The notes beneath the pieces were generated by a model, which ran no database searches, was not told the origin of the DNA, and saw nothing but the letters and a program-made list of their open reading frames with translations. Below are positions 1 through 46,135 of a stretch of DNA of 46,135 nucleotides, piece after piece. The translations under genes were made by a program, and so were the position numbers. The stretch's first letter is position 1; every line of letters begins with the position of its first letter. The DNA comes from Aquificota bacterium (GTDB lineage: Bacteria > Aquificota > Aquificia > Aquificales > QOAS01), in the NCBI GenBank assembly GCA_013153315.1, contig JAADES010000008.1, forward strand, positions 1 through 46,135. The letters run 5' to 3'.

Positions 1-859
1 CCAAATCTCTCAAACCTTTTAGGGTGTTTATAAGTTTGGTTGTATCCCTCGGGTGGAGTCCAATGGAAGGTTCATCCAACACATAGAGGACTCCCGTTAG
101 TTTGCTCCCCAGTTGGGTAGCAAGTCTAATTCTTTGGGCTTCTCCACCGCTTAGGGTTGTTGCTGTCCGGCTCAAAGTTAGGTAGTCCAACCCAACATTT
201 ACCAAAAAACCGAGGCGGTTGATAATTTCTTCCAAAAGTCTATCCGCTATCTGTTTTTCCTTTTCGGTAAGTTTCTCCCTTAGATTTTCAAAGAATTTTT
301 TTGCCTCCCCTACGGGCATTTGAACTATGTCCCAGATGCTCTTTCCGTCTATTAGAACGCTTAGGGCTTCCTTTCTTAAACGGGAACCCCCGCAGGTGGG
401 ACAGGTTTTTTCCCTTATGTAGTCCTCAAGTTCCTCCCTAACTTTTTCGGTTTCGCTCTCTAAAAATCTCCTTTCAAGGTGGGGAATTATTCCTTCCCAC
501 TCAAGGTGGGTTTTATCCCCGTAGAGGATTATGTTTTTAACCTCCTCGGGTAGGTTTTTCCATTTTGTCCTCGGCGTGTAGCCCAAATATCTTAAAACCC
601 TCCTTAGGGGCCACTTTAGGTAGTTAAAGGTCATAGTTTGGAGGGGTTTTATTGCCTCCTCTGCGGGTTTTTCTTCATCTATTAAACTTTCGGGGGCTAT
701 TTCCCACTTAACACCTAAACCTTTGCAGTCGGGACAGGCCCCATAGGGGGAGTTAAAGGAAAATAACCTCGCCGATAGTTCGGGCAGGCTTATTCCGTGC
801 TCGGGACAGGCGTTTTTTTCGCTATATATCTCCTCTACATATTTTTTTTTGGAAGGCAT
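1..859 (-). pseudogene. uvrA: 5'-truncated uvrA (excinuclease ABC subunit A), runs off left edge
   Basis: Reading leftwards from an ATG at 859, about 286 codons match the middle of UvrA, the DNA damage sensor of nucleotide excision repair. Visible are FSFNSPYGACPDCKGLG, a CPTCGGSRLRKEAL zinc-type segment, and the first ABC signature LSGGEAQRIRLATQLG followed by YVLDEPSIGLHPRD. A full UvrA is about 940 residues, and this segment corresponds roughly to residues 235-520. The N-terminal part with the first Walker A motif should lie at 860-1560, but leuC occupies that stretch with its own stop at 960. In-frame stops lie just upstream of the ATG in both readable frames. The gene is therefore 5'-truncated, or the join is an assembly fault. 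The 3' end is outside the window. Confidence 0.65.
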
Positions 860-959
860 TCCTTAAGGGGGAAAATAAATTTCTGCCTAGGATTGGTAAA
901 TTGGTTTTATTAGCTTTTTAAGGTTAGAAAAAAAGAGACCAAAAAAAGGAAGTAGTAAT

Positions 960-2246
960 TTATACCATTGCAGGTTCTTCTTTTCCTACTACCTCTTCGG
1001 GGTGGGCTATTCTACCCAATACTGCCGAAGCGGCCGCAACGGCGGGTGAAGCGAGGTATACCTCGGCGGTTACGTGCCCCATTCTTCCGGGGAAGTTTCT
1101 GTTGGAGGTGGATACGCATCTTTCGCCGGGTGCCAAGATACCCATGTGTCCGCCCAAGCAGGGGCCGCAGGTGCAGGGGCCTATTACACAGCCGGCGTCC
1201 AATAGGGTTTGGATTATTCCCTCTTCCAAGGCGCGTTTATATACGCCGGGGGTTGCGGGTATTACTATGCAACGCACATAGGGGTGAACCTTCTTGCCCT
1301 TTAGAATTTCGGCCGCTATCTTTAGGTCTTCATATTTTCCGTTGGTGCAGGAGCCTATGAATACTTGGTCTATGGTGATGTTGGTAGACTCCCAAACGCT
1401 TTTAACGTTATCGGGAGAATAGGGGTGCGCTACCACGGGGTCGAGGTCGCTAACGTCCCATTCATAAACGGAATGGTATTCGGCGTCGGGGTCGGATTGG
1501 TATATTTCAAAAGGTTCGTTGGTTCTCTCTTTAACGTAAGCTATAGTTTTCTCGTCGGGGGCGATGATACCGGCCTTTCCTCCGGCTTCTATAGCCATGT
1601 TGGCCATTGTTAGGCGGGCTTCAACCGATAGGTTTCTTATAACTTCTCCGTCGAACTCCATAACCCTATACAGAGCCCCGTCCACACCAATTTGCCCGAT
1701 GGTGTAAAGGATTAGGTCTTTGGAGGTTACCCACTTTTTGAGCTTCCCGCGGTAGATGAATTTCATTGTTTCGGGAACCTTTAGCCAAACTTCGCCGGTG
1801 GCCATTGCGTAGGCTATATCGGTGGAACCCATACCGGTGGAAAAGGCTCCTAAAGCTCCGTAGGTGCAGGTGTGGCTGTCTGCACCGACTACCAACATTC
1901 CCGGGCGGACTAGGCCTTTTTCAGGCAGTAGGGTATGCTCAATACCAACCTCTCCGCCGTCGTAGTAGTGTTTTATACCGTGCTTGCGGGCAAATTCCCT
2001 TACATACTTAACTTGGGTTGCCGCCTTTATATCCTTGGGAGGTGTGAAGTGGTCCATTACGAGGGCTATTTTTTCTGGGTCGAAAACTTTGTTTATTCCG
2101 TGTTCTTCGAGCACTTTTATGGCCAAGGGTGCGGTAATGTCGTTAGCCAAAACAAGGTCAACTTTGGCCATTACCATATCGCCGGGGAAAACTTCCTTTT
2201 TCCCCGCGTGGGCGGCTATTATTTTTTCCGCTATTGTGTGTCCCAT
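960..2246 (-). CDS. leuC: 3-isopropylmalate dehydratase, large subunit
   Basis: Aconitase-family [4Fe-4S] enzyme that isomerises 2-isopropylmalate to 3-isopropylmalate in leucine synthesis; this HacA/LeuC type may also act on citramalate. The 428 residues are the normal length for the compact archaeal-like class. Cluster cysteines are C300 in GSCTNG and C360 and C363 in CTCGPCLGG. The N-terminus (GHTIAEKIIAAHAG) and VGADSHTCTYGALGAF are typical. The start is supported by GGAGG 9 bases upstream of the ATG. The small subunit LeuD is not in the window. A citramalate synthase at 35274 makes a dual leucine/isoleucine role plausible. Confidence 0.93.
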   Translation of the reverse strand: MGHTIAEKIIAAHAGKKEVFPGDMVMAKVDLVLANDITAPLAIKVLEEHGINKVFDPEKIALVMDHFTPPKDIKAATQVKYVREFARKHGIKHYYDGGEVGIEHTLLPEKGLVRPGMLVVGADSHTCTYGALGAFSTGMGSTDIAYAMATGEVWLKVPETMKFIYRGKLKKWVTSKDLILYTIGQIGVDGALYRVMEFDGEVIRNLSVEARLTMANMAIEAGGKAGIIAPDEKTIAYVKERTNEPFEIYQSDPDAEYHSVYEWDVSDLDPVVAHPYSPDNVKSVWESTNITIDQVFIGSCTNGKYEDLKIAAEILKGKKVHPYVRCIVIPATPGVYKRALEEGIIQTLLDAGCVIGPCTCGPCLGGHMGILAPGERCVSTSNRNFPGRMGHVTAEVYLASPAVAAASAVLGRIAHPEEVVGKEEPAMV

Positions 2247-2340
2247 TATTTAAAACCTCCAAAAGGTGTTTAGGGTTAGGGTTTTTAAGTTTACCTTAGC
2301 GGGGTTTCTTCTTTCGATAACCTTGTTTAGCTTTTTCTTT

Positions 2341-3003
2341 ATGCCTCTTATAGAACTCCTTAAAAAGATTTCTCTGTTTAAAAACCTCGATGAGGAAATC
2401 TTAGAAAAAATTTCCCAAATAGCGGTTTTGATGGAAATTCCCAAGGGAAGGTTAATTTTTACTAAAAACTCTAAAGCTACCGGTTTCTATATCCTCAAAG
2501 AGGGAAAACTTAAACTGTTTACGATAGAACCCCTTTCGGGTAAAGAACAAATAATAAAGATAGTCGAGCCGGGAACGCTTTTTGGCGAGGCGGCATCTTT
2601 AAGCGGGGAGTACTTTCCCGTAAATGTGGAGGCGTTGGAAAATTCCAAAATCGTTTATATAGACCGTCAAAAACTGTTGGAGCTTGCTAAAAAATACCCC
2701 GAAATTTGTTTATCCATAGCAAACGTGTTAGCCCGCAGGCTTTACCATTTGGTAAACTTGGTGGAAATCCTTACAATAGCCAACGCTACCCCTCGGGTGG
2801 CCAAATATATCCTCGCTTCCCTTAAGGGGGAGTCGGTGGAAAACTTTCAAACCACCTTGGTGGCCTATCAGTTGGGTTTAACCCCCGAAGCGGTATCCCG
2901 TGCTTTGGCAAACTTAAAAGCGTTGGGAGTTATAGAAAAAGAACGCCGACGGATAAGGGTTTTAAATATCGAAAAACTAAAAAAGTTAGCGGGGGATATT
3001 TAA
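2341..3003 (+). CDS. Crp/Fnr-family transcription regulator
   Basis: A 220-residue regulator if translation starts at the ATG at 2341 (MPLIELLKKISLFKNL). An upstream in-frame GTG at 2266 would add 25 hydrophobic residues that do not fit the family. Residues 5-120 form a cyclic-nucleotide-binding-type beta barrel (GRLIFTKNSKATGFYILKEG, PGTLFGEAASLSGEYFPVNVEAL). The C-terminus is a winged helix with recognition segment AYQLGLTPEAVSRALANLK. No Fnr-type cysteine cluster is seen, so the signal is unknown. It is divergent from leuC with less than 100 bases between starts, and no clear Shine-Dalgarno precedes the ATG. It could control leuC, but nothing here proves this. Confidence 0.85.
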   Translation: MPLIELLKKISLFKNLDEEILEKISQIAVLMEIPKGRLIFTKNSKATGFYILKEGKLKLFTIEPLSGKEQIIKIVEPGTLFGEAASLSGEYFPVNVEALENSKIVYIDRQKLLELAKKYPEICLSIANVLARRLYHLVNLVEILTIANATPRVAKYILASLKGESVENFQTTLVAYQLGLTPEAVSRALANLKALGVIEKERRRIRVLNIEKLKKLAGDI

Positions 3004-3006
3004 TTA

Positions 3007-3069
3007 AAGCGTTAATCCCTCTAGCGTTAACGCTCTAGGGGTTAACGGTTAGGGGAGGGTGCTATTGTT
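3007..3069 (-). repeat. Hairpin repeat, divergent long copy (R5)
   Basis: On the minus strand this begins ACAATAGCACC and ends ATTAACGCTT, the two flanks of the 39-nt family at 20220, 21826, 22152 and 22235. The interior is longer and holds the 12-bp palindrome AGCGTTAACGCT. It starts 4 bases after the stop of the Crp/Fnr gene and overlaps the start of the next gene. Confidence 0.65.
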
Positions 3070-4366
3070 AAACCCCATGCAGTTTTCTAAAATTTTCAAC
3101 CCTCCAAGGGTAAAAAAGGAAAAGTTCCTCCAAAGGTCGGTTTTTATCTTTTCCCTTCTGGCGGTTGTTAGTTCCTTTTTTTCCATATCAGTTTTTGAAG
3201 CCTTCCTTCTATTGGCTATTGTTTTTTCTTCCTACTTCTGGATTAAAAACTTTAAACAAACCTTTAAAGGTCTTTTTACCGTCCCTTTGTTAGGCCACCT
3301 TTCGGTTATTACCCTTTCAAGTATATTGTTCTTAAAGGTTAAAGAACAATGGCGGAGATTGTTGGAACAGGACTTTTTTAGTTTCTCCTATTTTGTTTCC
3401 CGAACTTTGGAAAGGGAATATTTAGAAAAACTACTAAAGGGGGCGGTTGTTCTATCAGTCCTTGCCGGGTGGGTTTTAAGTTTAAAAGTTCTCTACACCT
3501 GGCACTTCCACCATTTCACCAAGGGCTTTTGGGGTGGAAACTTTATCATCGGTAACCTTTTGGCAATTTCCTTTTTTTCCGCCTTGGGGAGCTTTTTTTA
3601 CAAAGATTTCCCCTTATGGTGGAAGTTATTTTCTCTAATTTCAGCCCCCTTGTTTGTAGGGGTTATATTTTTGCCCGCCGAAAGGTCGGTTGTTATAGGC
3701 CTTATTGTGGGGCTCTTTATTTTCTTTTTGGCCCTCTTAAAGGTTTTTAAAAGTTGGAAGTTTCGCCTAAGTTTGGTTGGTATTTTTATTGTTTCAATAC
3801 CTTTAAGTGTTTTTCTTATTTACCAAACCCCGAAAGGGAAAAGGTGGTTTTACCTAATTAAAAACCACGGTATAAACGAACAAACTTTAAACAGCCTAAG
3901 CTCGGGCAGGGTTGTTATCGCCAAGGGAGCTTTAGAGCTTATAGACAAAGCTATTAAAGAAGGCGATTATTTAAAACTCTTGATAGGCTGGGGCTACGGC
4001 CCGCAAAAACAATACCACAACCTACCGGGCTATTGGGGGAGAGTAATCAACGAATACGAAAGTTTCCTACCCCTTACAGCCTTCATCAACGGGGGGTTGT
4101 TAAATGTTTTGTTCCTACTGTGGTTCTATATAGCTTTGGGAATTTTGACCTTTAGGGTGTTGAAAGAGGAAATAAATAACCTTTGGTGGTTAAAAGTAGC
4201 CGTTATTAGTGCGGTATGGGTTAATATGGTCTACCACCTTTTTACCCTTTTTTGGGTTCCTATAAATGCGATTTTTTACCTACTGATGGGAACGGTAGAA
4301 AGGTTGACCGAAAAAGGAAAAGATAAAAATCATTCAACCTCGAATATACGGGGAACAACAAAATAA
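3065..4366 (+). CDS. O-antigen ligase-like (Wzy/WaaL family) membrane protein
   Basis: A polytopic inner-membrane protein with about ten hydrophobic segments. The large periplasmic loop (SGRVVIAKGALELI through LIGWGYGPQKQYHNL) and following VINEYESFLPLTAFINGG fit the O-antigen ligase/polymerase family, which moves lipid-linked glycans to lipid A core or polymerises them. The start is uncertain. A TTG at 3065 lies 7 bases after GGGGAGG and is preferred; GTG at 3059 and ATG at 3077 are alternatives. The start region is embedded in a hairpin repeat. The 3' end overlaps gatC on the other strand by 37 bases. Substrate cannot be read from the sequence. Confidence 0.75.
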   Translation: MLNPMQFSKIFNPPRVKKEKFLQRSVFIFSLLAVVSSFFSISVFEAFLLLAIVFSSYFWIKNFKQTFKGLFTVPLLGHLSVITLSSILFLKVKEQWRRLLEQDFFSFSYFVSRTLEREYLEKLLKGAVVLSVLAGWVLSLKVLYTWHFHHFTKGFWGGNFIIGNLLAISFFSALGSFFYKDFPLWWKLFSLISAPLFVGVIFLPAERSVVIGLIVGLFIFFLALLKVFKSWKFRLSLVGIFIVSIPLSVFLIYQTPKGKRWFYLIKNHGINEQTLNSLSSGRVVIAKGALELIDKAIKEGDYLKLLIGWGYGPQKQYHNLPGYWGRVINEYESFLPLTAFINGGLLNVLFLLWFYIALGILTFRVLKEEINNLWWLKVAVISAVWVNMVYHLFTLFWVPINAIFYLLMGTVERLTEKGKDKNHSTSNIRGTTK

Positions 4367-4620
4367 CCGTTTTCAAATTCGGGGGCATTTTTTTCTATTT
4401 CTTCCTTGGGAAGGGTGGGGCCGGGTATATCTTCCCTCATCGGGGTATTGGGAACGTCCAACACGAAGGGCTCCACATTTTCGGTATCCACTTCCTGAAT
4501 TTGTTGGACAAATTCCAAAATATCCCCCAACTGTTTGGTGTAAATTTCAATTTCTTCCTCGGTGAGCTCCAACCTTGCCAGTTGGGCAACTTTTAAAACT
4601 GTTTCCCTATCTATGGACAT
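4330..4620 (-). CDS. gatC: Asp/Glu-tRNA(Asn/Gln) amidotransferase subunit C
   Basis: Small 96-residue subunit of the GatCAB amidotransferase, which converts misacylated Glu-tRNA(Gln) or Asp-tRNA(Asn) to the correct aminoacyl-tRNA. GatC stabilises GatA. Family features are the N-terminal VLKVAQLARLELTEEEI helix, the central coiled stretch, and the C-terminal MREDIPGP plus NAPEFENGYFVVPRI. It follows pyrB with 11 bases between them, so the two are probably co-transcribed. gatA and gatB are not nearby, which is common in genomes with dispersed gat genes. Confidence 0.93.
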   Translation of the reverse strand: MSIDRETVLKVAQLARLELTEEEIEIYTKQLGDILEFVQQIQEVDTENVEPFVLDVPNTPMREDIPGPTLPKEEIEKNAPEFENGYFVVPRIFEVE

Positions 4621-4631
4621 TGGAGAATATT

Positions 4632-5528
4632 TTATCCTTCGTTGGAATATAGGAAATCTATAACCGCCGCACGGATAAAAACTCCATTTTCCACCTGCCG
4701 AAGGATTAGGGAATTTTTCCCATACACCTCTTGGGCCGATATTTCCACATTCCTATTAACGGGGCCCGGATGCATATAAAACTTTCCGTGGTTTCTTAGA
4801 AATTGGGCCCTTTGGGGGGTTAAACCGAAAGTTTTTAAATAATCCCTTTCCGAAGTTATGAGGGGTTTATTTTGTCTCTCTTTTTGTATACGCAAAAAGA
4901 TTGCAACGTCGCACCAAGCTAAAGCTTCCTCTATATTGTTGAAATCTTTATCCACACCCAGCAGGCTTAGGTCGGTGGGTTTTAAACTGCGGGGAGCACA
5001 TATTCCAACCCGTGCGTTGAGTTTTTTTAAAAGTTTCAAGCCCGAACGGAATACCCGACTGAAGTTAATGTCCCCCACATAGAGTATCTTTAAGCCCTCC
5101 AAATTACCAAAAATTTCCTTTAAGGTAAAAGCATCTATTAGGGCTTGCGTTGGGTGCTCATTTGTCCCGTCGCCGGCGTTGACCACCTTAATGTCCAAAT
5201 CTTTGATTTCCTCCAGTTGACCGTTAATAGGAGTTCTTATAACAAGCCCGTCGAAGCCTTGGGCTTTTAGGGTTAAAACGGTATCGAGCAAAGTTTCGCC
5301 CTTTTTCATAGAAGAGCTTTCGGAGCTAAAAAGGTAAGTTCGACAACCCAAATGTTGGAGGGCCTTTTCAAAGGACAACCGTGTTCGGGTGGAAGGTTCC
5401 AAAAACATTAAAACCCAATCCCCGTTGAGTTCTTTCTTTATACCTTTCCTTTTAAAGGTTTGGGCTCTATTAAAAATTTCCTCAATGTGGGAAGGGGTAA
5501 GTTGCTCCACCGAAAGAAGTTTGTCCAT
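4632..5528 (-). CDS. pyrB: Aspartate carbamoyltransferase catalytic subunit
   Basis: Catalyses carbamoyl phosphate plus aspartate to carbamoyl aspartate, the committed step of pyrimidine synthesis. The 298 residues match the usual length. The carbamoyl-phosphate loop EPSTRTRLSFE (residues 44-54) is intact, followed by SSSMKKGET and NAGDGTNEHPTQALIDA. The aspartate side shows DVAIFLRIQKERQ and MHPGPVNRNVEIS. No pyrI regulatory gene adjoins it. It starts divergently from coaBC, with 65 bases between starts. Confidence 0.94.
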   Translation of the reverse strand: MDKLLSVEQLTPSHIEEIFNRAQTFKRKGIKKELNGDWVLMFLEPSTRTRLSFEKALQHLGCRTYLFSSESSSMKKGETLLDTVLTLKAQGFDGLVIRTPINGQLEEIKDLDIKVVNAGDGTNEHPTQALIDAFTLKEIFGNLEGLKILYVGDINFSRVFRSGLKLLKKLNARVGICAPRSLKPTDLSLLGVDKDFNNIEEALAWCDVAIFLRIQKERQNKPLITSERDYLKTFGLTPQRAQFLRNHGKFYMHPGPVNRNVEISAQEVYGKNSLILRQVENGVFIRAAVIDFLYSNEG

Positions 5529-5593
5529 TCCACTTTATTAATAGTAGAAACAATCCTATTTTCCTCTTGGGCTAACTTATCCTTATCCCCTTG

Positions 5594-6778
5594 ATGTTTT
5601 TGAAAGATAAAAAAATCCTCATAGGGATAACGGGAGGGATAGCGGCCTATAAGGTTTATGAACTTATAAGAATATTGACCAAAGAAGGGGCAAAAGTTAA
5701 AACTGTATTAACCCCATCGGCGTTGGATTTTGTTTCTCCCACCGTTTTGAGCACTTTAACTTCCAATGTCCCTTATTGGGAGTGGGATTATAAAAACCCT
5801 TTGGTTCATATAGATTTGGCCAAATGGTGCGATGTTTTTCTTATAGCACCCGCTACGGTTAATACTATTTCCAAGCTTGCCTTGGGTATAGCCGATAATT
5901 TGCTTACCGCCACATGGTTAGCTTGCGATAAACCTAAAATTGTTGCTCCCGCCGCCAACACGGTAATGTTTAAAAACCCCGCAGTGCAGGAAAATTTAAA
6001 AAAACTCCAAAAATGGGGGGTGGAAATAATACCCACCCAAAAAGGGCTTTTAGCCTGCGGAGACCTCGGCGAAGGAAAATTGGCCGATATCAACCTTATA
6101 AGGGATTATTTGGTAAAAGCCCAGACCCCCCAAAGGTGGAAAGGTAAAAAGGTTTTAATAACCCTCGGGGCTACCAAAGAATACCTCGACCCCGTTAGGT
6201 TTATTTCCAACGGCTCCAGCGGAAAAATGGGTTTAGCATTGGCCAAAGCCATTTTCTACCAAGGAGGAAAGCCCATTTTGGTGGCGGGAGATACAAAAGT
6301 GGAAATTCCCGAGTGGTTTGAAACCGTTCGGGTTGAAACAACTCAAGAAATGTTGGAAGCCTGTTTGGATATCTTCCCATCGGTGGAGGCCGTATTTATG
6401 AACGCCGCCGTAACCGACTATAAATTTGAGAAAACCTATCAAAACAAACTTAAAAAGAAGGAAAAGGAACTTATAGTTAAGCTGGTTCCTACCCCCGATA
6501 TATTGACCCAATTGGGGAAGTTAAAAAGAAACCAAATTTTGGTAGGGTTTGCGGTGGAAACCCAATCTTTGGTAGAAAATGCCCTTAAAAAACTCCGTAA
6601 AAAGAATTTGGACGCTATTGTGGTGAACCCTTCCAAGGTTATGGGAAGCGATACCTACGAAGGGTTTTTAATAACAAAAGACTCATTGGTGGAAGAAATA
6701 AAAAAACCAACAAAGGAAGAGGCGGCTCTTTATATAACCCAACGGGTGGCCGAAATATTTTTCAATCCTCGAGGGTAG
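5594..6778 (+). CDS. coaBC: Bifunctional phosphopantothenoylcysteine decarboxylase/synthetase (CoaBC, Dfp)
   Basis: Two successive coenzyme A steps: CoaB joins 4'-phosphopantothenate and cysteine, and CoaC, a flavoprotein, decarboxylates the product. The CoaC half (about 1-180) shows GITGGIAAYK, catalytic H72 in VHIDLAKW and the lid cysteine in GLLACGDLGEG. The substrate motif usually written PAMNxxMW reads PAANTVMF, so its first Met is Ala and its Trp is Phe. The CoaB half has DPVRFISNGSSGKMG and MNAAVTDYKF. ATG 5594 is chosen over the adjacent TTG; no Shine-Dalgarno is visible. The 3' end overlaps acsA by 17 bases. PanD at 31801 feeds the same pathway. Confidence 0.93.
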   Translation: MFLKDKKILIGITGGIAAYKVYELIRILTKEGAKVKTVLTPSALDFVSPTVLSTLTSNVPYWEWDYKNPLVHIDLAKWCDVFLIAPATVNTISKLALGIADNLLTATWLACDKPKIVAPAANTVMFKNPAVQENLKKLQKWGVEIIPTQKGLLACGDLGEGKLADINLIRDYLVKAQTPQRWKGKKVLITLGATKEYLDPVRFISNGSSGKMGLALAKAIFYQGGKPILVAGDTKVEIPEWFETVRVETTQEMLEACLDIFPSVEAVFMNAAVTDYKFEKTYQNKLKKKEKELIVKLVPTPDILTQLGKLKRNQILVGFAVETQSLVENALKKLRKKNLDAIVVNPSKVMGSDTYEGFLITKDSLVEEIKKPTKEEAALYITQRVAEIFFNPRG

Positions 6779-8651
6779 AAAGGTCTCCCACCTGCAGGCC
6801 CAATTCTTTGGCCCTAAGGAGTCTTCTCATTATTTTTCCGCTTCGGGTTTTGGGTAGTTTTTCCACATATTCAATTTCATCGGGCACTGCGATGGGCCCA
6901 AGGGTTTTTCTAACGGTTTGCTTAATGCTTTCGGTAAGCTCTTGGGAAGGTTGGACACCTACCCGTAACACAACAAAGGCTTTAATTCTTTGGCCTTTTA
7001 TTTCGTCGGGCTTTCCTATTACCGCAGCCTCGGCAACGTCGGGGTGGGCCACCAAGGCACTTTCCACCTCGGCGGTTCCTATGCGGTGGCCGGCAACATT
7101 AAGAACGTCGTCGGCCCTTCCCAAAATCATTATGTAGCCTTCTTCGTCTTTGGAAGCCAAATCCTCGGGGCAGTAATAGCCGGGGATTATATTCCAATAT
7201 TTCTCGTAGCGTTCGGGGTTGCCCCAAACCGTTCGCAGCATCGCCGGCCAAGGGTTTTTTATAACCAAATAACCAACATGGTTGGGCGGCACGGGGTTGC
7301 CGTTTTTATCTACCACATCAACTTCAACCGTAAAGAAGGGTTTGCCGGCATAACCCGGTTTGGCCTTCATATGGGGCCAGGTTAGTATTAGGTGCATTCC
7401 CGTTTCGGTCTGCCACCAGGTGTCCACGATGGGGCACTTCTGACCGCCTATTACGCGATAATACCACTCCCAAGCTTCGGGGTTTATAGGCTCTCCCACC
7501 GAACCCAAAACCCTAAGGGAAGAGAGGTCATATTTTTTTGGGTATTCCTCACCATAACGCATAAACAGCCTTATGGCGGTGGGTGCGGTGTAAAAGATAT
7601 TTACGCGGTATTTTTCCACTATCCGCCACCATATACCGGGGTCGGGATAGTTGGGGGCCCCTTCATACATAAGGGTGGTTGCCCCGTTTAGCAAAGGCCC
7701 GTAAACGATGTAGGAGTGGCCGGTTATCCAACCAACGTCGGCGGTGCACCAATATATATCGTCGTCCTGCAGATTAAAATCCCATTTGGTGGTTATGTAA
7801 GTTCCCACCATATAACCGCCGGTGGTATGAAGAACCCCTTTAGGTTTACCTGTTGTTCCCGAGGTGTAGAGGATAAATAGGGGGTCTTCTGCATCCATTT
7901 CCTCAGCGGGGGAAATTTCTTTGTTTTCCTTTATGAGGTTGTAGAATTCTTTTTCCCCCTCTCGGAGGGTTTGGTTTTTATCTCTATCCCAAACTATGAG
8001 ATGTTCAACATAATCTAGGCCTTTAATAGCCTCCCTCGCGGTGGAGAGCAAATCTATTTTCTTTCCGCGGCGTTTGGTGTAGGTGGCCGTTATTACCGCC
8101 TTGGGTTTGGCGTCCTCTATTCTCATGCGGAGGGCTTCGGTGGAAAATCCCGCAAAAACCACCGAATGGATAGCCCCTATGCGGGCACAGGCCAGCATTG
8201 CTATGGCCGCCTCGGGGGTGTTGGGCATATATAGAACAACGCGGTCACCCTTTTTAATTCCCAAAGATTTTAAAGCCGAGGCAAACCTTCCCACCAGCTC
8301 GTTAAGTTCACCGTAGGTAAGTTTCTTTTCCTCTTCGTCCTCGTTTACGTAGATAATGGCGACCTTGTTTCTTAAACCCCTTTCGAGATTGCGGTCGAGA
8401 CAGTTATAACAGATATTGGTTTTTCCTCCGACAAACCATTTGGCGTAGGGATAATTCCACTCCAAAACCTTTTCCCAAGGTTTGAACCAACAGAGCTCTT
8501 TAGCAATTTTGTCCCAAAAAGCCTCTCGGTTTTGTAGGGAGCTTTTATAGAGAGTTTCGTAATCCTGAAAGTGGGCGGTCTTTTTACATTCCTCTTTAGG
8601 TTCATAAACTTTTTCGACCTTCAAAAGGTTTAGGTCTTTATCTTCTACCAT
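6762..8651 (-). CDS. acsA: AMP-forming acetyl-CoA synthetase
   Basis: Activates acetate with ATP and CoA to acetyl-CoA. The 629 residues are close to the usual 640-650. The adenylate-forming motif YTSGTTGKPKGVLH, the acetate pocket region VDTWWQTETGMH, the hinge LGRADDVLNVAGHRI and the catalytic lysine in PKTRSGKIMRRLL near the C-terminus are all present. The last is the site normally acetylated by Pat-type enzymes, so post-translational control is possible. It stands alone on the minus strand. A TATAAA box lies 7 bases before the ATG, and no Shine-Dalgarno is seen, which suggests a leaderless transcript. Confidence 0.95.
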   Translation of the reverse strand: MVEDKDLNLLKVEKVYEPKEECKKTAHFQDYETLYKSSLQNREAFWDKIAKELCWFKPWEKVLEWNYPYAKWFVGGKTNICYNCLDRNLERGLRNKVAIIYVNEDEEEKKLTYGELNELVGRFASALKSLGIKKGDRVVLYMPNTPEAAIAMLACARIGAIHSVVFAGFSTEALRMRIEDAKPKAVITATYTKRRGKKIDLLSTAREAIKGLDYVEHLIVWDRDKNQTLREGEKEFYNLIKENKEISPAEEMDAEDPLFILYTSGTTGKPKGVLHTTGGYMVGTYITTKWDFNLQDDDIYWCTADVGWITGHSYIVYGPLLNGATTLMYEGAPNYPDPGIWWRIVEKYRVNIFYTAPTAIRLFMRYGEEYPKKYDLSSLRVLGSVGEPINPEAWEWYYRVIGGQKCPIVDTWWQTETGMHLILTWPHMKAKPGYAGKPFFTVEVDVVDKNGNPVPPNHVGYLVIKNPWPAMLRTVWGNPERYEKYWNIIPGYYCPEDLASKDEEGYIMILGRADDVLNVAGHRIGTAEVESALVAHPDVAEAAVIGKPDEIKGQRIKAFVVLRVGVQPSQELTESIKQTVRKTLGPIAVPDEIEYVEKLPKTRSGKIMRRLLRAKELGLQVGDLSTLED

Positions 8652-8658
8652 AGGGTGG

Positions 8659-8686
8659 TTTATAGCAAATTTTTAAATTCCCAAAA
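8659..8686 (-). promoter_or_regulatory. Candidate acsA promoter placing the start codon near +1
   Basis: On the minus strand TATAAA (8664-8659) sits 7 bases before the acsA ATG. A weak -35, TTTTGG (8686-8681), lies 16 bases further upstream. This spacing would start transcription at or beside the start codon. Confidence 0.45.
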
Positions 8687-8751
8687 AGGGATTTTTGACA
8701 GGTTTCTACTAGAGGAGGAAAGAAGGTAAAGAAAAACTCAGAAGGGAAAAG

Positions 8752-9522
8752 TTATCTTAAATCTCCATATTCGACCTTTTTATCTTGAACATCTATAAGG
8801 GCGAAATAACCTTTGCACATAGGGCCGGGGTTTACCACAAAGGTGTCGCCTATTTGTTCGTAGCCGCGGCCGGCCAATCCTACTATTGCTATTTCGGGGT
8901 TAAAGGTTTTTATTAGGGTGTTAGATATGGGGCTTCCGTGGTGCTTACCGTCGGGGCAAACGTCCACCTTTTTACCTATCGGCGGGTGGTGTAAAACCAT
9001 TATCTTGCGTTTAGGTTTGAGTTCATACATAAATTTGAGGACATATTCGGCATACCAACGGGGGTATTTAACAACAAAATCCTCTTCAAAAATGGTTTCG
9101 TTTAATTTTCCACCCAAACCGAAGACTACAAATTCGCTACCCCAGTTGGCGAATGTTTCGTGAACCCCCCTTAGGTTAGGATAAACTTCCTCCATTTGGG
9201 CCAAAGCCCTTAGGTAAACCTTTAAAGGAGCGTCGTTTTTTCCGGGGACTATAAAGGTTTTTACTCCAGTTTCTCCCAAGGTTTTGAAAAACTCGTTAAG
9301 GATTTCTATTTGATGTTTTTCCACCTCATGGAGGATTTCCCTTTTGGGGGGACGACCCATGAGGGAGGCATTATGATATTCTTCCTCTAATAGGGTTCCT
9401 TTTAGCACACTTCCGGCGAATATTATTGCATCGGGTTGGAGTTCTTTAACAACGCTACGGAAGTTGGGCAAAAATTCCACAGCTTCTTTGAAATCCCTTA
9501 TAGCGAGGATTCTCCTATACAT
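8752..9522 (-). CDS. Metallophosphoesterase-fold protein with eroded metal motifs
   Basis: A 256-residue protein whose segment order follows the calcineurin-like phosphoesterase fold. Most signature positions are altered: the first block reads LAIRDF instead of DxH, the second FAGSVLKG instead of GD, the third VPGKNDAP instead of GNHD/E, and the last GLAGRGYEQIGDTFVVNPGP instead of GHxH before the usual NPGS. Only HHPPIG remains canonical. It may be a divergent enzyme, a regulator or a ligand-binding relative. The start at 9522 is preferred because a run of G lies just upstream; an in-frame codon at 9573 would add 17 unsupported residues. Confidence 0.7.
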   Translation of the reverse strand: MYRRILAIRDFKEAVEFLPNFRSVVKELQPDAIIFAGSVLKGTLLEEEYHNASLMGRPPKREILHEVEKHQIEILNEFFKTLGETGVKTFIVPGKNDAPLKVYLRALAQMEEVYPNLRGVHETFANWGSEFVVFGLGGKLNETIFEEDFVVKYPRWYAEYVLKFMYELKPKRKIMVLHHPPIGKKVDVCPDGKHHGSPISNTLIKTFNPEIAIVGLAGRGYEQIGDTFVVNPGPMCKGYFALIDVQDKKVEYGDLR

Positions 9523-9631
9523 TTTTATCCCCCCTTCGGTATTTAAATTTAAATTGCCAACGACTATTGACAATTGTTGTAGGCAAAGGGAGGTAAGCTT
9601 AATTTGAACTACTAATAGAGTTTTGAAAAGC

Positions 9632-9637
9632 TATAAT
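9632..9637 (+). promoter_or_regulatory. -10 box TATAAT of the YihY gene
   Basis: A perfect TATAAT ends 5 bases before the ATG at 9643, and no Shine-Dalgarno lies between. The nearest -35-like TTGAAC is 22 bases upstream, which is too far, so the -35 is weak or absent. The transcript is probably leaderless. Confidence 0.45.
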
Positions 9638-9642
9638 CCCTA

Positions 9643-10476
9643 ATGAGGAGACTTTTAAAGCTTCTATTGCTTTTTTTGGTTTATCTGATTTACAAACTGG
9701 GGGAGGATTTTTTTAAAAAAGGATACACCTACCACGCTTCGGCTATAGCTTTTTCCTCCTTTTTGGTTCTTAATACAGCAATAATCTTTTTGGGAACAAT
9801 TATTAAATACATCCCCCATAGGGAGTTGGTAATAGCCAAAATTTACGAGTTTTTTCCCAATGTTTCCCAAAGTGTGGTTAATTTAATTGTCCAATCTTTG
9901 GAAAACCTTTCGGCGAAAACCCAAATTTTCACCCTCGTCTTGGTTATTTTTTTTATAGGAAACTACCTTAGGACTATAGAAATCGGCTTTGCCTTTGTAG
10001 CTAACACAAAACCTAAAACCTTTCCTATCATGAATTACATACTGCCCTTCCTTTTTGGGTTTTTAATGCTTTTTTACGGCATTGTGGATATGACCTTAGA
10101 TGTCCTTCCTAAAGTTCTTTTCAACTTACATATTTACACACCTTGGATTCTTCAATTTTTAGGAACCTTAAAGTTGGTAATAAACTATTTGGCTTTTCCC
10201 GTGGGGTTGTTTGTTATTTACTATTTCCTTTCGCCGGTCAAAATTTCTTGGAATACCACCTTTGCGGTTTCTCTAATACTGTTTTTGACCTTAAATCCTT
10301 TAAAGGATTTGTTTACCTGGTATGTAACCCATATTTTGGAAAAAAATTTAATATTAACCCCCTTGGCAAGTATTTTGATTTTCCTAATCTGGCTTTATAC
10401 AATTTCCCTTTTCCTGCTTTTGGGCTATCGTTTAATTCTCTTGTTGGAGAGTTTATTTAAAGAGAAAACCGATTAG
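9643..10476 (+). CDS. YihY/BrkB-family inner-membrane protein
   Basis: A 277-residue protein with about six membrane helices and the family N-terminus GYTYHASAIAFSSFLVLN after a short amphipathic leader. Members were once annotated as RNase BN, a role now assigned elsewhere; the true function is unknown, with transport or envelope roles proposed. The C-terminus LYTISLFLLLGYRLILLLESLFKEK is usual for the family. It is divergent from the metallophosphoesterase-like gene and convergent with the DUF2905 gene. Confidence 0.85.
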   Translation: MRRLLKLLLLFLVYLIYKLGEDFFKKGYTYHASAIAFSSFLVLNTAIIFLGTIIKYIPHRELVIAKIYEFFPNVSQSVVNLIVQSLENLSAKTQIFTLVLVIFFIGNYLRTIEIGFAFVANTKPKTFPIMNYILPFLFGFLMLFYGIVDMTLDVLPKVLFNLHIYTPWILQFLGTLKLVINYLAFPVGLFVIYYFLSPVKISWNTTFAVSLILFLTLNPLKDLFTWYVTHILEKNLILTPLASILIFLIWLYTISLFLLLGYRLILLLESLFKEKTD

Positions 10477-10540
10477 GGATTTTCTGACTTTAACCTTTTC
10501 CTTAGGATGGAAATTTCAGAAAAAAATATCTTTGTTGGGT

Positions 10541-10768
10541 CTATTTCTTGTCCAACAGCAGGAAAAGTAAATTTAACACCACCGTTAGGAGAAGACTTAT
10601 TAACAAACTGCTTGCTATGGGGATATAAACGGTAAAGTTTTCCTTCCGAAGGACTATATCGCCGGGCAACTGACCTAAGGAAAGGTTTAGTTTGGAAAAG
10701 ATAAACCCCAAAAGGCCCAAAAATAAAAATAGAAAACCCAAAAAGGTGAAAATTTTCCAGAGCTCCAT
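10541..10768 (-). CDS. DUF2905 small membrane protein
   Basis: Only 75 residues, with two membrane helices separated by LGQLPGDIVLRKENFTVYIPI. The LPGDI segment and the second helix rich in Ser/Leu are diagnostic of DUF2905, a widespread family without known function. It sits downstream of apgM on the same strand with 22 bases between them, so it is likely in the same transcript. Confidence 0.82.
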   Translation of the reverse strand: MELWKIFTFLGFLFLFLGLLGFIFSKLNLSLGQLPGDIVLRKENFTVYIPIASSLLISLLLTVVLNLLFLLLDKK

Positions 10769-10790
10769 CTAAAGGAAAATTAAAAAGAAA

Positions 10791-12014
10791 TTAAGCTCCG
10801 AACTTTTTAAGTCTCAGTGCGTTGGCTAAGGCCAGTTGCATAATTTTATGGGCGGGTATTATTCCCAATTCTCCCTTTAGACATTCCCTTTCGGTAAAGG
10901 CTTGGGAAATTCTACCTAAAACATATTTGGAATGAATTAATAGGGGCACGGGATGCCAGGAGTGGCCCTTCATTAAGCAGGGGGTGGAGTGGTCTCCGGT
11001 AATGATTAAAACGTCGGGCTTTAGTTCCAAAATTTTGGGAAGCTCTTTGTCAAATTCTTCCAAAACTTTTATTTTTCCTTCTACATTTCCGTCTTCGCCG
11101 TAACTGTCGGTTTTTTTGACGTGCAGGAAGAAAAAGTCGTAGTCGTTCCACGCTTTTTTGAGGGCCTCTATTTCGTCGGCTATGGTTTCCCCTTCGGGAT
11201 TAACCTCTTCCATACCCACCAATTTGGCCAGCCCCTTATACATCGGATAAACGGCTATAGCGGCCGCCTTTAGGCCGAATTTTTCGCCAAAAGGCTCTAT
11301 GTTAGGTCTTTGGGCCACGCCCCTAAGGAGCAGATAGTTAGCCTTAGGTTCATCTTTTATTATTTCCGCTATCTTTTCTATTAGCTTGTTGATTATCTGG
11401 GCTACCTTCTGGGCGGCGGGGTTTTTCCCTTCCGCCTTTAAGGGGGGCACGCCGGTTGCTTGGGGGTCGGTGTCATTAATTTGGTCGCTACCGGAGGGCA
11501 GGGCTTCGGGGAATCTCAAAACGATGGCCACGCGGTGTTCTCTACCGCTTTTGATAAAAACTTTTACGCCGTCTATTTCTTTTATTTCTTTGGTAATTTT
11601 TTCAACAATTCGACGGTTTTCCTCGGTTGGAATTCTTCCCGCACGGCGGTCAACTATTATGGGGGTGTCGCCTTCGTATTTTACGGTGGCAAAGTTTCCC
11701 CTTATGGCTATGTCTCGGTCGGTTACTTCCATATCTAAACCGAGGGCCTCCAATATTCCGCGTCCGATTTCGAATTTTGTAGGGTCATAACCGAAAAGTC
11801 CCAAATGTCCCGGACCACTACCGGGGGTTATACCGATGTCTACGGGAATGTGCATGCCGGTGGCACTTTGGTAGGCTAAAGCGTCCAAGTTTGGTATATT
11901 GGCAAGCTCCAATTCGGTTTTACCATCTTCCCTTACGGGGAGACCTCCCAAACCGTCCAGAACCACCAACAGGATTTTTGAATCGTTTTTATCCAGCAAA
12001 GGTTTCAAATCCAT
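10791..12014 (-). CDS. apgM: 2,3-bisphosphoglycerate-independent phosphoglycerate mutase, archaeal type
   Basis: Interconverts 3- and 2-phosphoglycerate in glycolysis and gluconeogenesis. The 407 residues match the ApgM class of the alkaline-phosphatase superfamily rather than the longer GpmI class. The first metal Asp is D20 in VVLDGLGG. The nucleophile serine region is ITPGSGPGHLGLFGYDP. Further metal ligands are in DFFFLHVKKTDSYGEDG and VLIITGDHSTPC with a late GHSWHPVPLLI. This class is common in archaea and thermophilic bacteria. It sits 34 bases downstream of the cmk fusion gene on the same strand. Confidence 0.93.
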   Translation of the reverse strand: MDLKPLLDKNDSKILLVVLDGLGGLPVREDGKTELELANIPNLDALAYQSATGMHIPVDIGITPGSGPGHLGLFGYDPTKFEIGRGILEALGLDMEVTDRDIAIRGNFATVKYEGDTPIIVDRRAGRIPTEENRRIVEKITKEIKEIDGVKVFIKSGREHRVAIVLRFPEALPSGSDQINDTDPQATGVPPLKAEGKNPAAQKVAQIINKLIEKIAEIIKDEPKANYLLLRGVAQRPNIEPFGEKFGLKAAAIAVYPMYKGLAKLVGMEEVNPEGETIADEIEALKKAWNDYDFFFLHVKKTDSYGEDGNVEGKIKVLEEFDKELPKILELKPDVLIITGDHSTPCLMKGHSWHPVPLLIHSKYVLGRISQAFTERECLKGELGIIPAHKIMQLALANALRLKKFGA

Positions 12015-12048
12015 TTAAAACCTCCTAACAAACAAAGAAAAATTAAAT

Positions 12049-13455
12049 CTAAGAGCTCAAATATTTGCTGTAGACCTCGGGGGCGGCCTGCCTTACATCT
12101 ACAAAACTTCCCGAAGGGAATTTTAAAAGTTTAGGGAATACCTCTATTAACATTTTGGCCGCATTTTCGGGCGTTAATTTTGGTGATTGCTGTAGTCTTT
12201 TAACCGAAGGGAATTTTTCTGCGTCGACCTCTTCGATTATGTGCTGTAGCATCGGGGTTAGTATTAGCCCCGGTGCCAAGCTAACTAAGTGGCTCTTAGG
12301 AAATTCCCAATGGTAGAGTTTAACCATGCAGTTTAGGGTGGCTTTGGACATTGAATAAGCATTCCACCCTTTGTTGCAGTTGACAGCCGCCCCGCTGGAA
12401 ATGGCTATTATCTGTCCCACCTTTAGTTTGTTTTGGTTTATTAAGTCCTCCAAGGTGTCGAAAATTATTTTGTTAGCCCAAACGTTGATATCCATAACTT
12501 TTTGGATTTCCCTTAGGGAGACATCTCTCATTAGTTTTAGCTCCCCGAGGATTCCCGCATTTAGTATTACCCAAGGAAGTTGTCTATTTACCTTTTCCAA
12601 CAAGCGGTAGGTCTTGGAATAAACTTCTTCCAACCGTCCTAGGTCGGCTTTTTCAAAAACCAAATTGGGGTTGTCTTTTAAATCCTCGGGTAGGTGCCTC
12701 GATAGGGCAAAAACTTTGTAACCCCTCGATAGGAATTCCTTTGCCAAAGCTTTACCCAAACCGGAGCCTATACCGGTTATAAACACATTTAGGTAGGGTT
12801 CAACTATCTTCCAAACTTTGTTAAAAACCTCTTCTAAGCTTTTTCCCGTGGTGTCTATTATGGTGGCATCGGGTGCCGGTTTGAAGGGATAATGTTTTCG
12901 GTTTTGGTCTCTTTGGTCGCGTTCTACAATAGCCCTTAAAATTTCTTCGAAACTTATATCGGTTATACCTCTTTCTTTCAGCTGAAGATATCTTCTCTTT
13001 GCCCTTTCGGCGGGAGAAGCTGTCATGAAAATTTTTATGTCGGCGTCGGGAAATACATACAGCCCCGCGTCTCGCCCTTCCACTACGGCGTTTCCGTTGT
13101 TTACTAATTTCCTCTGAAATTCAAATAACTTTTCTTTTATTTCGGGATATTGGGCAACCAAGGAGGCGTATTTTCCGACCTCCTCCGAACGGAGTTTATC
13201 GGTTATATCTTCCCCGTTGAGGAAGACCTTAAAGACCCCTTCGGTGTATTCTACCGATATTTGAACCTCTTGGAGGGTTTTTAATATTTCCTCGGGTTGG
13301 AAATTGTCGGTTTTTCCCGTTTTTAGATGAACCGCCAACCCAACGGCTCGGTAGGTGGCCCCTGTATCCAAATATAAAAATCCTAACTTTTGGGCCAATT
13401 GTTGGGCTATGGTGGATTTTCCACTGCCGGCGGGCCCGTCTATGGCTATTATCAT
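12049..13455 (-). CDS. cmk: Cytidylate kinase fused to a short-chain dehydrogenase/reductase
   Basis: Residues 1-220 form a complete CMP kinase, which phosphorylates CMP and dCMP: P-loop GPAGSGKST, LDTGATYRAV, GRDAG and ERDQRDQNR. From residue 223 a full SDR begins with no linker: NADP(H)-type loop TGIGSGLG (227-234), LNAGILG, and catalytic Y367xxxK371 with a preceding ISSG serine. Cmk alone is normally about 220 residues, so this is a true two-domain reading frame of 468. A GTG at residue 224 could be an internal start for a free SDR, but no ribosome site precedes it. The SDR substrate is unknown. The mqnA stop is 7 bases upstream, suggesting an operon. Confidence 0.9.
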   Translation of the reverse strand: MIIAIDGPAGSGKSTIAQQLAQKLGFLYLDTGATYRAVGLAVHLKTGKTDNFQPEEILKTLQEVQISVEYTEGVFKVFLNGEDITDKLRSEEVGKYASLVAQYPEIKEKLFEFQRKLVNNGNAVVEGRDAGLYVFPDADIKIFMTASPAERAKRRYLQLKERGITDISFEEILRAIVERDQRDQNRKHYPFKPAPDATIIDTTGKSLEEVFNKVWKIVEPYLNVFITGIGSGLGKALAKEFLSRGYKVFALSRHLPEDLKDNPNLVFEKADLGRLEEVYSKTYRLLEKVNRQLPWVILNAGILGELKLMRDVSLREIQKVMDINVWANKIIFDTLEDLINQNKLKVGQIIAISSGAAVNCNKGWNAYSMSKATLNCMVKLYHWEFPKSHLVSLAPGLILTPMLQHIIEEVDAEKFPSVKRLQQSPKLTPENAAKMLIEVFPKLLKFPSGSFVDVRQAAPEVYSKYLSS

Positions 13456-13462
13456 GCGGGTT

Positions 13463-14191
13463 TTATTTTAGAAAACTTTCCCGACGGAGCTTATACATCA
13501 AATCCAAACTCTCCGAATGTTGGTAGCCGAAGTTGTAATCCAAGGTCCTCAGGTAGGTTTTTAATTCTTCTTCCAAAGGAAGGTTATCCAAATCTTTAAA
13601 AAACCTCTCTTTGGACTCCATTAAAGCCAGAGACAATTGAGCAACCTCTTGGGGGTAAAGGGAAACTATATCCCTTCGGAGGACGAAAACGGCAAAAACC
13701 GCTGGTAGGTTGGTAAATTCAAACCAGAGCTGCCCGATATCAAAAATGTAGGGATAGCTCTTTTTTTTAGCCTCCCGCAGGGCTTTATCTCCTATAACTA
13801 AAACCGCATCGGGGTCTTGATTGTTTATTTTTACCCTTTTTTGGAGAAAGCGGGTAAATATAACCCAAGTTAGGAAATTGGAAGTTAAACTTTCCTCCGA
13901 TAGACGTAAGCTATTTATTTCTTCCAAAGGTTTTTTAGAAAACAGTAAAACACTGCGGGCCTCTCCGTAAGAGGAAATGGAAATATTGGGCAAAAGGATA
14001 TATTTATGCTGGTTTTCCAAATAGTGGATAGAAGAAACTATTCCCCCCTCCAGAAGGTTAAGCTCCAACAGCTTAGCCAATTTGGAGGGAACATTTTCAA
14101 CTATTTCCAAAAAGGGGAGTTTCCATTTGTAAAACAAGGGGAGGGTATTTAAATAGGAGACCCTCCCGATGCGGATTTTAGTATTTTGCAT
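13463..14191 (-). CDS. mqnA: Chorismate dehydratase (futalosine menaquinone pathway)
   Basis: Removes water from chorismate to give 3-enolpyruvyl-benzoate, the first step of the futalosine route to menaquinone. The 242 residues carry the family opening RIGRVSYLNTLPLFY, the substrate loop GGIVSSIHYLEN and SYGEARSVLLFSKKPLEEI. Further on come VLVIGDKAL and FDIGQLWFEFTNLPAVFAVFVLRRD. Menaquinone as the electron carrier fits an anaerobic or hydrogen-oxidising thermophile. The gene is 17 bases from the upstream DHH gene and 7 bases from the downstream cmk fusion, so all three probably share a transcript. Confidence 0.9.
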   Translation of the reverse strand: MQNTKIRIGRVSYLNTLPLFYKWKLPFLEIVENVPSKLAKLLELNLLEGGIVSSIHYLENQHKYILLPNISISSYGEARSVLLFSKKPLEEINSLRLSEESLTSNFLTWVIFTRFLQKRVKINNQDPDAVLVIGDKALREAKKKSYPYIFDIGQLWFEFTNLPAVFAVFVLRRDIVSLYPQEVAQLSLALMESKERFFKDLDNLPLEEELKTYLRTLDYNFGYQHSESLDLMYKLRRESFLK

Positions 14192-14208
14192 TCAGTTCCC
14201 TCGGAAGG

Positions 14209-15192
14209 TTAATCAATTTTAGGTATTTGTTGCTTTTCCTCTTCCGAGAGGGGCAGAAACTGAGCTTGGCTTAAAGGCACCCTACAGCCGGCGGCGTTGT
14301 CGTGGCCTCCACCACCGTTGGCTTGGGCTATTTGGCGGGCTTTTCCGTTTATACTGCGTATGGAGCAGTTTATATAAACATCGTCCTCTTTGGGGGATAC
14401 CGCATAAACGCAGGCAACCCCATCGGGCGAGCGTTGGGCCAAGCGGTTGCCTATATCGGACTGAAATACGGAGGAATTCACCGCCAACAGCTTATGACCG
14501 CTGGGAAGTATTAGCCAGTGGGCACTGTTGTTAGCCAATCGCTTAACCACCGATTCCTTGAACTCTATCATCGATTGTCCTTCGCGGGCCAGCTCCTCCT
14601 TGGGAAATGTTTGGGCCAGCTCCAACAGTTTGAAAACTATTTCATTGGGTTTTAAAACGTTAAAAACCCGAGCATCTACGGCGGTTAGAACATAAAGCGA
14701 ATCGGGGATTTCCCACTTCCATATGTCCCTATCCTCGATGTATTCCATAATTTGGGGAACGAACCCGTTTAGGATTTTCCAAGTTAAAACCGCCGCCGAG
14801 TGGTCAAAATCTAAATGAACCTCAAAACGGTCTTTTATATCTTCGGGAATCCCTTTTTGGAAGATTTCTTGGGCCGTCTTATGGTGGTCGATAACTATAA
14901 CCTTCCTTATGTTGGGGAATTCTCTAACCAGATTGAAAATTTTGGGAACAAAAAAATCCACCATGTAGATGGTAAAATCGTCGCCCCTGTATTCTTCCAA
15001 AATTTCCCTTAGGCGGGAAAAATCGGTGCTGTGGTTGGTAGGGAGGGCGAAAAAGGTTTTCTGAGGGTTGTAAATAACATCTTTTAGTTCGTCATAAAGG
15101 AGCTCATTTTCTCCGTATTTGTAAACAACACCCGCCAGGGCTCCGTAACCGTCGGGACAGGCTTTATGGTAGATTACAACGGTTCTTTCCAT
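14209..15192 (-). CDS. DHH-family phosphoesterase
   Basis: A 327-residue protein with the DHH motif in VIVIDHHKTA and an N-terminal YHKACPDGYGA. A metal Asp is in YMVDFF. The C-terminal DHHA1 region has NGGGGHDNAAGC. Members hydrolyse short oligonucleotides or small nucleotides; RecJ, NrnA and c-di-AMP enzymes are relatives. This one is a compact standalone DHH-DHHA1 protein without RecJ's OB extension. The exact substrate is not readable. It is the first gene of the run with mqnA and cmk. Confidence 0.85.
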   Translation of the reverse strand: MERTVVIYHKACPDGYGALAGVVYKYGENELLYDELKDVIYNPQKTFFALPTNHSTDFSRLREILEEYRGDDFTIYMVDFFVPKIFNLVREFPNIRKVIVIDHHKTAQEIFQKGIPEDIKDRFEVHLDFDHSAAVLTWKILNGFVPQIMEYIEDRDIWKWEIPDSLYVLTAVDARVFNVLKPNEIVFKLLELAQTFPKEELAREGQSMIEFKESVVKRLANNSAHWLILPSGHKLLAVNSSVFQSDIGNRLAQRSPDGVACVYAVSPKEDDVYINCSIRSINGKARQIAQANGGGGHDNAAGCRVPLSQAQFLPLSEEEKQQIPKID

Positions 15193-15253
15193 AATTTCCT
15201 ATTTGAATTTTAAAGAGCGTCAAAAGCGAAAATATTAAGGAGTGAATGGAAAA

Positions 15254-16510
15254 TTAATTCCAATCTTGTTTAAGCTTATTTTCATCTATAAAGTGGCCCA
15301 TTTTTTCCTTTTTGGTTAGGAGATAGTTCAAATTAAACTGGTTAGGTTTTGTTTGAAGGGGAACCCTCTCGACAATTTCCAGACCGTAACCTTTTAGGGC
15401 TACAATTTTGCGGGGGTTGTTGGTCATAAGGCGGATTTTCCTAACGCCCAAATCTCTCAATATTTGGGCACCCACCCCGTAATCGCGAAGGTCAACGGGC
15501 AAACCCAAACGGCAGTTAGCTTCCACCGTATCCAATCCTTGTTCCTGCAAAGCGTAGGCCTTTATTTTGTTTCCCAAACCGATACCCCTTCCTTCGTGGC
15601 CCCGCATGTAAACCAAAACGCCCTTACCCTCTTTGGCGATTTTTTCTAAGGCGGCCTCCAGCTGGTTGCGACAGTCGCATTTTAGGGATTTAAAAACATC
15701 TCCTGTTAGGCATTCGGAGTGAACTCTTACCAGCACCGGTTCATCTTCAGTCCAGCTACCCATGGTTAAAACTGCGTGTTCTATTCCGTCGAGCTTGTTT
15801 TTATAGACGTGGATTTTGAAAGTTCCCCACGGGGTGGGCAAGTGGGCTTCGGATACTTTTTCTACAATGTTTTCCCTTTGGAGACGGTATTTGATTAAAT
15901 CCTCTATTGTGATTATTTTTAGATTGTGTTTTTTTGCGAACTCCATAAGGTCGGGCAGGCGGGCCATAGTTCCGTCGTCTTTCATGATTTCGCAGATAAC
16001 GCCGGCGGGATAAAGACCTGCCAGCCTTGCTAAGTCCACCGAGGCTTCTGTATGACCCGCCCTTTCCAAAACCCCGCCTTTTCTTGCCCTTAGGGGAAAA
16101 ACATGGCCGGGTTTTACGAAATCGGACGGTTTGGCATCGGGAGAAACGGCCAGTTTTATAGTTATCGCCCTATCGTAGGCTGAAATACCCGTTGTTGTTC
16201 CATGCTTGGGGTGGGCGTCTATCGATACACAGAAGGCGGTTCCCTTAGGGTCGGAGTTTTCCCTTACCATTGGTTCGAGACCTAGCTCGTCGCACCTTTC
16301 GGGGGTAAGGGATAGGCAGATTAAGCCCCTTCCGTATTTGGCCATAAAGTTAATCGCTTCGGGGGTTACTTTTTCGGCCGCCATTACGAGGTCGCCCTCG
16401 TTTTCCCTGTCGGGGTCGTCGACCACAATTATCATTTTTCCCTGACGGAGGTCTTCGAGGGCTTCCTCTATGGTGTTAAATTGGAACTCTTTGTTTTCTC
16501 GTTCTCCCAT
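15254..16510 (-). CDS. ribBA: Bifunctional DHBP synthase/GTP cyclohydrolase II
   Basis: Makes both precursors of riboflavin. The N-terminal RibB half (about 1-205) turns ribulose 5-phosphate into dihydroxybutanone phosphate and shows [31 protein letters not shown] and [14 protein letters not shown]. The RibA half opens GTP; its zinc cysteines are in [16 protein letters not shown] and its loop is [14 protein letters not shown]. Length of 418 is typical. No other rib gene or FMN riboswitch was seen close by. The following coiled-coil gene starts 470 bases downstream of this gene's start region on the upstream side, so cotranscription is uncertain. Confidence 0.95.
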
Positions 16511-16577
16511 TTGGGGAAGGATATTAGGAAGAACTAAAAGGGGAATCTATGCTTCTTTTAAACAGATTAAGGTTTTT

Positions 16578-16976
16578 CTATTTCTGTCCACCAAAGAGGG
16601 ATAAAACGAAGTTGGCTATACCGGGGTTGGTTAGGGCTATCAACACCGCCAATAGGAGGAAGGCTGTTATTAGCCACCTTTTGATTTCCTGCTTTATTAA
16701 CTCGGTTTTAAACTCTATTTTTTCTTCCAAAAGTTGGGTATCCTTGGCCAGTTTTTCTTCCAACTTTTTTAGTTCCAATTTTAGGATTTCCACATCGTAA
16801 CGGGTTGCCAAATCTTCCTTTAATTCGTCCTTTAATAGAAGGTGTTTTATGCTTTCCTCCTTTTCAAGGTCTTTTTTTATTTTCTCCTCCAAGGTTTTTT
16901 CAAGGATTTTAAGAAGTTCCTTTATATGTTCTTCCGATATGTTGAGCTCCTTTTTTTGTTCCAAATTTTCGCTCAT
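16578..16976 (-). CDS. Coiled-coil protein with C-terminal membrane anchor
   Basis: A 132-residue protein, unassigned. Residues 1-95 are almost wholly charged heptad-like helix rich in Glu, Lys and Leu. A single hydrophobic helix follows (about 100-118, WLITAFLLLAVLIALT). The layout resembles DUF1640-type or tail-anchored coiled-coil proteins, but no diagnostic motif is present. It sits 15 bases downstream of purN on the same strand and upstream of ribBA, so a shared transcript is possible. Function unknown. Confidence 0.7.
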   Translation of the reverse strand: MSENLEQKKELNISEEHIKELLKILEKTLEEKIKKDLEKEESIKHLLLKDELKEDLATRYDVEILKLELKKLEEKLAKDTQLLEEKIEFKTELIKQEIKRWLITAFLLLAVLIALTNPGIANFVLSLFGGQK

Positions 16977-16991
16977 GACAATTATTAGAAT

Positions 16992-17651
16992 TTAAAACAC
17001 TTCCAACTGCGGGTTAAAGGGTAAAGTTCCGTATTTTGCTCCCAAAACGGTAACTTTGTTGCCTTCCACCTTTATACGGTCTTCGGCAAACCATTGGATA
17101 ACTTGGGGATAAATTCGGTGTTCGTGCTCCAAAATTCTGGCGGCCAAGGTTTGGGGGGTGTCGTTGGGCAACACGGGCACCACTGCCTGCGCTATAACGG
17201 GCCCGCTGTCCAGCTCGGGAATAACCAAATGAACAGTGCAGCCTGTTAGGGTTACTCCGTAATCAAAGGCCTGTTTTTGGGCATCCAAACCCTTAAAGGC
17301 GGGCAGTAGGGAAGGGTGAATATTTATTATTCGATTTTCAAAAGCTTTTATAAAATTAGTCGGAACTATTTTCATGAATCCGGCCAACACCACAAGGGAG
17401 GCCCCGCTCTCTTTTACCGCCTCTATTAGGGCTTTGCCCCATTCTTCCTCGTTAGGGAATTTCTTGGAAGGTATAACTTTGTAGGGAATTCCGTGTTTTT
17501 TACACCTTTCAAGGGCATAAGCTTTTTTTCTATTACTAACAACCAGTTTTATTTCGGCGTCCAATTTTCCTTTTTCTATAGCGTCTATAATCGATTGGAG
17601 ATTGGTTCCCCTACCGGAAACAAAAACGGCTATGGGTAATTTTTTCTTCAT
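16992..17651 (-). CDS. purN: Phosphoribosylglycinamide formyltransferase
   Basis: Transfers formyl from 10-formyl-THF to GAR in purine synthesis. The 219 residues include [11 protein letters not shown] for the phosphoribosyl end and the catalytic [13 protein letters not shown] block. The folate-side Asp follows in [24 protein letters not shown]. Length and motif order are standard. A TACAAT box lies 13 bases before the ATG with no Shine-Dalgarno, so the leader would be only a few bases. Confidence 0.95.
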
Positions 17652-17700
17652 CGTGGGGTTTTAAATTGTAGGGAAACCCTTTGAAGAAAAGAGTTTTATT

Positions 17701-17718
17701 AAAACCTTTAAAAGGTTT
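17701..17718 (-). terminator. Palindromic hairpin after rfaE2
   Basis: AAAACCTTTAAAAGGTTT directly follows the rfaE2 stop and is a near-perfect palindrome. The T run after it is poor on the minus strand, so this is only a possible terminator between rfaE2 and purN. Confidence 0.4.
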
Positions 17719-18210
17719 TTAATCTTGTCCTTTAATAGGACAATATCTTTCCAAAATCCTTTCAATGATTTGGCTTGTAGATATTTGATACTTGAAAGGT
17801 ATTGTTAAAACCTTTCCACCGTAGGATTGAACTATATCTTTACCCACTATTTGGTCTATCTCCCAATCCCCTCCCTTTACGAGGACATCGGGCTTTATGG
17901 CCTCAATAAGTTTTAGCGGGGTATCTTCCTCAAAGGGGACAACGTAATCGACCGCGCAAAGGTTGGAAAGAACGAAGGCCCTTAGGGGCAATTCCAATAT
18001 AGGGCGGTTTTTACCTTTTAACCTTTTAATGGAACCGTCGCTATTTATACCCACAATTAGGATATCCCCCAACTTTTTACACTCGTTGAGGTAATGAACA
18101 TGCCCAGCGTGGAGTATATCGAAACACCCGTTGGTAAAAACAATTTTCTTTTTACCTCTAAAGGGTTTTAATACCTTTAAAAGTTCCTCAAGGGGAAGAA
18201 TTTTGCCCAT
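17719..18210 (-). CDS. rfaE2: D-glycero-beta-D-manno-heptose 1-phosphate adenylyltransferase
   Basis: Adenylates heptose 1-phosphate to ADP-heptose, used for the inner core of lipopolysaccharide. The 163 residues are a standalone version of the HldE C-terminal domain: nucleotidyltransferase motif NGCFDILHAGHVHYL with its HxGH, GINSDGSIKRLKG, VLVKGGDWE and the ISTSQIIERI tail. The kinase half (RfaE1) is not here. With the O-antigen-ligase-like gene at 3065 it argues for an LPS-bearing outer membrane. A TAAAAT box lies 16 bases upstream of the ATG. Confidence 0.92.
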   Translation of the reverse strand: MGKILPLEELLKVLKPFRGKKKIVFTNGCFDILHAGHVHYLNECKKLGDILIVGINSDGSIKRLKGKNRPILELPLRAFVLSNLCAVDYVVPFEEDTPLKLIEAIKPDVLVKGGDWEIDQIVGKDIVQSYGGKVLTIPFKYQISTSQIIERILERYCPIKGQD

Positions 18211-18345
18211 TTTCCGGTTAGGGAATATTTTAAGGTCGTTCCAAATTAGTTAGGAATAGAAACCACTTTAACTATATCCCCCTCATAGGAAGGTTAAAAA
18301 GCACCCTTTAAGTTAAAAGTTGAACCTAAAAGCCCTAAGACGGGA

Positions 18346-18351
18346 TATAAA
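18346..18351 (+). promoter_or_regulatory. Possible -10 box of the suf operon
   Basis: TATAAA about 50 bases before sufC, with TTGAAC 20 bases upstream (18320-18325). That spacer is longer than ideal. No IscR/SufR-type operator is recognised. Confidence 0.35.
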
Positions 18352-18401
18352 AACCTTTAAACCCTTAAGGGGAAAAGGATAGAAACCAAAGGAGGTTGAA
18401 A

Positions 18402-19157
18402 ATGAAAGATAACCGACTATTGGAAGTCAAAAATTTAAAATACTCCGCCGACGGGAAGGAGATTATAAAAGGTGTTAACCTTGATGTAAAGGAAGGGGAA
18501 ATTCATGTAATCCTCGGCCCCAACGGTGCGGGAAAATCCACTTTAGCCAATCTAATAGCGGGTGCGGTAGGCTATGAAGAACCCACCGAAGGGGAAATAA
18601 TTTTTGACGGAAAATTGTTAAACGGAAAACCTATTTATGAAAGGGCCAAATTAGGTTTAACCATAGCCTTCCAAGAGCCTGCAAGATTTGAAGGCATTAC
18701 CGTAGAAGAATATCTAAAGCTTTCAGCCCGCAACAATCCCGACGCCAATATAGAAGAATGTTTAAGAAAAGTGGGCTTAGAGCCTTGCGAATATCTCCAC
18801 CGTTATGTGGATGAATCCCTATCGGGAGGAGAAAGAAAAAGGATAGAGCTAGCCTCCATAATGTGCATGAAGCCCAAGCTGGCCGTTTTAGACGAAATAG
18901 ACAGCGGAATAGATTTTGTTTCCATAGATGAAATAGGAAACCTCTTTAAAACAATGAGGGACGAAGGCACCACCCTTTTAGTTATAACCCACCGCGAAAA
19001 TATAGCCAACATAGCCGATAGAGCTTCCTTGATGTGCGACGGCCGAATAGTGGAAACGGGCAACCCCAAGGAAATCATTAAGAAATTCGAAAAAGAGTGC
19101 CTAACCTGCACCGTGCAAAACCCTGAAGTTTTGAAAGAAATAAATCTCAACAAATAA
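18402..19157 (+). CDS. sufC: Fe-S cluster assembly ATPase SufC
   Basis: ABC-type ATPase that drives the SufB scaffold during iron-sulfur cluster assembly in the cytoplasm. It shows Walker A GPNGAGKST, the Q-loop in AFQEPARFEGI, the signature LSGGERKRIELASI and Walker B LAVLDEIDSGID, which is the SufC-specific form. ATG 18402 is chosen because AAGGAGG lies 6 bases upstream; the TTG at 18396 abuts that site. sufB follows after 19 bases with its own ribosome site. Confidence 0.95.
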   Translation: MKDNRLLEVKNLKYSADGKEIIKGVNLDVKEGEIHVILGPNGAGKSTLANLIAGAVGYEEPTEGEIIFDGKLLNGKPIYERAKLGLTIAFQEPARFEGITVEEYLKLSARNNPDANIEECLRKVGLEPCEYLHRYVDESLSGGERKRIELASIMCMKPKLAVLDEIDSGIDFVSIDEIGNLFKTMRDEGTTLLVITHRENIANIADRASLMCDGRIVETGNPKEIIKKFEKECLTCTVQNPEVLKEINLNK

Positions 19158-19176
19158 ACCCAAGGGAGGTTTTACC

Positions 19177-20118
19177 ATGAAACTAAATTTAGATAACCGA
19201 GTTTTGCAGGGTGTCGATTTCCTCCAAAAGGTTGGGGTATCTATAAAACCCGAAGATTTGGCTTTCTTCGTAGATAAAAACGAAGTTCTACATAAAAAAC
19301 CCATAGAAGGAATAAAATCCGAAGTAATACCTACCGAATTTGGTATCAAAATGAGAACGGTTATCGAACCCGGGGTAAAAATAAAGTATCCCGTAGCCCT
19401 ATGTTTTGGGAATATTCAGCACGGTGGAGAACATATAAACGAACAAGAACTGATAGTTGGCGAGGGGGCCGATGTAAAAATATACACATTCGCAATAATA
19501 GGCCCCGGGCAAAGTCTCCATAGGAAGGATTTGGTTACCGTAAGACTAGGGAAAAACGCCAAGGTAGAGCTCTACGATATTCACTACCACGATAAAAGTG
19601 CAGATATAGATTTCTACGCCGAATTAAACGCCTACTTAGATGAAGGTGCTTATTTCTACAACCTATTGAAAGTGACCGACCAAAAAAGCGGAAAATTCAA
19701 AACCAAGTTTTACGGCGAAGTAGGAAAGAACGCTTCCGTAATAGTAGAGGCAAAAATGAAAGCTACCGAAGGCGACGATGTTGTAGTTGAAGACATCATA
19801 AAATTGGTAGGAGAAGGGGCTAGGGGTCTATCCAAATCGAGAATAATAGCCCTCGACGGTGCAAAAGCCGAATTTATCGGAGAAGCCCACGGAGACGCAC
19901 CCAACTCCAGGTGTCATATAGATTGTGCGGAAGTTGTGAAGGGTGAAAATATAACCCTCAAAAACATACCTATTTTGGTATCCAAAAACGAAACAGCCAA
20001 ACTAACACACGAAGCTTCCATAGGAAAAATCGATAAAAAACAATTGGAAACGCTTATGGCAAAGGGTCTAACCGAGGACGAGGCCACCGAAGTAGTGGTT
20101 CAAGGAATGTTAAGATAA
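19177..20118 (+). CDS. sufB: SufB/SufD-family Fe-S scaffold
   Basis: A 313-residue beta-helix core protein of the SufBD family, shorter than Enterobacteria-type SufB (about 480) and close to the compact form in minimal two-gene systems of archaea and thermophiles. Features are LTHEASIGKIDKKQLETLMAKGL near the end and the repeated strand pattern in the middle. With no sufD, sufS or sufU nearby, a homodimeric SufB with SufC is inferred. GGGAGG precedes the ATG. An IS110-type island begins about 50-80 bases after the stop. Confidence 0.92.
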   Translation: MKLNLDNRVLQGVDFLQKVGVSIKPEDLAFFVDKNEVLHKKPIEGIKSEVIPTEFGIKMRTVIEPGVKIKYPVALCFGNIQHGGEHINEQELIVGEGADVKIYTFAIIGPGQSLHRKDLVTVRLGKNAKVELYDIHYHDKSADIDFYAELNAYLDEGAYFYNLLKVTDQKSGKFKTKFYGEVGKNASVIVEAKMKATEGDDVVVEDIIKLVGEGARGLSKSRIIALDGAKAEFIGEAHGDAPNSRCHIDCAEVVKGENITLKNIPILVSKNETAKLTHEASIGKIDKKQLETLMAKGLTEDEATEVVVQGMLR

Positions 20119-20194
20119 TTTTTCCTTTCTCTGTTTTTCTTTTTATCTTAAAAATTTACCTATTATCCTATATTAGTCTCCTAAGAGAAGTTAA

Positions 20195-20342
20195 TTGTTC
20201 CCCCAAAGGGGCGGGTTAAACAATAGCACCCTTTCCTAAAGGAAAGGGGTTAACGCTTTGGGGGAACAGGGAAAGGGTGGCGACGAACATAATGCTACGC
20301 TCCAAGCGTAGCGTTTACCTATTTGCCACCCAAACCCGCCCC
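20195..20342 (+). ncRNA. Candidate bridge RNA in the leader of the IS110 transposase
   Basis: The 275-base gap before the transposase folds strongly. A 13-bp perfect stem pairs 20196-20208 with 20256-20268 and encloses a hairpin repeat (stem 20229-20236/20241-20248). A second arm pairs 20275-20283 with 20323-20331 and, above a 7x7 internal loop, 20291-20301 with 20305-20315. A further 10-bp match between 20208-20217 and 20333-20342 would make a pseudoknot or an alternative fold. IS110-group elements such as IS621 encode a bridge RNA upstream of the recombinase, with two loop-bearing arms. Position and architecture fit; sequence homology was not testable. Confidence 0.6.
20220..20258 (+). repeat. 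39-nt hairpin repeat (R1)
   Basis: ACAATAGCACC, then stem CTTTCC, loop TAAA, stem GGAAAG, then GGGTTAACGCTT. It lies inside the 13-bp outer stem of the candidate bridge RNA. Confidence 0.85.
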
Positions 20343-20392
20343 TACCCTATAAACGCAAAAAATCCCAAAAACCAAAGGCGGGGGATAAAACT

Positions 20393-21832
20393 ATGGAGAA
20401 AAGGAAACTTGCTAACCAAAAACATCAAAACAGCAAAGTAAAACGCACCTATTGGGGTGTAGATGTAGCTAACGGCTTTATAATCCTCAACAACGGCAAC
20501 CCTTGCACATTCTACCTATACATAGATGCTCCCAACATTACCCCAAAAACCCCCGCCAATAAACTAAAGGCGTGCAAAAAACGCACCAAAACCATAAAAA
20601 TTGAAGACCTTGCCGAAATAATAAAGCCCAACGATGTGGTAATCCTTGAACAAACGGGAAACTACGGAATACGCTATGCCCAACTATTTGCCCAACTCGG
20701 TGCAACAGTAATGCTCGCAGATAGCAAAATGTTCGCTTTTTTCCGCAAAGGGCGTAATGTCCACAAAAACGACAAAGTAGATGCCTACCTATTGCGTCAA
20801 ATGTTTTTCGACATAGAATTTAAGCACTACATACACAAATTTATTCCCGAAAAACACCACCTACGACAATTAATAAAAAGCAACCAAAAAATTGAAAAAG
20901 AAAGAACACGACTTATAAACCGCCTTAAAAACCTCTTAGCCGTAGCCCTACCTAAAGAAAACTACCATCACCTTGAAACCCAAAAATTTGTTAGAAAAAT
21001 AGCCGAAATAAAAGAAAAAATAGCCTTAACGCCCCACCCATACACGGAAACAATTTATTTAAGCCTCGAAATCTTAGAAAACTACGAAAAACTTTTAAAA
21101 GCCCAAACCGCCGAAATAGAAAGCATTATTAAAAATCACCCCGACTATGAGCTTTTAAGCACCATAAAAGGATTTGGAACAAAAACTATAGCGACCCTAA
21201 TAGCCTACTATTGGGACATTAAAAGATTTAAAACCCTAAACCAATTTAAAGGCTATATGCTAAAAGGAACAATAATAGAACAATCGGGGCAAACTATTAA
21301 CCGAATAAAAAACCTAAAAAGTCGCCCCGAAGTTAAAAAAGTGCTATACCTACTTTGGAAACAAACCGCCCGAAGAAAAAACAACCCACTAAGGCACTTA
21401 GTAAAACTAAGCTACGAAATAAATAAAAAGAAAGCTTGGATAAAATTCGCCGACAAACTTTTAGAGCTGGTTTATTATATGCTCAAATACCGCCTAACCT
21501 TTGCCGAGGCGGTGGAATATTCAGTTAAAAACAAAGAAAAAGAAATAAAAAACCTTACAAAACAACTAAGTAAAAAGCTAAAAGAAGAGCAAAAACAAGA
21601 ATACTTTAAAAAGCTTGTTAAGCTACAGCATTTAATAAAAAACTGGGTGGCGTATCAGGATACTGCCTTAGAACTAAAAGAAGGCGCAACGGAACTATGC
21701 CACCCAACACCTAAAACCTTACTAAAACAAACCTTAAGCCTATTAGAACCCAACGAACTTAAAACCTTAGCTATAAACCTACAACTTTTAGATAGCGAAC
21801 TAACAAACCCCCTAAAAGAAACCCTACAATAG
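20393..21832 (+). CDS. IS110-family DEDD transposase/recombinase
   Basis: A 479-residue recombinase. The N-terminal RuvC-like domain keeps D24 (WGVDVAN), E86 (LEQTGNYG), D127 and D130 (KNDKVDA). The C-terminal Transposase_20 domain has the GFGTKTIATLIAYY turn and the nucleophile S298 in IEQSGQT, so all catalytic residues are present and the enzyme should be active. The final 100 residues or so (from KNKEKEIKNLTKQL) are an extra charged helical extension not usual in IS110 proteins. The TAG stop lies within a hairpin repeat. Weak GGCGGGGGA-type ribosome site upstream. Relatives IS621 and ISPpu10 insert into REP palindromes guided by a bridge RNA. Confidence 0.92.
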   Translation: MEKRKLANQKHQNSKVKRTYWGVDVANGFIILNNGNPCTFYLYIDAPNITPKTPANKLKACKKRTKTIKIEDLAEIIKPNDVVILEQTGNYGIRYAQLFAQLGATVMLADSKMFAFFRKGRNVHKNDKVDAYLLRQMFFDIEFKHYIHKFIPEKHHLRQLIKSNQKIEKERTRLINRLKNLLAVALPKENYHHLETQKFVRKIAEIKEKIALTPHPYTETIYLSLEILENYEKLLKAQTAEIESIIKNHPDYELLSTIKGFGTKTIATLIAYYWDIKRFKTLNQFKGYMLKGTIIEQSGQTINRIKNLKSRPEVKKVLYLLWKQTARRKNNPLRHLVKLSYEINKKKAWIKFADKLLELVYYMLKYRLTFAEAVEYSVKNKEKEIKNLTKQLSKKLKEEQKQEYFKKLVKLQHLIKNWVAYQDTALELKEGATELCHPTPKTLLKQTLSLLEPNELKTLAINLQLLDSELTNPLKETLQ

Positions 21833-21864
21833 CACCTTTCGCTTTAGCGAAAGGGTTAACGCTT
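21826..21864 (+). repeat. 39-nt hairpin repeat (R2), contains the transposase stop codon
   Basis: ACAATAGCACC, stem TTTCGC, loop TTTA, stem GCGAAA, then GGGTTAACGCTT. The TAG of ACAATAG is the transposase stop. The stem differs from R1 on both strands while pairing is kept. Confidence 0.85.
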
Positions 21865-21901
21865 TTACAGAACTTAAACCCGACCTTATGGGAGGATAAA
21901 A

Positions 21902-22087
21902 ATGATTTCCTACGACAAAAGCATAAAAATCCGCATAGACAGCGAAACCTTAGAAGAGCTAAAAATATTGGCACGCATAAACAAAGTTAAAACCTCGGAA
22001 TTTATAAGGCAACTAATCTATAGAGAACTACGGAAAAACCGAGACCTAATAAAAGAAGAGAAAGAAAAAGCCTTACACCAACCCTAA
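21902..22087 (+). CDS. Small ribbon-helix-helix (CopG/Arc-like) protein
   Basis: 61 residues. The strand KIRIDSETLEELKILA followed by the turn and helix KVKTSEFIRQLIYRELR is a ribbon-helix-helix DNA-binding fold, which acts as a dimer. A strong site GGGAGG precedes the ATG. No toxin gene follows, so an antitoxin role is unsupported. Lying just behind the transposase and between hairpin repeats, it may bind the palindromes or control the transposase; this is inference. Confidence 0.75.
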   Translation: MISYDKSIKIRIDSETLEELKILARINKVKTSEFIRQLIYRELRKNRDLIKEEKEKALHQP

Positions 22088-22109
22088 CTAACCCACAACA
22101 CACCGCCCC

Positions 22110-22153
22110 AATAAAGGCAACTCTACTAACCCATTTAATAAAGGCAACTCTAC
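22110..22153 (+). repeat. 17-bp direct repeat, 27-bp period
   Basis: AATAAAGGCAACTCTAC occurs at 22110 and again at 22137. The second copy runs into hairpin repeat R3, and its GGCAACTC can pair with GAG...TTGCC beyond R3. Confidence 0.8.
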
Positions 22154-22190
22154 AATAGCACCCTTCCCTAAAGGGAAGGGGTTAACGCTT
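22152..22190 (+). repeat. 39-nt hairpin repeat (R3)
   Basis: ACAATAGCACC, stem CTTCCC, loop TAAA, stem GGGAAG, then GGGTTAACGCTT. An outer helix GGCAACTC/GAG-AA-TTGCC encloses it, echoing the outer stem of R1. Confidence 0.85.
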
Positions 22191-22234
22191 TTCGAGAATT
22201 GCCAACGGCCTCCTATTGACAAGGGGACGAGACT

Positions 22235-22273
22235 ACAATAGCCTCCTTTCCTTTAGGAAAGGAATTAACGCTT
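22235..22273 (+). repeat. 39-nt hairpin repeat (R4)
   Basis: ACAATAGCCTC, stem CTTTCC, loop TTTA, stem GGAAAG, then GAATTAACGCTT. The change CC to TC on the left is matched by GG to GA on the right, a compensatory pair. Confidence 0.85.
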
Positions 22274-22388
22274 CCAAGCACCCGCCCCCTAACAGGGAAA
22301 TAAGCACTCCCGAACTGGTTAAAAAAGAAATATAGCCAAAAAACCCAAAAAGAGCCTTTTTTATGGACACAAAAAAAGGGGGTATATT

Positions 22389-22547
22389 ATGGAAAGCTTC
22401 GACACCATCTTAAAACTACGCATAGACAAAGAAGAACTAAAGAAAATCGCAGAAAAAGAAAAAACCACAATGAGCGAATTAATAAGAATGCTCATTTATT
22501 CAAAAATAGGGGAATACCGAAAGAAATATCTCCCCAAAAAGATTTAA
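22389..22547 (+). CDS. Second small ribbon-helix-helix protein
   Basis: 52 residues: MESFDTILKLRIDKEELKKI, then a helix-turn-helix stretch with TTMSELIRMLIYSKIGEY and a basic tail. The strand LKLRIDKEEL and helix MSELIRMLIY parallel the protein at 21902 (KIRIDSETL, SEFIRQLIYREL), so the two are likely diverged duplicates. AAGGGGGT precedes the ATG. It is the last coding sequence before a 770-base noncoding stretch. No partner toxin is visible. Confidence 0.68.
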   Translation: MESFDTILKLRIDKEELKKIAEKEKTTMSELIRMLIYSKIGEYRKKYLPKKI

Positions 22548-22752
22548 AAGCTTCCCCTTTACCCAAAAAGGGATAAATTAAAACACCTATGCCCTTTCTA
22601 AAGGTCTTTCTCTTACTCCTCCCCAACGAGTGCAAATAAGATTTAGTAAAAACCCATCTATGACCCCCTATAAGGGAATATAAATCCTACTTGTGTTAAC
22701 TTTGACCCCGTAAAACCTATTAGGGGGAATAATTTCCTTCCCCCGGATAGAA

Positions 22753-22871
22753 CGCCGGTAATCCACCCCTCCGGAGGTCTGCCGGTAATCTACCCCTCCT
22801 TTTGGAACGCCGGCAATATGTCCTTCTTAAAGGAATGCCGGTAATCTATCCCTCCGGAGGTCTGCCGGTGG
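22753..22871 (+). repeat. Tandem array of 27-28-bp units, each with a small hairpin
   Basis: YGCCGGYAAT begins at 22753, 22780, 22808 and 22836, and TGCCGGT again at 22863, giving periods of 27, 28, 28 and 27. Each unit carries a variable palindrome: CCTCCGGAGG, TCC-TTTT-GGA, TCCTT-CTTA-AAGGA, CCTCCGGAGG. The head is conserved while stems vary in a paired way. There are no unique spacers, so it is not a CRISPR array. Confidence 0.8.
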
Positions 22872-22880
22872 TTTTATTAA

Positions 22881-22905
22881 AGAAAAACCTTTGAAAGGAA
22901 GGTTT
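22881..22905 (-). terminator. Terminator-like repeat identical to the uspA terminator
   Basis: 25 bases identical to 39301-39325. On the minus strand AAACCTT pairs with AAGGTTT and is followed by TTCTTT. No minus-strand gene ends here, so it may be a copied or mobile terminator. Confidence 0.5.
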
Positions 22906-22950
22906 AAAAAACTCCCTTTGGTGGAAGGTCTTAAAGTTTTTCCTTAAGGA

Positions 22951-22968
22951 GGAGCCAAAGGCTCTTTT
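22951..22968 (+). terminator. Intrinsic terminator downstream of the tandem array
   Basis: GGAGCC-AAAG-GCTC followed by TTTT. No protein gene lies directly upstream, so it may end a noncoding transcript through the 22753 array. Confidence 0.5.
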
Positions 22969-22982
22969 AATATTCTTTCATT

Positions 22983-23107
22983 AGGCCTACCTTTTGACTT
23001 CTAAGCCGATAAGTAGGCTGTCTATAGTGGGTTTGCTTTAGCTTAGTCCTGCGTGAAATAGGCCTGCACAGCGTCAACGCTTAGAAGGCTGAAAAAGTTT
23101 CGCAGGG
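22983..23107 (+). other. Structured noncoding stretch upstream of speE
   Basis: GCCTAC (from 22986) can pair with GTAGGC near 23014, CCTGCG near 23042 with CGCAGG at 23101, and AGCG-TCA-ACGCT forms an inner hairpin. It is richer in G and C than the flanks. No known RNA family is recognised. It could be a small RNA or part of the speE leader. Confidence 0.35.
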
Positions 23108-23108
23108 C

Positions 23109-23155
23109 GTGCTTAAACCCCGCAAAAAAAGTGTATTGTTGCGGGGTGCTATAAT
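23109..23155 (-). repeat. Divergent hairpin repeat (R7)
   Basis: On the minus strand ATTATAGCACC precedes and GGTTTAAGCAC follows a 9-bp stem (23117-23125 with 23139-23147) with a 13-base loop. Flanks and layout match the 39-nt family apart from the longer loop. Confidence 0.55.
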
Positions 23156-23315
23156 AGAATATTTTTTCTTTCGTTTCTTTTACCTAAAGGATGGAACTTC
23201 TACCCCCCTTAAAAGGAAAAATAAAGCACCCTTAAAATGTCCCTACAATTTTCCAAACTTGATTATTATTATCATAGGCTTTACTTTTTAAAAAGCTTGA
23301 CCACAATAAGGAACT

Positions 23316-24158
23316 ATGTTCGACATTCATTTCTTTGAGAGAGACCCCTACGCTCCGGTTAGACACTGCTACACCGTTTCCAACGTTCTCTATCATACAA
23401 AAAGCCAATATCAGGAAATTTTAGTTTTTGAAAATCCCTTCTTTGGTAAAGTCTTGGTCTTAGACGGGGTAGTTCAACTGACCGAAAGGGACGAATTTAT
23501 TTATCACGAAATGCTGGCCCACGTTGCCCTTATGGCCCACCCTAACCCCAAAAAGGTTTTGATAATCGGCGGTGGGGATGGGGGCACTTTAAGGGAAGTT
23601 TTAAAACATAAAAGTGTAGAAGAGGCGGTTCTGGTAGATATAGACAAGGAGGTTATAGAAACCTCAAAGAAATTCTTCCCCCAACTATCCAAATCCTTCG
23701 AAGACCCGAGGGCCATAGTGGTAAACGAAGATGGGGTTAAGTATCTCCAAGATTACGAAAACGAATTCGATATAGTGATAGTCGATAGCACCGACCCTGT
23801 TGGTTTTGCCTACGCCCTTACCACCGAAGAATTTTTCAAATCGGTTTATAGGGCCCTTAAAGAGGACGGAATTTATGTAGGACAAAGTGAGTCCCTCCAC
23901 TACCACCTCGACATAGTTAGGAGATTCCAAAATAACCTAAAGGCGGTCTTTCCTATAGTTGACCTCTACACGGCGGTTATACCTACCTATGCCGGTTATT
24001 GGTGGACCTTCTCCATAGCAAGCAAAAAGCATAATGTTAGGGAACCCAAAAGGGAGAAAGATTTCGAAACCAGATATTACTCCGAGGTGGTTCACAAAAA
24101 CGCTTTTCTACCCGACGAGCTTTACGAGAAGCTTATAGTTAAAGGAGAGTGGCTATAA
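23316..24158 (+). CDS. speE: Spermidine synthase-type aminopropyltransferase
   Basis: Transfers aminopropyl from decarboxylated SAM to putrescine or another polyamine acceptor. The 280 residues include the N-terminal GKVLVLDGVVQLTERDEFIYHEM, the nucleotide loop VLIIGGGDGGTLREVLKH, acidic VDIDKEV, the catalytic-loop DSTDPVG and the C-terminal TYAGYWWTFSIASK. Thermophiles often make longer or branched polyamines, so the acceptor specificity is open. AAGGA precedes the ATG. A long noncoding region lies upstream, and a YdjM-type gene follows after 15 bases. Confidence 0.93.
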   Translation: MFDIHFFERDPYAPVRHCYTVSNVLYHTKSQYQEILVFENPFFGKVLVLDGVVQLTERDEFIYHEMLAHVALMAHPNPKKVLIIGGGDGGTLREVLKHKSVEEAVLVDIDKEVIETSKKFFPQLSKSFEDPRAIVVNEDGVKYLQDYENEFDIVIVDSTDPVGFAYALTTEEFFKSVYRALKEDGIYVGQSESLHYHLDIVRRFQNNLKAVFPIVDLYTAVIPTYAGYWWTFSIASKKHNVREPKREKDFETRYYSEVVHKNAFLPDELYEKLIVKGEWL

Positions 24159-24173
24159 CAAAAATATTCCCCT

Positions 24174-24692
24174 ATGAAAGGACACACCCACATTGCCGGC
24201 GGGCTTTTGTTTGCCTTTTTATTTAACGTTCCCGGTTATGCCATTCCTATGGCGGTAATAGGCTCTACTTTTCCCGATATAGACCTCTCTTTTACCTATT
24301 ACATTCCCCCCAAAGGGGTTAAAACAACCTTGTTTAACACCCACAGGGGAATAACCCACCACCCGGCTATAGTTGTTTTTTTGTTCCTTCTGTGGGTTTT
24401 TTTAATGAATAAATATCCCCAATACAAGTTCTATTGGGATTTTCTTTACGGCTTTTGGGTAGGTTATCTATCCCACCTTGTATTGGACGCAATGACAAAA
24501 AAAGGAATCCCCGTAGGGTTGGGCTATTATCCAAGGTTCTCTTTTAAGCTGATGAAAACGGGAGGAACGGGGGAAAAATTTGTCTTTGGTCTAATAGTTG
24601 TTCTCCTTATAGGGGTTATTTTTCTTAAAGCCAACCCCCAGTTGGTGGAAAATGTTTTTAGCTCCTTTAAAGGTTTGATTAAAGTTTCTTAA
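24174..24692 (+). CDS. YdjM-type membrane-bound metal-dependent hydrolase (DUF457)
   Basis: 172 residues with four hydrophobic helices. The family motifs are HTHIAGG at the N-terminus, GSTFPDIDL, the NTHRGITHHPAI histidine motif and HLVLDAMTKKGIP. YdjM of E. coli is SOS-controlled; no LexA box was recognised here. The biochemical activity of the family is unproven. The last bases overlap the rluB gene on the other strand by 4. Confidence 0.85.
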   Translation: MKGHTHIAGGLLFAFLFNVPGYAIPMAVIGSTFPDIDLSFTYYIPPKGVKTTLFNTHRGITHHPAIVVFLFLLWVFLMNKYPQYKFYWDFLYGFWVGYLSHLVLDAMTKKGIPVGLGYYPRFSFKLMKTGGTGEKFVFGLIVVLLIGVIFLKANPQLVENVFSSFKGLIKVS

Positions 24693-25399
24693 TCCAACCC
24701 CACCATTTTTTTTAGCTTTTTAACTTCCTCCTCGGTAAGGTGGCGATAATAACCTTCCAGCAAATCTTCGTCCAATTGGATTTCCCCTATGGCAACCCTC
24801 TTTAGGTTTAAAACTTTATTACCCAACTCCTTAAAAAGGTTTTTAACTATGTGAAATCTTCCTTCGGTTATAGTTAGTAGCACCCTGTTGGGTTCGAGAA
24901 CCTTTAAATCCTCTACCGCAACAGGTTTGCCATCAACCAAAACCTTACGCTGTTTAATTTTTTCAATTTGTTCCTCGGTTAGGGGTTTTTCCAGCAAAAC
25001 TTCGTAGGTTTTAGGAACCTTCCATTTGGGGTGGGTTATACGGTGGGCCAGCTGCCCATCGTTGGTAACCAAAAGGAAACCTTCGGCGTCCACATCCAAG
25101 CGTCCGGCGGCAAAGGGCTCTAAATGTTCATACTCGGGTATAAGCTCCAAAAAGGAAGGGTAATCCTTGTCCCTTTCGGTGGTTGATAGATACCCTTTAG
25201 GTTTGTTCAACATTAGATAGATTTTGTCCTTAGCCTCCACCTTTTGACCATCTACAAAAACGTTAGCCTTTTCGGGAACTTTAAAATCGGCTTTCCTAAT
25301 AACTTCCCCGTCCACCTGAACCTCTCCGCGACGGATAATTTCTTTAGCTTCCTTACGGGTTACTCCCAAAGCTTTGGAAATGTATTTATCCAACCTCAT
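24689..25399 (-). CDS. RsuA/RluB-family rRNA pseudouridine synthase
   Basis: 236 residues: an S4 RNA-binding domain (about 1-60, MRLDKYISKALGVTRKEAKEI) and the catalytic domain with AAGRLDVDAEGFLLVTNDG, which carries the essential Asp. The C-terminal ITEGRFHIVKNLFKELGNKVLNLKRVAIG is family-typical. Target is either 16S U516 (RsuA) or 23S U2605 (RluB); the length cannot separate them, although most single-copy bacterial homologues are RluB-like. It is divergent from recR. Confidence 0.9.
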   Translation of the reverse strand: MRLDKYISKALGVTRKEAKEIIRRGEVQVDGEVIRKADFKVPEKANVFVDGQKVEAKDKIYLMLNKPKGYLSTTERDKDYPSFLELIPEYEHLEPFAAGRLDVDAEGFLLVTNDGQLAHRITHPKWKVPKTYEVLLEKPLTEEQIEKIKQRKVLVDGKPVAVEDLKVLEPNRVLLTITEGRFHIVKNLFKELGNKVLNLKRVAIGEIQLDEDLLEGYYRHLTEEEVKKLKKMVGLD

Positions 25400-25465
25400 A
25401 GGAAAAAAATAAAGTTATTCCCGACGGCGGTTTTAACCTTAAAACAAACTAAGGGGGGTAAAAAT

Positions 25466-26083
25466 TTGGCAAAACCGATAATTCCTTCGGAAATAGTCCA
25501 AGCCTTGGAATTACTTAAACAAATTCCGGGAATAGGAGACCGAACCTCCACCCGCCTTTTTTACAATCTTTTTAAACTTCCCAAAAACCAAAGGTTGGAA
25601 ATTATTAAAAACCTCGCTCGGGCGGTTAATAATCTTAGCCCCTGTAAGGAGTGTTTTATTTTGACCAACAAGGAGGTATGTGATATTTGTTCTTCCCCCG
25701 AGAGGACAAAAAAAATAATCACCGTGGTGGAGGAAAGCTCCGACGCTTACACCATAGAAAGGTTGGGAAAATATAAAGGGGTTTACCACATTTTGGAAGG
25801 TAGAATTTCACCCCTCGAAGGTGTAGGGCCAGAAAATTTAACTATAGAAAAACTACTCCAAAGGGTGGAAAAATATCTTCCTGAGGAGGTAATCCTTGCA
25901 ACCAATCCCAACACCGAAGGGGAAGCTACCGCGGCCTACATAGGAAAGCTTTTAAAAAAGAAGTTTCCCCAATTAAAAATAACGCGGATAGGTTTGGGGG
26001 CGGCCTTCGGCACCTATTTAGAGCTTTTGGAGGAAAACACTCTCAACGAAGCTTTTTCCTCCAGAAAAGATTGGGAAAGTTAG
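25466..26083 (+). CDS. recR: Recombination mediator RecR
   Basis: Works with RecO (and RecF) to load RecA on gapped DNA. The protein is 205 residues when started at the TTG at 25466, which follows GGGGGG by a few bases; an open frame extends 74 codons further upstream but overlaps the start of the rluB-like gene. It contains a helix-hairpin-helix (LLKQIPGIGDRTSTRL), the zinc motif CKECFILTNKEVCDIC and a Toprim domain with VVEESSDAYTIERLGKYKGVYHILEG. Confidence 0.93.
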   Translation: MAKPIIPSEIVQALELLKQIPGIGDRTSTRLFYNLFKLPKNQRLEIIKNLARAVNNLSPCKECFILTNKEVCDICSSPERTKKIITVVEESSDAYTIERLGKYKGVYHILEGRISPLEGVGPENLTIEKLLQRVEKYLPEEVILATNPNTEGEATAAYIGKLLKKKFPQLKITRIGLGAAFGTYLELLEENTLNEAFSSRKDWES

Positions 26084-26153
26084 AAAGAAGTTTATTTTTA
26101 CAATTGGCTTCGCGTCGGTTTTTAACCTCTATGCTAACCTTTATTTTCTCGCA

Positions 26154-27941
26154 ATGAAAAACTACGACATTAGGAACATCGCAATAATAGCCCACGTTGA
26201 CCACGGAAAAACAACCCTCGTTGACAATATGCTAAAGCAGTCGGGACTATTTAGGGAAAACCAGGAGGTCGGAGAACTTATTTTGGACAATCTCGACCTT
26301 GAACGCGAACGGGGAATAACCATAATGGCAAAAATCGCCTCCGTTTGGTATAAGAACACCAAGATAAACATAGTCGACACCCCCGGCCACTCCGATTTCT
26401 CCGCCGAGGTGGAAAGGGTTCTTAGAATGGTCGACGGGGCCCTCCTTTTGGTAGATGCCGCCGAAGGCCCTATGCCTCAAACCAGATTTGTCTTAAAGAA
26501 AGCTCTCGAGCAAGGTTTAAAGCCGATAATCGTTATAAACAAAATAGATAAAGCCAACGCCCGCCCCGAAGAGGTTGTGGAAGAAGTTTATGACCTCCTA
26601 TTGGAATTGGGAGAAGACGAAAGCCTTTTGGAGGTTCCCGTTTTATATGCCATAGGTAGGCAGGGAATAGCCAAATATTCCCTTGAGGAGGAAGGAAAAG
26701 ATTTAAGACCTCTTTTCGAAACCATAATTAAACATGTTCCCCCACCTAAGGAACTTAGAAAGGATACCCTCCAAATATTGGTTTCCTCCCTCGATTACGA
26801 CCCCTACGTGGGAAGACTAACAATAGGAAAGGTCTTCAGTGGGACTATAAAAAAGGGCCAATCGGTGGTTTTGTTAAAAAAAGACGGCTCAACCGTTTCG
26901 GGGAAAGTTCAAAAATTGTTTGTCTATGAGGGGGTAGGTAGAAAAGAGGTAGAAGAAGCTCCTCCTGGCGAGATAGTGGCTTTCGCTGGCTTTGAAAACG
27001 CTGAAATAGGGGATACCGTTTCCCTACCTGAAAACCCCGTAGCCCTACCGCCCATAGAAGTGGAAGAACCAACCATAAGCATGATTTTTTCCGTAAATAA
27101 ATCCCCCTTTGCCGGACGGGAGGGGAAATTTGTAACATCAAGACACCTTAAAGAGCGTTTGGAAAAAGAAACCTTAACCAACTTGGCAATAAGGGTAGAA
27201 CCGACCGATAGCACCGAAGCCTTTAAGGTTAGCGGAAGGGGAGAACTCCAGCTGGCCATCCTAATAGAGCAGATGCGCCGGGAGGGCTACGAGTTTGAAG
27301 TTTCCAAACCCAAAGTTATAACCAAGGAAATAAACGGCGTTAAACACGAGCCTGTGGAAGAGGTGGTTATGGACATTCCCGAAGAGTATTCGGGCGCTAT
27401 TATCGAAGCCTTGGGAAAAAGAAAAGGGGTAATGAAGGATATGGTGCCCACCGAAGGGGGAAGGGTAAAACTTGTCTTTGAAGTTCCCACCCGAGGACTT
27501 ATCGGTTTCAACCAGGAGTTCATGACAATAACCAAGGGCGAAGGAATAATGAACAAAACCTTCCTAAGGTGGGCCCCTTGGCAGGGAGAAATTAAATATC
27601 GCCAAAACGGTGCCTTGGTCTCCGACCGCGAAGGCAAAGTTACCGCTTACGCCCTAAAAGGTTTGGAAGATAGGGGCGTTTTCTTTGTAGAGCCGGGGAC
27701 GGAAGTTTACAAGGGCATGATAGTGGGAGAGCACAACCGCGATAAAGACCTGTGGGTTAACGTTTGCCGCCAGAAAAAGTTAACCAACATAAGGGCGGCC
27801 GCCGCCGACGAAGCGGTTAAAATAGAGGCCCCCCGCAAAATGTCCCTCGAACAATGTTTGGAATTTATTAATGACGATGAACTTGTGGAGGTTACCCCCC
27901 AAAATATCCGTATGAGGAAGAAAAACTTAAATCCTTCCTAA
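26154..27941 (+). CDS. typA: Ribosome-associated GTPase TypA/BipA
   Basis: Translational GTPase of the EF-G fold that assists 50S assembly and stress adaptation. All five G motifs are present: AHVDHGKTTL, RGITIMAK, DTPGHSDF, NKIDK and a following Ser/Ala-type motif. BipA-specific C-terminal features are PTRGLIGFNQEFMTITKGEGIMNKTF and the NVCRQKKLTNIRAAAADEAVK segment. Length of 595 is standard. No Shine-Dalgarno precedes the ATG. Confidence 0.96.
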   Translation: MKNYDIRNIAIIAHVDHGKTTLVDNMLKQSGLFRENQEVGELILDNLDLERERGITIMAKIASVWYKNTKINIVDTPGHSDFSAEVERVLRMVDGALLLVDAAEGPMPQTRFVLKKALEQGLKPIIVINKIDKANARPEEVVEEVYDLLLELGEDESLLEVPVLYAIGRQGIAKYSLEEEGKDLRPLFETIIKHVPPPKELRKDTLQILVSSLDYDPYVGRLTIGKVFSGTIKKGQSVVLLKKDGSTVSGKVQKLFVYEGVGRKEVEEAPPGEIVAFAGFENAEIGDTVSLPENPVALPPIEVEEPTISMIFSVNKSPFAGREGKFVTSRHLKERLEKETLTNLAIRVEPTDSTEAFKVSGRGELQLAILIEQMRREGYEFEVSKPKVITKEINGVKHEPVEEVVMDIPEEYSGAIIEALGKRKGVMKDMVPTEGGRVKLVFEVPTRGLIGFNQEFMTITKGEGIMNKTFLRWAPWQGEIKYRQNGALVSDREGKVTAYALKGLEDRGVFFVEPGTEVYKGMIVGEHNRDKDLWVNVCRQKKLTNIRAAAADEAVKIEAPRKMSLEQCLEFINDDELVEVTPQNIRMRKKNLNPS

Positions 27942-27974
27942 GGTTTTTCTTTTTGCTTTTTAAAATTCCATAAA

Positions 27975-28613
27975 ATGGATTTCCGAGTTTTTTACTTGCA
28001 CGGGTTGGGTTCTTCCTGCGAGGGAACCAAAGCCACTAAAACCAAAGAACTGGTTAACCAATTAGGTGGGGAATTTAACTGCCTAAATTTGGACTATCTA
28101 AAAAAACACAAACCTTGGGACGTTTTAAATATTCTCCAAAGTTGGGTTAAAGAGGATATTCCCTTTTTCCTTGTCGGCTCTTCTATGGGGGCCTACACTT
28201 GGTTGGATTATTTGGTTGAAAACCCTCAAGTGCTAAATAATACAAACCTAAAGAAGGTAATTCTCATAACTCCTCCAACCACCCTTTTTGATAACTTGGA
28301 GAAATGGGAACCCCTTTTTGGAACCAAGAAAATCTTTTTCCGCTACGGGGAGGACTACATATACCCCTACAGGGAAATTATCCGCCTAATGCATTGGGAT
28401 ATAAAAGGTGCCAACTTTAGATTGTTAAAATTGGCCCACCCCAAGGTATATTCCATATTGGCTAAAAGGGATACTGTGGTAAACAACCAACCTATTTTGG
28501 AATTGGCCAATCTTGTAAAACTCAATCTGTTTGAAATTGATGACGAGCACCCTTTAAGGAACTCCATAGACCAACTTATCCAACTGTTGGAAAAACTTTT
28601 TAAAGAGTTTTAA
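27975..28613 (+). CDS. Alpha/beta hydrolase, YqiA/UPF0227-like esterase
   Basis: 212 residues with a YLHGLGSSCEGTKA oxyanion loop, nucleophile serine in VGSSMGAYTWLDY, acid Asp in LAKRDTVVNNQP and His in IDDEHPL, giving a full Ser-Asp-His triad. The N-terminal HGLGSS..GTKA is typical of the YqiA group, which hydrolyses short acyl esters. No signal peptide, so it should be cytoplasmic. The substrate is unknown. The ATG has no Shine-Dalgarno and lies 33 bases after typA. Confidence 0.8.
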   Translation: MDFRVFYLHGLGSSCEGTKATKTKELVNQLGGEFNCLNLDYLKKHKPWDVLNILQSWVKEDIPFFLVGSSMGAYTWLDYLVENPQVLNNTNLKKVILITPPTTLFDNLEKWEPLFGTKKIFFRYGEDYIYPYREIIRLMHWDIKGANFRLLKLAHPKVYSILAKRDTVVNNQPILELANLVKLNLFEIDDEHPLRNSIDQLIQLLEKLFKEF

Positions 28614-28696
28614 AGGGGTTTTTTTACTTTCTTTTTTAGAATTTCCTAATTTTAGAACTATCTAATAGACCCTTTCGAGGATTAAAAATTTCTCCC

Positions 28697-29476
28697 ATGT
28701 TCCTTTTGAGGGTTTTATTTATTGGACTAACTTTGTTTGGCCTCATTATTAACCTTTTGGAATTGTTTTTACTTTCGGAGGGAAAAACCCTATGTTCCTC
28801 CCAAGGGTGCAAGATAGTGGATAGCTTTGCCCGTTTTGGAAACAGTTTTATGTGCCTTTTAGGGACGCTTTTATTTCTATTCCTTTTGGTTATTTATTTG
28901 TGGGAACTCAAAAGTAGGAAGAAAAACCTCCTGTTGGATTTAGTTTTAATAGCAGCCCTAACGGGGGAAGGGTATTTAATAGGTTTCCAACTTTTCGGTG
29001 TGGAGCATATATGTTATTTCTGCCTCACGGTGTTTATAACAATTTTAGGTTTAACCTTGTTGAGGTTTTTTGATAAAAGGCCCGTGGTGGGTTTAGGTTT
29101 TTTAGGTTTCCTCTCGGTGGTGTTTTTAACTTTTATTGTTCCTCCTAAAGGCTACACACCTTTACCTATAGCCAAATATATTTTGATTTATTCACCTACC
29201 TGTCCCCACTGTAGGAAGGTTGAAAAATTCTTGAACGAAAAAGGGATTAGCTATAGCAAAGTTCCTTATAAAGAGGTTCTAAATCTTCTACTTTCAATGG
29301 AGACAGAAAAAATTCCCGTGCTCCTTGTTAGGGAGAAGGATAAAAGAGTTTTCCTTATTGGGGAAGAGGAAATTTATAACTACTTTAGGAAGGAAAATCC
29401 TTTTCAAGTGCCTTTAAATTGGTATCAACCTCCGCAAGGGGCGTGTTCGTTGTTTGAAACAAAAAGTTGTAATTAA
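28697..29476 (+). CDS. VKOR-thioredoxin-like fusion, quinone-linked disulfide catalyst
   Basis: 259 residues. The first 150 form a vitamin K epoxide reductase-type four-helix bundle with loop cysteines C33 and C38 and the active-site pair C106/C109 (CYFC). A thioredoxin/glutaredoxin-like domain follows with C169/C172 in SPTCPHCRKV. Such fusions oxidise envelope proteins and pass electrons to quinone, here probably menaquinone, replacing DsbB/DsbA. Two further cysteines lie at the very C-terminus (GACSLFETKSC). Confidence 0.88.
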   Translation: MFLLRVLFIGLTLFGLIINLLELFLLSEGKTLCSSQGCKIVDSFARFGNSFMCLLGTLLFLFLLVIYLWELKSRKKNLLLDLVLIAALTGEGYLIGFQLFGVEHICYFCLTVFITILGLTLLRFFDKRPVVGLGFLGFLSVVFLTFIVPPKGYTPLPIAKYILIYSPTCPHCRKVEKFLNEKGISYSKVPYKEVLNLLLSMETEKIPVLLVREKDKRVFLIGEEEIYNYFRKENPFQVPLNWYQPPQGACSLFETKSCN

Positions 29477-29480
29477 TTTT

Positions 29481-30416
29481 CTATTTTTGAGGAATATAAA
29501 CTCGGAAAATCGAGCCTTTGCCTTCGGTGCTTTCGACTTCGGTTTTTCCGCCGTGGATTAAGGCTATATGTTTGACTATAGATAGACCCAAGCCGGTGCC
29601 CCTTATTTCCCTCGAACGGGATTTGTCGACCCTATAAAACCTTTCAAATATTAGGGGTAAATGTTTTTTTGGAATACCAATGCCGGTATCTTCAACCTCA
29701 ATAACTATATTCCCGTTGTGGGTTTTTGCTCTAATCCAAACTTTGCCCCCCTCGCGGTTGTATTTAATAGCGTTCTCCACAAGGTTTTTTAAAAGAATAA
29801 AGATTTTGTGACTATCGCATTCGCACACCAAATTAGGAGGGATTTCATTAAATATTTCCACCTTTTTATGTTGGGCATGCTCTTCCAAATTTTGGATAAC
29901 TTCATCGGCTAAACTCCTTAGGGGAACTTTTTCTTTTATAACTTTACCCTCTTTGGATTCTAAGGCGGCCAAAATTAGTAAATCCTCCACCAGGGCTTCC
30001 ATTTCTTTGCTCCGTTTGAGGATTTTTTCAAGAAATTTCCTTTTAAGGGGGTCTTTCTCTTCCCAATAGAGGGTCTCGGCTATACTTTGCACCACCGATA
30101 TGGGGGTTTTCAATTCGTGGGAAACGTTGGCGACAAAGTCTTTTTTCGCCCTTTGGTAGGTCTTTAAAGGTGTTATATCCTCCACAAGGTAGACTTTTTT
30201 GTCTTCAACCTCTAAGGGTTCAACACGGTAAAATTTGCCTTGAAATTCTACTTCCGAAGGTCGGTCTATTTTTAATAACAACGAGGTAAATTGTTCGGAC
30301 AACAGACCGCACCTTTTGGCTTTTTCATTTAAATAAATCAATTCCTTTAAGTGGTTGTCAAAAATAAAAACAGCAAAAGGAGAACGGTCTACTATTTCCT
30401 TAAAAAGGTTTCCCAT
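29481..30416 (-). CDS. Orphan PhoR-like sensor histidine kinase, soluble
   Basis: 311 residues. A short PAS-like region (about 1-85) is followed by HisKA with phospho-acceptor H100 in VANVSHELKTPISVV and by a HATPase domain with N box LVENAIKYN, G1 box VEDTGIGIPK and G2 box GTGLGLSIVKH. No membrane helix is present, unlike PhoR, so it senses a cytoplasmic signal or works with a partner. No response regulator adjoins it. It is divergent from lgt by 35 bases. Confidence 0.88.
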   Translation of the reverse strand: MGNLFKEIVDRSPFAVFIFDNHLKELIYLNEKAKRCGLLSEQFTSLLLKIDRPSEVEFQGKFYRVEPLEVEDKKVYLVEDITPLKTYQRAKKDFVANVSHELKTPISVVQSIAETLYWEEKDPLKRKFLEKILKRSKEMEALVEDLLILAALESKEGKVIKEKVPLRSLADEVIQNLEEHAQHKKVEIFNEIPPNLVCECDSHKIFILLKNLVENAIKYNREGGKVWIRAKTHNGNIVIEVEDTGIGIPKKHLPLIFERFYRVDKSRSREIRGTGLGLSIVKHIALIHGGKTEVESTEGKGSIFRVYIPQK

Positions 30417-30451
30417 AAGTATTTATTGAGCCTTAGGGAAAATGAAAACCT

Positions 30452-31198
30452 ATGCATCCCTTTATAGAGATATTCGGTATCAAAATACCCGCATACGGGG
30501 TAATGTTAATTTTGGCCATCTTCACGGCTTACTTTTCCGTTGCCTACTTCTCCCAAAGGGAAAAGTTAGATTTTTCCAAATTGGAAACCCTCTTTTTTGC
30601 CATTTTTATAAGCTCCTTTATAGGGGCAAGGGTTTTTTATGTGGCCGAACATGGACAGTGGAAGGAAATCTACGCCCTTTGGAAGGGTGGCATGGATTTC
30701 TTCGGAGGGTTTATTTTTGGTGGCCTAACCCTTTTGGTGGGTTTGAAACTTTTAAAACTTCCCTTTTGGAAGGTTTTGGATATAGCGGGCATAAGCGTTT
30801 TATTGGCCCACTCGGTGGGAAGGCTTTCCTGCTGGTTGGCGGGGTGTTGTTATGGAAAACCTACCGACCTACCCATAGGGGTGGTTTTCCCTCCGGGTGC
30901 TGTTGCCCCTTCGGGGATACCTCTTTACCCCACCCAAGTTATGGAGGCGACGGGCAATTTTATAGGCTACTTGGTTCTTTACCGGCTTTATAAAAGAAAA
31001 CCCTTCGACGGTTTTATAATTGCTTCCTACCTTCTATGGTATGGGACGGAGAGGTTCCTCCTGGAGTTTATTAGAGGAACAACACCCCCTATAAAGGGAT
31101 TAGGTCTAACTTGGAACCAAATTGTGTGTCTTTTTGCCATTTTCCTCGGTTTGGGTATTGTTGTCTTTCGTTTTATCCAAACTCGGAGAAGTTTTTAA
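30452..31198 (+). CDS. lgt: Prolipoprotein diacylglyceryl transferase
   Basis: Transfers diacylglyceryl from phosphatidylglycerol to the lipobox cysteine of prolipoproteins. 248 residues with about seven membrane helices. Diagnostic motifs are GARVFYV, HSVGRLSCWLAGCCYGKPT with the essential Arg, and PTQVMEATGNFI. The C-terminal coding region overlaps the LysM gene on the opposite strand by 93 bases. Confidence 0.94.
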   Translation: MHPFIEIFGIKIPAYGVMLILAIFTAYFSVAYFSQREKLDFSKLETLFFAIFISSFIGARVFYVAEHGQWKEIYALWKGGMDFFGGFIFGGLTLLVGLKLLKLPFWKVLDIAGISVLLAHSVGRLSCWLAGCCYGKPTDLPIGVVFPPGAVAPSGIPLYPTQVMEATGNFIGYLVLYRLYKRKPFDGFIIASYLLWYGTERFLLEFIRGTTPPIKGLGLTWNQIVCLFAIFLGLGIVVFRFIQTRRSF

Positions 31199-31789
31199 AG
31201 TAGAGTTATCCAAAGACGGTTTTTCTATTTCCTTTAATTCTTTCAACCAAGGTGGAGGTTGGTTATTTACGGGAAAAGAGACAGGAATTCTTAAAACCAT
31301 ACCGGGGTAGATAACAACCCTCCTCCTAATAACGATGTTGCCTATTCTATAAACCGGCCGAAGGGAAGGATTGGCTTTGATTAAATCATTCACCGAAAGG
31401 TTGAATTTTTTTGCTATCGCCGAAAGGGTGTCTCCGAACCATACAAAGTAGAAGTCATATAAAGGCTTTCCCTTGAGGGTTTCAAAAAAATTCAAAACTC
31501 GGTAGGGTTTAACCGGCACAAAATTGTGGGAATTTGCATATTCCAACGCCTTTTGGTAGTTGAGGATTTTATAAATTTTGGCGTAAAGTCGATAATTTTC
31601 CTCCCTAAGGGTTCGCAGTTCTTGAAGTTTCCTATATTGGAGGGCTTTTAAATAGTTCACATAGCTGGCATATATCGCGTTGGCTGTCCAAATAATGATG
31701 GTCAGGAATAAAAGAAACCAAGGAAGGAAAAGTTTAAATCTAACCTTTGTTAGTTTTAGGTAGCTATAAAAGCGACCAAAAAAGGACAT
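31106..31789 (-). CDS. FtsL-like anchored protein with a LysM domain
   Basis: 227 residues. A short cytoplasmic stretch and one membrane helix (about 23-43) are followed by a coiled coil (YLKALQYRKLQELRTLREEN). A LysM peptidoglycan-binding domain follows (VWFGDTLSAIAKKFNLSVNDLIKANPSL through YPGMVLRIP). The last 35 residues are Ser/Thr/Asn/Lys-rich and disordered, and are encoded antisense to the end of lgt. Topology suggests a cell-wall or division role. It starts 12 bases after panD, so it is probably cotranscribed with it. Confidence 0.78.
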   Translation of the reverse strand: MSFFGRFYSYLKLTKVRFKLFLPWFLLFLTIIIWTANAIYASYVNYLKALQYRKLQELRTLREENYRLYAKIYKILNYQKALEYANSHNFVPVKPYRVLNFFETLKGKPLYDFYFVWFGDTLSAIAKKFNLSVNDLIKANPSLRPVYRIGNIVIRRRVVIYPGMVLRIPVSFPVNNQPPPWLKELKEIEKPSLDNSTLKTSPSLDKTKDNNTQTEENGKKTHNLVPS

Positions 31790-31800
31790 TAAGAAAAAGA

Positions 31801-32178
31801 TTAGACCTTAGTGGTTTCGGAATTTTTAATTGCCTTTATTTGATTGTTCTCGTCCATATAAACAATTGAAGGTTTGAAGTTTGATAGTTCTTCTTCCTCT
31901 AGCAGGGCGTAGGAAACAATTATTATTTTGTCCCCTTTGGCACCTTTGCGGGCTGCGGCACCGTTCAATCGGCATATTCGGCTGCCGGCGGGGGCGGGTA
32001 TTATGTAGGTGGAAAATCTTTCACCGTTGTTTATGTTGTAAACCTCTACCTTTTCATAGGGCAATAAATTTGCCAATTTCATTAGTTCCTCATCAAGAGA
32101 TAAACTTCCCTCATAGTAGAGTTCGGAGCCTGTTATGGTTATTTGATGTATTTTCGATTTCAACATAAACCTTTGCAT
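31801..32178 (-). CDS. panD: Aspartate 1-decarboxylase (pyruvoyl-dependent)
   Basis: Makes beta-alanine for pantothenate. The 125-residue proenzyme should self-cleave between G24 and S25 (YEGSLSLD), giving a pyruvoyl group on the new N-terminus. The N-terminal LKSKIHQITITGSELYYEGS and the later NGAAARKGAKGDKIIIVSYA are family signatures. Residue R57-like in ERFSTYIIPAPAGS is also present. It is divergent from murG. CoaBC at 5594 acts later in the same pathway. Confidence 0.95.
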   Translation of the reverse strand: MQRFMLKSKIHQITITGSELYYEGSLSLDEELMKLANLLPYEKVEVYNINNGERFSTYIIPAPAGSRICRLNGAAARKGAKGDKIIIVSYALLEEEELSNFKPSIVYMDENNQIKAIKNSETTKV

Positions 32179-32246
32179 GGTGGAATATTTAAAGTATCCC
32201 TTTTAGGGAGCACTATCAACAATCGGAAACAGAATTATTTAATCCG

Positions 32247-33347
32247 ATGGCAGTTTTAGCTGTTTCGGGCGGCGGAACGGGCGGACACTTTTTCCCCGCC
32301 CTAACCGTTATGGAAAAAGCTAAAGAAGAAACCGCTTTCAGGGAAATATTTTTCCTCGGAGACCGCCGGGGGATTGAATACCGTTTAAAAGAAACCCTTT
32401 CTAAGGTAGCAACCCCCGTATTCCTCCAATTGGAAAAGTTTAAAGGGGTTTCCCTCGCAAGGAAACTAAAGTTTTTAACCTCCTTGGGAAAAAATATTTA
32501 TCAAATCCATAAAGTGCTGGAAGGAAAAAATTTTATCTCCCTCCATTTTGGGGGTTATACGGGTGTCCCCCTCGGTCTATATTCGGTATTGAGAAAGAAA
32601 CCTCTCTTTCTTCACGAACAGAATTCTATTCCCGGAGCTACAAACCGATACCTTGCCAAGGTTGCAAAAAGGGTTTTTATTACCTTCCCCCAAAGTGAAA
32701 AATTTTTTCCCAAACATAAGGTGGTATTAACCGGTATGCCCCTCCGCAAAGAGGTAAAAAAAGCCAAAAACCTTTCAAAGGAGCAAATTTATAAAAAGCT
32801 CGGTATTGAAAAGGAACTTTTTACTCTCCTTATAATGGGAGGTTCCCAAGGGGCCAAGGCTATAAATAAGTTGGCTGTGGAACTTTCTCTTCTCCTTAAA
32901 AAGGAAGATATTCAAATAATCCACCTTACGGGGCCTAGAAATTACGAAGAAACCCTTTCAATGTATAAAGCGGCCAAAGTAGACCTTTCAAGGGTAAAGG
33001 TAATTCCCTTTTACCTGAATATGGGAGAAATTTACCGAATTGCCGATTTCGCTATTTCCCGCAGCGGGGCGGCCACCTCCTTTGAGTTGGCCTATTTTGG
33101 AATACCAACCCTATTTATACCCTTCCCTTACGCTATATACAACCATCAGTATCACAACGCTAAGTATTTCGTCCAAGAGGGTGGAGCTTACCTTATGGAG
33201 GAAAAATTTTTGAACCTAAATAAGGTGTTGTTAATATTGAAAAACCACCTGAAGGATAAAAGTCTGCACCAACAAAAAAGGGAAGCGATGCTCAAATCCT
33301 TCATTCCCGACGCGGAAGAAAAAATTTTAAAAAACCTTTTTTTGTAA
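32247..33347 (+). CDS. murG: UDP-GlcNAc:undecaprenyl-pyrophosphoryl-MurNAc-pentapeptide transferase
   Basis: Converts lipid I to lipid II on the inner face of the membrane. The 366 residues contain the N-terminal loop SGGGTGGHFFPAL, LHEQNSIPGATNRYLAK, the mid-loop MGGSQGAKAINKL and the UDP-GlcNAc site SGAATSFELAYFGIPTLFIPFPYAIYNHQ. It is not in a dcw cluster here. A divergent hairpin repeat begins at its last base. Confidence 0.94.
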   Translation: MAVLAVSGGGTGGHFFPALTVMEKAKEETAFREIFFLGDRRGIEYRLKETLSKVATPVFLQLEKFKGVSLARKLKFLTSLGKNIYQIHKVLEGKNFISLHFGGYTGVPLGLYSVLRKKPLFLHEQNSIPGATNRYLAKVAKRVFITFPQSEKFFPKHKVVLTGMPLRKEVKKAKNLSKEQIYKKLGIEKELFTLLIMGGSQGAKAINKLAVELSLLLKKEDIQIIHLTGPRNYEETLSMYKAAKVDLSRVKVIPFYLNMGEIYRIADFAISRSGAATSFELAYFGIPTLFIPFPYAIYNHQYHNAKYFVQEGGAYLMEEKFLNLNKVLLILKNHLKDKSLHQQKREAMLKSFIPDAEEKILKNLFL

Positions 33348-33403
33348 AGCGTTAACCCAAACCTTTAGGATTTGGTGCTATTGTAGGTAAAGGTGCTATT
33401 GTT
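33347..33403 (-). repeat. Hairpin repeat (R6) with a partial second flank
   Basis: Core 33347-33384 on the minus strand: ACAATAGCACC, stem CAAA(T)CC, loop TAAA, stem GGTTTG, then GGTTAACGCTT, with one bulged base. An extra GGTGCTATTGTT copy (plus strand) lies at 33392-33403. It begins on the murG stop codon. Confidence 0.75.
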
Positions 33404-33455
33404 AAAAAACTTCCTGTTTTCCCAAAAATGGAAATAAATAATTTAGTTTTTTGAG

Positions 33456-33956
33456 ATGTTTAACGGCGACGGTAGGCTGCTTGAGGCATACACCCTTTTA
33501 AAAAAGTTTGAAAAAGCTTTGGAATTAAATTTGGGAGTTCTGGAAGAACTTCAATGTCTTATAGAAGATAATCTCGAAGAATTGGTAGAACATCTGGATT
33601 TAGCGGTGGAAGAAGAACGGCTATTTCTCCAAAAACTAAAAGGGAATCTAAACACAATACTTGTTCAGTTGGGAATTCTAAAAGACGGCGTCGAGGATTT
33701 CTGGGAAGATGTGGAATTTACCATCCTTTACTTGGTAACCCGAAAGGAATACCACCCTCGGGTCGAACAAATATTTAATTCCCCCTTCTGGAACGACTAC
33801 CAACATAAGTTGGATACCCTTAAAGATTTCATCCACCTACATTGGAAAATATTTGAAGATGACCTTACAAGGTTCCGTTTGGACAGAAAATACCCCTACG
33901 ATGTTTATTTAAACTTTTTAGAAAAAATTAGCGAGTTTAACCGAAAGCTTAGATAA
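33456..33956 (+). CDS. Hypothetical all-helical protein
   Basis: 166 residues, not recognised. Predicted fully helical, acidic, with a leucine-rich heptad-like stretch (LELNLGVLEELQCLIEDNLEELVEHLDLAVEEERLFL, residues about 22-58, here split by one Cys) and an aromatic-rich C-terminal half. No signal peptide or membrane helix. It lies between murG and infC on the same strand. No Shine-Dalgarno is seen. FlgN- or chaperone-like folds have similar composition, but nothing confirms it. Confidence 0.6.
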   Translation: MFNGDGRLLEAYTLLKKFEKALELNLGVLEELQCLIEDNLEELVEHLDLAVEEERLFLQKLKGNLNTILVQLGILKDGVEDFWEDVEFTILYLVTRKEYHPRVEQIFNSPFWNDYQHKLDTLKDFIHLHWKIFEDDLTRFRLDRKYPYDVYLNFLEKISEFNRKLR

Positions 33957-33987
33957 TTATTAACCAAAATAAATAGGAGGATTAAAG

Positions 33988-34518
33988 CTGAGCGCCATGG
34001 AAAAAAGATATAGGGTAAACAGACAAATTAGAGCGAGAGAAGTTAGGGTTATTGATGAAAACGGTCAAAACTTGGGTATTATGCCCATTAGGGAGGCCCT
34101 GGCGCTGGCCGAAGAAAAAGGCTTAGACCTTATAGAGATAGCCCCCAACGCCAAACCCCCCGTATGCAAAATCGGAGACTACGGAAAGTTCAAATACGAA
34201 ATGAAGAAAAAGGCCAAAGAGGCCAAAAAGAAACAGAAAACAATGGAAGTCAAAGAACTCAAAATGAGGGTTAGCATCGAAGAACACGATTATCAAGTAA
34301 AGTTAAAACAGTTAAAGGAATTCCTCGAAGAGGGCAATAAAGTAAAGTTGAGACTAATTTTTAGGGGTAGGGAAAATATCCGTCCCGAATTGGGGGAAAA
34401 ATTGGCCCAACGCTTTGCCGAAGATGTTAAAGACCTCGGGCAGTTGGAGAAAAAACCCTCCAAAGAAGGGAGATTTATGATAGTGGTATTTACCCCCAAA
34501 AAGAAACCCAAAGGTTAA
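33988..34518 (+). CDS. infC: Translation initiation factor IF-3, probable CTG start
   Basis: Binds the 30S subunit, prevents premature joining of 50S and checks start codons. The N-terminal domain has VNRQIRAREVRVIDENGQNLG and MPIREALALAEEKGLDLIEIAP; the C-terminal domain has KLKQLKEFLEEGNKVKLRLIFRGRE. The ATG at 33997 is 16 bases after AGGAGG, while a CTG at 33988 in the same frame is 7 bases after it. Rare starts are the rule for infC because IF-3 represses its own non-canonical start, so CTG is preferred. rpmI follows after 38 bases. Confidence 0.92.
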   Translation: MSAMEKRYRVNRQIRAREVRVIDENGQNLGIMPIREALALAEEKGLDLIEIAPNAKPPVCKIGDYGKFKYEMKKKAKEAKKKQKTMEVKELKMRVSIEEHDYQVKLKQLKEFLEEGNKVKLRLIFRGRENIRPELGEKLAQRFAEDVKDLGQLEKKPSKEGRFMIVVFTPKKKPKG

Positions 34519-34556
34519 AAGAAATAACTTATAATGGAAGGATTCGGAGGTTAAAA

Positions 34557-34775
34557 ATGCCGAGAGTAGGTGGAAAAGTAAAAACCAACAGAAGTTTGGC
34601 TAAAAGAATAAAACTAACTAAAAAAGGAAAAATTAAAAGGTGGAAAGGTGGCTACTCCCACTATGCCACAAGAAAAGAGCAGAAAAACAAAAGACAGGCG
34701 AGAAAGCCCATAATTATGGACAAAGACCACCCCAGATATAAAAAACTAATAAAAATGATAGAACCTTCCCTTTAA
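34557..34775 (+). CDS. rpmI: 50S ribosomal protein L35
   Basis: 72 residues, basic, with the L35 pattern VKTNRSLAKRIKLTKKGKIKRWK followed by SHYATRKEQKNKRQARKP and a C-terminal KLIKMIEP. GGAGG precedes the ATG. In most bacteria rplT (L20) follows, but here the next gene is an unrelated one on the opposite strand, so the infC-rpmI-rplT operon is split. Confidence 0.94.
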   Translation: MPRVGGKVKTNRSLAKRIKLTKKGKIKRWKGGYSHYATRKEQKNKRQARKPIIMDKDHPRYKKLIKMIEPSL

Positions 34776-34781
34776 AGGTTT

Positions 34782-35198
34782 TCATTTTTTCAACCCTTCC
34801 TTATATTGGGAAACAGCCTTGCAACTAACCGTATAGGTAACACCGTCGGGATTCCTTTTAACGTCGCACTTAATAACAAAACCCTTAAAGTGGTAGGTGA
34901 AATTTAACTTGGATTTAACTTCCCCGGTGTCTTTGTCTATGGTGATAACATCTTTTTCCTTTCCTACGTAGAAAATCATTTGGGCACGGTGTTTCGCTAT
35001 CTTTAACACCGTATTGGAAGCAAATTCCAAGCCGGCGGTCAAATCCTGTGTCACCTGCCGAAGAGCCTTTTCTTGTTCGGATACGGGAGCATTTTTTACC
35101 CCCCAAAGGAAAATGGCTAAAAAGAGCAACCAAAAGGCAGCCAATAGCTTGTATTTGTCTTTTTCTCCCTCGAAAGGTTTAAATTTATACCATTCCAT
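34782..35198 (-). CDS. Hypothetical membrane-anchored protein
   Basis: 138 residues, not recognised. One N-terminal membrane helix (about 18-34, LLAAFWLLFLAIFLWGV) after a short charged segment, then a soluble extracytoplasmic part with two cysteines near the end (IKCDVKRN, VSCKAV) that could form a disulfide, fitting the VKOR system. The later part is beta-rich. It is convergent with rpmI and divergent from cimA. Confidence 0.65.
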   Translation of the reverse strand: MEWYKFKPFEGEKDKYKLLAAFWLLFLAIFLWGVKNAPVSEQEKALRQVTQDLTAGLEFASNTVLKIAKHRAQMIFYVGKEKDVITIDKDTGEVKSKLNFTYHFKGFVIKCDVKRNPDGVTYTVSCKAVSQYKEGLKK

Positions 35199-35273
35199 AA
35201 TAAGGAAAACGATAGCTTATTTTTCCAATCCCTAGGAAGGTTTTAATATCTAATCTCAAACAAAATAAAGTTT

Positions 35274-36878
35274 ATGGCTTGCGAAAAAGTAGGAAACTTT
35301 AAAAAAGTTTACATATACGATACCACCCTTCGCGATGGGGCTCAAACCGAAGGGGTTAATTTTTCCCTTGAGGATAAACTCCGTATAACCCAAAAGTTGG
35401 ACGAGTTCGGAATAGACTACATAGAGGGGGGCTGGCCGGGAGCAAATCCCAAGGATACCCTTTACTTTCAAGAAATAAAAAAATTGAACTTAAAACATTC
35501 CAAAGTGGTGGCCTTCGGTTCCACCCGCCGACCCAACCTGAAGGTGGAAGAAGACCCCTTGGTTTTAAATTTGGTGAAAGCCCAAACCCCTGCTGTTACC
35601 ATTTTCGGAAAAAGCTGGGATTTACATGTAACCCAGGCGTTGAAAACCGACCTTGACGAAAACCTAAAGATGGTTGAAGAAACTTGCGCCTTTTTAAAAA
35701 AGCATGTTCCCGAAGTTATCTTCGATGCGGAGCACTTTTTTGACGGATACAAAAGGAACAAGGAATATGCCCTAAAGGTTTTGGAGGCTGCCGTTAACGG
35801 AGGGGCCGACTGGCTAATTTTGTGCGACACCAACGGCGGAGCCCTTCCCCACGAGGTATATGAAATTACCCGAGAGGTTTATGAAAAGTTTCCCACGGTA
35901 AAAATAGGCATTCACGCCCACAACGATAGTGATTGTGCGGTTGCCAATTCCCTTATGGCTGTTTTAGGAGGAGCAAGGCAGGTTCACGGAACTATTAACG
36001 GCTTAGGCGAAAGAACAGGAAACGCCAATTTATGTTCGGTCATTCCCAACCTGCAATTAAAAATGGGCTACGAGGCGGTTCCCCCCGAAAATTTGAAAAA
36101 GCTCAAGGAATTGGCCCAATTTGTCGCCGAGTTGGCCAACATGCCATTGCCTAAGAATATGCCCTACGTGGGCGACAGTGCTTTTGCCCATAAAGCGGGC
36201 GTCCATGCCTCGGCGGTTTTGAAAAATCCCCAAACCTACGAACATATAGACCCATCCTTAGTAGGAAACCGTCGGAAAATCACCGTGTCGGACATGGCAG
36301 GAAAGAGCAATCTGGTGGCAAAATTACGCGAATACGGTTTGGATATAGAACCTTCATCGGTGGAATTACGAAAGCTTATAGAAAAAATCAAAGAGTTGGA
36401 AAAGGAAGGCTATCAATTTGAAGCTGCCGACGCCTCTTTGGAGCTTTTAATAAAAAGACATTTCGGATTGGTGCCCAACTTCTTTAATTTCGACGCCTAC
36501 CGCATTCTAATTGCTAAAAGAAAAGGGGATACTTCCCCCGTTTCGGAAGCCACCGTCAGGGTTTCTATGGATAATTTTGAAGAACATACCGCAGCCCTAG
36601 GCAACGGGCCCGTAAACGCCTTAGACCGCGCCCTAAGAAAAGCTTTAAAAGAACTTTATCCCTCCGTTCAGGATATAAAACTTATCGACTACAAGGTTAG
36701 AATTGTTAACGAAACTGCAGGAACAGCCGCCAAAGTGAGGGTTCTTATCGAATTCTCCGACGGAAAAAGAAAATGGTCTACCGTAGGAGTTCACGAAAAC
36801 ATTATTGAGGCCTCTTGGCGGGCTTTGGTTGACGGTATTGTTTACAAACTTCTTAAGGACAGGGAAGAAGAATTTTAA
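35274..36878 (+). CDS. cimA: (R)-citramalate synthase
   Basis: Condenses pyruvate and acetyl-CoA to citramalate, the threonine-independent start of isoleucine synthesis. 534 residues. The HMGL-like barrel has YDTTLRDGAQTEGVNFS and metal His in IGIHAHNDSDCAVANS, with GTINGLGERTGNANL. The long C-terminal regulatory domain (from about 390) is typical of the CimA class, not LeuA. Isoleucine feedback is known for the family. Product could pass to LeuC at 960. Confidence 0.93.
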   Translation: MACEKVGNFKKVYIYDTTLRDGAQTEGVNFSLEDKLRITQKLDEFGIDYIEGGWPGANPKDTLYFQEIKKLNLKHSKVVAFGSTRRPNLKVEEDPLVLNLVKAQTPAVTIFGKSWDLHVTQALKTDLDENLKMVEETCAFLKKHVPEVIFDAEHFFDGYKRNKEYALKVLEAAVNGGADWLILCDTNGGALPHEVYEITREVYEKFPTVKIGIHAHNDSDCAVANSLMAVLGGARQVHGTINGLGERTGNANLCSVIPNLQLKMGYEAVPPENLKKLKELAQFVAELANMPLPKNMPYVGDSAFAHKAGVHASAVLKNPQTYEHIDPSLVGNRRKITVSDMAGKSNLVAKLREYGLDIEPSSVELRKLIEKIKELEKEGYQFEAADASLELLIKRHFGLVPNFFNFDAYRILIAKRKGDTSPVSEATVRVSMDNFEEHTAALGNGPVNALDRALRKALKELYPSVQDIKLIDYKVRIVNETAGTAAKVRVLIEFSDGKRKWSTVGVHENIIEASWRALVDGIVYKLLKDREEEF

Positions 36879-37040
36879 ATTAAAAACTTTTAATGGTCGG
36901 ATATAACCTTTTTCTTTAAATTCCTTTCATTGTTGGAAAAACATTTTCAACCTTCATCTGTTAGGTATTAGTAGGTGCTAAAAAAACCTCTTGCATAAAA
37001 TACTCTATTTCAAACATCAACTTTAGCGGGAGGTAGAAAA

Positions 37041-37283
37041 ATGGCAGATATCGAACAAAGGGTTAGGGAAATAATAGCCGACCAGTTGGGGGAAAGCATT
37101 GAAAATATTACCCCCGAAAAGTCCTTTGTTGAAGACCTCGGTGCCGACTCCTTGGATGTAGTTGAACTAATTATGGCCCTCGAGGAGGAATTTGGAATTG
37201 AAATCCCCGACGAGGATGCCGAAAAAATAAGAACCGTAGGAGACGCTATTAACTACATCAAACAAAAATTGGAACAAGGTTAA
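37041..37283 (+). CDS. acpP: Acyl carrier protein
   Basis: 80 residues with the phosphopantetheine serine in [23 protein letters not shown]. Carries growing acyl chains in fatty acid synthesis. Highly acidic, as usual. GGGAGG precedes the ATG. No other fab genes adjoin it. The 160 bases upstream hold TAAAAT at 36996 as a possible -10 without a clear -35. Confidence 0.96.
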
Positions 37284-37305
37284 TTATTTCCTTTCCTTTC
37301 TCTGT

Positions 37306-37713
37306 TTAAAAATTTTTGTAAATGACAATTACCGGATAAAAATTTTCACAATCCTGTTTAAAACCTACCGTTCCTATATGCTCACCGTCGGGGGTATAGA
37401 AAGAGTAATATCTAAAGGGTTCTTCTGTTCCCATTGCGTCGGAAACCATTCTTTTCCAAGCTTCGTGAACTTCGTCCGTATAGTAGTCTTCAATATCCTT
37501 TTCAAGTTCAAAGGTAAAAGTTTTTTTTCCGTCGAAGGATAGGTTTATATTTTTTCCCTCGGCTTGGAAATCTTGTGCTGAGGAAAACCTTTGAAAGGAG
37601 TTGATTAAATTTTCCAAAACCTCCGAAGGGGTTTCTTCACTTAAAACCAAACGGTGTTGAATTCCGAATTTTTCCTCAAGGGGGTAAACTTTTACCTCTT
37701 TAATCCTAACCAT
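37306..37713 (-). CDS. Hypothetical protein
   Basis: 135 residues from the ATG at 37713; a TTG 9 bases upstream is also in frame. Not recognised. Acidic and soluble, with mixed strands and helices, ending in RYYSFYTPDGEHIGTVGFKQDCENFYPVIVIYKNF. No membrane helix or metal motif. Same strand as dapB downstream side, 21 bases after the dapB stop, so it is likely the last gene of a PilZ-dapB run. Confidence 0.62.
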   Translation of the reverse strand: MVRIKEVKVYPLEEKFGIQHRLVLSEETPSEVLENLINSFQRFSSAQDFQAEGKNINLSFDGKKTFTFELEKDIEDYYTDEVHEAWKRMVSDAMGTEEPFRYYSFYTPDGEHIGTVGFKQDCENFYPVIVIYKNF

Positions 37714-37743
37714 AGAGAACAAAATAAGGGAAAAGAAAAGGAT

Positions 37744-38553
37744 TTATAAACCCAAAACATCGAACATATTGTAAAGTCTACCGGGCCTTTTATCCGCTAT
37801 CCATTTAGCGGCGGTTACCGCCCCCTTAGCGAAAATATCCCGAGAGGTTGCCCTGTGGGTTAGCTCCAAACGCTCTCCAAAACCGAAAAAGTAAACGGTG
37901 TGTTCCCCAACCACATCGCCACCGCGGAGGGTCATTATTCCTAAGTCGTCTTTAGCCCGTTCATAGTGGCCTTTTCTTCCGTAAACGGCTATCTCTTCAA
38001 GGGGTTTACCCAATTCTTGGGCTATAATTTCGGCCAAACGCATTGCGGTTCCCGAAGGAGCATCCTTTTTAAAGCGGTGGTGGATTTCCATTATCTCGAT
38101 GTCGAAATCTTTGTCCTTTAATACCTTGGTTGCTATCTGAACAAGTCTAAAGAGCAGATTAACGCCCAAGCTCATGTTGGGCGAAAATAGTAGAGGGGTT
38201 TTTAAAGCCAATTCTTCCAACTCTTTCAGCTGTTCTTTGCTAAAGCCCGTTGTTCCTATAACTACCGCTTTGCCCAAATCGGCGGCAATGTTTGCGTGCT
38301 CTATTGCAGCCTCGGGAGAGTTAGCAAACTCTATTAAAACGTCGGCTTTGGAAATTATTTCCTCCGCATTGGAACTTAAAGGTATTCCATTAAAGCGGTT
38401 GTCGCCTAAGGCTTTGCCCAAATCTTTTTCTCGGGCGTTTTTAGGGCTTTCCAATGCCCCGACTATTTCAACTTCGGGGTCGGCGTGGGCTATATTTAGT
38501 ATTCTCCGACCCATACGTCCCAAAGCTCCTGAAACGGCTACTTTTACCGACAT
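37744..38553 (-). CDS. dapB: 4-hydroxy-tetrahydrodipicolinate reductase
   Basis: NAD(P)H-dependent step of lysine and meso-diaminopimelate synthesis. 269 residues with the nucleotide loop VSGALGRMGRRI, ATTGFS-type segment VIGTTGFSKEQ, catalytic EIHHRFKKDAPSGTAM and the tail GRLYNMFDVLGL. A TAAAAT box lies 8 bases before the ATG with no Shine-Dalgarno, suggesting a leaderless transcript separate from the upstream PilZ gene. Confidence 0.95.
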   Translation of the reverse strand: MSVKVAVSGALGRMGRRILNIAHADPEVEIVGALESPKNAREKDLGKALGDNRFNGIPLSSNAEEIISKADVLIEFANSPEAAIEHANIAADLGKAVVIGTTGFSKEQLKELEELALKTPLLFSPNMSLGVNLLFRLVQIATKVLKDKDFDIEIMEIHHRFKKDAPSGTAMRLAEIIAQELGKPLEEIAVYGRKGHYERAKDDLGIMTLRGGDVVGEHTVYFFGFGERLELTHRATSRDIFAKGAVTAAKWIADKRPGRLYNMFDVLGL

Positions 38554-38561
38554 GCGGGAGT

Positions 38562-38567
38562 ATTTTA
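38562..38567 (-). promoter_or_regulatory. -10 box of dapB
   Basis: TAAAAT on the minus strand, ending 8 bases before the ATG and just after the PilZ stop. Start of transcription would fall at the start codon. Confidence 0.4.
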
Positions 38568-38571
38568 TTGG

Positions 38572-39231
38572 TTATTTTTTTATTCCCAACTTTCGCAAAA
38601 TGCCCGAACCTATTTTTTCGCCGATAGTTTTTATATCGTAGCCTTTTTTCTTAGCTTTAAGCATATCTAAAATTTGTTTGAGCATTATAGGTATACCGTC
38701 CTGACCCTTTATGAAGGCAAAAGATGCTTCCCAAGTTTCGGGGTTAAAGCTGAGCATTCTTGCCTTTAGTTTGTAGGTTTTCCCATTGGGAAGAATAAAT
38801 TCCAATTTATCCAACTGCTCCATATCTATAAATCTCGAACCCCTAATGGAGGGGAAAAATATTCTGCAACCTCCGCGGGATATATCCACCAAAACCCCTT
38901 TTAGGTTTCTTAAAAATACGTTTATTCCCAATTCTTGGACTTTAAATCGCGGATATTTTCTTTGCTCTAAGTGGGTATCTTTGACAAAAAAAATAACCTT
39001 TTGGGTTTCGGGGTCTATTTTTAGGGCTAACCCATCAATGGTTATTATTGCACTCCCCAAGGTGAAGTATAAAGTGTAGGGTTCCATTGGAACCGACGGG
39101 GTTTCCCCTTCAATAATTTGCACCTTCATGTAGTCGGGAAGAATTTTTATTGGCTTGTAAAGGAAATTTATGTAAGGTTCATCCTTTTTAAGTCCGACAA
39201 AAATAGTTTCCAACTCGTGGTTATAATCCAA
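38572..39231 (-). CDS. PilZ-domain c-di-GMP-binding protein, YcgR-like
   Basis: 219 residues. An N-terminal YcgR-type domain (about 1-88) is followed by PilZ with R91-x3-R95 in QRKYPRF and DISRGGCRI, the two c-di-GMP contact motifs. The C-terminal helix region (MLKQILDMLKAKKKG) is extra. Such proteins act as c-di-GMP brakes on flagella or regulate surface glycans. No cyclase is in the window. Next gene dapB starts 18 bases later. Confidence 0.85.
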   Translation of the reverse strand: MDYNHELETIFVGLKKDEPYINFLYKPIKILPDYMKVQIIEGETPSVPMEPYTLYFTLGSAIITIDGLALKIDPETQKVIFFVKDTHLEQRKYPRFKVQELGINVFLRNLKGVLVDISRGGCRIFFPSIRGSRFIDMEQLDKLEFILPNGKTYKLKARMLSFNPETWEASFAFIKGQDGIPIMLKQILDMLKAKKKGYDIKTIGEKIGSGILRKLGIKK

Positions 39232-39289
39232 AGCAAACCCTCCTTAGGTAGTTCTAAAGTTTAAATTGTAATTATTTGCTATTAAAGGA

Positions 39290-39326
39290 AGAAAATAAAA
39301 AGAAAAACCTTTGAAAGGAAGGTTTT
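39290..39326 (-). terminator. Intrinsic terminator of the universal stress gene
   Basis: On the minus strand, right after the TGA: AAAAACCTT, a 7-base loop, AAGGTTTTT, then TCTTTTTATTTT. A good rho-independent terminator. Its core 25 bases recur exactly at 22881-22905. Confidence 0.75.
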
Positions 39327-40178
39327 TCATTTAACAAAGACAACGGGGCCTTTGGCGTTGTGCATTACATAATAGGCAACGCTACCCAAAATTATTTCCT
39401 TAATGGGTTTTGTTCCAAAAGCACCCATAACAAGGAGGTCTATATTTCCGTGCTCCTGATATTCGACCAATTTTTCTTCCGCAAACCCTTTAAGGAGGGT
39501 AAAGGTAAAATCCTTTCCGAGGGGTTCCAAGATTTGTTCCGCCTCCTGTTTTATTTTGTCTACCACCTCTTGGGGAAAATGGTCGTTGGGTTCGACAAAA
39601 ATAACTTCCAATTTGGCCTTGTAGGCGTCGGCCAGCAGGGCACCGACTTTTACGGCTTTTTTGGAGACTTCAGAGCCATCAAAGGCTATTCCTATGTTCT
39701 TTATCGGTTTGTATTTTTCCCTGGAAATAAAAACGGGGCAGGGGGCATTTCTAACCACCCTTTCGGCGGTCGAACCTATTAAAATCCCTCCGGGGAAATC
39801 GCTCCTTTTGTGTCCGAGAAAGATTATGTCTTCGGGGTCGGCTTCGTTGGCTATTTCTACATAGGGAAGACCTTCCACCTGAACAAGGGAAACCCTTACC
39901 CCTTTTTCTCTTCCCATTTGGGCAAATTCTTGAAAAAGAACATCGGCCTTCTTTTCCAAAGCCTCTTTTACTTTCTGCGAAATACCTACATAGAAGGTAA
40001 ATCCCAAAATTCCCGCAAGGTCTTCCAAAATAGCTTCGTCCAAAAGACGTTTATCTATAACAAAGATACCTACCACGGGAATGTCCAAATTTTTCCCTAA
40101 ATCGAAGGCATATTGGGCCGCCGCAAAAGAGGAAGGACTTCCATCAAAACCCACTATTGCCCTTTTAAAAGTTTCCAT
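39327..40178 (-). CDS. Tandem universal stress protein (UspA family)
   Basis: 283 residues with two Usp domains. Domain 1 (1-150) has VGFDGSPSSFAAA and the ATP-type loop GHKRSDFPGGILIGSTAERVVRNAPCPVF. Domain 2 (160-283) has IAFDGSEVSKKAV and MGAFGTKPIKEIILGSVAYYVMHNAKGPVVFVK, where the G-x9-G-S/T motif is also kept. Role in stress survival is inferred from the family. Confidence 0.9.
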   Translation of the reverse strand: METFKRAIVGFDGSPSSFAAAQYAFDLGKNLDIPVVGIFVIDKRLLDEAILEDLAGILGFTFYVGISQKVKEALEKKADVLFQEFAQMGREKGVRVSLVQVEGLPYVEIANEADPEDIIFLGHKRSDFPGGILIGSTAERVVRNAPCPVFISREKYKPIKNIGIAFDGSEVSKKAVKVGALLADAYKAKLEVIFVEPNDHFPQEVVDKIKQEAEQILEPLGKDFTFTLLKGFAEEKLVEYQEHGNIDLLVMGAFGTKPIKEIILGSVAYYVMHNAKGPVVFVK

Positions 40179-40212
40179 AGGAAAACATTGTCGGGAATAA
40201 AAGGTTTTAAAC

Positions 40213-40303
40213 CAAACAAAGTTTGTTTTTTATTTAACCCCCTTAAGGGGTTTCTGAATAAGTGCTTTGGAAGCTTTCGCTTGCTTTTTAAAAAGCAACT
40301 TTT
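40213..40303 (+). promoter_or_regulatory. Leader with three hairpins, two terminator-like
   Basis: CAAAC-AAA-GTTTG then TTTTTT (40213-40231), the palindrome CCCCTTAAGGGG (40239-40250), and TTGCTTTTTAAAAAGCAA then CTTTTT (40281-40303). All precede the plus-strand coiled-coil gene, and no plus gene lies upstream. It could be an attenuator or a small RNA. Confidence 0.45.
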
Positions 40304-40341
40304 TAATTTTCTTTAGCAAGGAATTATAAAGGAGGAGAGGA

Positions 40342-40872
40342 ATGAAGGAACTATTGGAAAAAATTTTTGAAAGTGTGGATAAAGAAGCCAAACACCTCCA
40401 CGCGGTGGATAAAAGGCTAAGGCATTTGGTGGCCGAATACGACCGTCTGCTATCGGAAAAAGAGCAAATAGAAAAAAGGCTAACCGAAATAGAAAAGGAA
40501 GTTTTGGAAGTTTCCCGCCAAATAAAGGAGTTGGAACACGAATATAACGAACTAAGACACAAGCTAAGAAAAAATAAACAGCTCCTTCAGCATGCCGACA
40601 GCCCCCGCGAATACGAAAGGTTAATGGAAACCCGCAAAAAACTCTTGGAAAAAATGAACGAAGTAACCGAAAAACTGCAGGAGTTAAGAAAAAAATACGA
40701 CGACCTAAAATTCGAGGAATACGAACTTTCCGACAAATTGGCGGAGTTGGAAAAAGAACTCTCCCGTATTAGGAGGGAAATAGAGGAACACCTAAGGGAA
40801 CTAAAACACTACGCCGAAGAGGTTGTTAGAAGAATTAACCAATTTGCGGAAAAATTTAATCTAAAACTTTAA
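40342..40872 (+). CDS. Long coiled-coil protein
   Basis: 176 residues, almost one continuous coiled coil (about 15-165) with Glu/Lys/Leu heptads; no membrane helix or signal peptide. It resembles the helical arm of C4-type zinc-ribbon proteins (CdsZ/YbgI-like) near CC junctions, but it has no cysteine and no zinc ribbon. AGGAGGAGAGG provides a strong ribosome site. Convergent with gltB by 9 bases. Function unknown. Confidence 0.7.
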   Translation: MKELLEKIFESVDKEAKHLHAVDKRLRHLVAEYDRLLSEKEQIEKRLTEIEKEVLEVSRQIKELEHEYNELRHKLRKNKQLLQHADSPREYERLMETRKKLLEKMNEVTEKLQELRKKYDDLKFEEYELSDKLAELEKELSRIRREIEEHLRELKHYAEEVVRRINQFAEKFNLKL

Positions 40873-40881
40873 AGAAAAAAA

Positions 40882-43800
40882 TTAAAGACCGAAAAAGTCT
40901 AAAAATCTTTTTACCCATTCGGGTTGATTTTCTTTATCCCTTACTTGGGAAGTAGGTTCTTTAAGACTATCCTCATTGGGTTGTTGTTGTTTAGCTTCCT
41001 CCTTAGGTTTAACAGTTTGGGCTTCCTCCAAGGGTAGGAATTCGCACTCGTCGATGTCGGCGAAGGGGTCGGTGGTTCGGCGTTTTGTTTCGTAGGGAAT
41101 AACCACCTTAAATAGAGGTTTGTATTTTTCCCAATTCTCGAGAATTTCTTTAGCCCAGAGGCTGTCGGTTTCTATGTAGTGTTTATCTATCCAATATTTG
41201 AGCTCGGTTTCGGCCCTTTTATCCAGTAGCGGGACGGTATACACATAGCCCTTATTAATCCGTTCTTCCAAGCGGCCGTCGAGGTCGAGAACGTAGGCCC
41301 TTCCGCCGGTCATTCCCGCTCCGAGGTTATAGCCGGTATTGCCCAAAACAACAACCACGCCTTCGGTCATATATTCGCAGCAGTGATGCCCTGCACCCTC
41401 TACAACCGCCACCGCACCGCTGTTTCTTATTGCAAACCGTTCTCCAACCTTACCCGCTATAAAGAGCTGTCCGCCGGTGGCACCGTAAAGGCAGGTGTTG
41501 CCCGCAAGGGTTAAATCTTTGGTTTTGTTAATTTCCCAAGGGTAGGGTTTTATTACAACCTTACCGCCACCCAAACCTTTGGCCACATAGTCGTTAGCTT
41601 CCCCTACGAGGGTTATTTCGAATTGCTCGGGTAGGAAGGCTCCAAAACTTTGTCCCGCCGTTCCTTCGAAGGTCAATTTAATTTTTCCATCGTAGTTTGT
41701 TTCCAATACCGTTTTAACCAACTTGGTGGGAACGGTTCTATAGATGTTCCTTATGGGGTATTTTTTGTTTATGTTCTTCTTAAGTTGTATGTCATAAGAT
41801 AGTTCCTCCAGTAGGACATCGTTAAAGTTAAAGGCGGGGTTGTCGTTTCTGAAAACTTGGCACTTTCTCGGTTTATCTTTGGGTATATCCCTTAGGAGTT
41901 GTTCAACTTTTACTTTGGGGGCTTCGGGATGTTTTTCGGCGGTGTTATCGGGCTCCAGCAGTTCGTAATCGCCTATTATTTCATCGAGGCTTCTAATGCC
42001 GAGCTCCGCCATCAGTTCCCTTAGGTGGTGGGCCACCGCCAGGAAGTAAACGATTACATCTTCGGGATTTCCTTTAAATTTCAAGCGGAGTTTTTCGTCT
42101 TGGGTTGCCACTCCGGTGGGGCATTTGTTGGTGTGGCATTGGCGTATCATGGCACAACCTTCGGCTATCATTGCCGCCGTTCCGAAGCCGTATTCTTCCG
42201 CACCCATAAGTGCCGCTATTAGAACGTCGCGCCCGTTTTTTAGTCCTCCGTCAACCCTAACCCTTACCAGGTGCCTTAGGTCGTTTTCCATTAGGGCTTT
42301 TTGGGTTTCCCATAGGCCATATTCCCAGTGCAGACCGGCGTTCTTTATGGAGCCGTAGGGGGAAGCTCCCGTTCCGCCATCTCCTCCCGATATTTGCACT
42401 ATGTCGGCGTAGGCTTTTGCAACACCGGCGGCCACCGTTCCCACTCCTACCTCGGAAACCAACTTAACGGCCACATGGGCCGATGGGTTGGCCTGCTTTA
42501 GGTCGTGTATTAGTTGGGCCAAGTCTTCTATGGAATAGATATCGTGGTGGGGAGGTGGGCTTATCAATGTTACGCCGGGTTTGGAGTGTCTTAGTTTGGC
42601 TATGTATTCGTTGACTTTGTGGCCGGGTAGTTGTCCGCCTTCACCGGGCTTTGCACCTTGGGCTATTTTTATCTCTATCTCTTTACCGTTTATAAGGTAT
42701 AGAGGAGTAACTCCGAACCTTCCGCTGGCCACCTGTTTTATGGAGCAGTTTTTAAGAGTTCCGTAACGGGCGGGGTCTTCTCCACCTTCTCCGGAGCACA
42801 TTTTCATTCCCAATAGGTTGGCGGCTATGGCCAATGTCTCGTGGGCTTCGGGGGATAAAGCACCTATCGACATGCCCGGTATAACAAACCTTTTGAGGAT
42901 GCTTTCAATCGGTTCAACTTCGTCTATGGGGAGTTTTTTACCTTTGGGTTTTATCTTCAGTAGGTCTCTGTAGAAAGTCGGCCTCCTTTGGGTGGCTTTT
43001 AAAAATTCTTTATATTTGCCCTTTAGTTGTTCATCCTCTACAAACAACTTCCTTGCAAGGCGGTCGGGGTCGATTTTACCCTTTTTGAGTTCCTCGAGAA
43101 CATATTTCTCTCCCAGTTTGGACATGGAATGAACCGCCCGCACCACTTCGGCGTTCCAAGCGTGCCATTCGCCGCGGCCTTGTTTCATTTCGCCGCTTCT
43201 TTCCACTTGGGGTTTTTCGGTGGTGAAGGCCTTGTCTATGAAAATCGAATAAATTCTTTCAATGTCTTCCAATCCGTAGGCTTCCACCGTTGTGTTTGTT
43301 CCTGTAAAGTATTCGTCAACGAAATCCTTATTGAGACATACGGCGTCGAATATTTCCGCCGCTTGGTAGGAGTTTAGGGTCGATATTCCCATTTTGGAAA
43401 GGATTTTTCTAACGCCCTCTTCGAGGGACTTAACATAGTTTGCAACCGCCTGTTGTATCTTGTTTTCAAGAGATGTTTCCACGGGTAGGTTTTTAGGTTG
43501 AAGTTTTCCTTCCTCTACGAGGGTTTTAACGGTTTCTATTGCCAAATAGGGGTGAACGGCACTTGCTCCGTATCCTACCAAGGTTGCTATGTGGTGGTCT
43601 TCGCGGGCTTCGCCGGTTTCTATTATGTAGCTTGCTCTGTGGGCAAGACCTTTTCTGTTTAGATATTGGAACAATCCTGCAACCGCCAGCAGTGCGGGTA
43701 TGTATTTTTTACCCTCGCTTAGGTCTTTATCGGAAAGTATTACTATTTCGGCGCCGTTTCTGATTTCCTCTTCTACTTTGCTAAATAGGTTGTTTAGGGC

Positions 43801-45552
43801 TTCTTTTAGGCTTTGGCCTTCGGGGTAGGTGGTGCTAACTTCGGCTACTTTTAAAACTCCGTTGTTTTTGATGGCTTCCAATTGGTGGTTTAAAAGTATC
43901 GGGCTTTCTATCTGCAGTCGGCGGGCGTATTCTGGTTTTTCATAGAGGAAGTTGGGCTTGTGTCCCAAATTCATTTTTAGGGACATAACAACTTTTTCCC
44001 TTATGGGGTCTATCGGTGGGTTGGTGACCTGGGCAAATCTTTGTTTGAAGAACCTGAATAGGTTGGTAGGTTTTTCCCTTAGAGGGGGTATGGGTGTATC
44101 ATCTCCCATGGAGTAGGTATAGATGTGTCCGGTCTCCCCTTGGTGTTTGATTATTTCTTCTATTTCCTCTTTGGAGTAATTGAACGCCACCCATTTGCGG
44201 GTTCTTAGCTCTTTATCCTCCTCGTAGTCTTTGGGATTAAATACCTTTTTCTGTTTTATTTCTAATTCGGACAACCTTAGGAGGAATTTGTTTATCCATT
44301 CGCTGTAGGGTTTCTGTTTTGCCAATTCTTCCAATATTTGTTCGGTTTTTTTGATTTTTCCCTCTTTTAGGTTTACGCTTAATGTGTCTCCCGGCCCGAG
44401 GCGTCCCCTTTCTACAACCGATTTTTCGTCTATTTCTACCATTCCGACCTCGGAGCCGACTATTAGCAATCCGTCTTTGGTTAGTATGTACCTTTCCGGT
44501 CTTAGTCCGTTTCTATCCAAGTGGGCCCCTACGGTGGTATCTCCGTCGGTGAAGCATATTGCCGCGGGGCCGTCCCAGGGTTTCATTAATAGGGCTTGGT
44601 ATTCGAAGAAATCCCTAACCTCTTGGGGGAGTTCGGTAATGTGTTCCCACGCAGGGGGTATTAGCATATTTATGGCGTGTTCGGGTTTAAAACCTGCAAA
44701 CATTAAGAGTTCGAAAACCTTGTCCAAGGAAGCGGTATCACTTTCGTCGTGTTTTACTATCGGTTTTAGCCATTCGTTGTATTCTCCGAATATTTCATGC
44801 TCTATTTCGTGCTGAAGGGTGTCCATCCAGTTGCGGTTTCCCCTTATGGTGTTTATTTCACCGTTGTGGGCCAGCCATCTAAAGGGTTGGGCCAAATACC
44901 ATTTGGGTAATGTGTTTGTTGAATACCTTTGATGGAATATAACAAAGGAGCTTTCGAAATCTGCGTCTTTCAGGTCGGGGTAAAAGGTGTCCAAGTAGGG
45001 GGCTATTAACATTCCTTTGTAAACAATTACTTTTGTGGATAGGGATACTATATAGAATTGGTCTTCGGTAAAGTGTCTTTCTACAAATTTTCTGACCAAA
45101 TAGAGTTTTAATTCGGGGTTTTCTACCCCCTCGGTGTCTATTAATATTTGCCACAATTCGGGTTTTTCTCTAAAAGCTCCCACACCGAGGGCATCGTTAT
45201 CGTGGGGAACCTCCCTGTAGGCAATTATTTTGAAACCGAACCTTTTTAGGGCTTCTTCCAAAAGTTTAAATCCTTCGCTGGTTTTGGAAAAAATAAAACC
45301 TACCGCAAGGTTATTTATATCGGAAATTTTTAAACCTTCTTTGTCCAAATATTTTTTAAAAAACTTGCGGGGTATTTGGGTTAATATTCCCACACCGTCA
45401 CCGGTTTTTCCGTCTGCTCCTACCGCTCCACGGTGGGTTAGGTTTTTTACCGCCTCCACTCCGAGTTTAACTATGGAATGGGAACTCCTACCGTGGATAT
45501 CGCATAGAAATCCTACACCGCAGGAGTCCTTTCCTATGTTATTCCAACCCAT
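40882..45552 (-). CDS. gltB: Glutamate synthase large subunit
   Basis: Makes glutamate from glutamine and 2-oxoglutarate. 1556 residues from the ATG at 45552 (GAGAGGTG lies 7 bases upstream), with a 10-residue propeptide before the catalytic cysteine in KDSCGVGF. Order: class II amidotransferase, central domain, FMN domain (GGDGGTGASPYGSIKNAG), [3Fe-4S] cysteines in CAMIRQCHTNKCPTG, and the GXGXG helix. After the normal end a Lys/Gln/Glu-rich linker and PEWVKRFLDFFGL follow. gltD is not adjacent. An upstream in-frame codon at 45582 is unsupported. Confidence 0.95.
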   Translation of the reverse strand: MGWNNIGKDSCGVGFLCDIHGRSSHSIVKLGVEAVKNLTHRGAVGADGKTGDGVGILTQIPRKFFKKYLDKEGLKISDINNLAVGFIFSKTSEGFKLLEEALKRFGFKIIAYREVPHDNDALGVGAFREKPELWQILIDTEGVENPELKLYLVRKFVERHFTEDQFYIVSLSTKVIVYKGMLIAPYLDTFYPDLKDADFESSFVIFHQRYSTNTLPKWYLAQPFRWLAHNGEINTIRGNRNWMDTLQHEIEHEIFGEYNEWLKPIVKHDESDTASLDKVFELLMFAGFKPEHAINMLIPPAWEHITELPQEVRDFFEYQALLMKPWDGPAAICFTDGDTTVGAHLDRNGLRPERYILTKDGLLIVGSEVGMVEIDEKSVVERGRLGPGDTLSVNLKEGKIKKTEQILEELAKQKPYSEWINKFLLRLSELEIKQKKVFNPKDYEEDKELRTRKWVAFNYSKEEIEEIIKHQGETGHIYTYSMGDDTPIPPLREKPTNLFRFFKQRFAQVTNPPIDPIREKVVMSLKMNLGHKPNFLYEKPEYARRLQIESPILLNHQLEAIKNNGVLKVAEVSTTYPEGQSLKEALNNLFSKVEEEIRNGAEIVILSDKDLSEGKKYIPALLAVAGLFQYLNRKGLAHRASYIIETGEAREDHHIATLVGYGASAVHPYLAIETVKTLVEEGKLQPKNLPVETSLENKIQQAVANYVKSLEEGVRKILSKMGISTLNSYQAAEIFDAVCLNKDFVDEYFTGTNTTVEAYGLEDIERIYSIFIDKAFTTEKPQVERSGEMKQGRGEWHAWNAEVVRAVHSMSKLGEKYVLEELKKGKIDPDRLARKLFVEDEQLKGKYKEFLKATQRRPTFYRDLLKIKPKGKKLPIDEVEPIESILKRFVIPGMSIGALSPEAHETLAIAANLLGMKMCSGEGGEDPARYGTLKNCSIKQVASGRFGVTPLYLINGKEIEIKIAQGAKPGEGGQLPGHKVNEYIAKLRHSKPGVTLISPPPHHDIYSIEDLAQLIHDLKQANPSAHVAVKLVSEVGVGTVAAGVAKAYADIVQISGGDGGTGASPYGSIKNAGLHWEYGLWETQKALMENDLRHLVRVRVDGGLKNGRDVLIAALMGAEEYGFGTAAMIAEGCAMIRQCHTNKCPTGVATQDEKLRLKFKGNPEDVIVYFLAVAHHLRELMAELGIRSLDEIIGDYELLEPDNTAEKHPEAPKVKVEQLLRDIPKDKPRKCQVFRNDNPAFNFNDVLLEELSYDIQLKKNINKKYPIRNIYRTVPTKLVKTVLETNYDGKIKLTFEGTAGQSFGAFLPEQFEITLVGEANDYVAKGLGGGKVVIKPYPWEINKTKDLTLAGNTCLYGATGGQLFIAGKVGERFAIRNSGAVAVVEGAGHHCCEYMTEGVVVVLGNTGYNLGAGMTGGRAYVLDLDGRLEERINKGYVYTVPLLDKRAETELKYWIDKHYIETDSLWAKEILENWEKYKPLFKVVIPYETKRRTTDPFADIDECEFLPLEEAQTVKPKEEAKQQQPNEDSLKEPTSQVRDKENQPEWVKRFLDFFGL

Positions 45553-45699
45553 GTTTTCACCTCTCAAGCTAAATTTTGACAAAGGAAGGTAAGGAGTTTA
45601 TTTTAAATCTCTACTGGAAAGCAAAAGTTATAAGGGAGCTACTCTTAGGGTTTTAACTCAAAATTACTACAAAGGTCATCTAATAAACTTTCTCATATT

Positions 45700-46135
45700 A
45701 TGGAACATGTTATTTCCGAAACACGAGAAATTAAATTTATAAAAATATTTAATGACCCTGAAACTGTATTACTCGTTCCGAACTACCAAAGACCATATTC
45801 TTGGACTGAAAAAGAGGTTGTAGATTTTCTACAGGATATTTACAGTGCTTATAAAAATAACATGCCCTACCTATTTGGTAGTATATTCTTAGTCCCAGTT
45901 TCGAATATAAAGGTTTTGAAAAAATTTACACCTAATAAAGTTTTCGAACAATATTTTTCTTCTTTAAAAGATTTATCATTTTTCCTAAACAAAGAACTTT
46001 CCTTAATAAAGCCTTTATTTATTGTAGATGGTCAGCAAAGAATAACAACTTTTGCCTTATTCCTAAAAGCTCTGGGTAAGTATAAAGGTTTAAAGCTAAA
46101 GGATGGAAAAATTTTTCCTCGTTTAATGTTATCTG
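45700..46135 (+). CDS. DUF262 protein, N-terminal part only
   Basis: 145 codons up to the window edge. VPNYQRPYSWTEKEVVDFLQDI and IVDGQQRITTFALF are the two DUF262 (ParB/Srx-like) motifs, with the DGQQR nucleotide-binding core. DUF262 proteins such as GmrSD and BrxU are type IV restriction or phage-defence enzymes, often with a C-terminal HNH domain (DUF1524) that would be outside the window. Base composition is more A+T-rich than nearby genes. Promoter-like ATATTATG surrounds the start. Confidence 0.82.
   Translation, partial: MEHVISETREIKFIKIFNDPETVLLVPNYQRPYSWTEKEVVDFLQDIYSAYKNNMPYLFGSIFLVPVSNIKVLKKFTPNKVFEQYFSSLKDLSFFLNKELSLIKPLFIVDGQQRITTFALFLKALGKYKGLKLKDGKIFPRLMLS

What the first reader, a model, noticed from the sequence alone, without database searches (positions are those of the whole stretch)
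20195..20342. Bridge-RNA-like structured leader of an IS110-family recombinase
The sequence shows two stem-loop arms, each with an internal loop, directly upstream of a catalytically intact DEDD recombinase: a 13-bp perfect outer stem (20196-20208/20256-20268), a second arm (20275-20283/20323-20331 and 20291-20301/20305-20315) with a 7x7 loop, and a crossing 10-bp match (20208-20217/20333-20342). IS110-group elements such as IS621 encode a bridge RNA in this place. A pseudoknot crossing the outer stem would be unusual for that class. Whether it is expressed and programmes target choice is inference.
Basis: partly seen in the sequence, partly recalled or inferred. Interest (0 to 1): 0.75.

Follow-up and report, generated by a model that had tools for sequence, protein, structure and literature searches.

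The report
Split guide RNA of an IS110 element
The structured leader is the target-choosing half of an RNA guide for a DNA-inserting enzyme, while the half that recognises the mobile element's own ends appears to be hidden about 1.3 kb away inside the enzyme's protein-coding sequence, a natural split that I found described nowhere in the papers I could search.

Summary
All four helices, pseudoknot included, recur with compensatory changes in two homologous leaders. It is a guide RNA, but only half of one. Arm 2's two internal-loop strands spell the insertion site: one equals the left flank (TTTACCTATT), the other is the reverse complement of the right flank (ATTATGTTCG). In 12 related elements the loops match their own flank better than other elements' (0 of 100,000 shuffles). 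Empty sites in sister genomes confirm four related insertions. One right half was predicted before its empty site was fetched.

No donor-binding loop was found in the leader. Instead a hairpin near the 3' end of the recombinase ORF (21645-21705) carries it. Its 3' loop equals the right end (GGAACTAT, 23310-23317). Its 5' loop pairs with the left end and co-varies with it across 12 elements. It shows compensatory pairs in 10 of 12 positions and is read in all three codon phases. The element spans about 20164-23317.

Arm 1's "internal loop" holds an inserted copy of a genomic hairpin repeat. Best reading: an IS110-group bridge recombinase clade whose target and donor loops are encoded apart, the donor loop inside the coding sequence. 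Expression and activity are untested.

The parts
20164..23317 (+). Inferred extent of the mobile element, core TAT at both ends (20164-20166 and 23315-23317); exact crossover uncertain by 1-3 nt
   Evidence: LE and RE defined by loop matches; same logic confirmed by empty sites for relatives L011, L069, L072, L073. The window's own empty site is inferred, not found.
20155..20164 (+). Left target flank TTTACCTATT, identical to the 3' guide of arm 2
   Evidence: 10-nt identity
20167..20174 (+). Left end CCTATA(TT): pairs with the donor loop 5' guide; contains -10-like TATATT (20169-20174)
20196..20268 (+). Arm 1: 5' stem-loop, 13-bp outer stem 20196-20208/20256-20268
   Evidence: homologous stem GCTCTCCCC/GGGGAGAGC in L010 and L011
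20220..20258 (+). REP-like hairpin repeat inserted in the loop of arm 1 (not part of the conserved RNA)
   Evidence: 29 copies in the genome; absent from L010/L011 and other relatives' loci
20208..20217 (+). Pseudoknot strand 1 (GGGGCGGGTT)
   Evidence: compensated in L010/L011
20333..20342 (+). Pseudoknot strand 2 (AACCCGCCCC)
20275..20331 (+). Arm 2 = target-binding loop arm (outer stem GGGTGGC/GCCACCC, inner stem TGCTACGCT/AGCGTAGCG)
20284..20293 (+). 5' target guide CGAACATAAT, reverse complement ATTATGTTCG = right half of the inferred target
   Evidence: 8-nt identity to the actual right flank TATGTTCG; 10 nt against the inferred empty target
20314..20323 (+). 3' target guide TTTACCTATT = left target
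20393..21832 (+). IS110-family DEDD recombinase, 479 aa (D24, E86, D127, D130; S298)
   Evidence: Pfam PF01548 and PF02371; invariant residues in A1; profile matches ISCro4 9t56 and IS621 8wt6
21645..21705 (+). Donor-binding loop hairpin inside the recombinase ORF (outer stem GGGTGGC/GCCACCC, inner stem GCCTT/AAGGC)
   Evidence: most synonymously conserved stretch of the ORF
21653..21662 (+). 5' donor guide TATCAGGATA, reverse complement TATCCT(G)ATA = left end with one bulged base
   Evidence: 9/9, co-varies with LE across 12 elements
21691..21698 (+). 3' donor guide GGAACTAT = right end
   Evidence: 8-nt identity, best nowhere else
23297..23302 (+). -35-like TTGACC in the right end; with TATATT of the left end at 17 nt would form a promoter on the circular form
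   Evidence: 10/12 consensus, about 0.006 in shuffles; not seen in three relatives
23310..23317 (+). Right end GGAACTAT incl. core; with the preceding AA gives AAGGA (23308-23312), a ribosome-site-like sequence before the speE ATG at 23316
23315..23322 (+). Right target flank TATGTTCG (core plus first codons of spermidine synthase)
21902..22087 (+). Small ribbon-helix-helix (CopG-like) protein, element cargo
   Evidence: Pfam RHH_1, E 0.0012, below the curated cut-off
22389..22547 (+). Second small ribbon-helix-helix-like ORF, element cargo
   Evidence: Pfam RHH_1, E 0.0037, below the curated cut-off

Best explanation
This is a mobile element of about 3.15 kb whose IS110-group DEDD recombinase is guided by an RNA with its two DNA-reading modules encoded apart. 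The 5' leader forms a pseudoknotted stem-loop plus one arm whose internal loop (7x7) reads the chromosomal target: one strand pairs with the left half, the other with the right half, of TTTACCTATTATGTTCG at the start codon of speE. A second, separate internal-loop hairpin, embedded about 1.35 kb downstream in the C-terminal part of the recombinase ORF, reads the element's own ends (left end CCTATA, right end GGAACTAT). One recombinase dimer on each loop would hold target and circular donor together and exchange strands at the TAT core, as in IS621. Shown: the anatomy, the loop-to-target and loop-to-end matches, their covariation, and empty sites for relatives. Inferred: transcription, binding, a circular intermediate, and whether the two loops stay on one mRNA or are cut into two RNAs.
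For: Leader: compensatory change of all helices in L010/L011. Target loop: the own flank matches in 12 elements (sum of longest matches 105; shuffled mean 65.4, max 94, 0 of 100,000). Empty sites for L011, L072, L073 and L069. The right half for L011 (ATGGCATAC) was read from the RNA loop before the empty site TATGGCATA was retrieved. Donor loop: hairpin at the 3' part of the ORF in all 12 elements with readable 3' ends, the most or nearly most stable window of each ORF. 12 pairs, 91% formed, 10 with double compensatory change, covariation 0.714 vs 0.182 shuffled and 0.22 at best when slid. 5' guide vs left end: 67 of 72 positions, shuffled mean 55.8, 38 of 200,000 as high. 3' guide vs right end: 8-nt identity in window, L069 and L072. 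The 3' guide lies in all three codon phases. Window vs L010: 13/14 identical-aa codons identical inside vs 173/315 outside (P = 0.003). GGAACTATGTTCG, the composite predicted from both RNAs, occurs once in the window without mismatch. The 12 proteins form one group in the tree, support 100/99.
Against: No expression or activity data. The window's own empty site was not found: sufD and speE are not adjacent in the relatives, and the joined site aligns only loosely to their speE upstream regions. A right end is known for four elements only, and in L073 the donor match drops to 5 nt (7/8 with one mismatch), in a recombinase that carries a stop codon. L076, L077 and L078 show weaker target matches (6-7 nt). 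The polarity of the target loop is opposite in the window clade and in L067-L073, which is not explained. The 5' donor guide is always in one codon phase (a QDI/KDI peptide), so protein-level conservation could add to its conservation. The elements are related, so permutation P values are optimistic. The promoter at the RE-LE junction is seen only for the window.
Confidence: 0.82

Rival explanations
1. Canonical IS110 bridge RNA: both target and donor loops lie in the leader, as in IS621, and the ORF hairpin is incidental.
For: Position in the left end before the recombinase is canonical (PMC11208160). Other IS110 copies in the same phylum (L020, L022, L025, L039) fold two arms in their leader.
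Against: After arm 2 the leader only closes the pseudoknot. Arm 1's loop is pseudoknot plus an inserted repeat. Leader matches to the right end are 5-6 nt in window, L069 and L072, against 8 nt in the ORF hairpin. All 12 relatives show the ORF hairpin with loops that follow their ends.
Confidence: 0.06
2. seekRNA-like: the leader RNA reads only the target, the protein alone reads the element ends, and the ORF hairpin is a translational or transcriptional control element for the next gene.
For: For ISEc11 and ISEc21 a short seekRNA with only target matches suffices for movement (PMC11187229). The hairpin lies just before a small HU- or RHH-like gene in several relatives.
Against: The hairpin's loops match and co-vary with the element ends. 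Its 3' loop is conserved irrespective of reading frame.
Confidence: 0.08
3. The ORF hairpin reflects protein conservation (a peptide such as CQDIS...RQDYF) rather than RNA function.
For: The 5' loop is always in the same codon phase and encodes QD/KD-I.
Against: The 3' loop falls in phases 0, 1 and 2. Stems show double compensatory changes. Synonymous sites are conserved.
Confidence: 0.03
4. The leader structure is mainly an accident of inserted hairpin repeats, attenuating the transposase but guiding nothing.
For: One hairpin in arm 1 is indeed a copy of a 29-member repeat family.
Against: Arm 2, the pseudoknot and the outer stem exist in L010/L011 without the repeat, and the loops spell the insertion site.
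Confidence: 0.01

Closest known systems
IS621 / ISCro4 bridge RNA system (IS110 group; PMC11208160, PMC11208158; PDB 8wt6, 9t56)
   Same: DEDD recombinase with Tnp serine domain; internal-loop RNA arms with two guides each, one per strand of the DNA, overlapping at a short core; target loop in the left non-coding end; RE-LE junction that can form a promoter (window copy).
   Different: There the target and donor loops are adjacent in one RNA of about 177 nt encoded in the left end. Here the donor loop is about 1.3 kb away inside the recombinase ORF, the 5' stem-loop is pseudoknotted (window clade), and guide polarity is swapped.
Engineered split bridge RNA for ISCro4 (Pelea et al. 2026, as summarised in PMC13264000)
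   Same: Target- and donor-binding loops act as independent pieces.
   Different: An artificial split; here the separation appears natural, with the donor loop overlapping coding sequence.
seekRNA of IS1111 / ISEc21 (PMC11187229)
   Same: Short RNA with matches to top and bottom target strands; guide order reversed between families, as seen here between sub-clades; recombinase mRNA and long RNA proposed to be co-transcribed and processed.
   Different: NCR-encoded in one block next to tnp; no donor loop inside the coding sequence is described in the passages read.
IS1111 group
   Same: RNA-guided DEDD transposases; the donor loop here lies towards the right end.
   Different: IS1111 carries the whole RNA in the right non-coding end and has long subterminal inverted repeats; here the target loop is in the left end.

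Membership tests
IS110-family DEDD recombinase | RuvC-like DEDD domain | tested here: met
   PF01548, E 5.5e-9, above cut-off; E86, D127, D130 invariant. D24 lies in the conserved G-D-V motif but is not listed as invariant in A1, where one row starts later.
IS110-family DEDD recombinase | Tnp domain with catalytic serine | tested here: met
   PF02371, E 7.9e-8, above cut-off; S298-G299 invariant; aligned to ISCro4
IS110-family DEDD recombinase | Scarless insertion at a specific short core without long terminal inverted repeats | tested here: met
   Filled/empty pairs for L011, L069, L072, L073; for the window inferred only
IS621-type bridge RNA | Internal loop whose two strands read left and right target | tested here: met
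IS621-type bridge RNA | Internal loop whose two strands read left and right donor | tested here: met
   Found, but in the recombinase ORF
IS621-type bridge RNA | Target and donor loops in one contiguous non-coding RNA in the left end | tested here: not met
   Donor loop about 1.35 kb downstream inside the ORF; no donor match in the leader
IS621-type bridge RNA | Promoter formed at the RE-LE junction | tested here: inconclusive
   TTGACC-17-TATATT for the window; not for L069, L072, L073
IS621-type bridge RNA | RNA expressed and bound by the recombinase | not testable with these tools
   needs RNA sequencing or RNP purification
IS1111 group | Bridge RNA in the right non-coding end | tested here: not met
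   Target loop in the left leader in all 12 elements with a readable leader
Rfam RNA families | Match to a curated covariance model | tested here: not met
   no match at gathering threshold, none meaningful at E <= 10

The most novel reading that the evidence does not exclude
A naturally split bridge-RNA system: the recombinase mRNA is both message and guide, with the target loop in its 5' leader and the donor loop overlapping the coding sequence near its 3' end. Target and donor specificity could then be exchanged independently, and the target loop could be used in either polarity.
Probability: 0.75. Interest if true: 0.85.

Novelty: new variant of a known kind. Interest (0 to 1): 0.78.

Why it matters
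Known bridge RNAs carry both loops in one non-coding RNA. A clade in which the loops are separate, one hidden in coding sequence, shows that the physical bridge is dispensable in nature, as artificial splits of ISCro4 suggest. It also explains how a search for a single non-coding bridge RNA could miss one (85.7% of IS110s had a prediction in PMC11208160), and it offers recombinases with natural two-piece guides and target sites at start codons and between genes. It makes the role of the tether between the loops directly testable.

Tried and rejected
Rfam search: nothing. Viral-contig scans with the window protein, the alignment and L018: nothing. Plasmids: nothing; phages: one distant transposase in Thermus phage Zuza27. 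A putative right end for L078 lies inside an rlpA-like gene and was discarded as chance. RE-LE promoters in L069, L072 and L073 do not exceed shuffles. MAFFT mis-aligned the three leaders because of the inserted repeat, so helices were compared one by one. An empty site for the window itself was sought in five sister genomes: sufD and speE are not neighbours there, so it stays inferred. L019, sister to the clade, has a one-arm leader whose 5' loop resembles its left flank (GGTGTATATT) and a strong ORF hairpin, but its right end was not found, so it is not counted. Structure prediction was not used: most homologues came from the genome search, whose sequences that tool does not accept, and it would not test the RNA.

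Full report
WHAT IS THERE. The ORF at 20393-21832 is an IS110-family recombinase: both Pfam domains are found, with E86, D127, D130 and S298 invariant among relatives and D24 in the conserved N-terminal motif. A profile of its relatives matches the solved ISCro4 and IS621 transposases. The genome holds one copy. Search of the genus gave a homologue in G001 (L010, 72% identity; the same contig as L012) and a third leader at a contig end (L011). Wider searches gave further usable elements; those scored singly with the window protein are 37-43% identical over the matched part.

THE LEADER IS CONSERVED AS STRUCTURE. In L010 and L011 the outer stem is GCTCTCCCC/GGGGAGAGC, the pseudoknot CGGGGGTGG/CCACCCCCG, and arm 2 GGGGTAGC/GCTACCCC or GGGGTGGC/GCCACCCC, all fully paired though different in sequence from the window. 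The pseudoknot is therefore a conserved part of this sub-clade. The hairpin inside arm 1 is not: it is one of 29 copies of a repeat with fixed ends and freely varying, self-complementary stems, absent from L010/L011.

ARM 2 READS THE TARGET. The 3' loop strand (20314-20323, TTTACCTATT) equals the sequence that flanks the left end (20155-20164). The 5' loop strand (20284-20293) is the reverse complement of ATTATGTTCG, whose TATGTTCG part is the right flank at 23315-23322, overlapping the start of spermidine synthase. For L010 and L011 the left side matches in the same way (ATAGCTCACT, AACTCTAA). Over 12 elements the match to the own flank summed to 105, against a mean of 65.4 when flanks are swapped among elements, never reached in 100,000 shuffles. 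For L011 I read the right half ATGGCATAC from the loop before looking for the empty site. The sister genome G002 (92% identical flank) then showed ...AACTCTAAGTTATGGCATATA... uninterrupted. Empty sites also exist for L072 (TATAGATTATAACACT, in G061, G060, G063), L073 (GTATTATTATATCACAAA, in G059, closely similar in G060, G062, G063) and L069 (GCATTATAATTCA, in G022, G026, G029, G015). Arm 2 is thus a target-binding loop in the sense of Durrant et al. (PMC11208160).

NO DONOR LOOP IN THE LEADER; ONE IN THE CODING SEQUENCE. The leader has no further arm after arm 2. A second internal-loop hairpin lies at 21645-21705, inside the recombinase ORF. It is GGGTGGC-GTATCAGGATACT-GCCTT...AAGGC-GCAACGGAACTAT-GCCACCC. 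Its 3' loop ends in GGAACTAT, the exact sequence of the right end (23310-23317). The composite GGAACTATGTTCG predicted from the two RNAs occurs once in the window without mismatch. Its 5' loop, reverse-complemented, gives TATCCT(G)ATA, the left end TATCCTATA with one bulged base. An equivalent hairpin sits in the 3' part of the ORF in all 12 elements whose 3' end is readable, ranking first or second of about 250-290 same-length windows in stability. The structure predicted from the alignment has 12 pairs, 10 with changes on both sides. 91.3% of cells are paired against 61.5% shuffled, with covariation 0.714 against 0.182 (shuffled) and at most 0.221 (slid). Where right ends are known (window, L069, L072) the 3' loop matches its own right end over 8 nt and unrelated ones over 3-5. 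L073, whose recombinase is interrupted, keeps 5 contiguous. The 5' loop follows the left end at the positions where left ends differ: CCT-ATA (window), TCT-ATA (L010), CTT-ATA (L076, L077), CTT-AC (L067-L073), CCT-ACA (L078). In all, 67 of 72 positions match; 38 of 200,000 shuffles do as well.

RNA, NOT PROTEIN, EXPLAINS THE HAIRPIN. The TAT of the 3' loop is read in all three codon phases across elements. L073's raw phases in that output use a wrong start and shift to agree with L072 (my correction from the ORF start at 7894). Between window and L010, identical amino acids use identical codons in 13 of 14 cases inside the hairpin against 173 of 315 outside, and the hairpin is the most conserved 14-codon stretch of the gene. 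The 5' loop is always in one phase, so a peptide constraint may contribute there.

HOW IT MOST LIKELY WORKS. By analogy with IS621 (PMC11208158), one recombinase dimer holds the target on arm 2 and another holds the RE-LE junction of the circular element on the ORF hairpin, and strands are exchanged at the TAT core. In the window the joined ends would form TTGACC-17-TATATT, which would transcribe leader and ORF together, so a single mRNA could carry both loops. Whether it is processed into two RNAs is open. Splitting the ISCro4 bridge RNA artificially into two pieces improves it in human cells (PMC13264000), so a tether is not needed in principle. Insertion at TATG leaves the speE start codon intact behind a right end that ends in AAGGAAC, so the downstream gene gains a plausible ribosome site (inference). 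L011 also inserted at a start codon.

POLARITY. In the window clade the 5' target guide reads the right side and the 3' guide the left; in L067-L073 it is the reverse, as in IS621. The donor hairpins for which a left-end match was scored all have the 5' guide reading the left end. A reversal of guide order between IS1111 and IS110 is reported (PMC11187229). Here it occurs within one clade. A split guide would make such switches easier; this is speculation.

PLACE IN THE FAMILY. The 12 split elements form one group with 100/99 support against canonical-looking IS110 copies of the same phylum; L020, L022, L025 and L039 fold two arms in the leader. L019, sister to the group, looks split too but lacks a defined right end. 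The element is thus an IS110-group recombinase by protein and by guide logic, and departs from the IS621 definition in one tested feature: the two loops are not in one contiguous non-coding RNA. The papers I could search describe no natural split; bioRxiv and most subscription journals were not searchable, so novelty is provisional.

LIMITS. No transcript, binding or recombination data. The window's own empty site is inferred. Related elements make permutation counts optimistic. The core and crossover are known to within 1-3 nt.

Noticed in passing
window 20220-20258, 21826-21864, 22152-22190, 22235-22273, 33347-33402(-): Hairpin repeat ACAATAGC-[variable self-complementary stem]-TTAACGCTT; 29 copies in this genome, 0 for the reversed control pattern, none found in loci from sister genomes. 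Stems differ widely between copies while ends are fixed. Four copies sit in this 3.2-kb element, one spanning the recombinase stop codon.
   Followed up: partly
window 22740-22870: Short direct repeats (GCCGGTAATC, CTCCGGAGGTCTGCCGG) in the non-coding right part of the element.
   Followed up: no
window 23290-23330; L083: The targets of the window element and of L011 include the start codon TATG of the downstream gene; the window element's right end supplies AAGGA just before it.
   Followed up: partly
L069 (G016:C4, element about 18.3-25.5 kb) and L067: Relatives are larger and carry HU-like, RHH-like, P-loop ATPase, transglutaminase-like and basic or membrane proteins; they may be integrated viruses or plasmids that use this recombinase.
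   Followed up: partly
L122 (PQ109074.1, Thermus phage Zuza27): A small phage, annotated with coat and assembly genes, has an IS110-like transposase, 24% identical over half of L018; possible use of guided DEDD recombinases for phage integration.
   Followed up: no
L012 (QOAS01000028.1): Contig labelled Gammaproteobacteria MAG is the same contig as G001:C161, in a genome of the window's own genus; probable mis-binning.
   Followed up: no
L073, L072: Recombinase frames carry in-frame stops (TAA, TGA) although ends and RNA hairpins persist; decaying copies.
   Followed up: no
L123 / L019 (G029:C1): Deeper-branching 447-aa recombinase with a one-arm leader whose 5' loop (GGTGTATATT) matches its left flank and a strong ORF hairpin; likely the same split layout with both loops in IS621 polarity.
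   Followed up: partly

What the first reader, a model, noticed from the sequence alone, without database searches (positions are those of the whole stretch)
20220..22273. Family of 39-nt repeats with covarying stems around the IS110 gene
Four copies of exactly 39 nt (20220, 21826, 22152, 22235) share ACAATAGCMYC and RRRTTAACGCTT flanks around stem N6, loop TWWA, stem N6'. The stems change in paired fashion (CTTTCC/GGAAAG, TTTCGC/GCGAAA, CTTCCC/GGGAAG; CC/GG to TC/GA). Three divergent copies lie at 3007, 23109 and 33347. Selection on the hairpin rather than the sequence is implied. IS621 and ISPpu10 target REP palindromes, so these may be a REP-like family exploited or spread by this recombinase.
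Basis: partly seen in the sequence, partly recalled or inferred. Interest (0 to 1): 0.75.

Follow-up and report, generated by a model that had tools for sequence, protein, structure and literature searches.

The report
Tiny mobile hairpins that invade genes
The repeats are copies of a roughly 39-letter hairpin DNA element that has jumped about 50 times around the genome of an Aquificota bacterium, landing in frame inside essential protein genes and inside the RNA parts of other mobile elements, which would make it one of the smallest gene-invading mobile elements known.

Summary
The four 39-nt copies are real. The genome (1.35 Mb Aquificota MAG) holds 24 exact and about 46 model-supported copies. 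Their arms are near-invariant (ACAATAGCA...TTAACGCTT) and the stem between them changes in a paired way at all 8 positions. Five of six sister species have 1-4 copies; 54 genomes of sister families have none.

Empty-site comparison shows precise insertion: four gain exactly the element's length (35, 36, 37, 39 nt; no target-site duplication), a fifth fits within one nucleotide. Copies sit at hairpin tips of IS605/TnpB omega-RNAs, in the 5' leader (likely bridge RNA) of the window's IS110, inside each other, and in frame inside protein genes (HolB, PurH, PanE, SecA tail, TnpB), adding about 12-14 residues such as KSVNPSPLGEGAIV.

IS110 is probably neither source nor mover: it is single-copy, a 72%-identical IS110 in a sister genome lacks all four repeats, and four sister species have copies but no IS110.

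Best reading: a non-autonomous palindromic micro-transposon that works like Rickettsia palindromic elements and Nostoc SDRs but strictly is neither. The mobilising enzyme is unknown; IS200/IS605 TnpA is the leading guess.

The parts
20220..20258 (+). 39-nt element copy, stem CCCTTTCC/GGAAAGGG, inside the first hairpin of the IS110 5' leader (putative bridge RNA)
   Evidence: 60.8 bits; folds at the tip of an outer stem beginning GTTCCCCC / ending GGGGGAAC; absent from the related IS110 of G002
21826..21864 (+). 39-nt element copy, stem CCTTTCGC/GCGAAAGG, overlapping the 3' end of the IS110 ORF and supplying its stop codon (CTA CAA TAG)
   Evidence: 57.5 bits; sequence; absent from G002 IS110
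22152..22190 (+). 39-nt element copy, stem CCCTTCCC/GGGAAGGG, flanked by a short outer stem GGCAA/TTGCC
   Evidence: 61.5 bits; outer stem
22235..22273 (+). 39-nt element copy with variant arm ACAATAGCC, stem TCCTTTCC/GGAAAGGA
   Evidence: 52.0 bits
33347..33384 (-). 38-nt element copy immediately after the murG stop codon
   Evidence: 53.2 bits; sequence
33385..33402 (-). left-half remnant ACAATAGCACCTTTACCT of another copy, directly abutting the previous one
   Evidence: 14.6 bits for 33390-33402; sequence
3007..3068 (-). nested copy: outer element ACAATAGCACCCTC...GAGGGATTAACGCTT with further element sequence (ACCGTTAACCCC..GTTAACGC) inserted in its loop
   Evidence: 37.7 bits, E 1.5e-8 genome-wide; sequence
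20393..21832 (+). IS110-family DEDD recombinase gene (479 aa); host of insertions, not the source
   Evidence: Pfam DEDD_Tnp_IS110 and Transposase_20 above cut-off; single copy
20197..20345 (+). structured 5' leader of the IS110 element, putative bridge RNA, interrupted by the copy at 20220
   Evidence: alignment with the G002 IS110 leader; both fold better than shuffles, z -6.5 and -4.1; that this is the bridge RNA is inference from IS110 architecture (PMC11208160)

Best explanation
The motif is a non-autonomous palindromic micro-transposon of 33-39 nt: fixed arms ACAATAGCA and (G)TTAACGCT[T/A/C] around a freely varying hairpin stem. It inserts precisely, in either orientation, with no target-site duplication, preferably at AT-rich dyad sites (about CYTA^TAAG), which often form the tip of a hairpin, including its own loop. 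Shown: dispersal, empty sites, exact insertion length, nesting, in-frame insertion in proteins, residence in IS605 omega-RNA tips. Inferred: it moves as a folded single strand through an enzyme supplied in trans, most likely an IS200/IS605-type Y1 (HUH) TnpA; IS605 copies may carry it between genomes; copies persist where a hairpin or an extra 12-14 residues does no harm.
For: Genome-wide copies 24 exact / 46 with E<=3e-5; 1-4 in five of six sister species, 0 in 54 other genomes of the order. Covarying stems. Empty sites: net gain 39 nt in a C18 omega-RNA against four TnpB loci of other genomes (arithmetic), 37 nt in an IS605 left end, 36 nt in tnpB, 35 nt between paralogues within the genome; a further omega-RNA site fits within 1 nt. 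HolB carries a 13-14-residue insert absent from all six sister species; PurH an N-terminal insert absent from seven orthologues that reach the N-terminus. Nested copies and outer stems (9 of 2000 shuffles reach the observed total). Symmetric flank preference.
Against: No active mover identified: no DDE_3/IS630, and the single Y1 transposase found in this genome has an in-frame TGA. No polymorphism within one strain could be tested; the sister genomes are different species, so deletions are not formally excluded at every site. Outer stems are strong in only about a quarter of copies. Target sites are AT-rich, so the dyad preference is weak evidence for hairpin-tip targeting.
Confidence: 0.85

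Rival explanations
1. The motif is a target or by-product of IS110 (like REP sequences targeted by IS621/ISPpu10) and was spread by this recombinase.
For: Four copies lie within about 2 kb of the IS110 gene; some IS110 elements target REP palindromes (PMC11208160).
Against: IS110 is single-copy. The G002 IS110 (72% identity) has no copies nearby. Four sister genomes have copies without IS110. Intact copies with different stems flank the gene instead of one split copy. TnpB loci hold more copies than the IS110 locus.
Confidence: 0.06
2. A regulatory or structural RNA motif (protein-binding internal loop) maintained by selection at each place, not mobile.
For: Conserved arms and compensatory stems look like an RNA motif; several copies have an outer stem as well.
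Against: Copies lie in frame inside unrelated protein genes, nested in each other and on either strand; orthologous sites are empty in sister species; no match to any Rfam family in the window or in the copy-bearing loci.
Confidence: 0.06
3. Mobile once, but stem covariation is produced by template switching (quasipalindrome correction) rather than by selection for the hairpin.
For: Known mutational mechanism that keeps palindromes perfect (own knowledge); stems vary widely while arms do not.
Against: Would make stems perfect but not explain spread to new sites; does not compete with mobility, only with the claim of selection. Not tested here.
Confidence: 0.35
4. A deletion derivative (MITE or PATE) of an IS200/IS605 element, that is, a remnant of an IS end.
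For: Many copies sit in IS605 omega-RNAs and left ends; IS605-type elements insert without target-site duplication (own knowledge).
Against: Related IS605 ends in sister genomes lack the motif at the same site, so the motif is an insertion into the IS and not part of its end.
Confidence: 0.1

Closest known systems
Rickettsia palindromic elements (RPE; Ogata et al. 2000, summarised in PMC10969869 and PMC3733652)
   Same: Palindromic repeats inserted in frame in unrelated, probably functional protein genes; dispersed; no known dedicated transposase.
   Different: RPEs are about 150 bp with a conserved peptide and are described as ending in CGTC (PMC3733652); these are 33-39 nt, lack CGTC, and occur in Aquificota.
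Small dispersed repeats (SDR) of Nostoc punctiforme (Elhai et al. 2008, known from memory; cited as SDR in PMC3116915)
   Same: Very small hairpins, compensatory stem changes, nested insertion in each other, embedded in mini-transposons, confined to a narrow clade.
   Different: SDRs are 21-27 nt and have other sequences; in-frame protein insertion and omega-RNA/bridge-RNA residence are the features stressed here. Comparison rests on memory of the abstract: the paper is not held.
REP / REPIN with RAYT transposases
   Same: 20-40-nt hairpins with stems that vary by paired changes; thought to be moved by Y1 transposases (PMC3116915, PMC3733652).
   Different: No GTAG tag; REPINs are inverted REP doublets, these are single hairpins; no intact Y1/RAYT found in this genome.
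MITEs (Correia, RUP, ERIC type)
   Same: Non-autonomous, dispersed, with a terminal inverted-repeat character.
   Different: No target-site duplication and no matching DDE transposase; 5-10 times shorter.

Membership tests
Rickettsia palindromic elements | In-frame insertion into unrelated ORFs | tested here: met
   HolB, PurH, PanE, SecA, TnpB
Rickettsia palindromic elements | Length of about 150 bp with a conserved encoded peptide; CGTC end | tested here: not met
   33-39 nt; arms ACAATAGCA and TTAACGCTT; definition from PMC10969869 and PMC3733652
Nostoc SDR | Very small hairpin with compensatory changes | tested here: met
Nostoc SDR | Copies nested within copies | tested here: met
   C34:1905-2016, C39:3007-3068, C24:20541-20594
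Nostoc SDR | SDR sequence families of 21-27 nt | tested here: not met
   longer, 33-39 nt; SDR sequences themselves were not available for comparison
GTAG REP/REPIN | Terminal GTAG tag | tested here: not met
   arms invariant in alignment A1
GTAG REP/REPIN | Cognate RAYT (Y1) transposase gene flanked by the repeats | tested here: inconclusive
   One Y1_Tnp with an in-frame TGA in G000, two matches in G004, none in G001-G003; an element of the family lies upstream of tnpA in G004 and upstream of the G000 one
MITE | Target-site duplication | tested here: not met
   Net gain equals element length at four sites, within 1 nt at a fifth
IS110-derived or IS110-targeted repeat | Copies at IS110 boundaries or IS110 present wherever copies are | tested here: not met
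Mobile element with trans mobilisation by IS200/IS605 TnpA | Cleavage and strand transfer of the single-stranded element by TnpA | not testable with these tools
   needs biochemistry

The most novel reading that the evidence does not exclude
A sub-40-nt element that moves as a folded single strand and inserts, without target duplication, at the tips of hairpins, so that it colonises structured RNAs (TnpB omega-RNA, IS110 bridge RNA), itself, and protein genes in frame; it would be the smallest known protein-invading mobile element and a natural source of new loops in guide RNAs and housekeeping proteins.
Probability: 0.3. Interest if true: 0.75.

Novelty: new variant of a known kind. Interest (0 to 1): 0.58.

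Why it matters
It extends the kind of mobile element known from Rickettsia and Nostoc to Aquificota, combining the small size and nesting of SDRs with in-frame protein insertion as in RPEs. Because empty and filled sites exist in one genus, how such tiny elements move, a long-open question, becomes testable. It also suggests a route by which guide RNAs of TnpB and IS110 gain new stem tips.

Tried and rejected
Rfam: no hit in the window and only a tRNA in 82 kb around copies, so not a catalogued RNA family. IS630/Tc1 origin suggested by TA flanks: no DDE_3 gene and no TA duplication. A 3-bp TTA duplication looked possible from TTA..TTA flanks of one subfamily, but the other empty sites fit the bare element length; for HolB alone 13 or 14 residues cannot be told apart. 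Integron attC resemblance (TAACAAT...): considered by eye, rejected because the arms are not complementary as attC arms must be. Occurrence outside the genus: the whole-collection pattern scan stopped at its limit with 101 hits, about the 90 expected by chance; of the five with a perfect stem of 6 bp or more, the three Aquificota ones are proper elements, and I judged the other two by eye as chance. Orthologous empty sites for the window copies near murG, crp and sufD-speE could not be read because gene order differs between species. Papers describing such an element in Aquificota: none found.

Full report
Observation. The four 39-nt copies are at the stated coordinates. A covariance model built from 19 distinct copies finds them at 52-61.5 bits in the window, plus a strong fifth at 33347 on the minus strand and a nested sixth at 3007-3068; the claimed copy at 23109 does not score. 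In the whole genome the exact pattern occurs 24 times, with none for the reversed control; 46 model matches have E at or below 3e-5. All eight stem pairs have changes on both sides and every measure exceeds shuffled and slid controls. The arms are 99% and 87% identical between distinct copies while the stem halves are 49% and 43% identical.

Distribution. In the same genus five of six other species have 1-4 copies and one has none; 54 genomes of other families of the order have none. Contigs of the sister genomes match public records titled Aquificota or Aquificales MAGs (L096, L126, L129). A scan of about 85,000 species gave chance-level matches elsewhere. The present genome therefore shows a recent expansion.

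It is an insertion. In a C18 TnpB right end (omega-RNA region), TnpB loci of three other genomes read GAAGTAA^CGCC where this genome has 39 extra bases that are exactly ACAATAGC...CGCTA on the other strand; a second copy sits in the tip of the next hairpin and fits an insertion of the element within one base. In G003 an IS605 left end carries a 37-nt copy between CTTAGCTA and ACGCAAAG; a paralogue without it has the same length otherwise. In tnpB on C3 the gain over an 82%-identical gene is 36 nt. On C7 a repeated unit gains exactly 35 nt over another copy of the unit in the same genome. In none of these four cases is there a target-site duplication. Flanks favour CYTA^TAAG, a dyad; flanks are more complementary across the element than after shuffling (9 of 2000), and about a quarter have a strong outer stem. 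Copies nest in each other's loops.

In proteins. Copies are read in frame in DNA polymerase III delta-prime (HolB: ETEEG-KSVNPSPLGEGAIV-KKNF; six sister orthologues lack it), PurH (N-terminus; orthologues lack it), PanE (C-terminal tail), the SecA C-terminal linker, a secreted protein and TnpB. Lengths there are 36 or 39 nt. Sites are termini or linkers, as expected if only harmless insertions persist. A 35-nt copy on C21, not a multiple of three, splits a tnpB.

The IS110 locus. The gene at 20393-21832 is an IS110 recombinase, single-copy. A 72%-identical one in G002 has none of the repeats. Its leader aligns with that of G002 and both fold stably; by the architecture of the IS110 group (PMC11208160) this is probably the bridge RNA, and the copy at 20220 sits in its first hairpin. 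The IS110 locus, like the IS605 loci, is a tolerant landing place. It is not needed for spread, since G003-G006 have repeats but no IS110.

Mechanism. Shown: precise insertion without duplication in either orientation, nesting and paired stem variation. Inferred: a folded single strand is inserted by an enzyme acting in trans. A Y1 (HUH) transposase of the IS200/IS605 type fits (acts on hairpins, no duplication; own knowledge), and elements of the family lie upstream of tnpA in G003/G004 and G000, but the only Y1 gene found here has an in-frame TGA. IS630 is absent. I put about 0.35 on TnpA as mover. Template switching may contribute to stem pairing.

Known relatives. It works like Rickettsia palindromic elements (PMC10969869, PMC3733652) and the Nostoc SDRs (memory; cited in PMC3116915), but differs from both in size and sequence, lacks the GTAG or CGTC tags of REPs, and lacks the target duplication of classic MITEs. 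I class it as a new variant of a known kind.

Noticed in passing
G000 contigs C3, C8, C16, C18, C21, C22, C47, C50, C51, C53 (e.g. C3:20551-20572): A second hairpin micro-family, TGAAGCC-stem-GGCGRAAT, 20-23 nt, 12 exact copies against 1 in the reversed control; stems differ in paired fashion and it is sometimes nested with the first family.
   Followed up: partly
L176:1970-2060 and L186:200-760: IS200/IS605 left ends have become mosaics of nested palindromic elements of both families.
   Followed up: partly
window 20197-20345 and L254:140-300: Structured 5' leader of an IS110 element in Aquificota with paired changes between species, a candidate bridge RNA.
   Followed up: partly
window 21902-22087 and 22389-22547: Two small ORFs with weak similarity to ribbon-helix-helix/CopG proteins (below Pfam cut-offs) follow the IS110 gene; the G002 IS110 is also followed by small ORF-like sequence.
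   Followed up: no
L142 and L173 (C7, C4): Solitary copies of an apparent TnpB omega-RNA-like unit (GGGTAGTAGGCAAGGTTTAAACCTTGC..GGAGAAAGGG), apparently without a tnpB gene nearby.
   Followed up: no
C34:1905-2016: An alternative left arm ACC[AG]TTAACCC is nearly the reverse complement of the right arm, suggesting that the ancestral element was a longer perfect inverted repeat.
   Followed up: no

What the first reader, a model, noticed from the sequence alone, without database searches (positions are those of the whole stretch)
22753..22871. Tandem 27-28-bp array with a constant head and variable hairpin
YGCCGGYAAT repeats at 27, 28, 28 and 27 bases. Each unit ends in a different but self-complementary segment. 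This is neither CRISPR nor a simple satellite, and a terminator lies about 80 bases downstream. It could be a noncoding RNA of serial hairpins or a cooperative protein-binding array, perhaps for the nearby ribbon-helix-helix proteins.
Basis: seen in the sequence. Interest (0 to 1): 0.6.

Follow-up and report, generated by a model that had tools for sequence, protein, structure and literature searches.

The report
Hairpin repeat array inside IS110-family element
A short run of four and a half hairpin-forming repeats is real, and it turns out to be part of a mobile DNA element that appears to use a guide RNA to insert itself in front of genes; what the repeats themselves do is not known, but they most likely belong to a structured RNA near the end of the element's transcript.

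Summary
GCCGGYAAT starts at 22754, 22781, 22809 and 22837, with a truncated fifth head at 22864 (spacing 27, 28, 28, 27); the stretches between can form hairpins, and a + strand terminator-like site lies about 77 bases downstream. Two details change: spacers of units 1 and 4 are near-copies, so only three are distinct, and unit 2's stem is only 3 bp.

The setting is the main result. The array lies inside an IS110-family element of about 3.15 kb (about 20163-23314) inserted at the start codon of speE. An RNA-like structure upstream of the transposase has an internal loop; one side copies the left flank in 3 of 3 elements compared, the other matches the right flank in both elements where that flank could be read.

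The array has no relative in anything searched, so conservation and paired substitutions could not be tested. The ribbon-helix-helix operator idea is not supported by motif distribution. Best reading, moderate confidence: a structured RNA segment at the 3' end of the element's + strand transcript. A functionless hairpin repeat is nearly as likely; a DNA-binding or replication array remains open.

The parts
20155..20164 (+). Left flank (target) TTTACCTATT, copied in the 3' side of the guide loop
   Evidence: 10-nt exact match to loop 20314-20323
20163..23314 (+). IS110-family element that carries the array (ends uncertain by a few bases because TAT is shared by both ends)
   Evidence: loop-to-flank matches at both ends and right end shared 21 of 22 nt with a sibling element
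20270..20345 (+). Bridge/seekRNA-like target loop: stem GGGTGGC/GCCACCC, 12-nt guide, hairpin, 12-nt guide
   Evidence: fold z -6.1 for 20165-20395; 36 of 36 cells paired in 3 sequences, one pair changed on both sides
20393..21832 (+). IS110-family transposase, 479 aa
   Evidence: Pfam DEDD_Tnp_IS110 5.5e-9 and Transposase_20 7.9e-8, both above cut-off
21902..22087 (+). Ribbon-helix-helix-like small protein 1, 61 aa
   Evidence: RHH_1 E 0.0012, below Pfam cut-off; PHROG 4113 7e-8
22389..22547 (+). Ribbon-helix-helix-like small protein 2, 52 aa
   Evidence: RHH_1 E 0.0037, below cut-off
22753..22871 (+). Tandem array: heads at 22754, 22781, 22809, 22837 and truncated 22864, with three distinct hairpin spacers
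22743..22883 (+). Whole predicted fold around the array, closed by an outer stem of about 15 pairs
   Evidence: MFE -55.2 kcal/mol, z -3.8
22948..22968 (+). Intrinsic-terminator-like hairpin on the + strand
   Evidence: 4 terminator-like sites found, 2.7 expected by chance
22879..22927 (-). Terminator-like hairpins on the - strand that would stop transcripts entering from the right
   Evidence: 22927-22912; 22879-22905 is a hairpin also found at 39299-39325; its role as a terminator was read by eye
23293..23314 (+). Right end AAGCTTGACCACAATAAGGAAC, directly followed by TATGTTCG (speE start)
   Evidence: 21 of 22 nt shared with the right end in G001:C60

Best explanation
The array is noncoding material of an IS110-family element, lying between its two small regulator genes and its right end. 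It is most likely transcribed on the + strand, as the far 3' part of the transposase-regulator transcript or as a separate short RNA, and folds into serial hairpins whose GCCGGY heads pair with one another. The transcript ends at the terminator-like site at 22948-22968. The likely job is to form a stable 3' RNA structure that protects the element's transcript and, with the terminators, keeps element transcription from running into speE. Shown: the repeat, its folding potential, its place inside the element, and the element's ends. Inferred: transcription, its direction, and the protective role.
For: Array and hairpins. Fold of 22743-22883 z -3.8, of 22750-22870 z -5.1, 0 of 200 shuffles as stable in each. 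Keeping the heads and shuffling only the spacers, 2 of 1000 fold as well; also keeping the identity of units 1 and 4, 3 of 1000. The one variable head base is C or T, which keeps G-C or G-U pairing in the + strand RNA but not in the - strand RNA (inference). Terminator-like site on + after the array and on - before it. Element membership: transposase domains, loop-flank matches, shared right end.
Against: No relative was found, so no conservation or covariation supports the fold. Permuting the heads in register leaves the energy unremarkable (233 of 1000 as stable), so the head sequence is not specially tuned for folding. Repeated palindromic units fold well for any reason. The number of terminator-like sites is near chance (4 against 2.7), no + strand promoter was found just before the array, and the - strand of the wider region also folds better than shuffles (z -2.9). 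No Rfam match. No expression data.
Confidence: 0.4

Rival explanations
1. A functionless hairpin repeat: a palindromic GC-rich unit that was duplicated by slippage or unequal exchange in an unimportant part of a mobile element, like other dispersed hairpins in this region.
For: Found at one locus only. A 37-nt block recurs 83 bases apart at 92% identity, pointing to block duplication. Other small hairpin repeats occur in the same element. The hairpins of spacers 1 and 4 are not better than shuffles.
Against: The four heads are identical over 9 bases apart from one C/T position, while spacer 3 has diverged yet still forms a 5-bp hairpin; joint spacer test 0.0007.
Confidence: 0.33
2. A DNA-level array: binding sites for the ribbon-helix-helix proteins, or iterons of a replication origin left from a rolling-circle plasmid or phage-like ancestor.
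For: Two ribbon-helix-helix-like genes lie just upstream. In a sibling element (L020) such a gene pair is followed by a Rep-like gene, and the Rep relative in G073 has a weak Phage_CRI match, E 0.0031, below cut-off. The heads are near-palindromes.
Against: Head motif absent (0 or 1 mismatch) upstream of either regulator gene or the transposase and not above chance in L020. The period is about 2.6 helical turns. No rep gene was seen in this element.
Confidence: 0.2
3. A second guide-type RNA for the transposase, working like the stem-loop arrays of TIGR systems, whose effector proteins are structural relatives of IS110 transposases.
For: Array of tandem stem-loops followed by a terminator-like site, in an element whose transposase belongs to a family related to Tas proteins (PMC12045711, passages, section 9).
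Against: Between heads there are 18-19 bases that are largely the same in units 1, 2 and 4, so there are no diverse guides. The motif that flanks both guides of this element's own target loop (GYRGCG-N11-GCYAC) is absent from the array even with 2 mismatches. No 8-nt word of the loop guides and no 7-nt word of the element's end sequences occurs in the array.
Confidence: 0.05

Closest known systems
IS110 / IS1111 family insertion sequences with bridge RNA or seekRNA (PMC11208160, PMC11187229)
   Same: Transposase domains; an RNA-like loop upstream of the transposase whose two sides match the two flanks; precise sites.
   Different: The guide order here is complement of the right flank first, copy of the left flank second, which the seekRNA paper reports for IS1111 (passages), yet the loop is upstream of the transposase as in IS110. 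Two small regulator genes and a 767-base 3' noncoding region with the hairpin array are extra.
TIGR stem-loop arrays (PMC12045711)
   Same: Tandem stem-loop units followed by a terminator; link to IS110-type proteins.
   Different: No Nop-domain Tas gene, no pair of 8-12 nt variable spacers, few units.
REP/BIME-type extragenic hairpin repeats (recalled, not tested)
   Same: Short GC-rich palindromic units at gene 3' ends.
   Different: Here one locus only, four and a half units, inside a mobile element.

Membership tests
IS110/IS1111 family (the carrier element) | DEDD transposase with IS110/IS116/IS902 C-terminal domain | tested here: met
   both Pfam domains above cut-off; weak sequence match to solved ISCro4 and IS621 transposases
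IS110/IS1111 family (the carrier element) | Guide RNA loop whose two sides match the left and right flanks | tested here: met
   left flank 3 of 3 elements (10, 10, 8 nt); right flank 2 of 2 readable (window 8 nt; L042 9 nt, sought from the loop and found); L020's right flank not found
IS1111 group | Subterminal inverted repeats of 11-13 bp | tested here: not met
   best local alignment of the ends is no better than shuffles: window 402 of 500, sibling 88 of 500 reach it
IS1111 group | Guide order: complement of the top strand before the match | tested here: met
TIGR array | Two 8-12 nt variable spacers per unit, flanked by box C and D motifs | tested here: not met
   unit alignment A2: one conserved head and 18-19 bases that are alike in units 1, 2 and 4
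TIGR array | Adjacent Nop-domain Tas protein | tested here: not met
   no such Pfam domain among the element's three proteins
CRISPR array | Repeats of about 23-37 bases separated by unrelated spacers, with cas genes | tested here: not met
   9-base head, related spacers; no cas gene recognised by eye among the ORFs listed for 18000-28000
Ribbon-helix-helix operator array | Motif shared with the regulator's own promoter region | tested here: not met
Known RNA family in Rfam 15 | Covariance-model match | tested here: not met
   none at gathering score in the window; three matches far below gathering score, none over the array
Structured noncoding RNA | Transcription and covariation across relatives | not testable with these tools
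   no relative found; no expression data

The most novel reading that the evidence does not exclude
The element makes two structured RNAs: the guide RNA upstream of the transposase, and a serial-hairpin RNA downstream that the transposase or the small regulators bind in several copies to control transposition, an arrangement not seen in the passages read here of papers on IS110-family elements.
Probability: 0.1. Interest if true: 0.7.

Novelty: new variant of a known kind. Interest (0 to 1): 0.38.

Why it matters
The array alone is a small curiosity. Its setting is more useful: an IS110-family element whose guide loop predicts where it sits, at the start codons of speE and of a gcvP-like gene in a sibling, while its right end carries a Shine-Dalgarno-like AAGGA before the captured gene. 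The guide order is of the IS1111 type in an IS110-type position, which bears on how the two groups are related. If the array proves to be a second RNA of the element, it would add a layer of control to RNA-guided transposition.

Tried and rejected
Related arrays: strict two-unit pattern in 121 class genomes, found only at this locus. Single-unit pattern with 2 mismatches in 7 genus genomes: scattered single matches, four in a row only here (in the window's own genome 26 matches against 24 for the backward control, in the six others more than the control). A script over loci L046-L228 found 192 matches; 187 lie in an open frame of 100 or more codons in some frame, and the other five, read by eye, are tandem copies of unrelated units (only the 45 shortest-frame cases were printed and read). 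Single-unit pattern in viral contigs: 19 loci, all with one head only. blastn against plasmids and phages: only short pieces of 8-12% of the query, none over the heads.

A 22-nt match in G006 (L014) to spacer 1 lies in a coding gene. Close transposase relatives in viral contigs and plasmids: none. Class-level relatives of the transposase (37-43% identity) have no ribbon-helix-helix or Rep-like gene in the stretches fetched (9 loci) and no such array by eye in the 600 bases downstream (8 of 9; none was left for L276).

Empty site: the bases before speE in four congeners resemble the left flank only weakly (shuffle fractions 0.02 to 0.35), so the flank join rests on the guide matches and the shared right end, not on this. 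Donor-binding loop: no pair of matches of 7 or more bases to both ends that would form a loop was recognised (the coordinates it prints beyond 20400 are shifted because two pieces were joined). Subterminal inverted repeats rejected.

Full report
What is there. The array was read directly. Heads GCCGGTAAT, GCCGGTAAT, GCCGGCAAT and GCCGGTAAT start at 22754, 22781, 22809 and 22837, and a truncated head GCCGGTGG at 22864, so the spacing is 27, 28, 28 and 27. It is the top-scoring tandem repeat of 26 rows in the window. The spacers are 18-19 bases. Units 1 and 4 end alike (CCCTCCGGAGGTCT), unit 2 has a 3-bp stem around TTTT, and unit 3 a 5-bp stem TCCTT/AAGGA. The three distinct spacers together fold better than shuffled ones (0.0007), but u1 and u4 alone do not (0.17, 0.32). 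The heads are near-palindromes, so any two can pair. The whole stretch 22743-22883 folds to -55.2 kcal/mol, z -3.8, and the inner part 22750-22870 has z -5.1. Shuffling the spacers while keeping the heads rarely gives as stable a fold (2 of 1000), whereas permuting the heads often does (233 of 1000).

Where it sits. The gene at 20393-21832 is an IS110-family transposase (Pfam DEDD_Tnp_IS110 and Transposase_20). Just upstream is a structure of the kind known as bridge RNA or seekRNA: an outer stem, two 12-base loop sides and an inner hairpin. A genome of the same genus, G001, holds two sibling elements (L020, with a transposase 72% identical; L042, only its start). The same structure is present in all three; 36 of 36 cells are standard pairs and one pair is changed on both sides, but with three sequences this is not significant against shuffles (176 of 500).

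The guides fit the flanks. In each of the three elements the 3' loop side repeats the element's own left flank: TTTACCTATT at 20155-20164 here, ATAGCTCACT in L020 and AACTCTAA in L042. The 5' side should be the reverse complement of the right flank. Here that gives TATGTTCG, found at 23315-23322 at the start of speE; by my estimate an 8-base match alone would be expected about once by chance in the stretch searched. For L042 the loop predicts TATGGCATA. A pattern made from the L042 and L020 loops had 124 matches in G001, not all of them listed. Eighteen regions around such matches were fetched. One, at the end of contig C60, reads AAGCTTGACTACAATAAGGAAC followed by TATGGCATA. This equals 21 of 22 bases of the window's 23293-23314, which is directly followed by TATGTTCG. 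Searching the genus for this right end with up to 3 mismatches gave three places: this one, C60, and a look-alike with two mismatches before another gene of the window's genome. The right flank of L020 was not found. The element therefore runs from about 20163 to 23314, and the array is part of it.

Consequences for the array. It lies between the second small regulator gene (ends 22547) and the right end. A + strand terminator-like site follows at 22948-22968, and - strand terminator-like hairpins stand at 22927-22912 and, by eye, at 22905-22879. If these work, the array would be transcribed from the left only. No + strand sigma-70-like promoter was found just before it. The number of terminator-like sites is not much above chance (4 against 2.7), so this is inference.

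Relatives. None were found: 1 of 121 class genomes has the two-unit pattern, namely this one; congeners have no array; hits of a three-head pattern in large collections are in long open frames or are unrelated tandem copies and those of a one-unit pattern are single heads; plasmid and phage blastn gave only short pieces; Rfam gave nothing over the array.

Regulators and origin. The two small proteins have weak ribbon-helix-helix matches. In L020 such a pair is followed by a Rep-like gene, and a relative in G073 with an upstream ribbon-helix-helix gene weakly matches Phage_CRI, E 0.0031 and below cut-off. The sibling thus looks like an element with a plasmid- or phage-type replication module, and an iteron or origin role for the array is conceivable. 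Against an operator role, the head motif does not occur elsewhere in the element.

Literature. Passages and one section were read, not whole papers. PMC11208160 (passages) defines left and right guides. PMC11187229 (passages) states that in IS1111 the complement of the top strand precedes the match and in IS110 the order is reversed, that the RNA is usually downstream in IS1111 and upstream in IS110, and that 26 listed elements have two long noncoding regions. The present element has the IS1111 order in the IS110 position and no significant subterminal inverted repeats. PMC12045711 (passages; section 9) describes TIGR stem-loop arrays, which resemble this array only superficially. A full-text search for IS110 with ribbon-helix-helix and transposase found no paper.

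Verdict. A real repeat with real hairpin potential, carried by what looks like an RNA-guided mobile element, of unproven function. The most likely reading is a structured 3' RNA segment; a functionless repeat is nearly as likely.

Noticed in passing
20220-20266, 21826-21872, 22152-22198, 22235-22281; also near 3007-3068 and 33347-33402 on the - strand: A dispersed hairpin element of about 47 bases, ACAATAGC-hairpin-GTTAACGC, with four copies inside this mobile element, one of them within the first stem-loop of the guide RNA region compared with L020 and L042.
   Followed up: partly
window 20277-20329; L020 199-255; L042 1316-1373: Guide loop with IS1111-type order (complement of right flank first) although it lies upstream of the transposase. 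In order-level relatives L279, L280, L281 and L283 the 5' side seems, by eye, to copy the left flank, which is the IS110 order.
   Followed up: partly
window 23293-23322 and L322 (G001:C60): The element's right end ends in AATAAGGAAC directly before TATG of the captured gene (speE; a gcvP-like gene, named by eye from its translation), so it may supply a Shine-Dalgarno and perhaps a promoter to that gene.
   Followed up: partly
22879-22905 and 39299-39325: A 27-base hairpin AAAGAAAAACCTTTGAAAGGAAGGTTT is identical at both places, with weaker copies elsewhere in the genome.
   Followed up: partly
L020 2139-3043, L284 140-872, L285 4439-5997: Ribbon-helix-helix gene directly before a Rep-like gene in three places, one of them beside the IS110-type transposase.
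   Followed up: partly
L230 (G006), just upstream of speE: CRISPR-like array with repeats close to GTTTTTATGTCCCTATAAGGGATTGAAAC that become degenerate toward speE.
   Followed up: no
L287 about 8733-8928 and L284 1090-1285: Two loci of the window's genome share about 200 bases at 81% before unrelated genes; L287 8647-8699 also shares 53 bases at 85% with window 22598-22650.
   Followed up: partly
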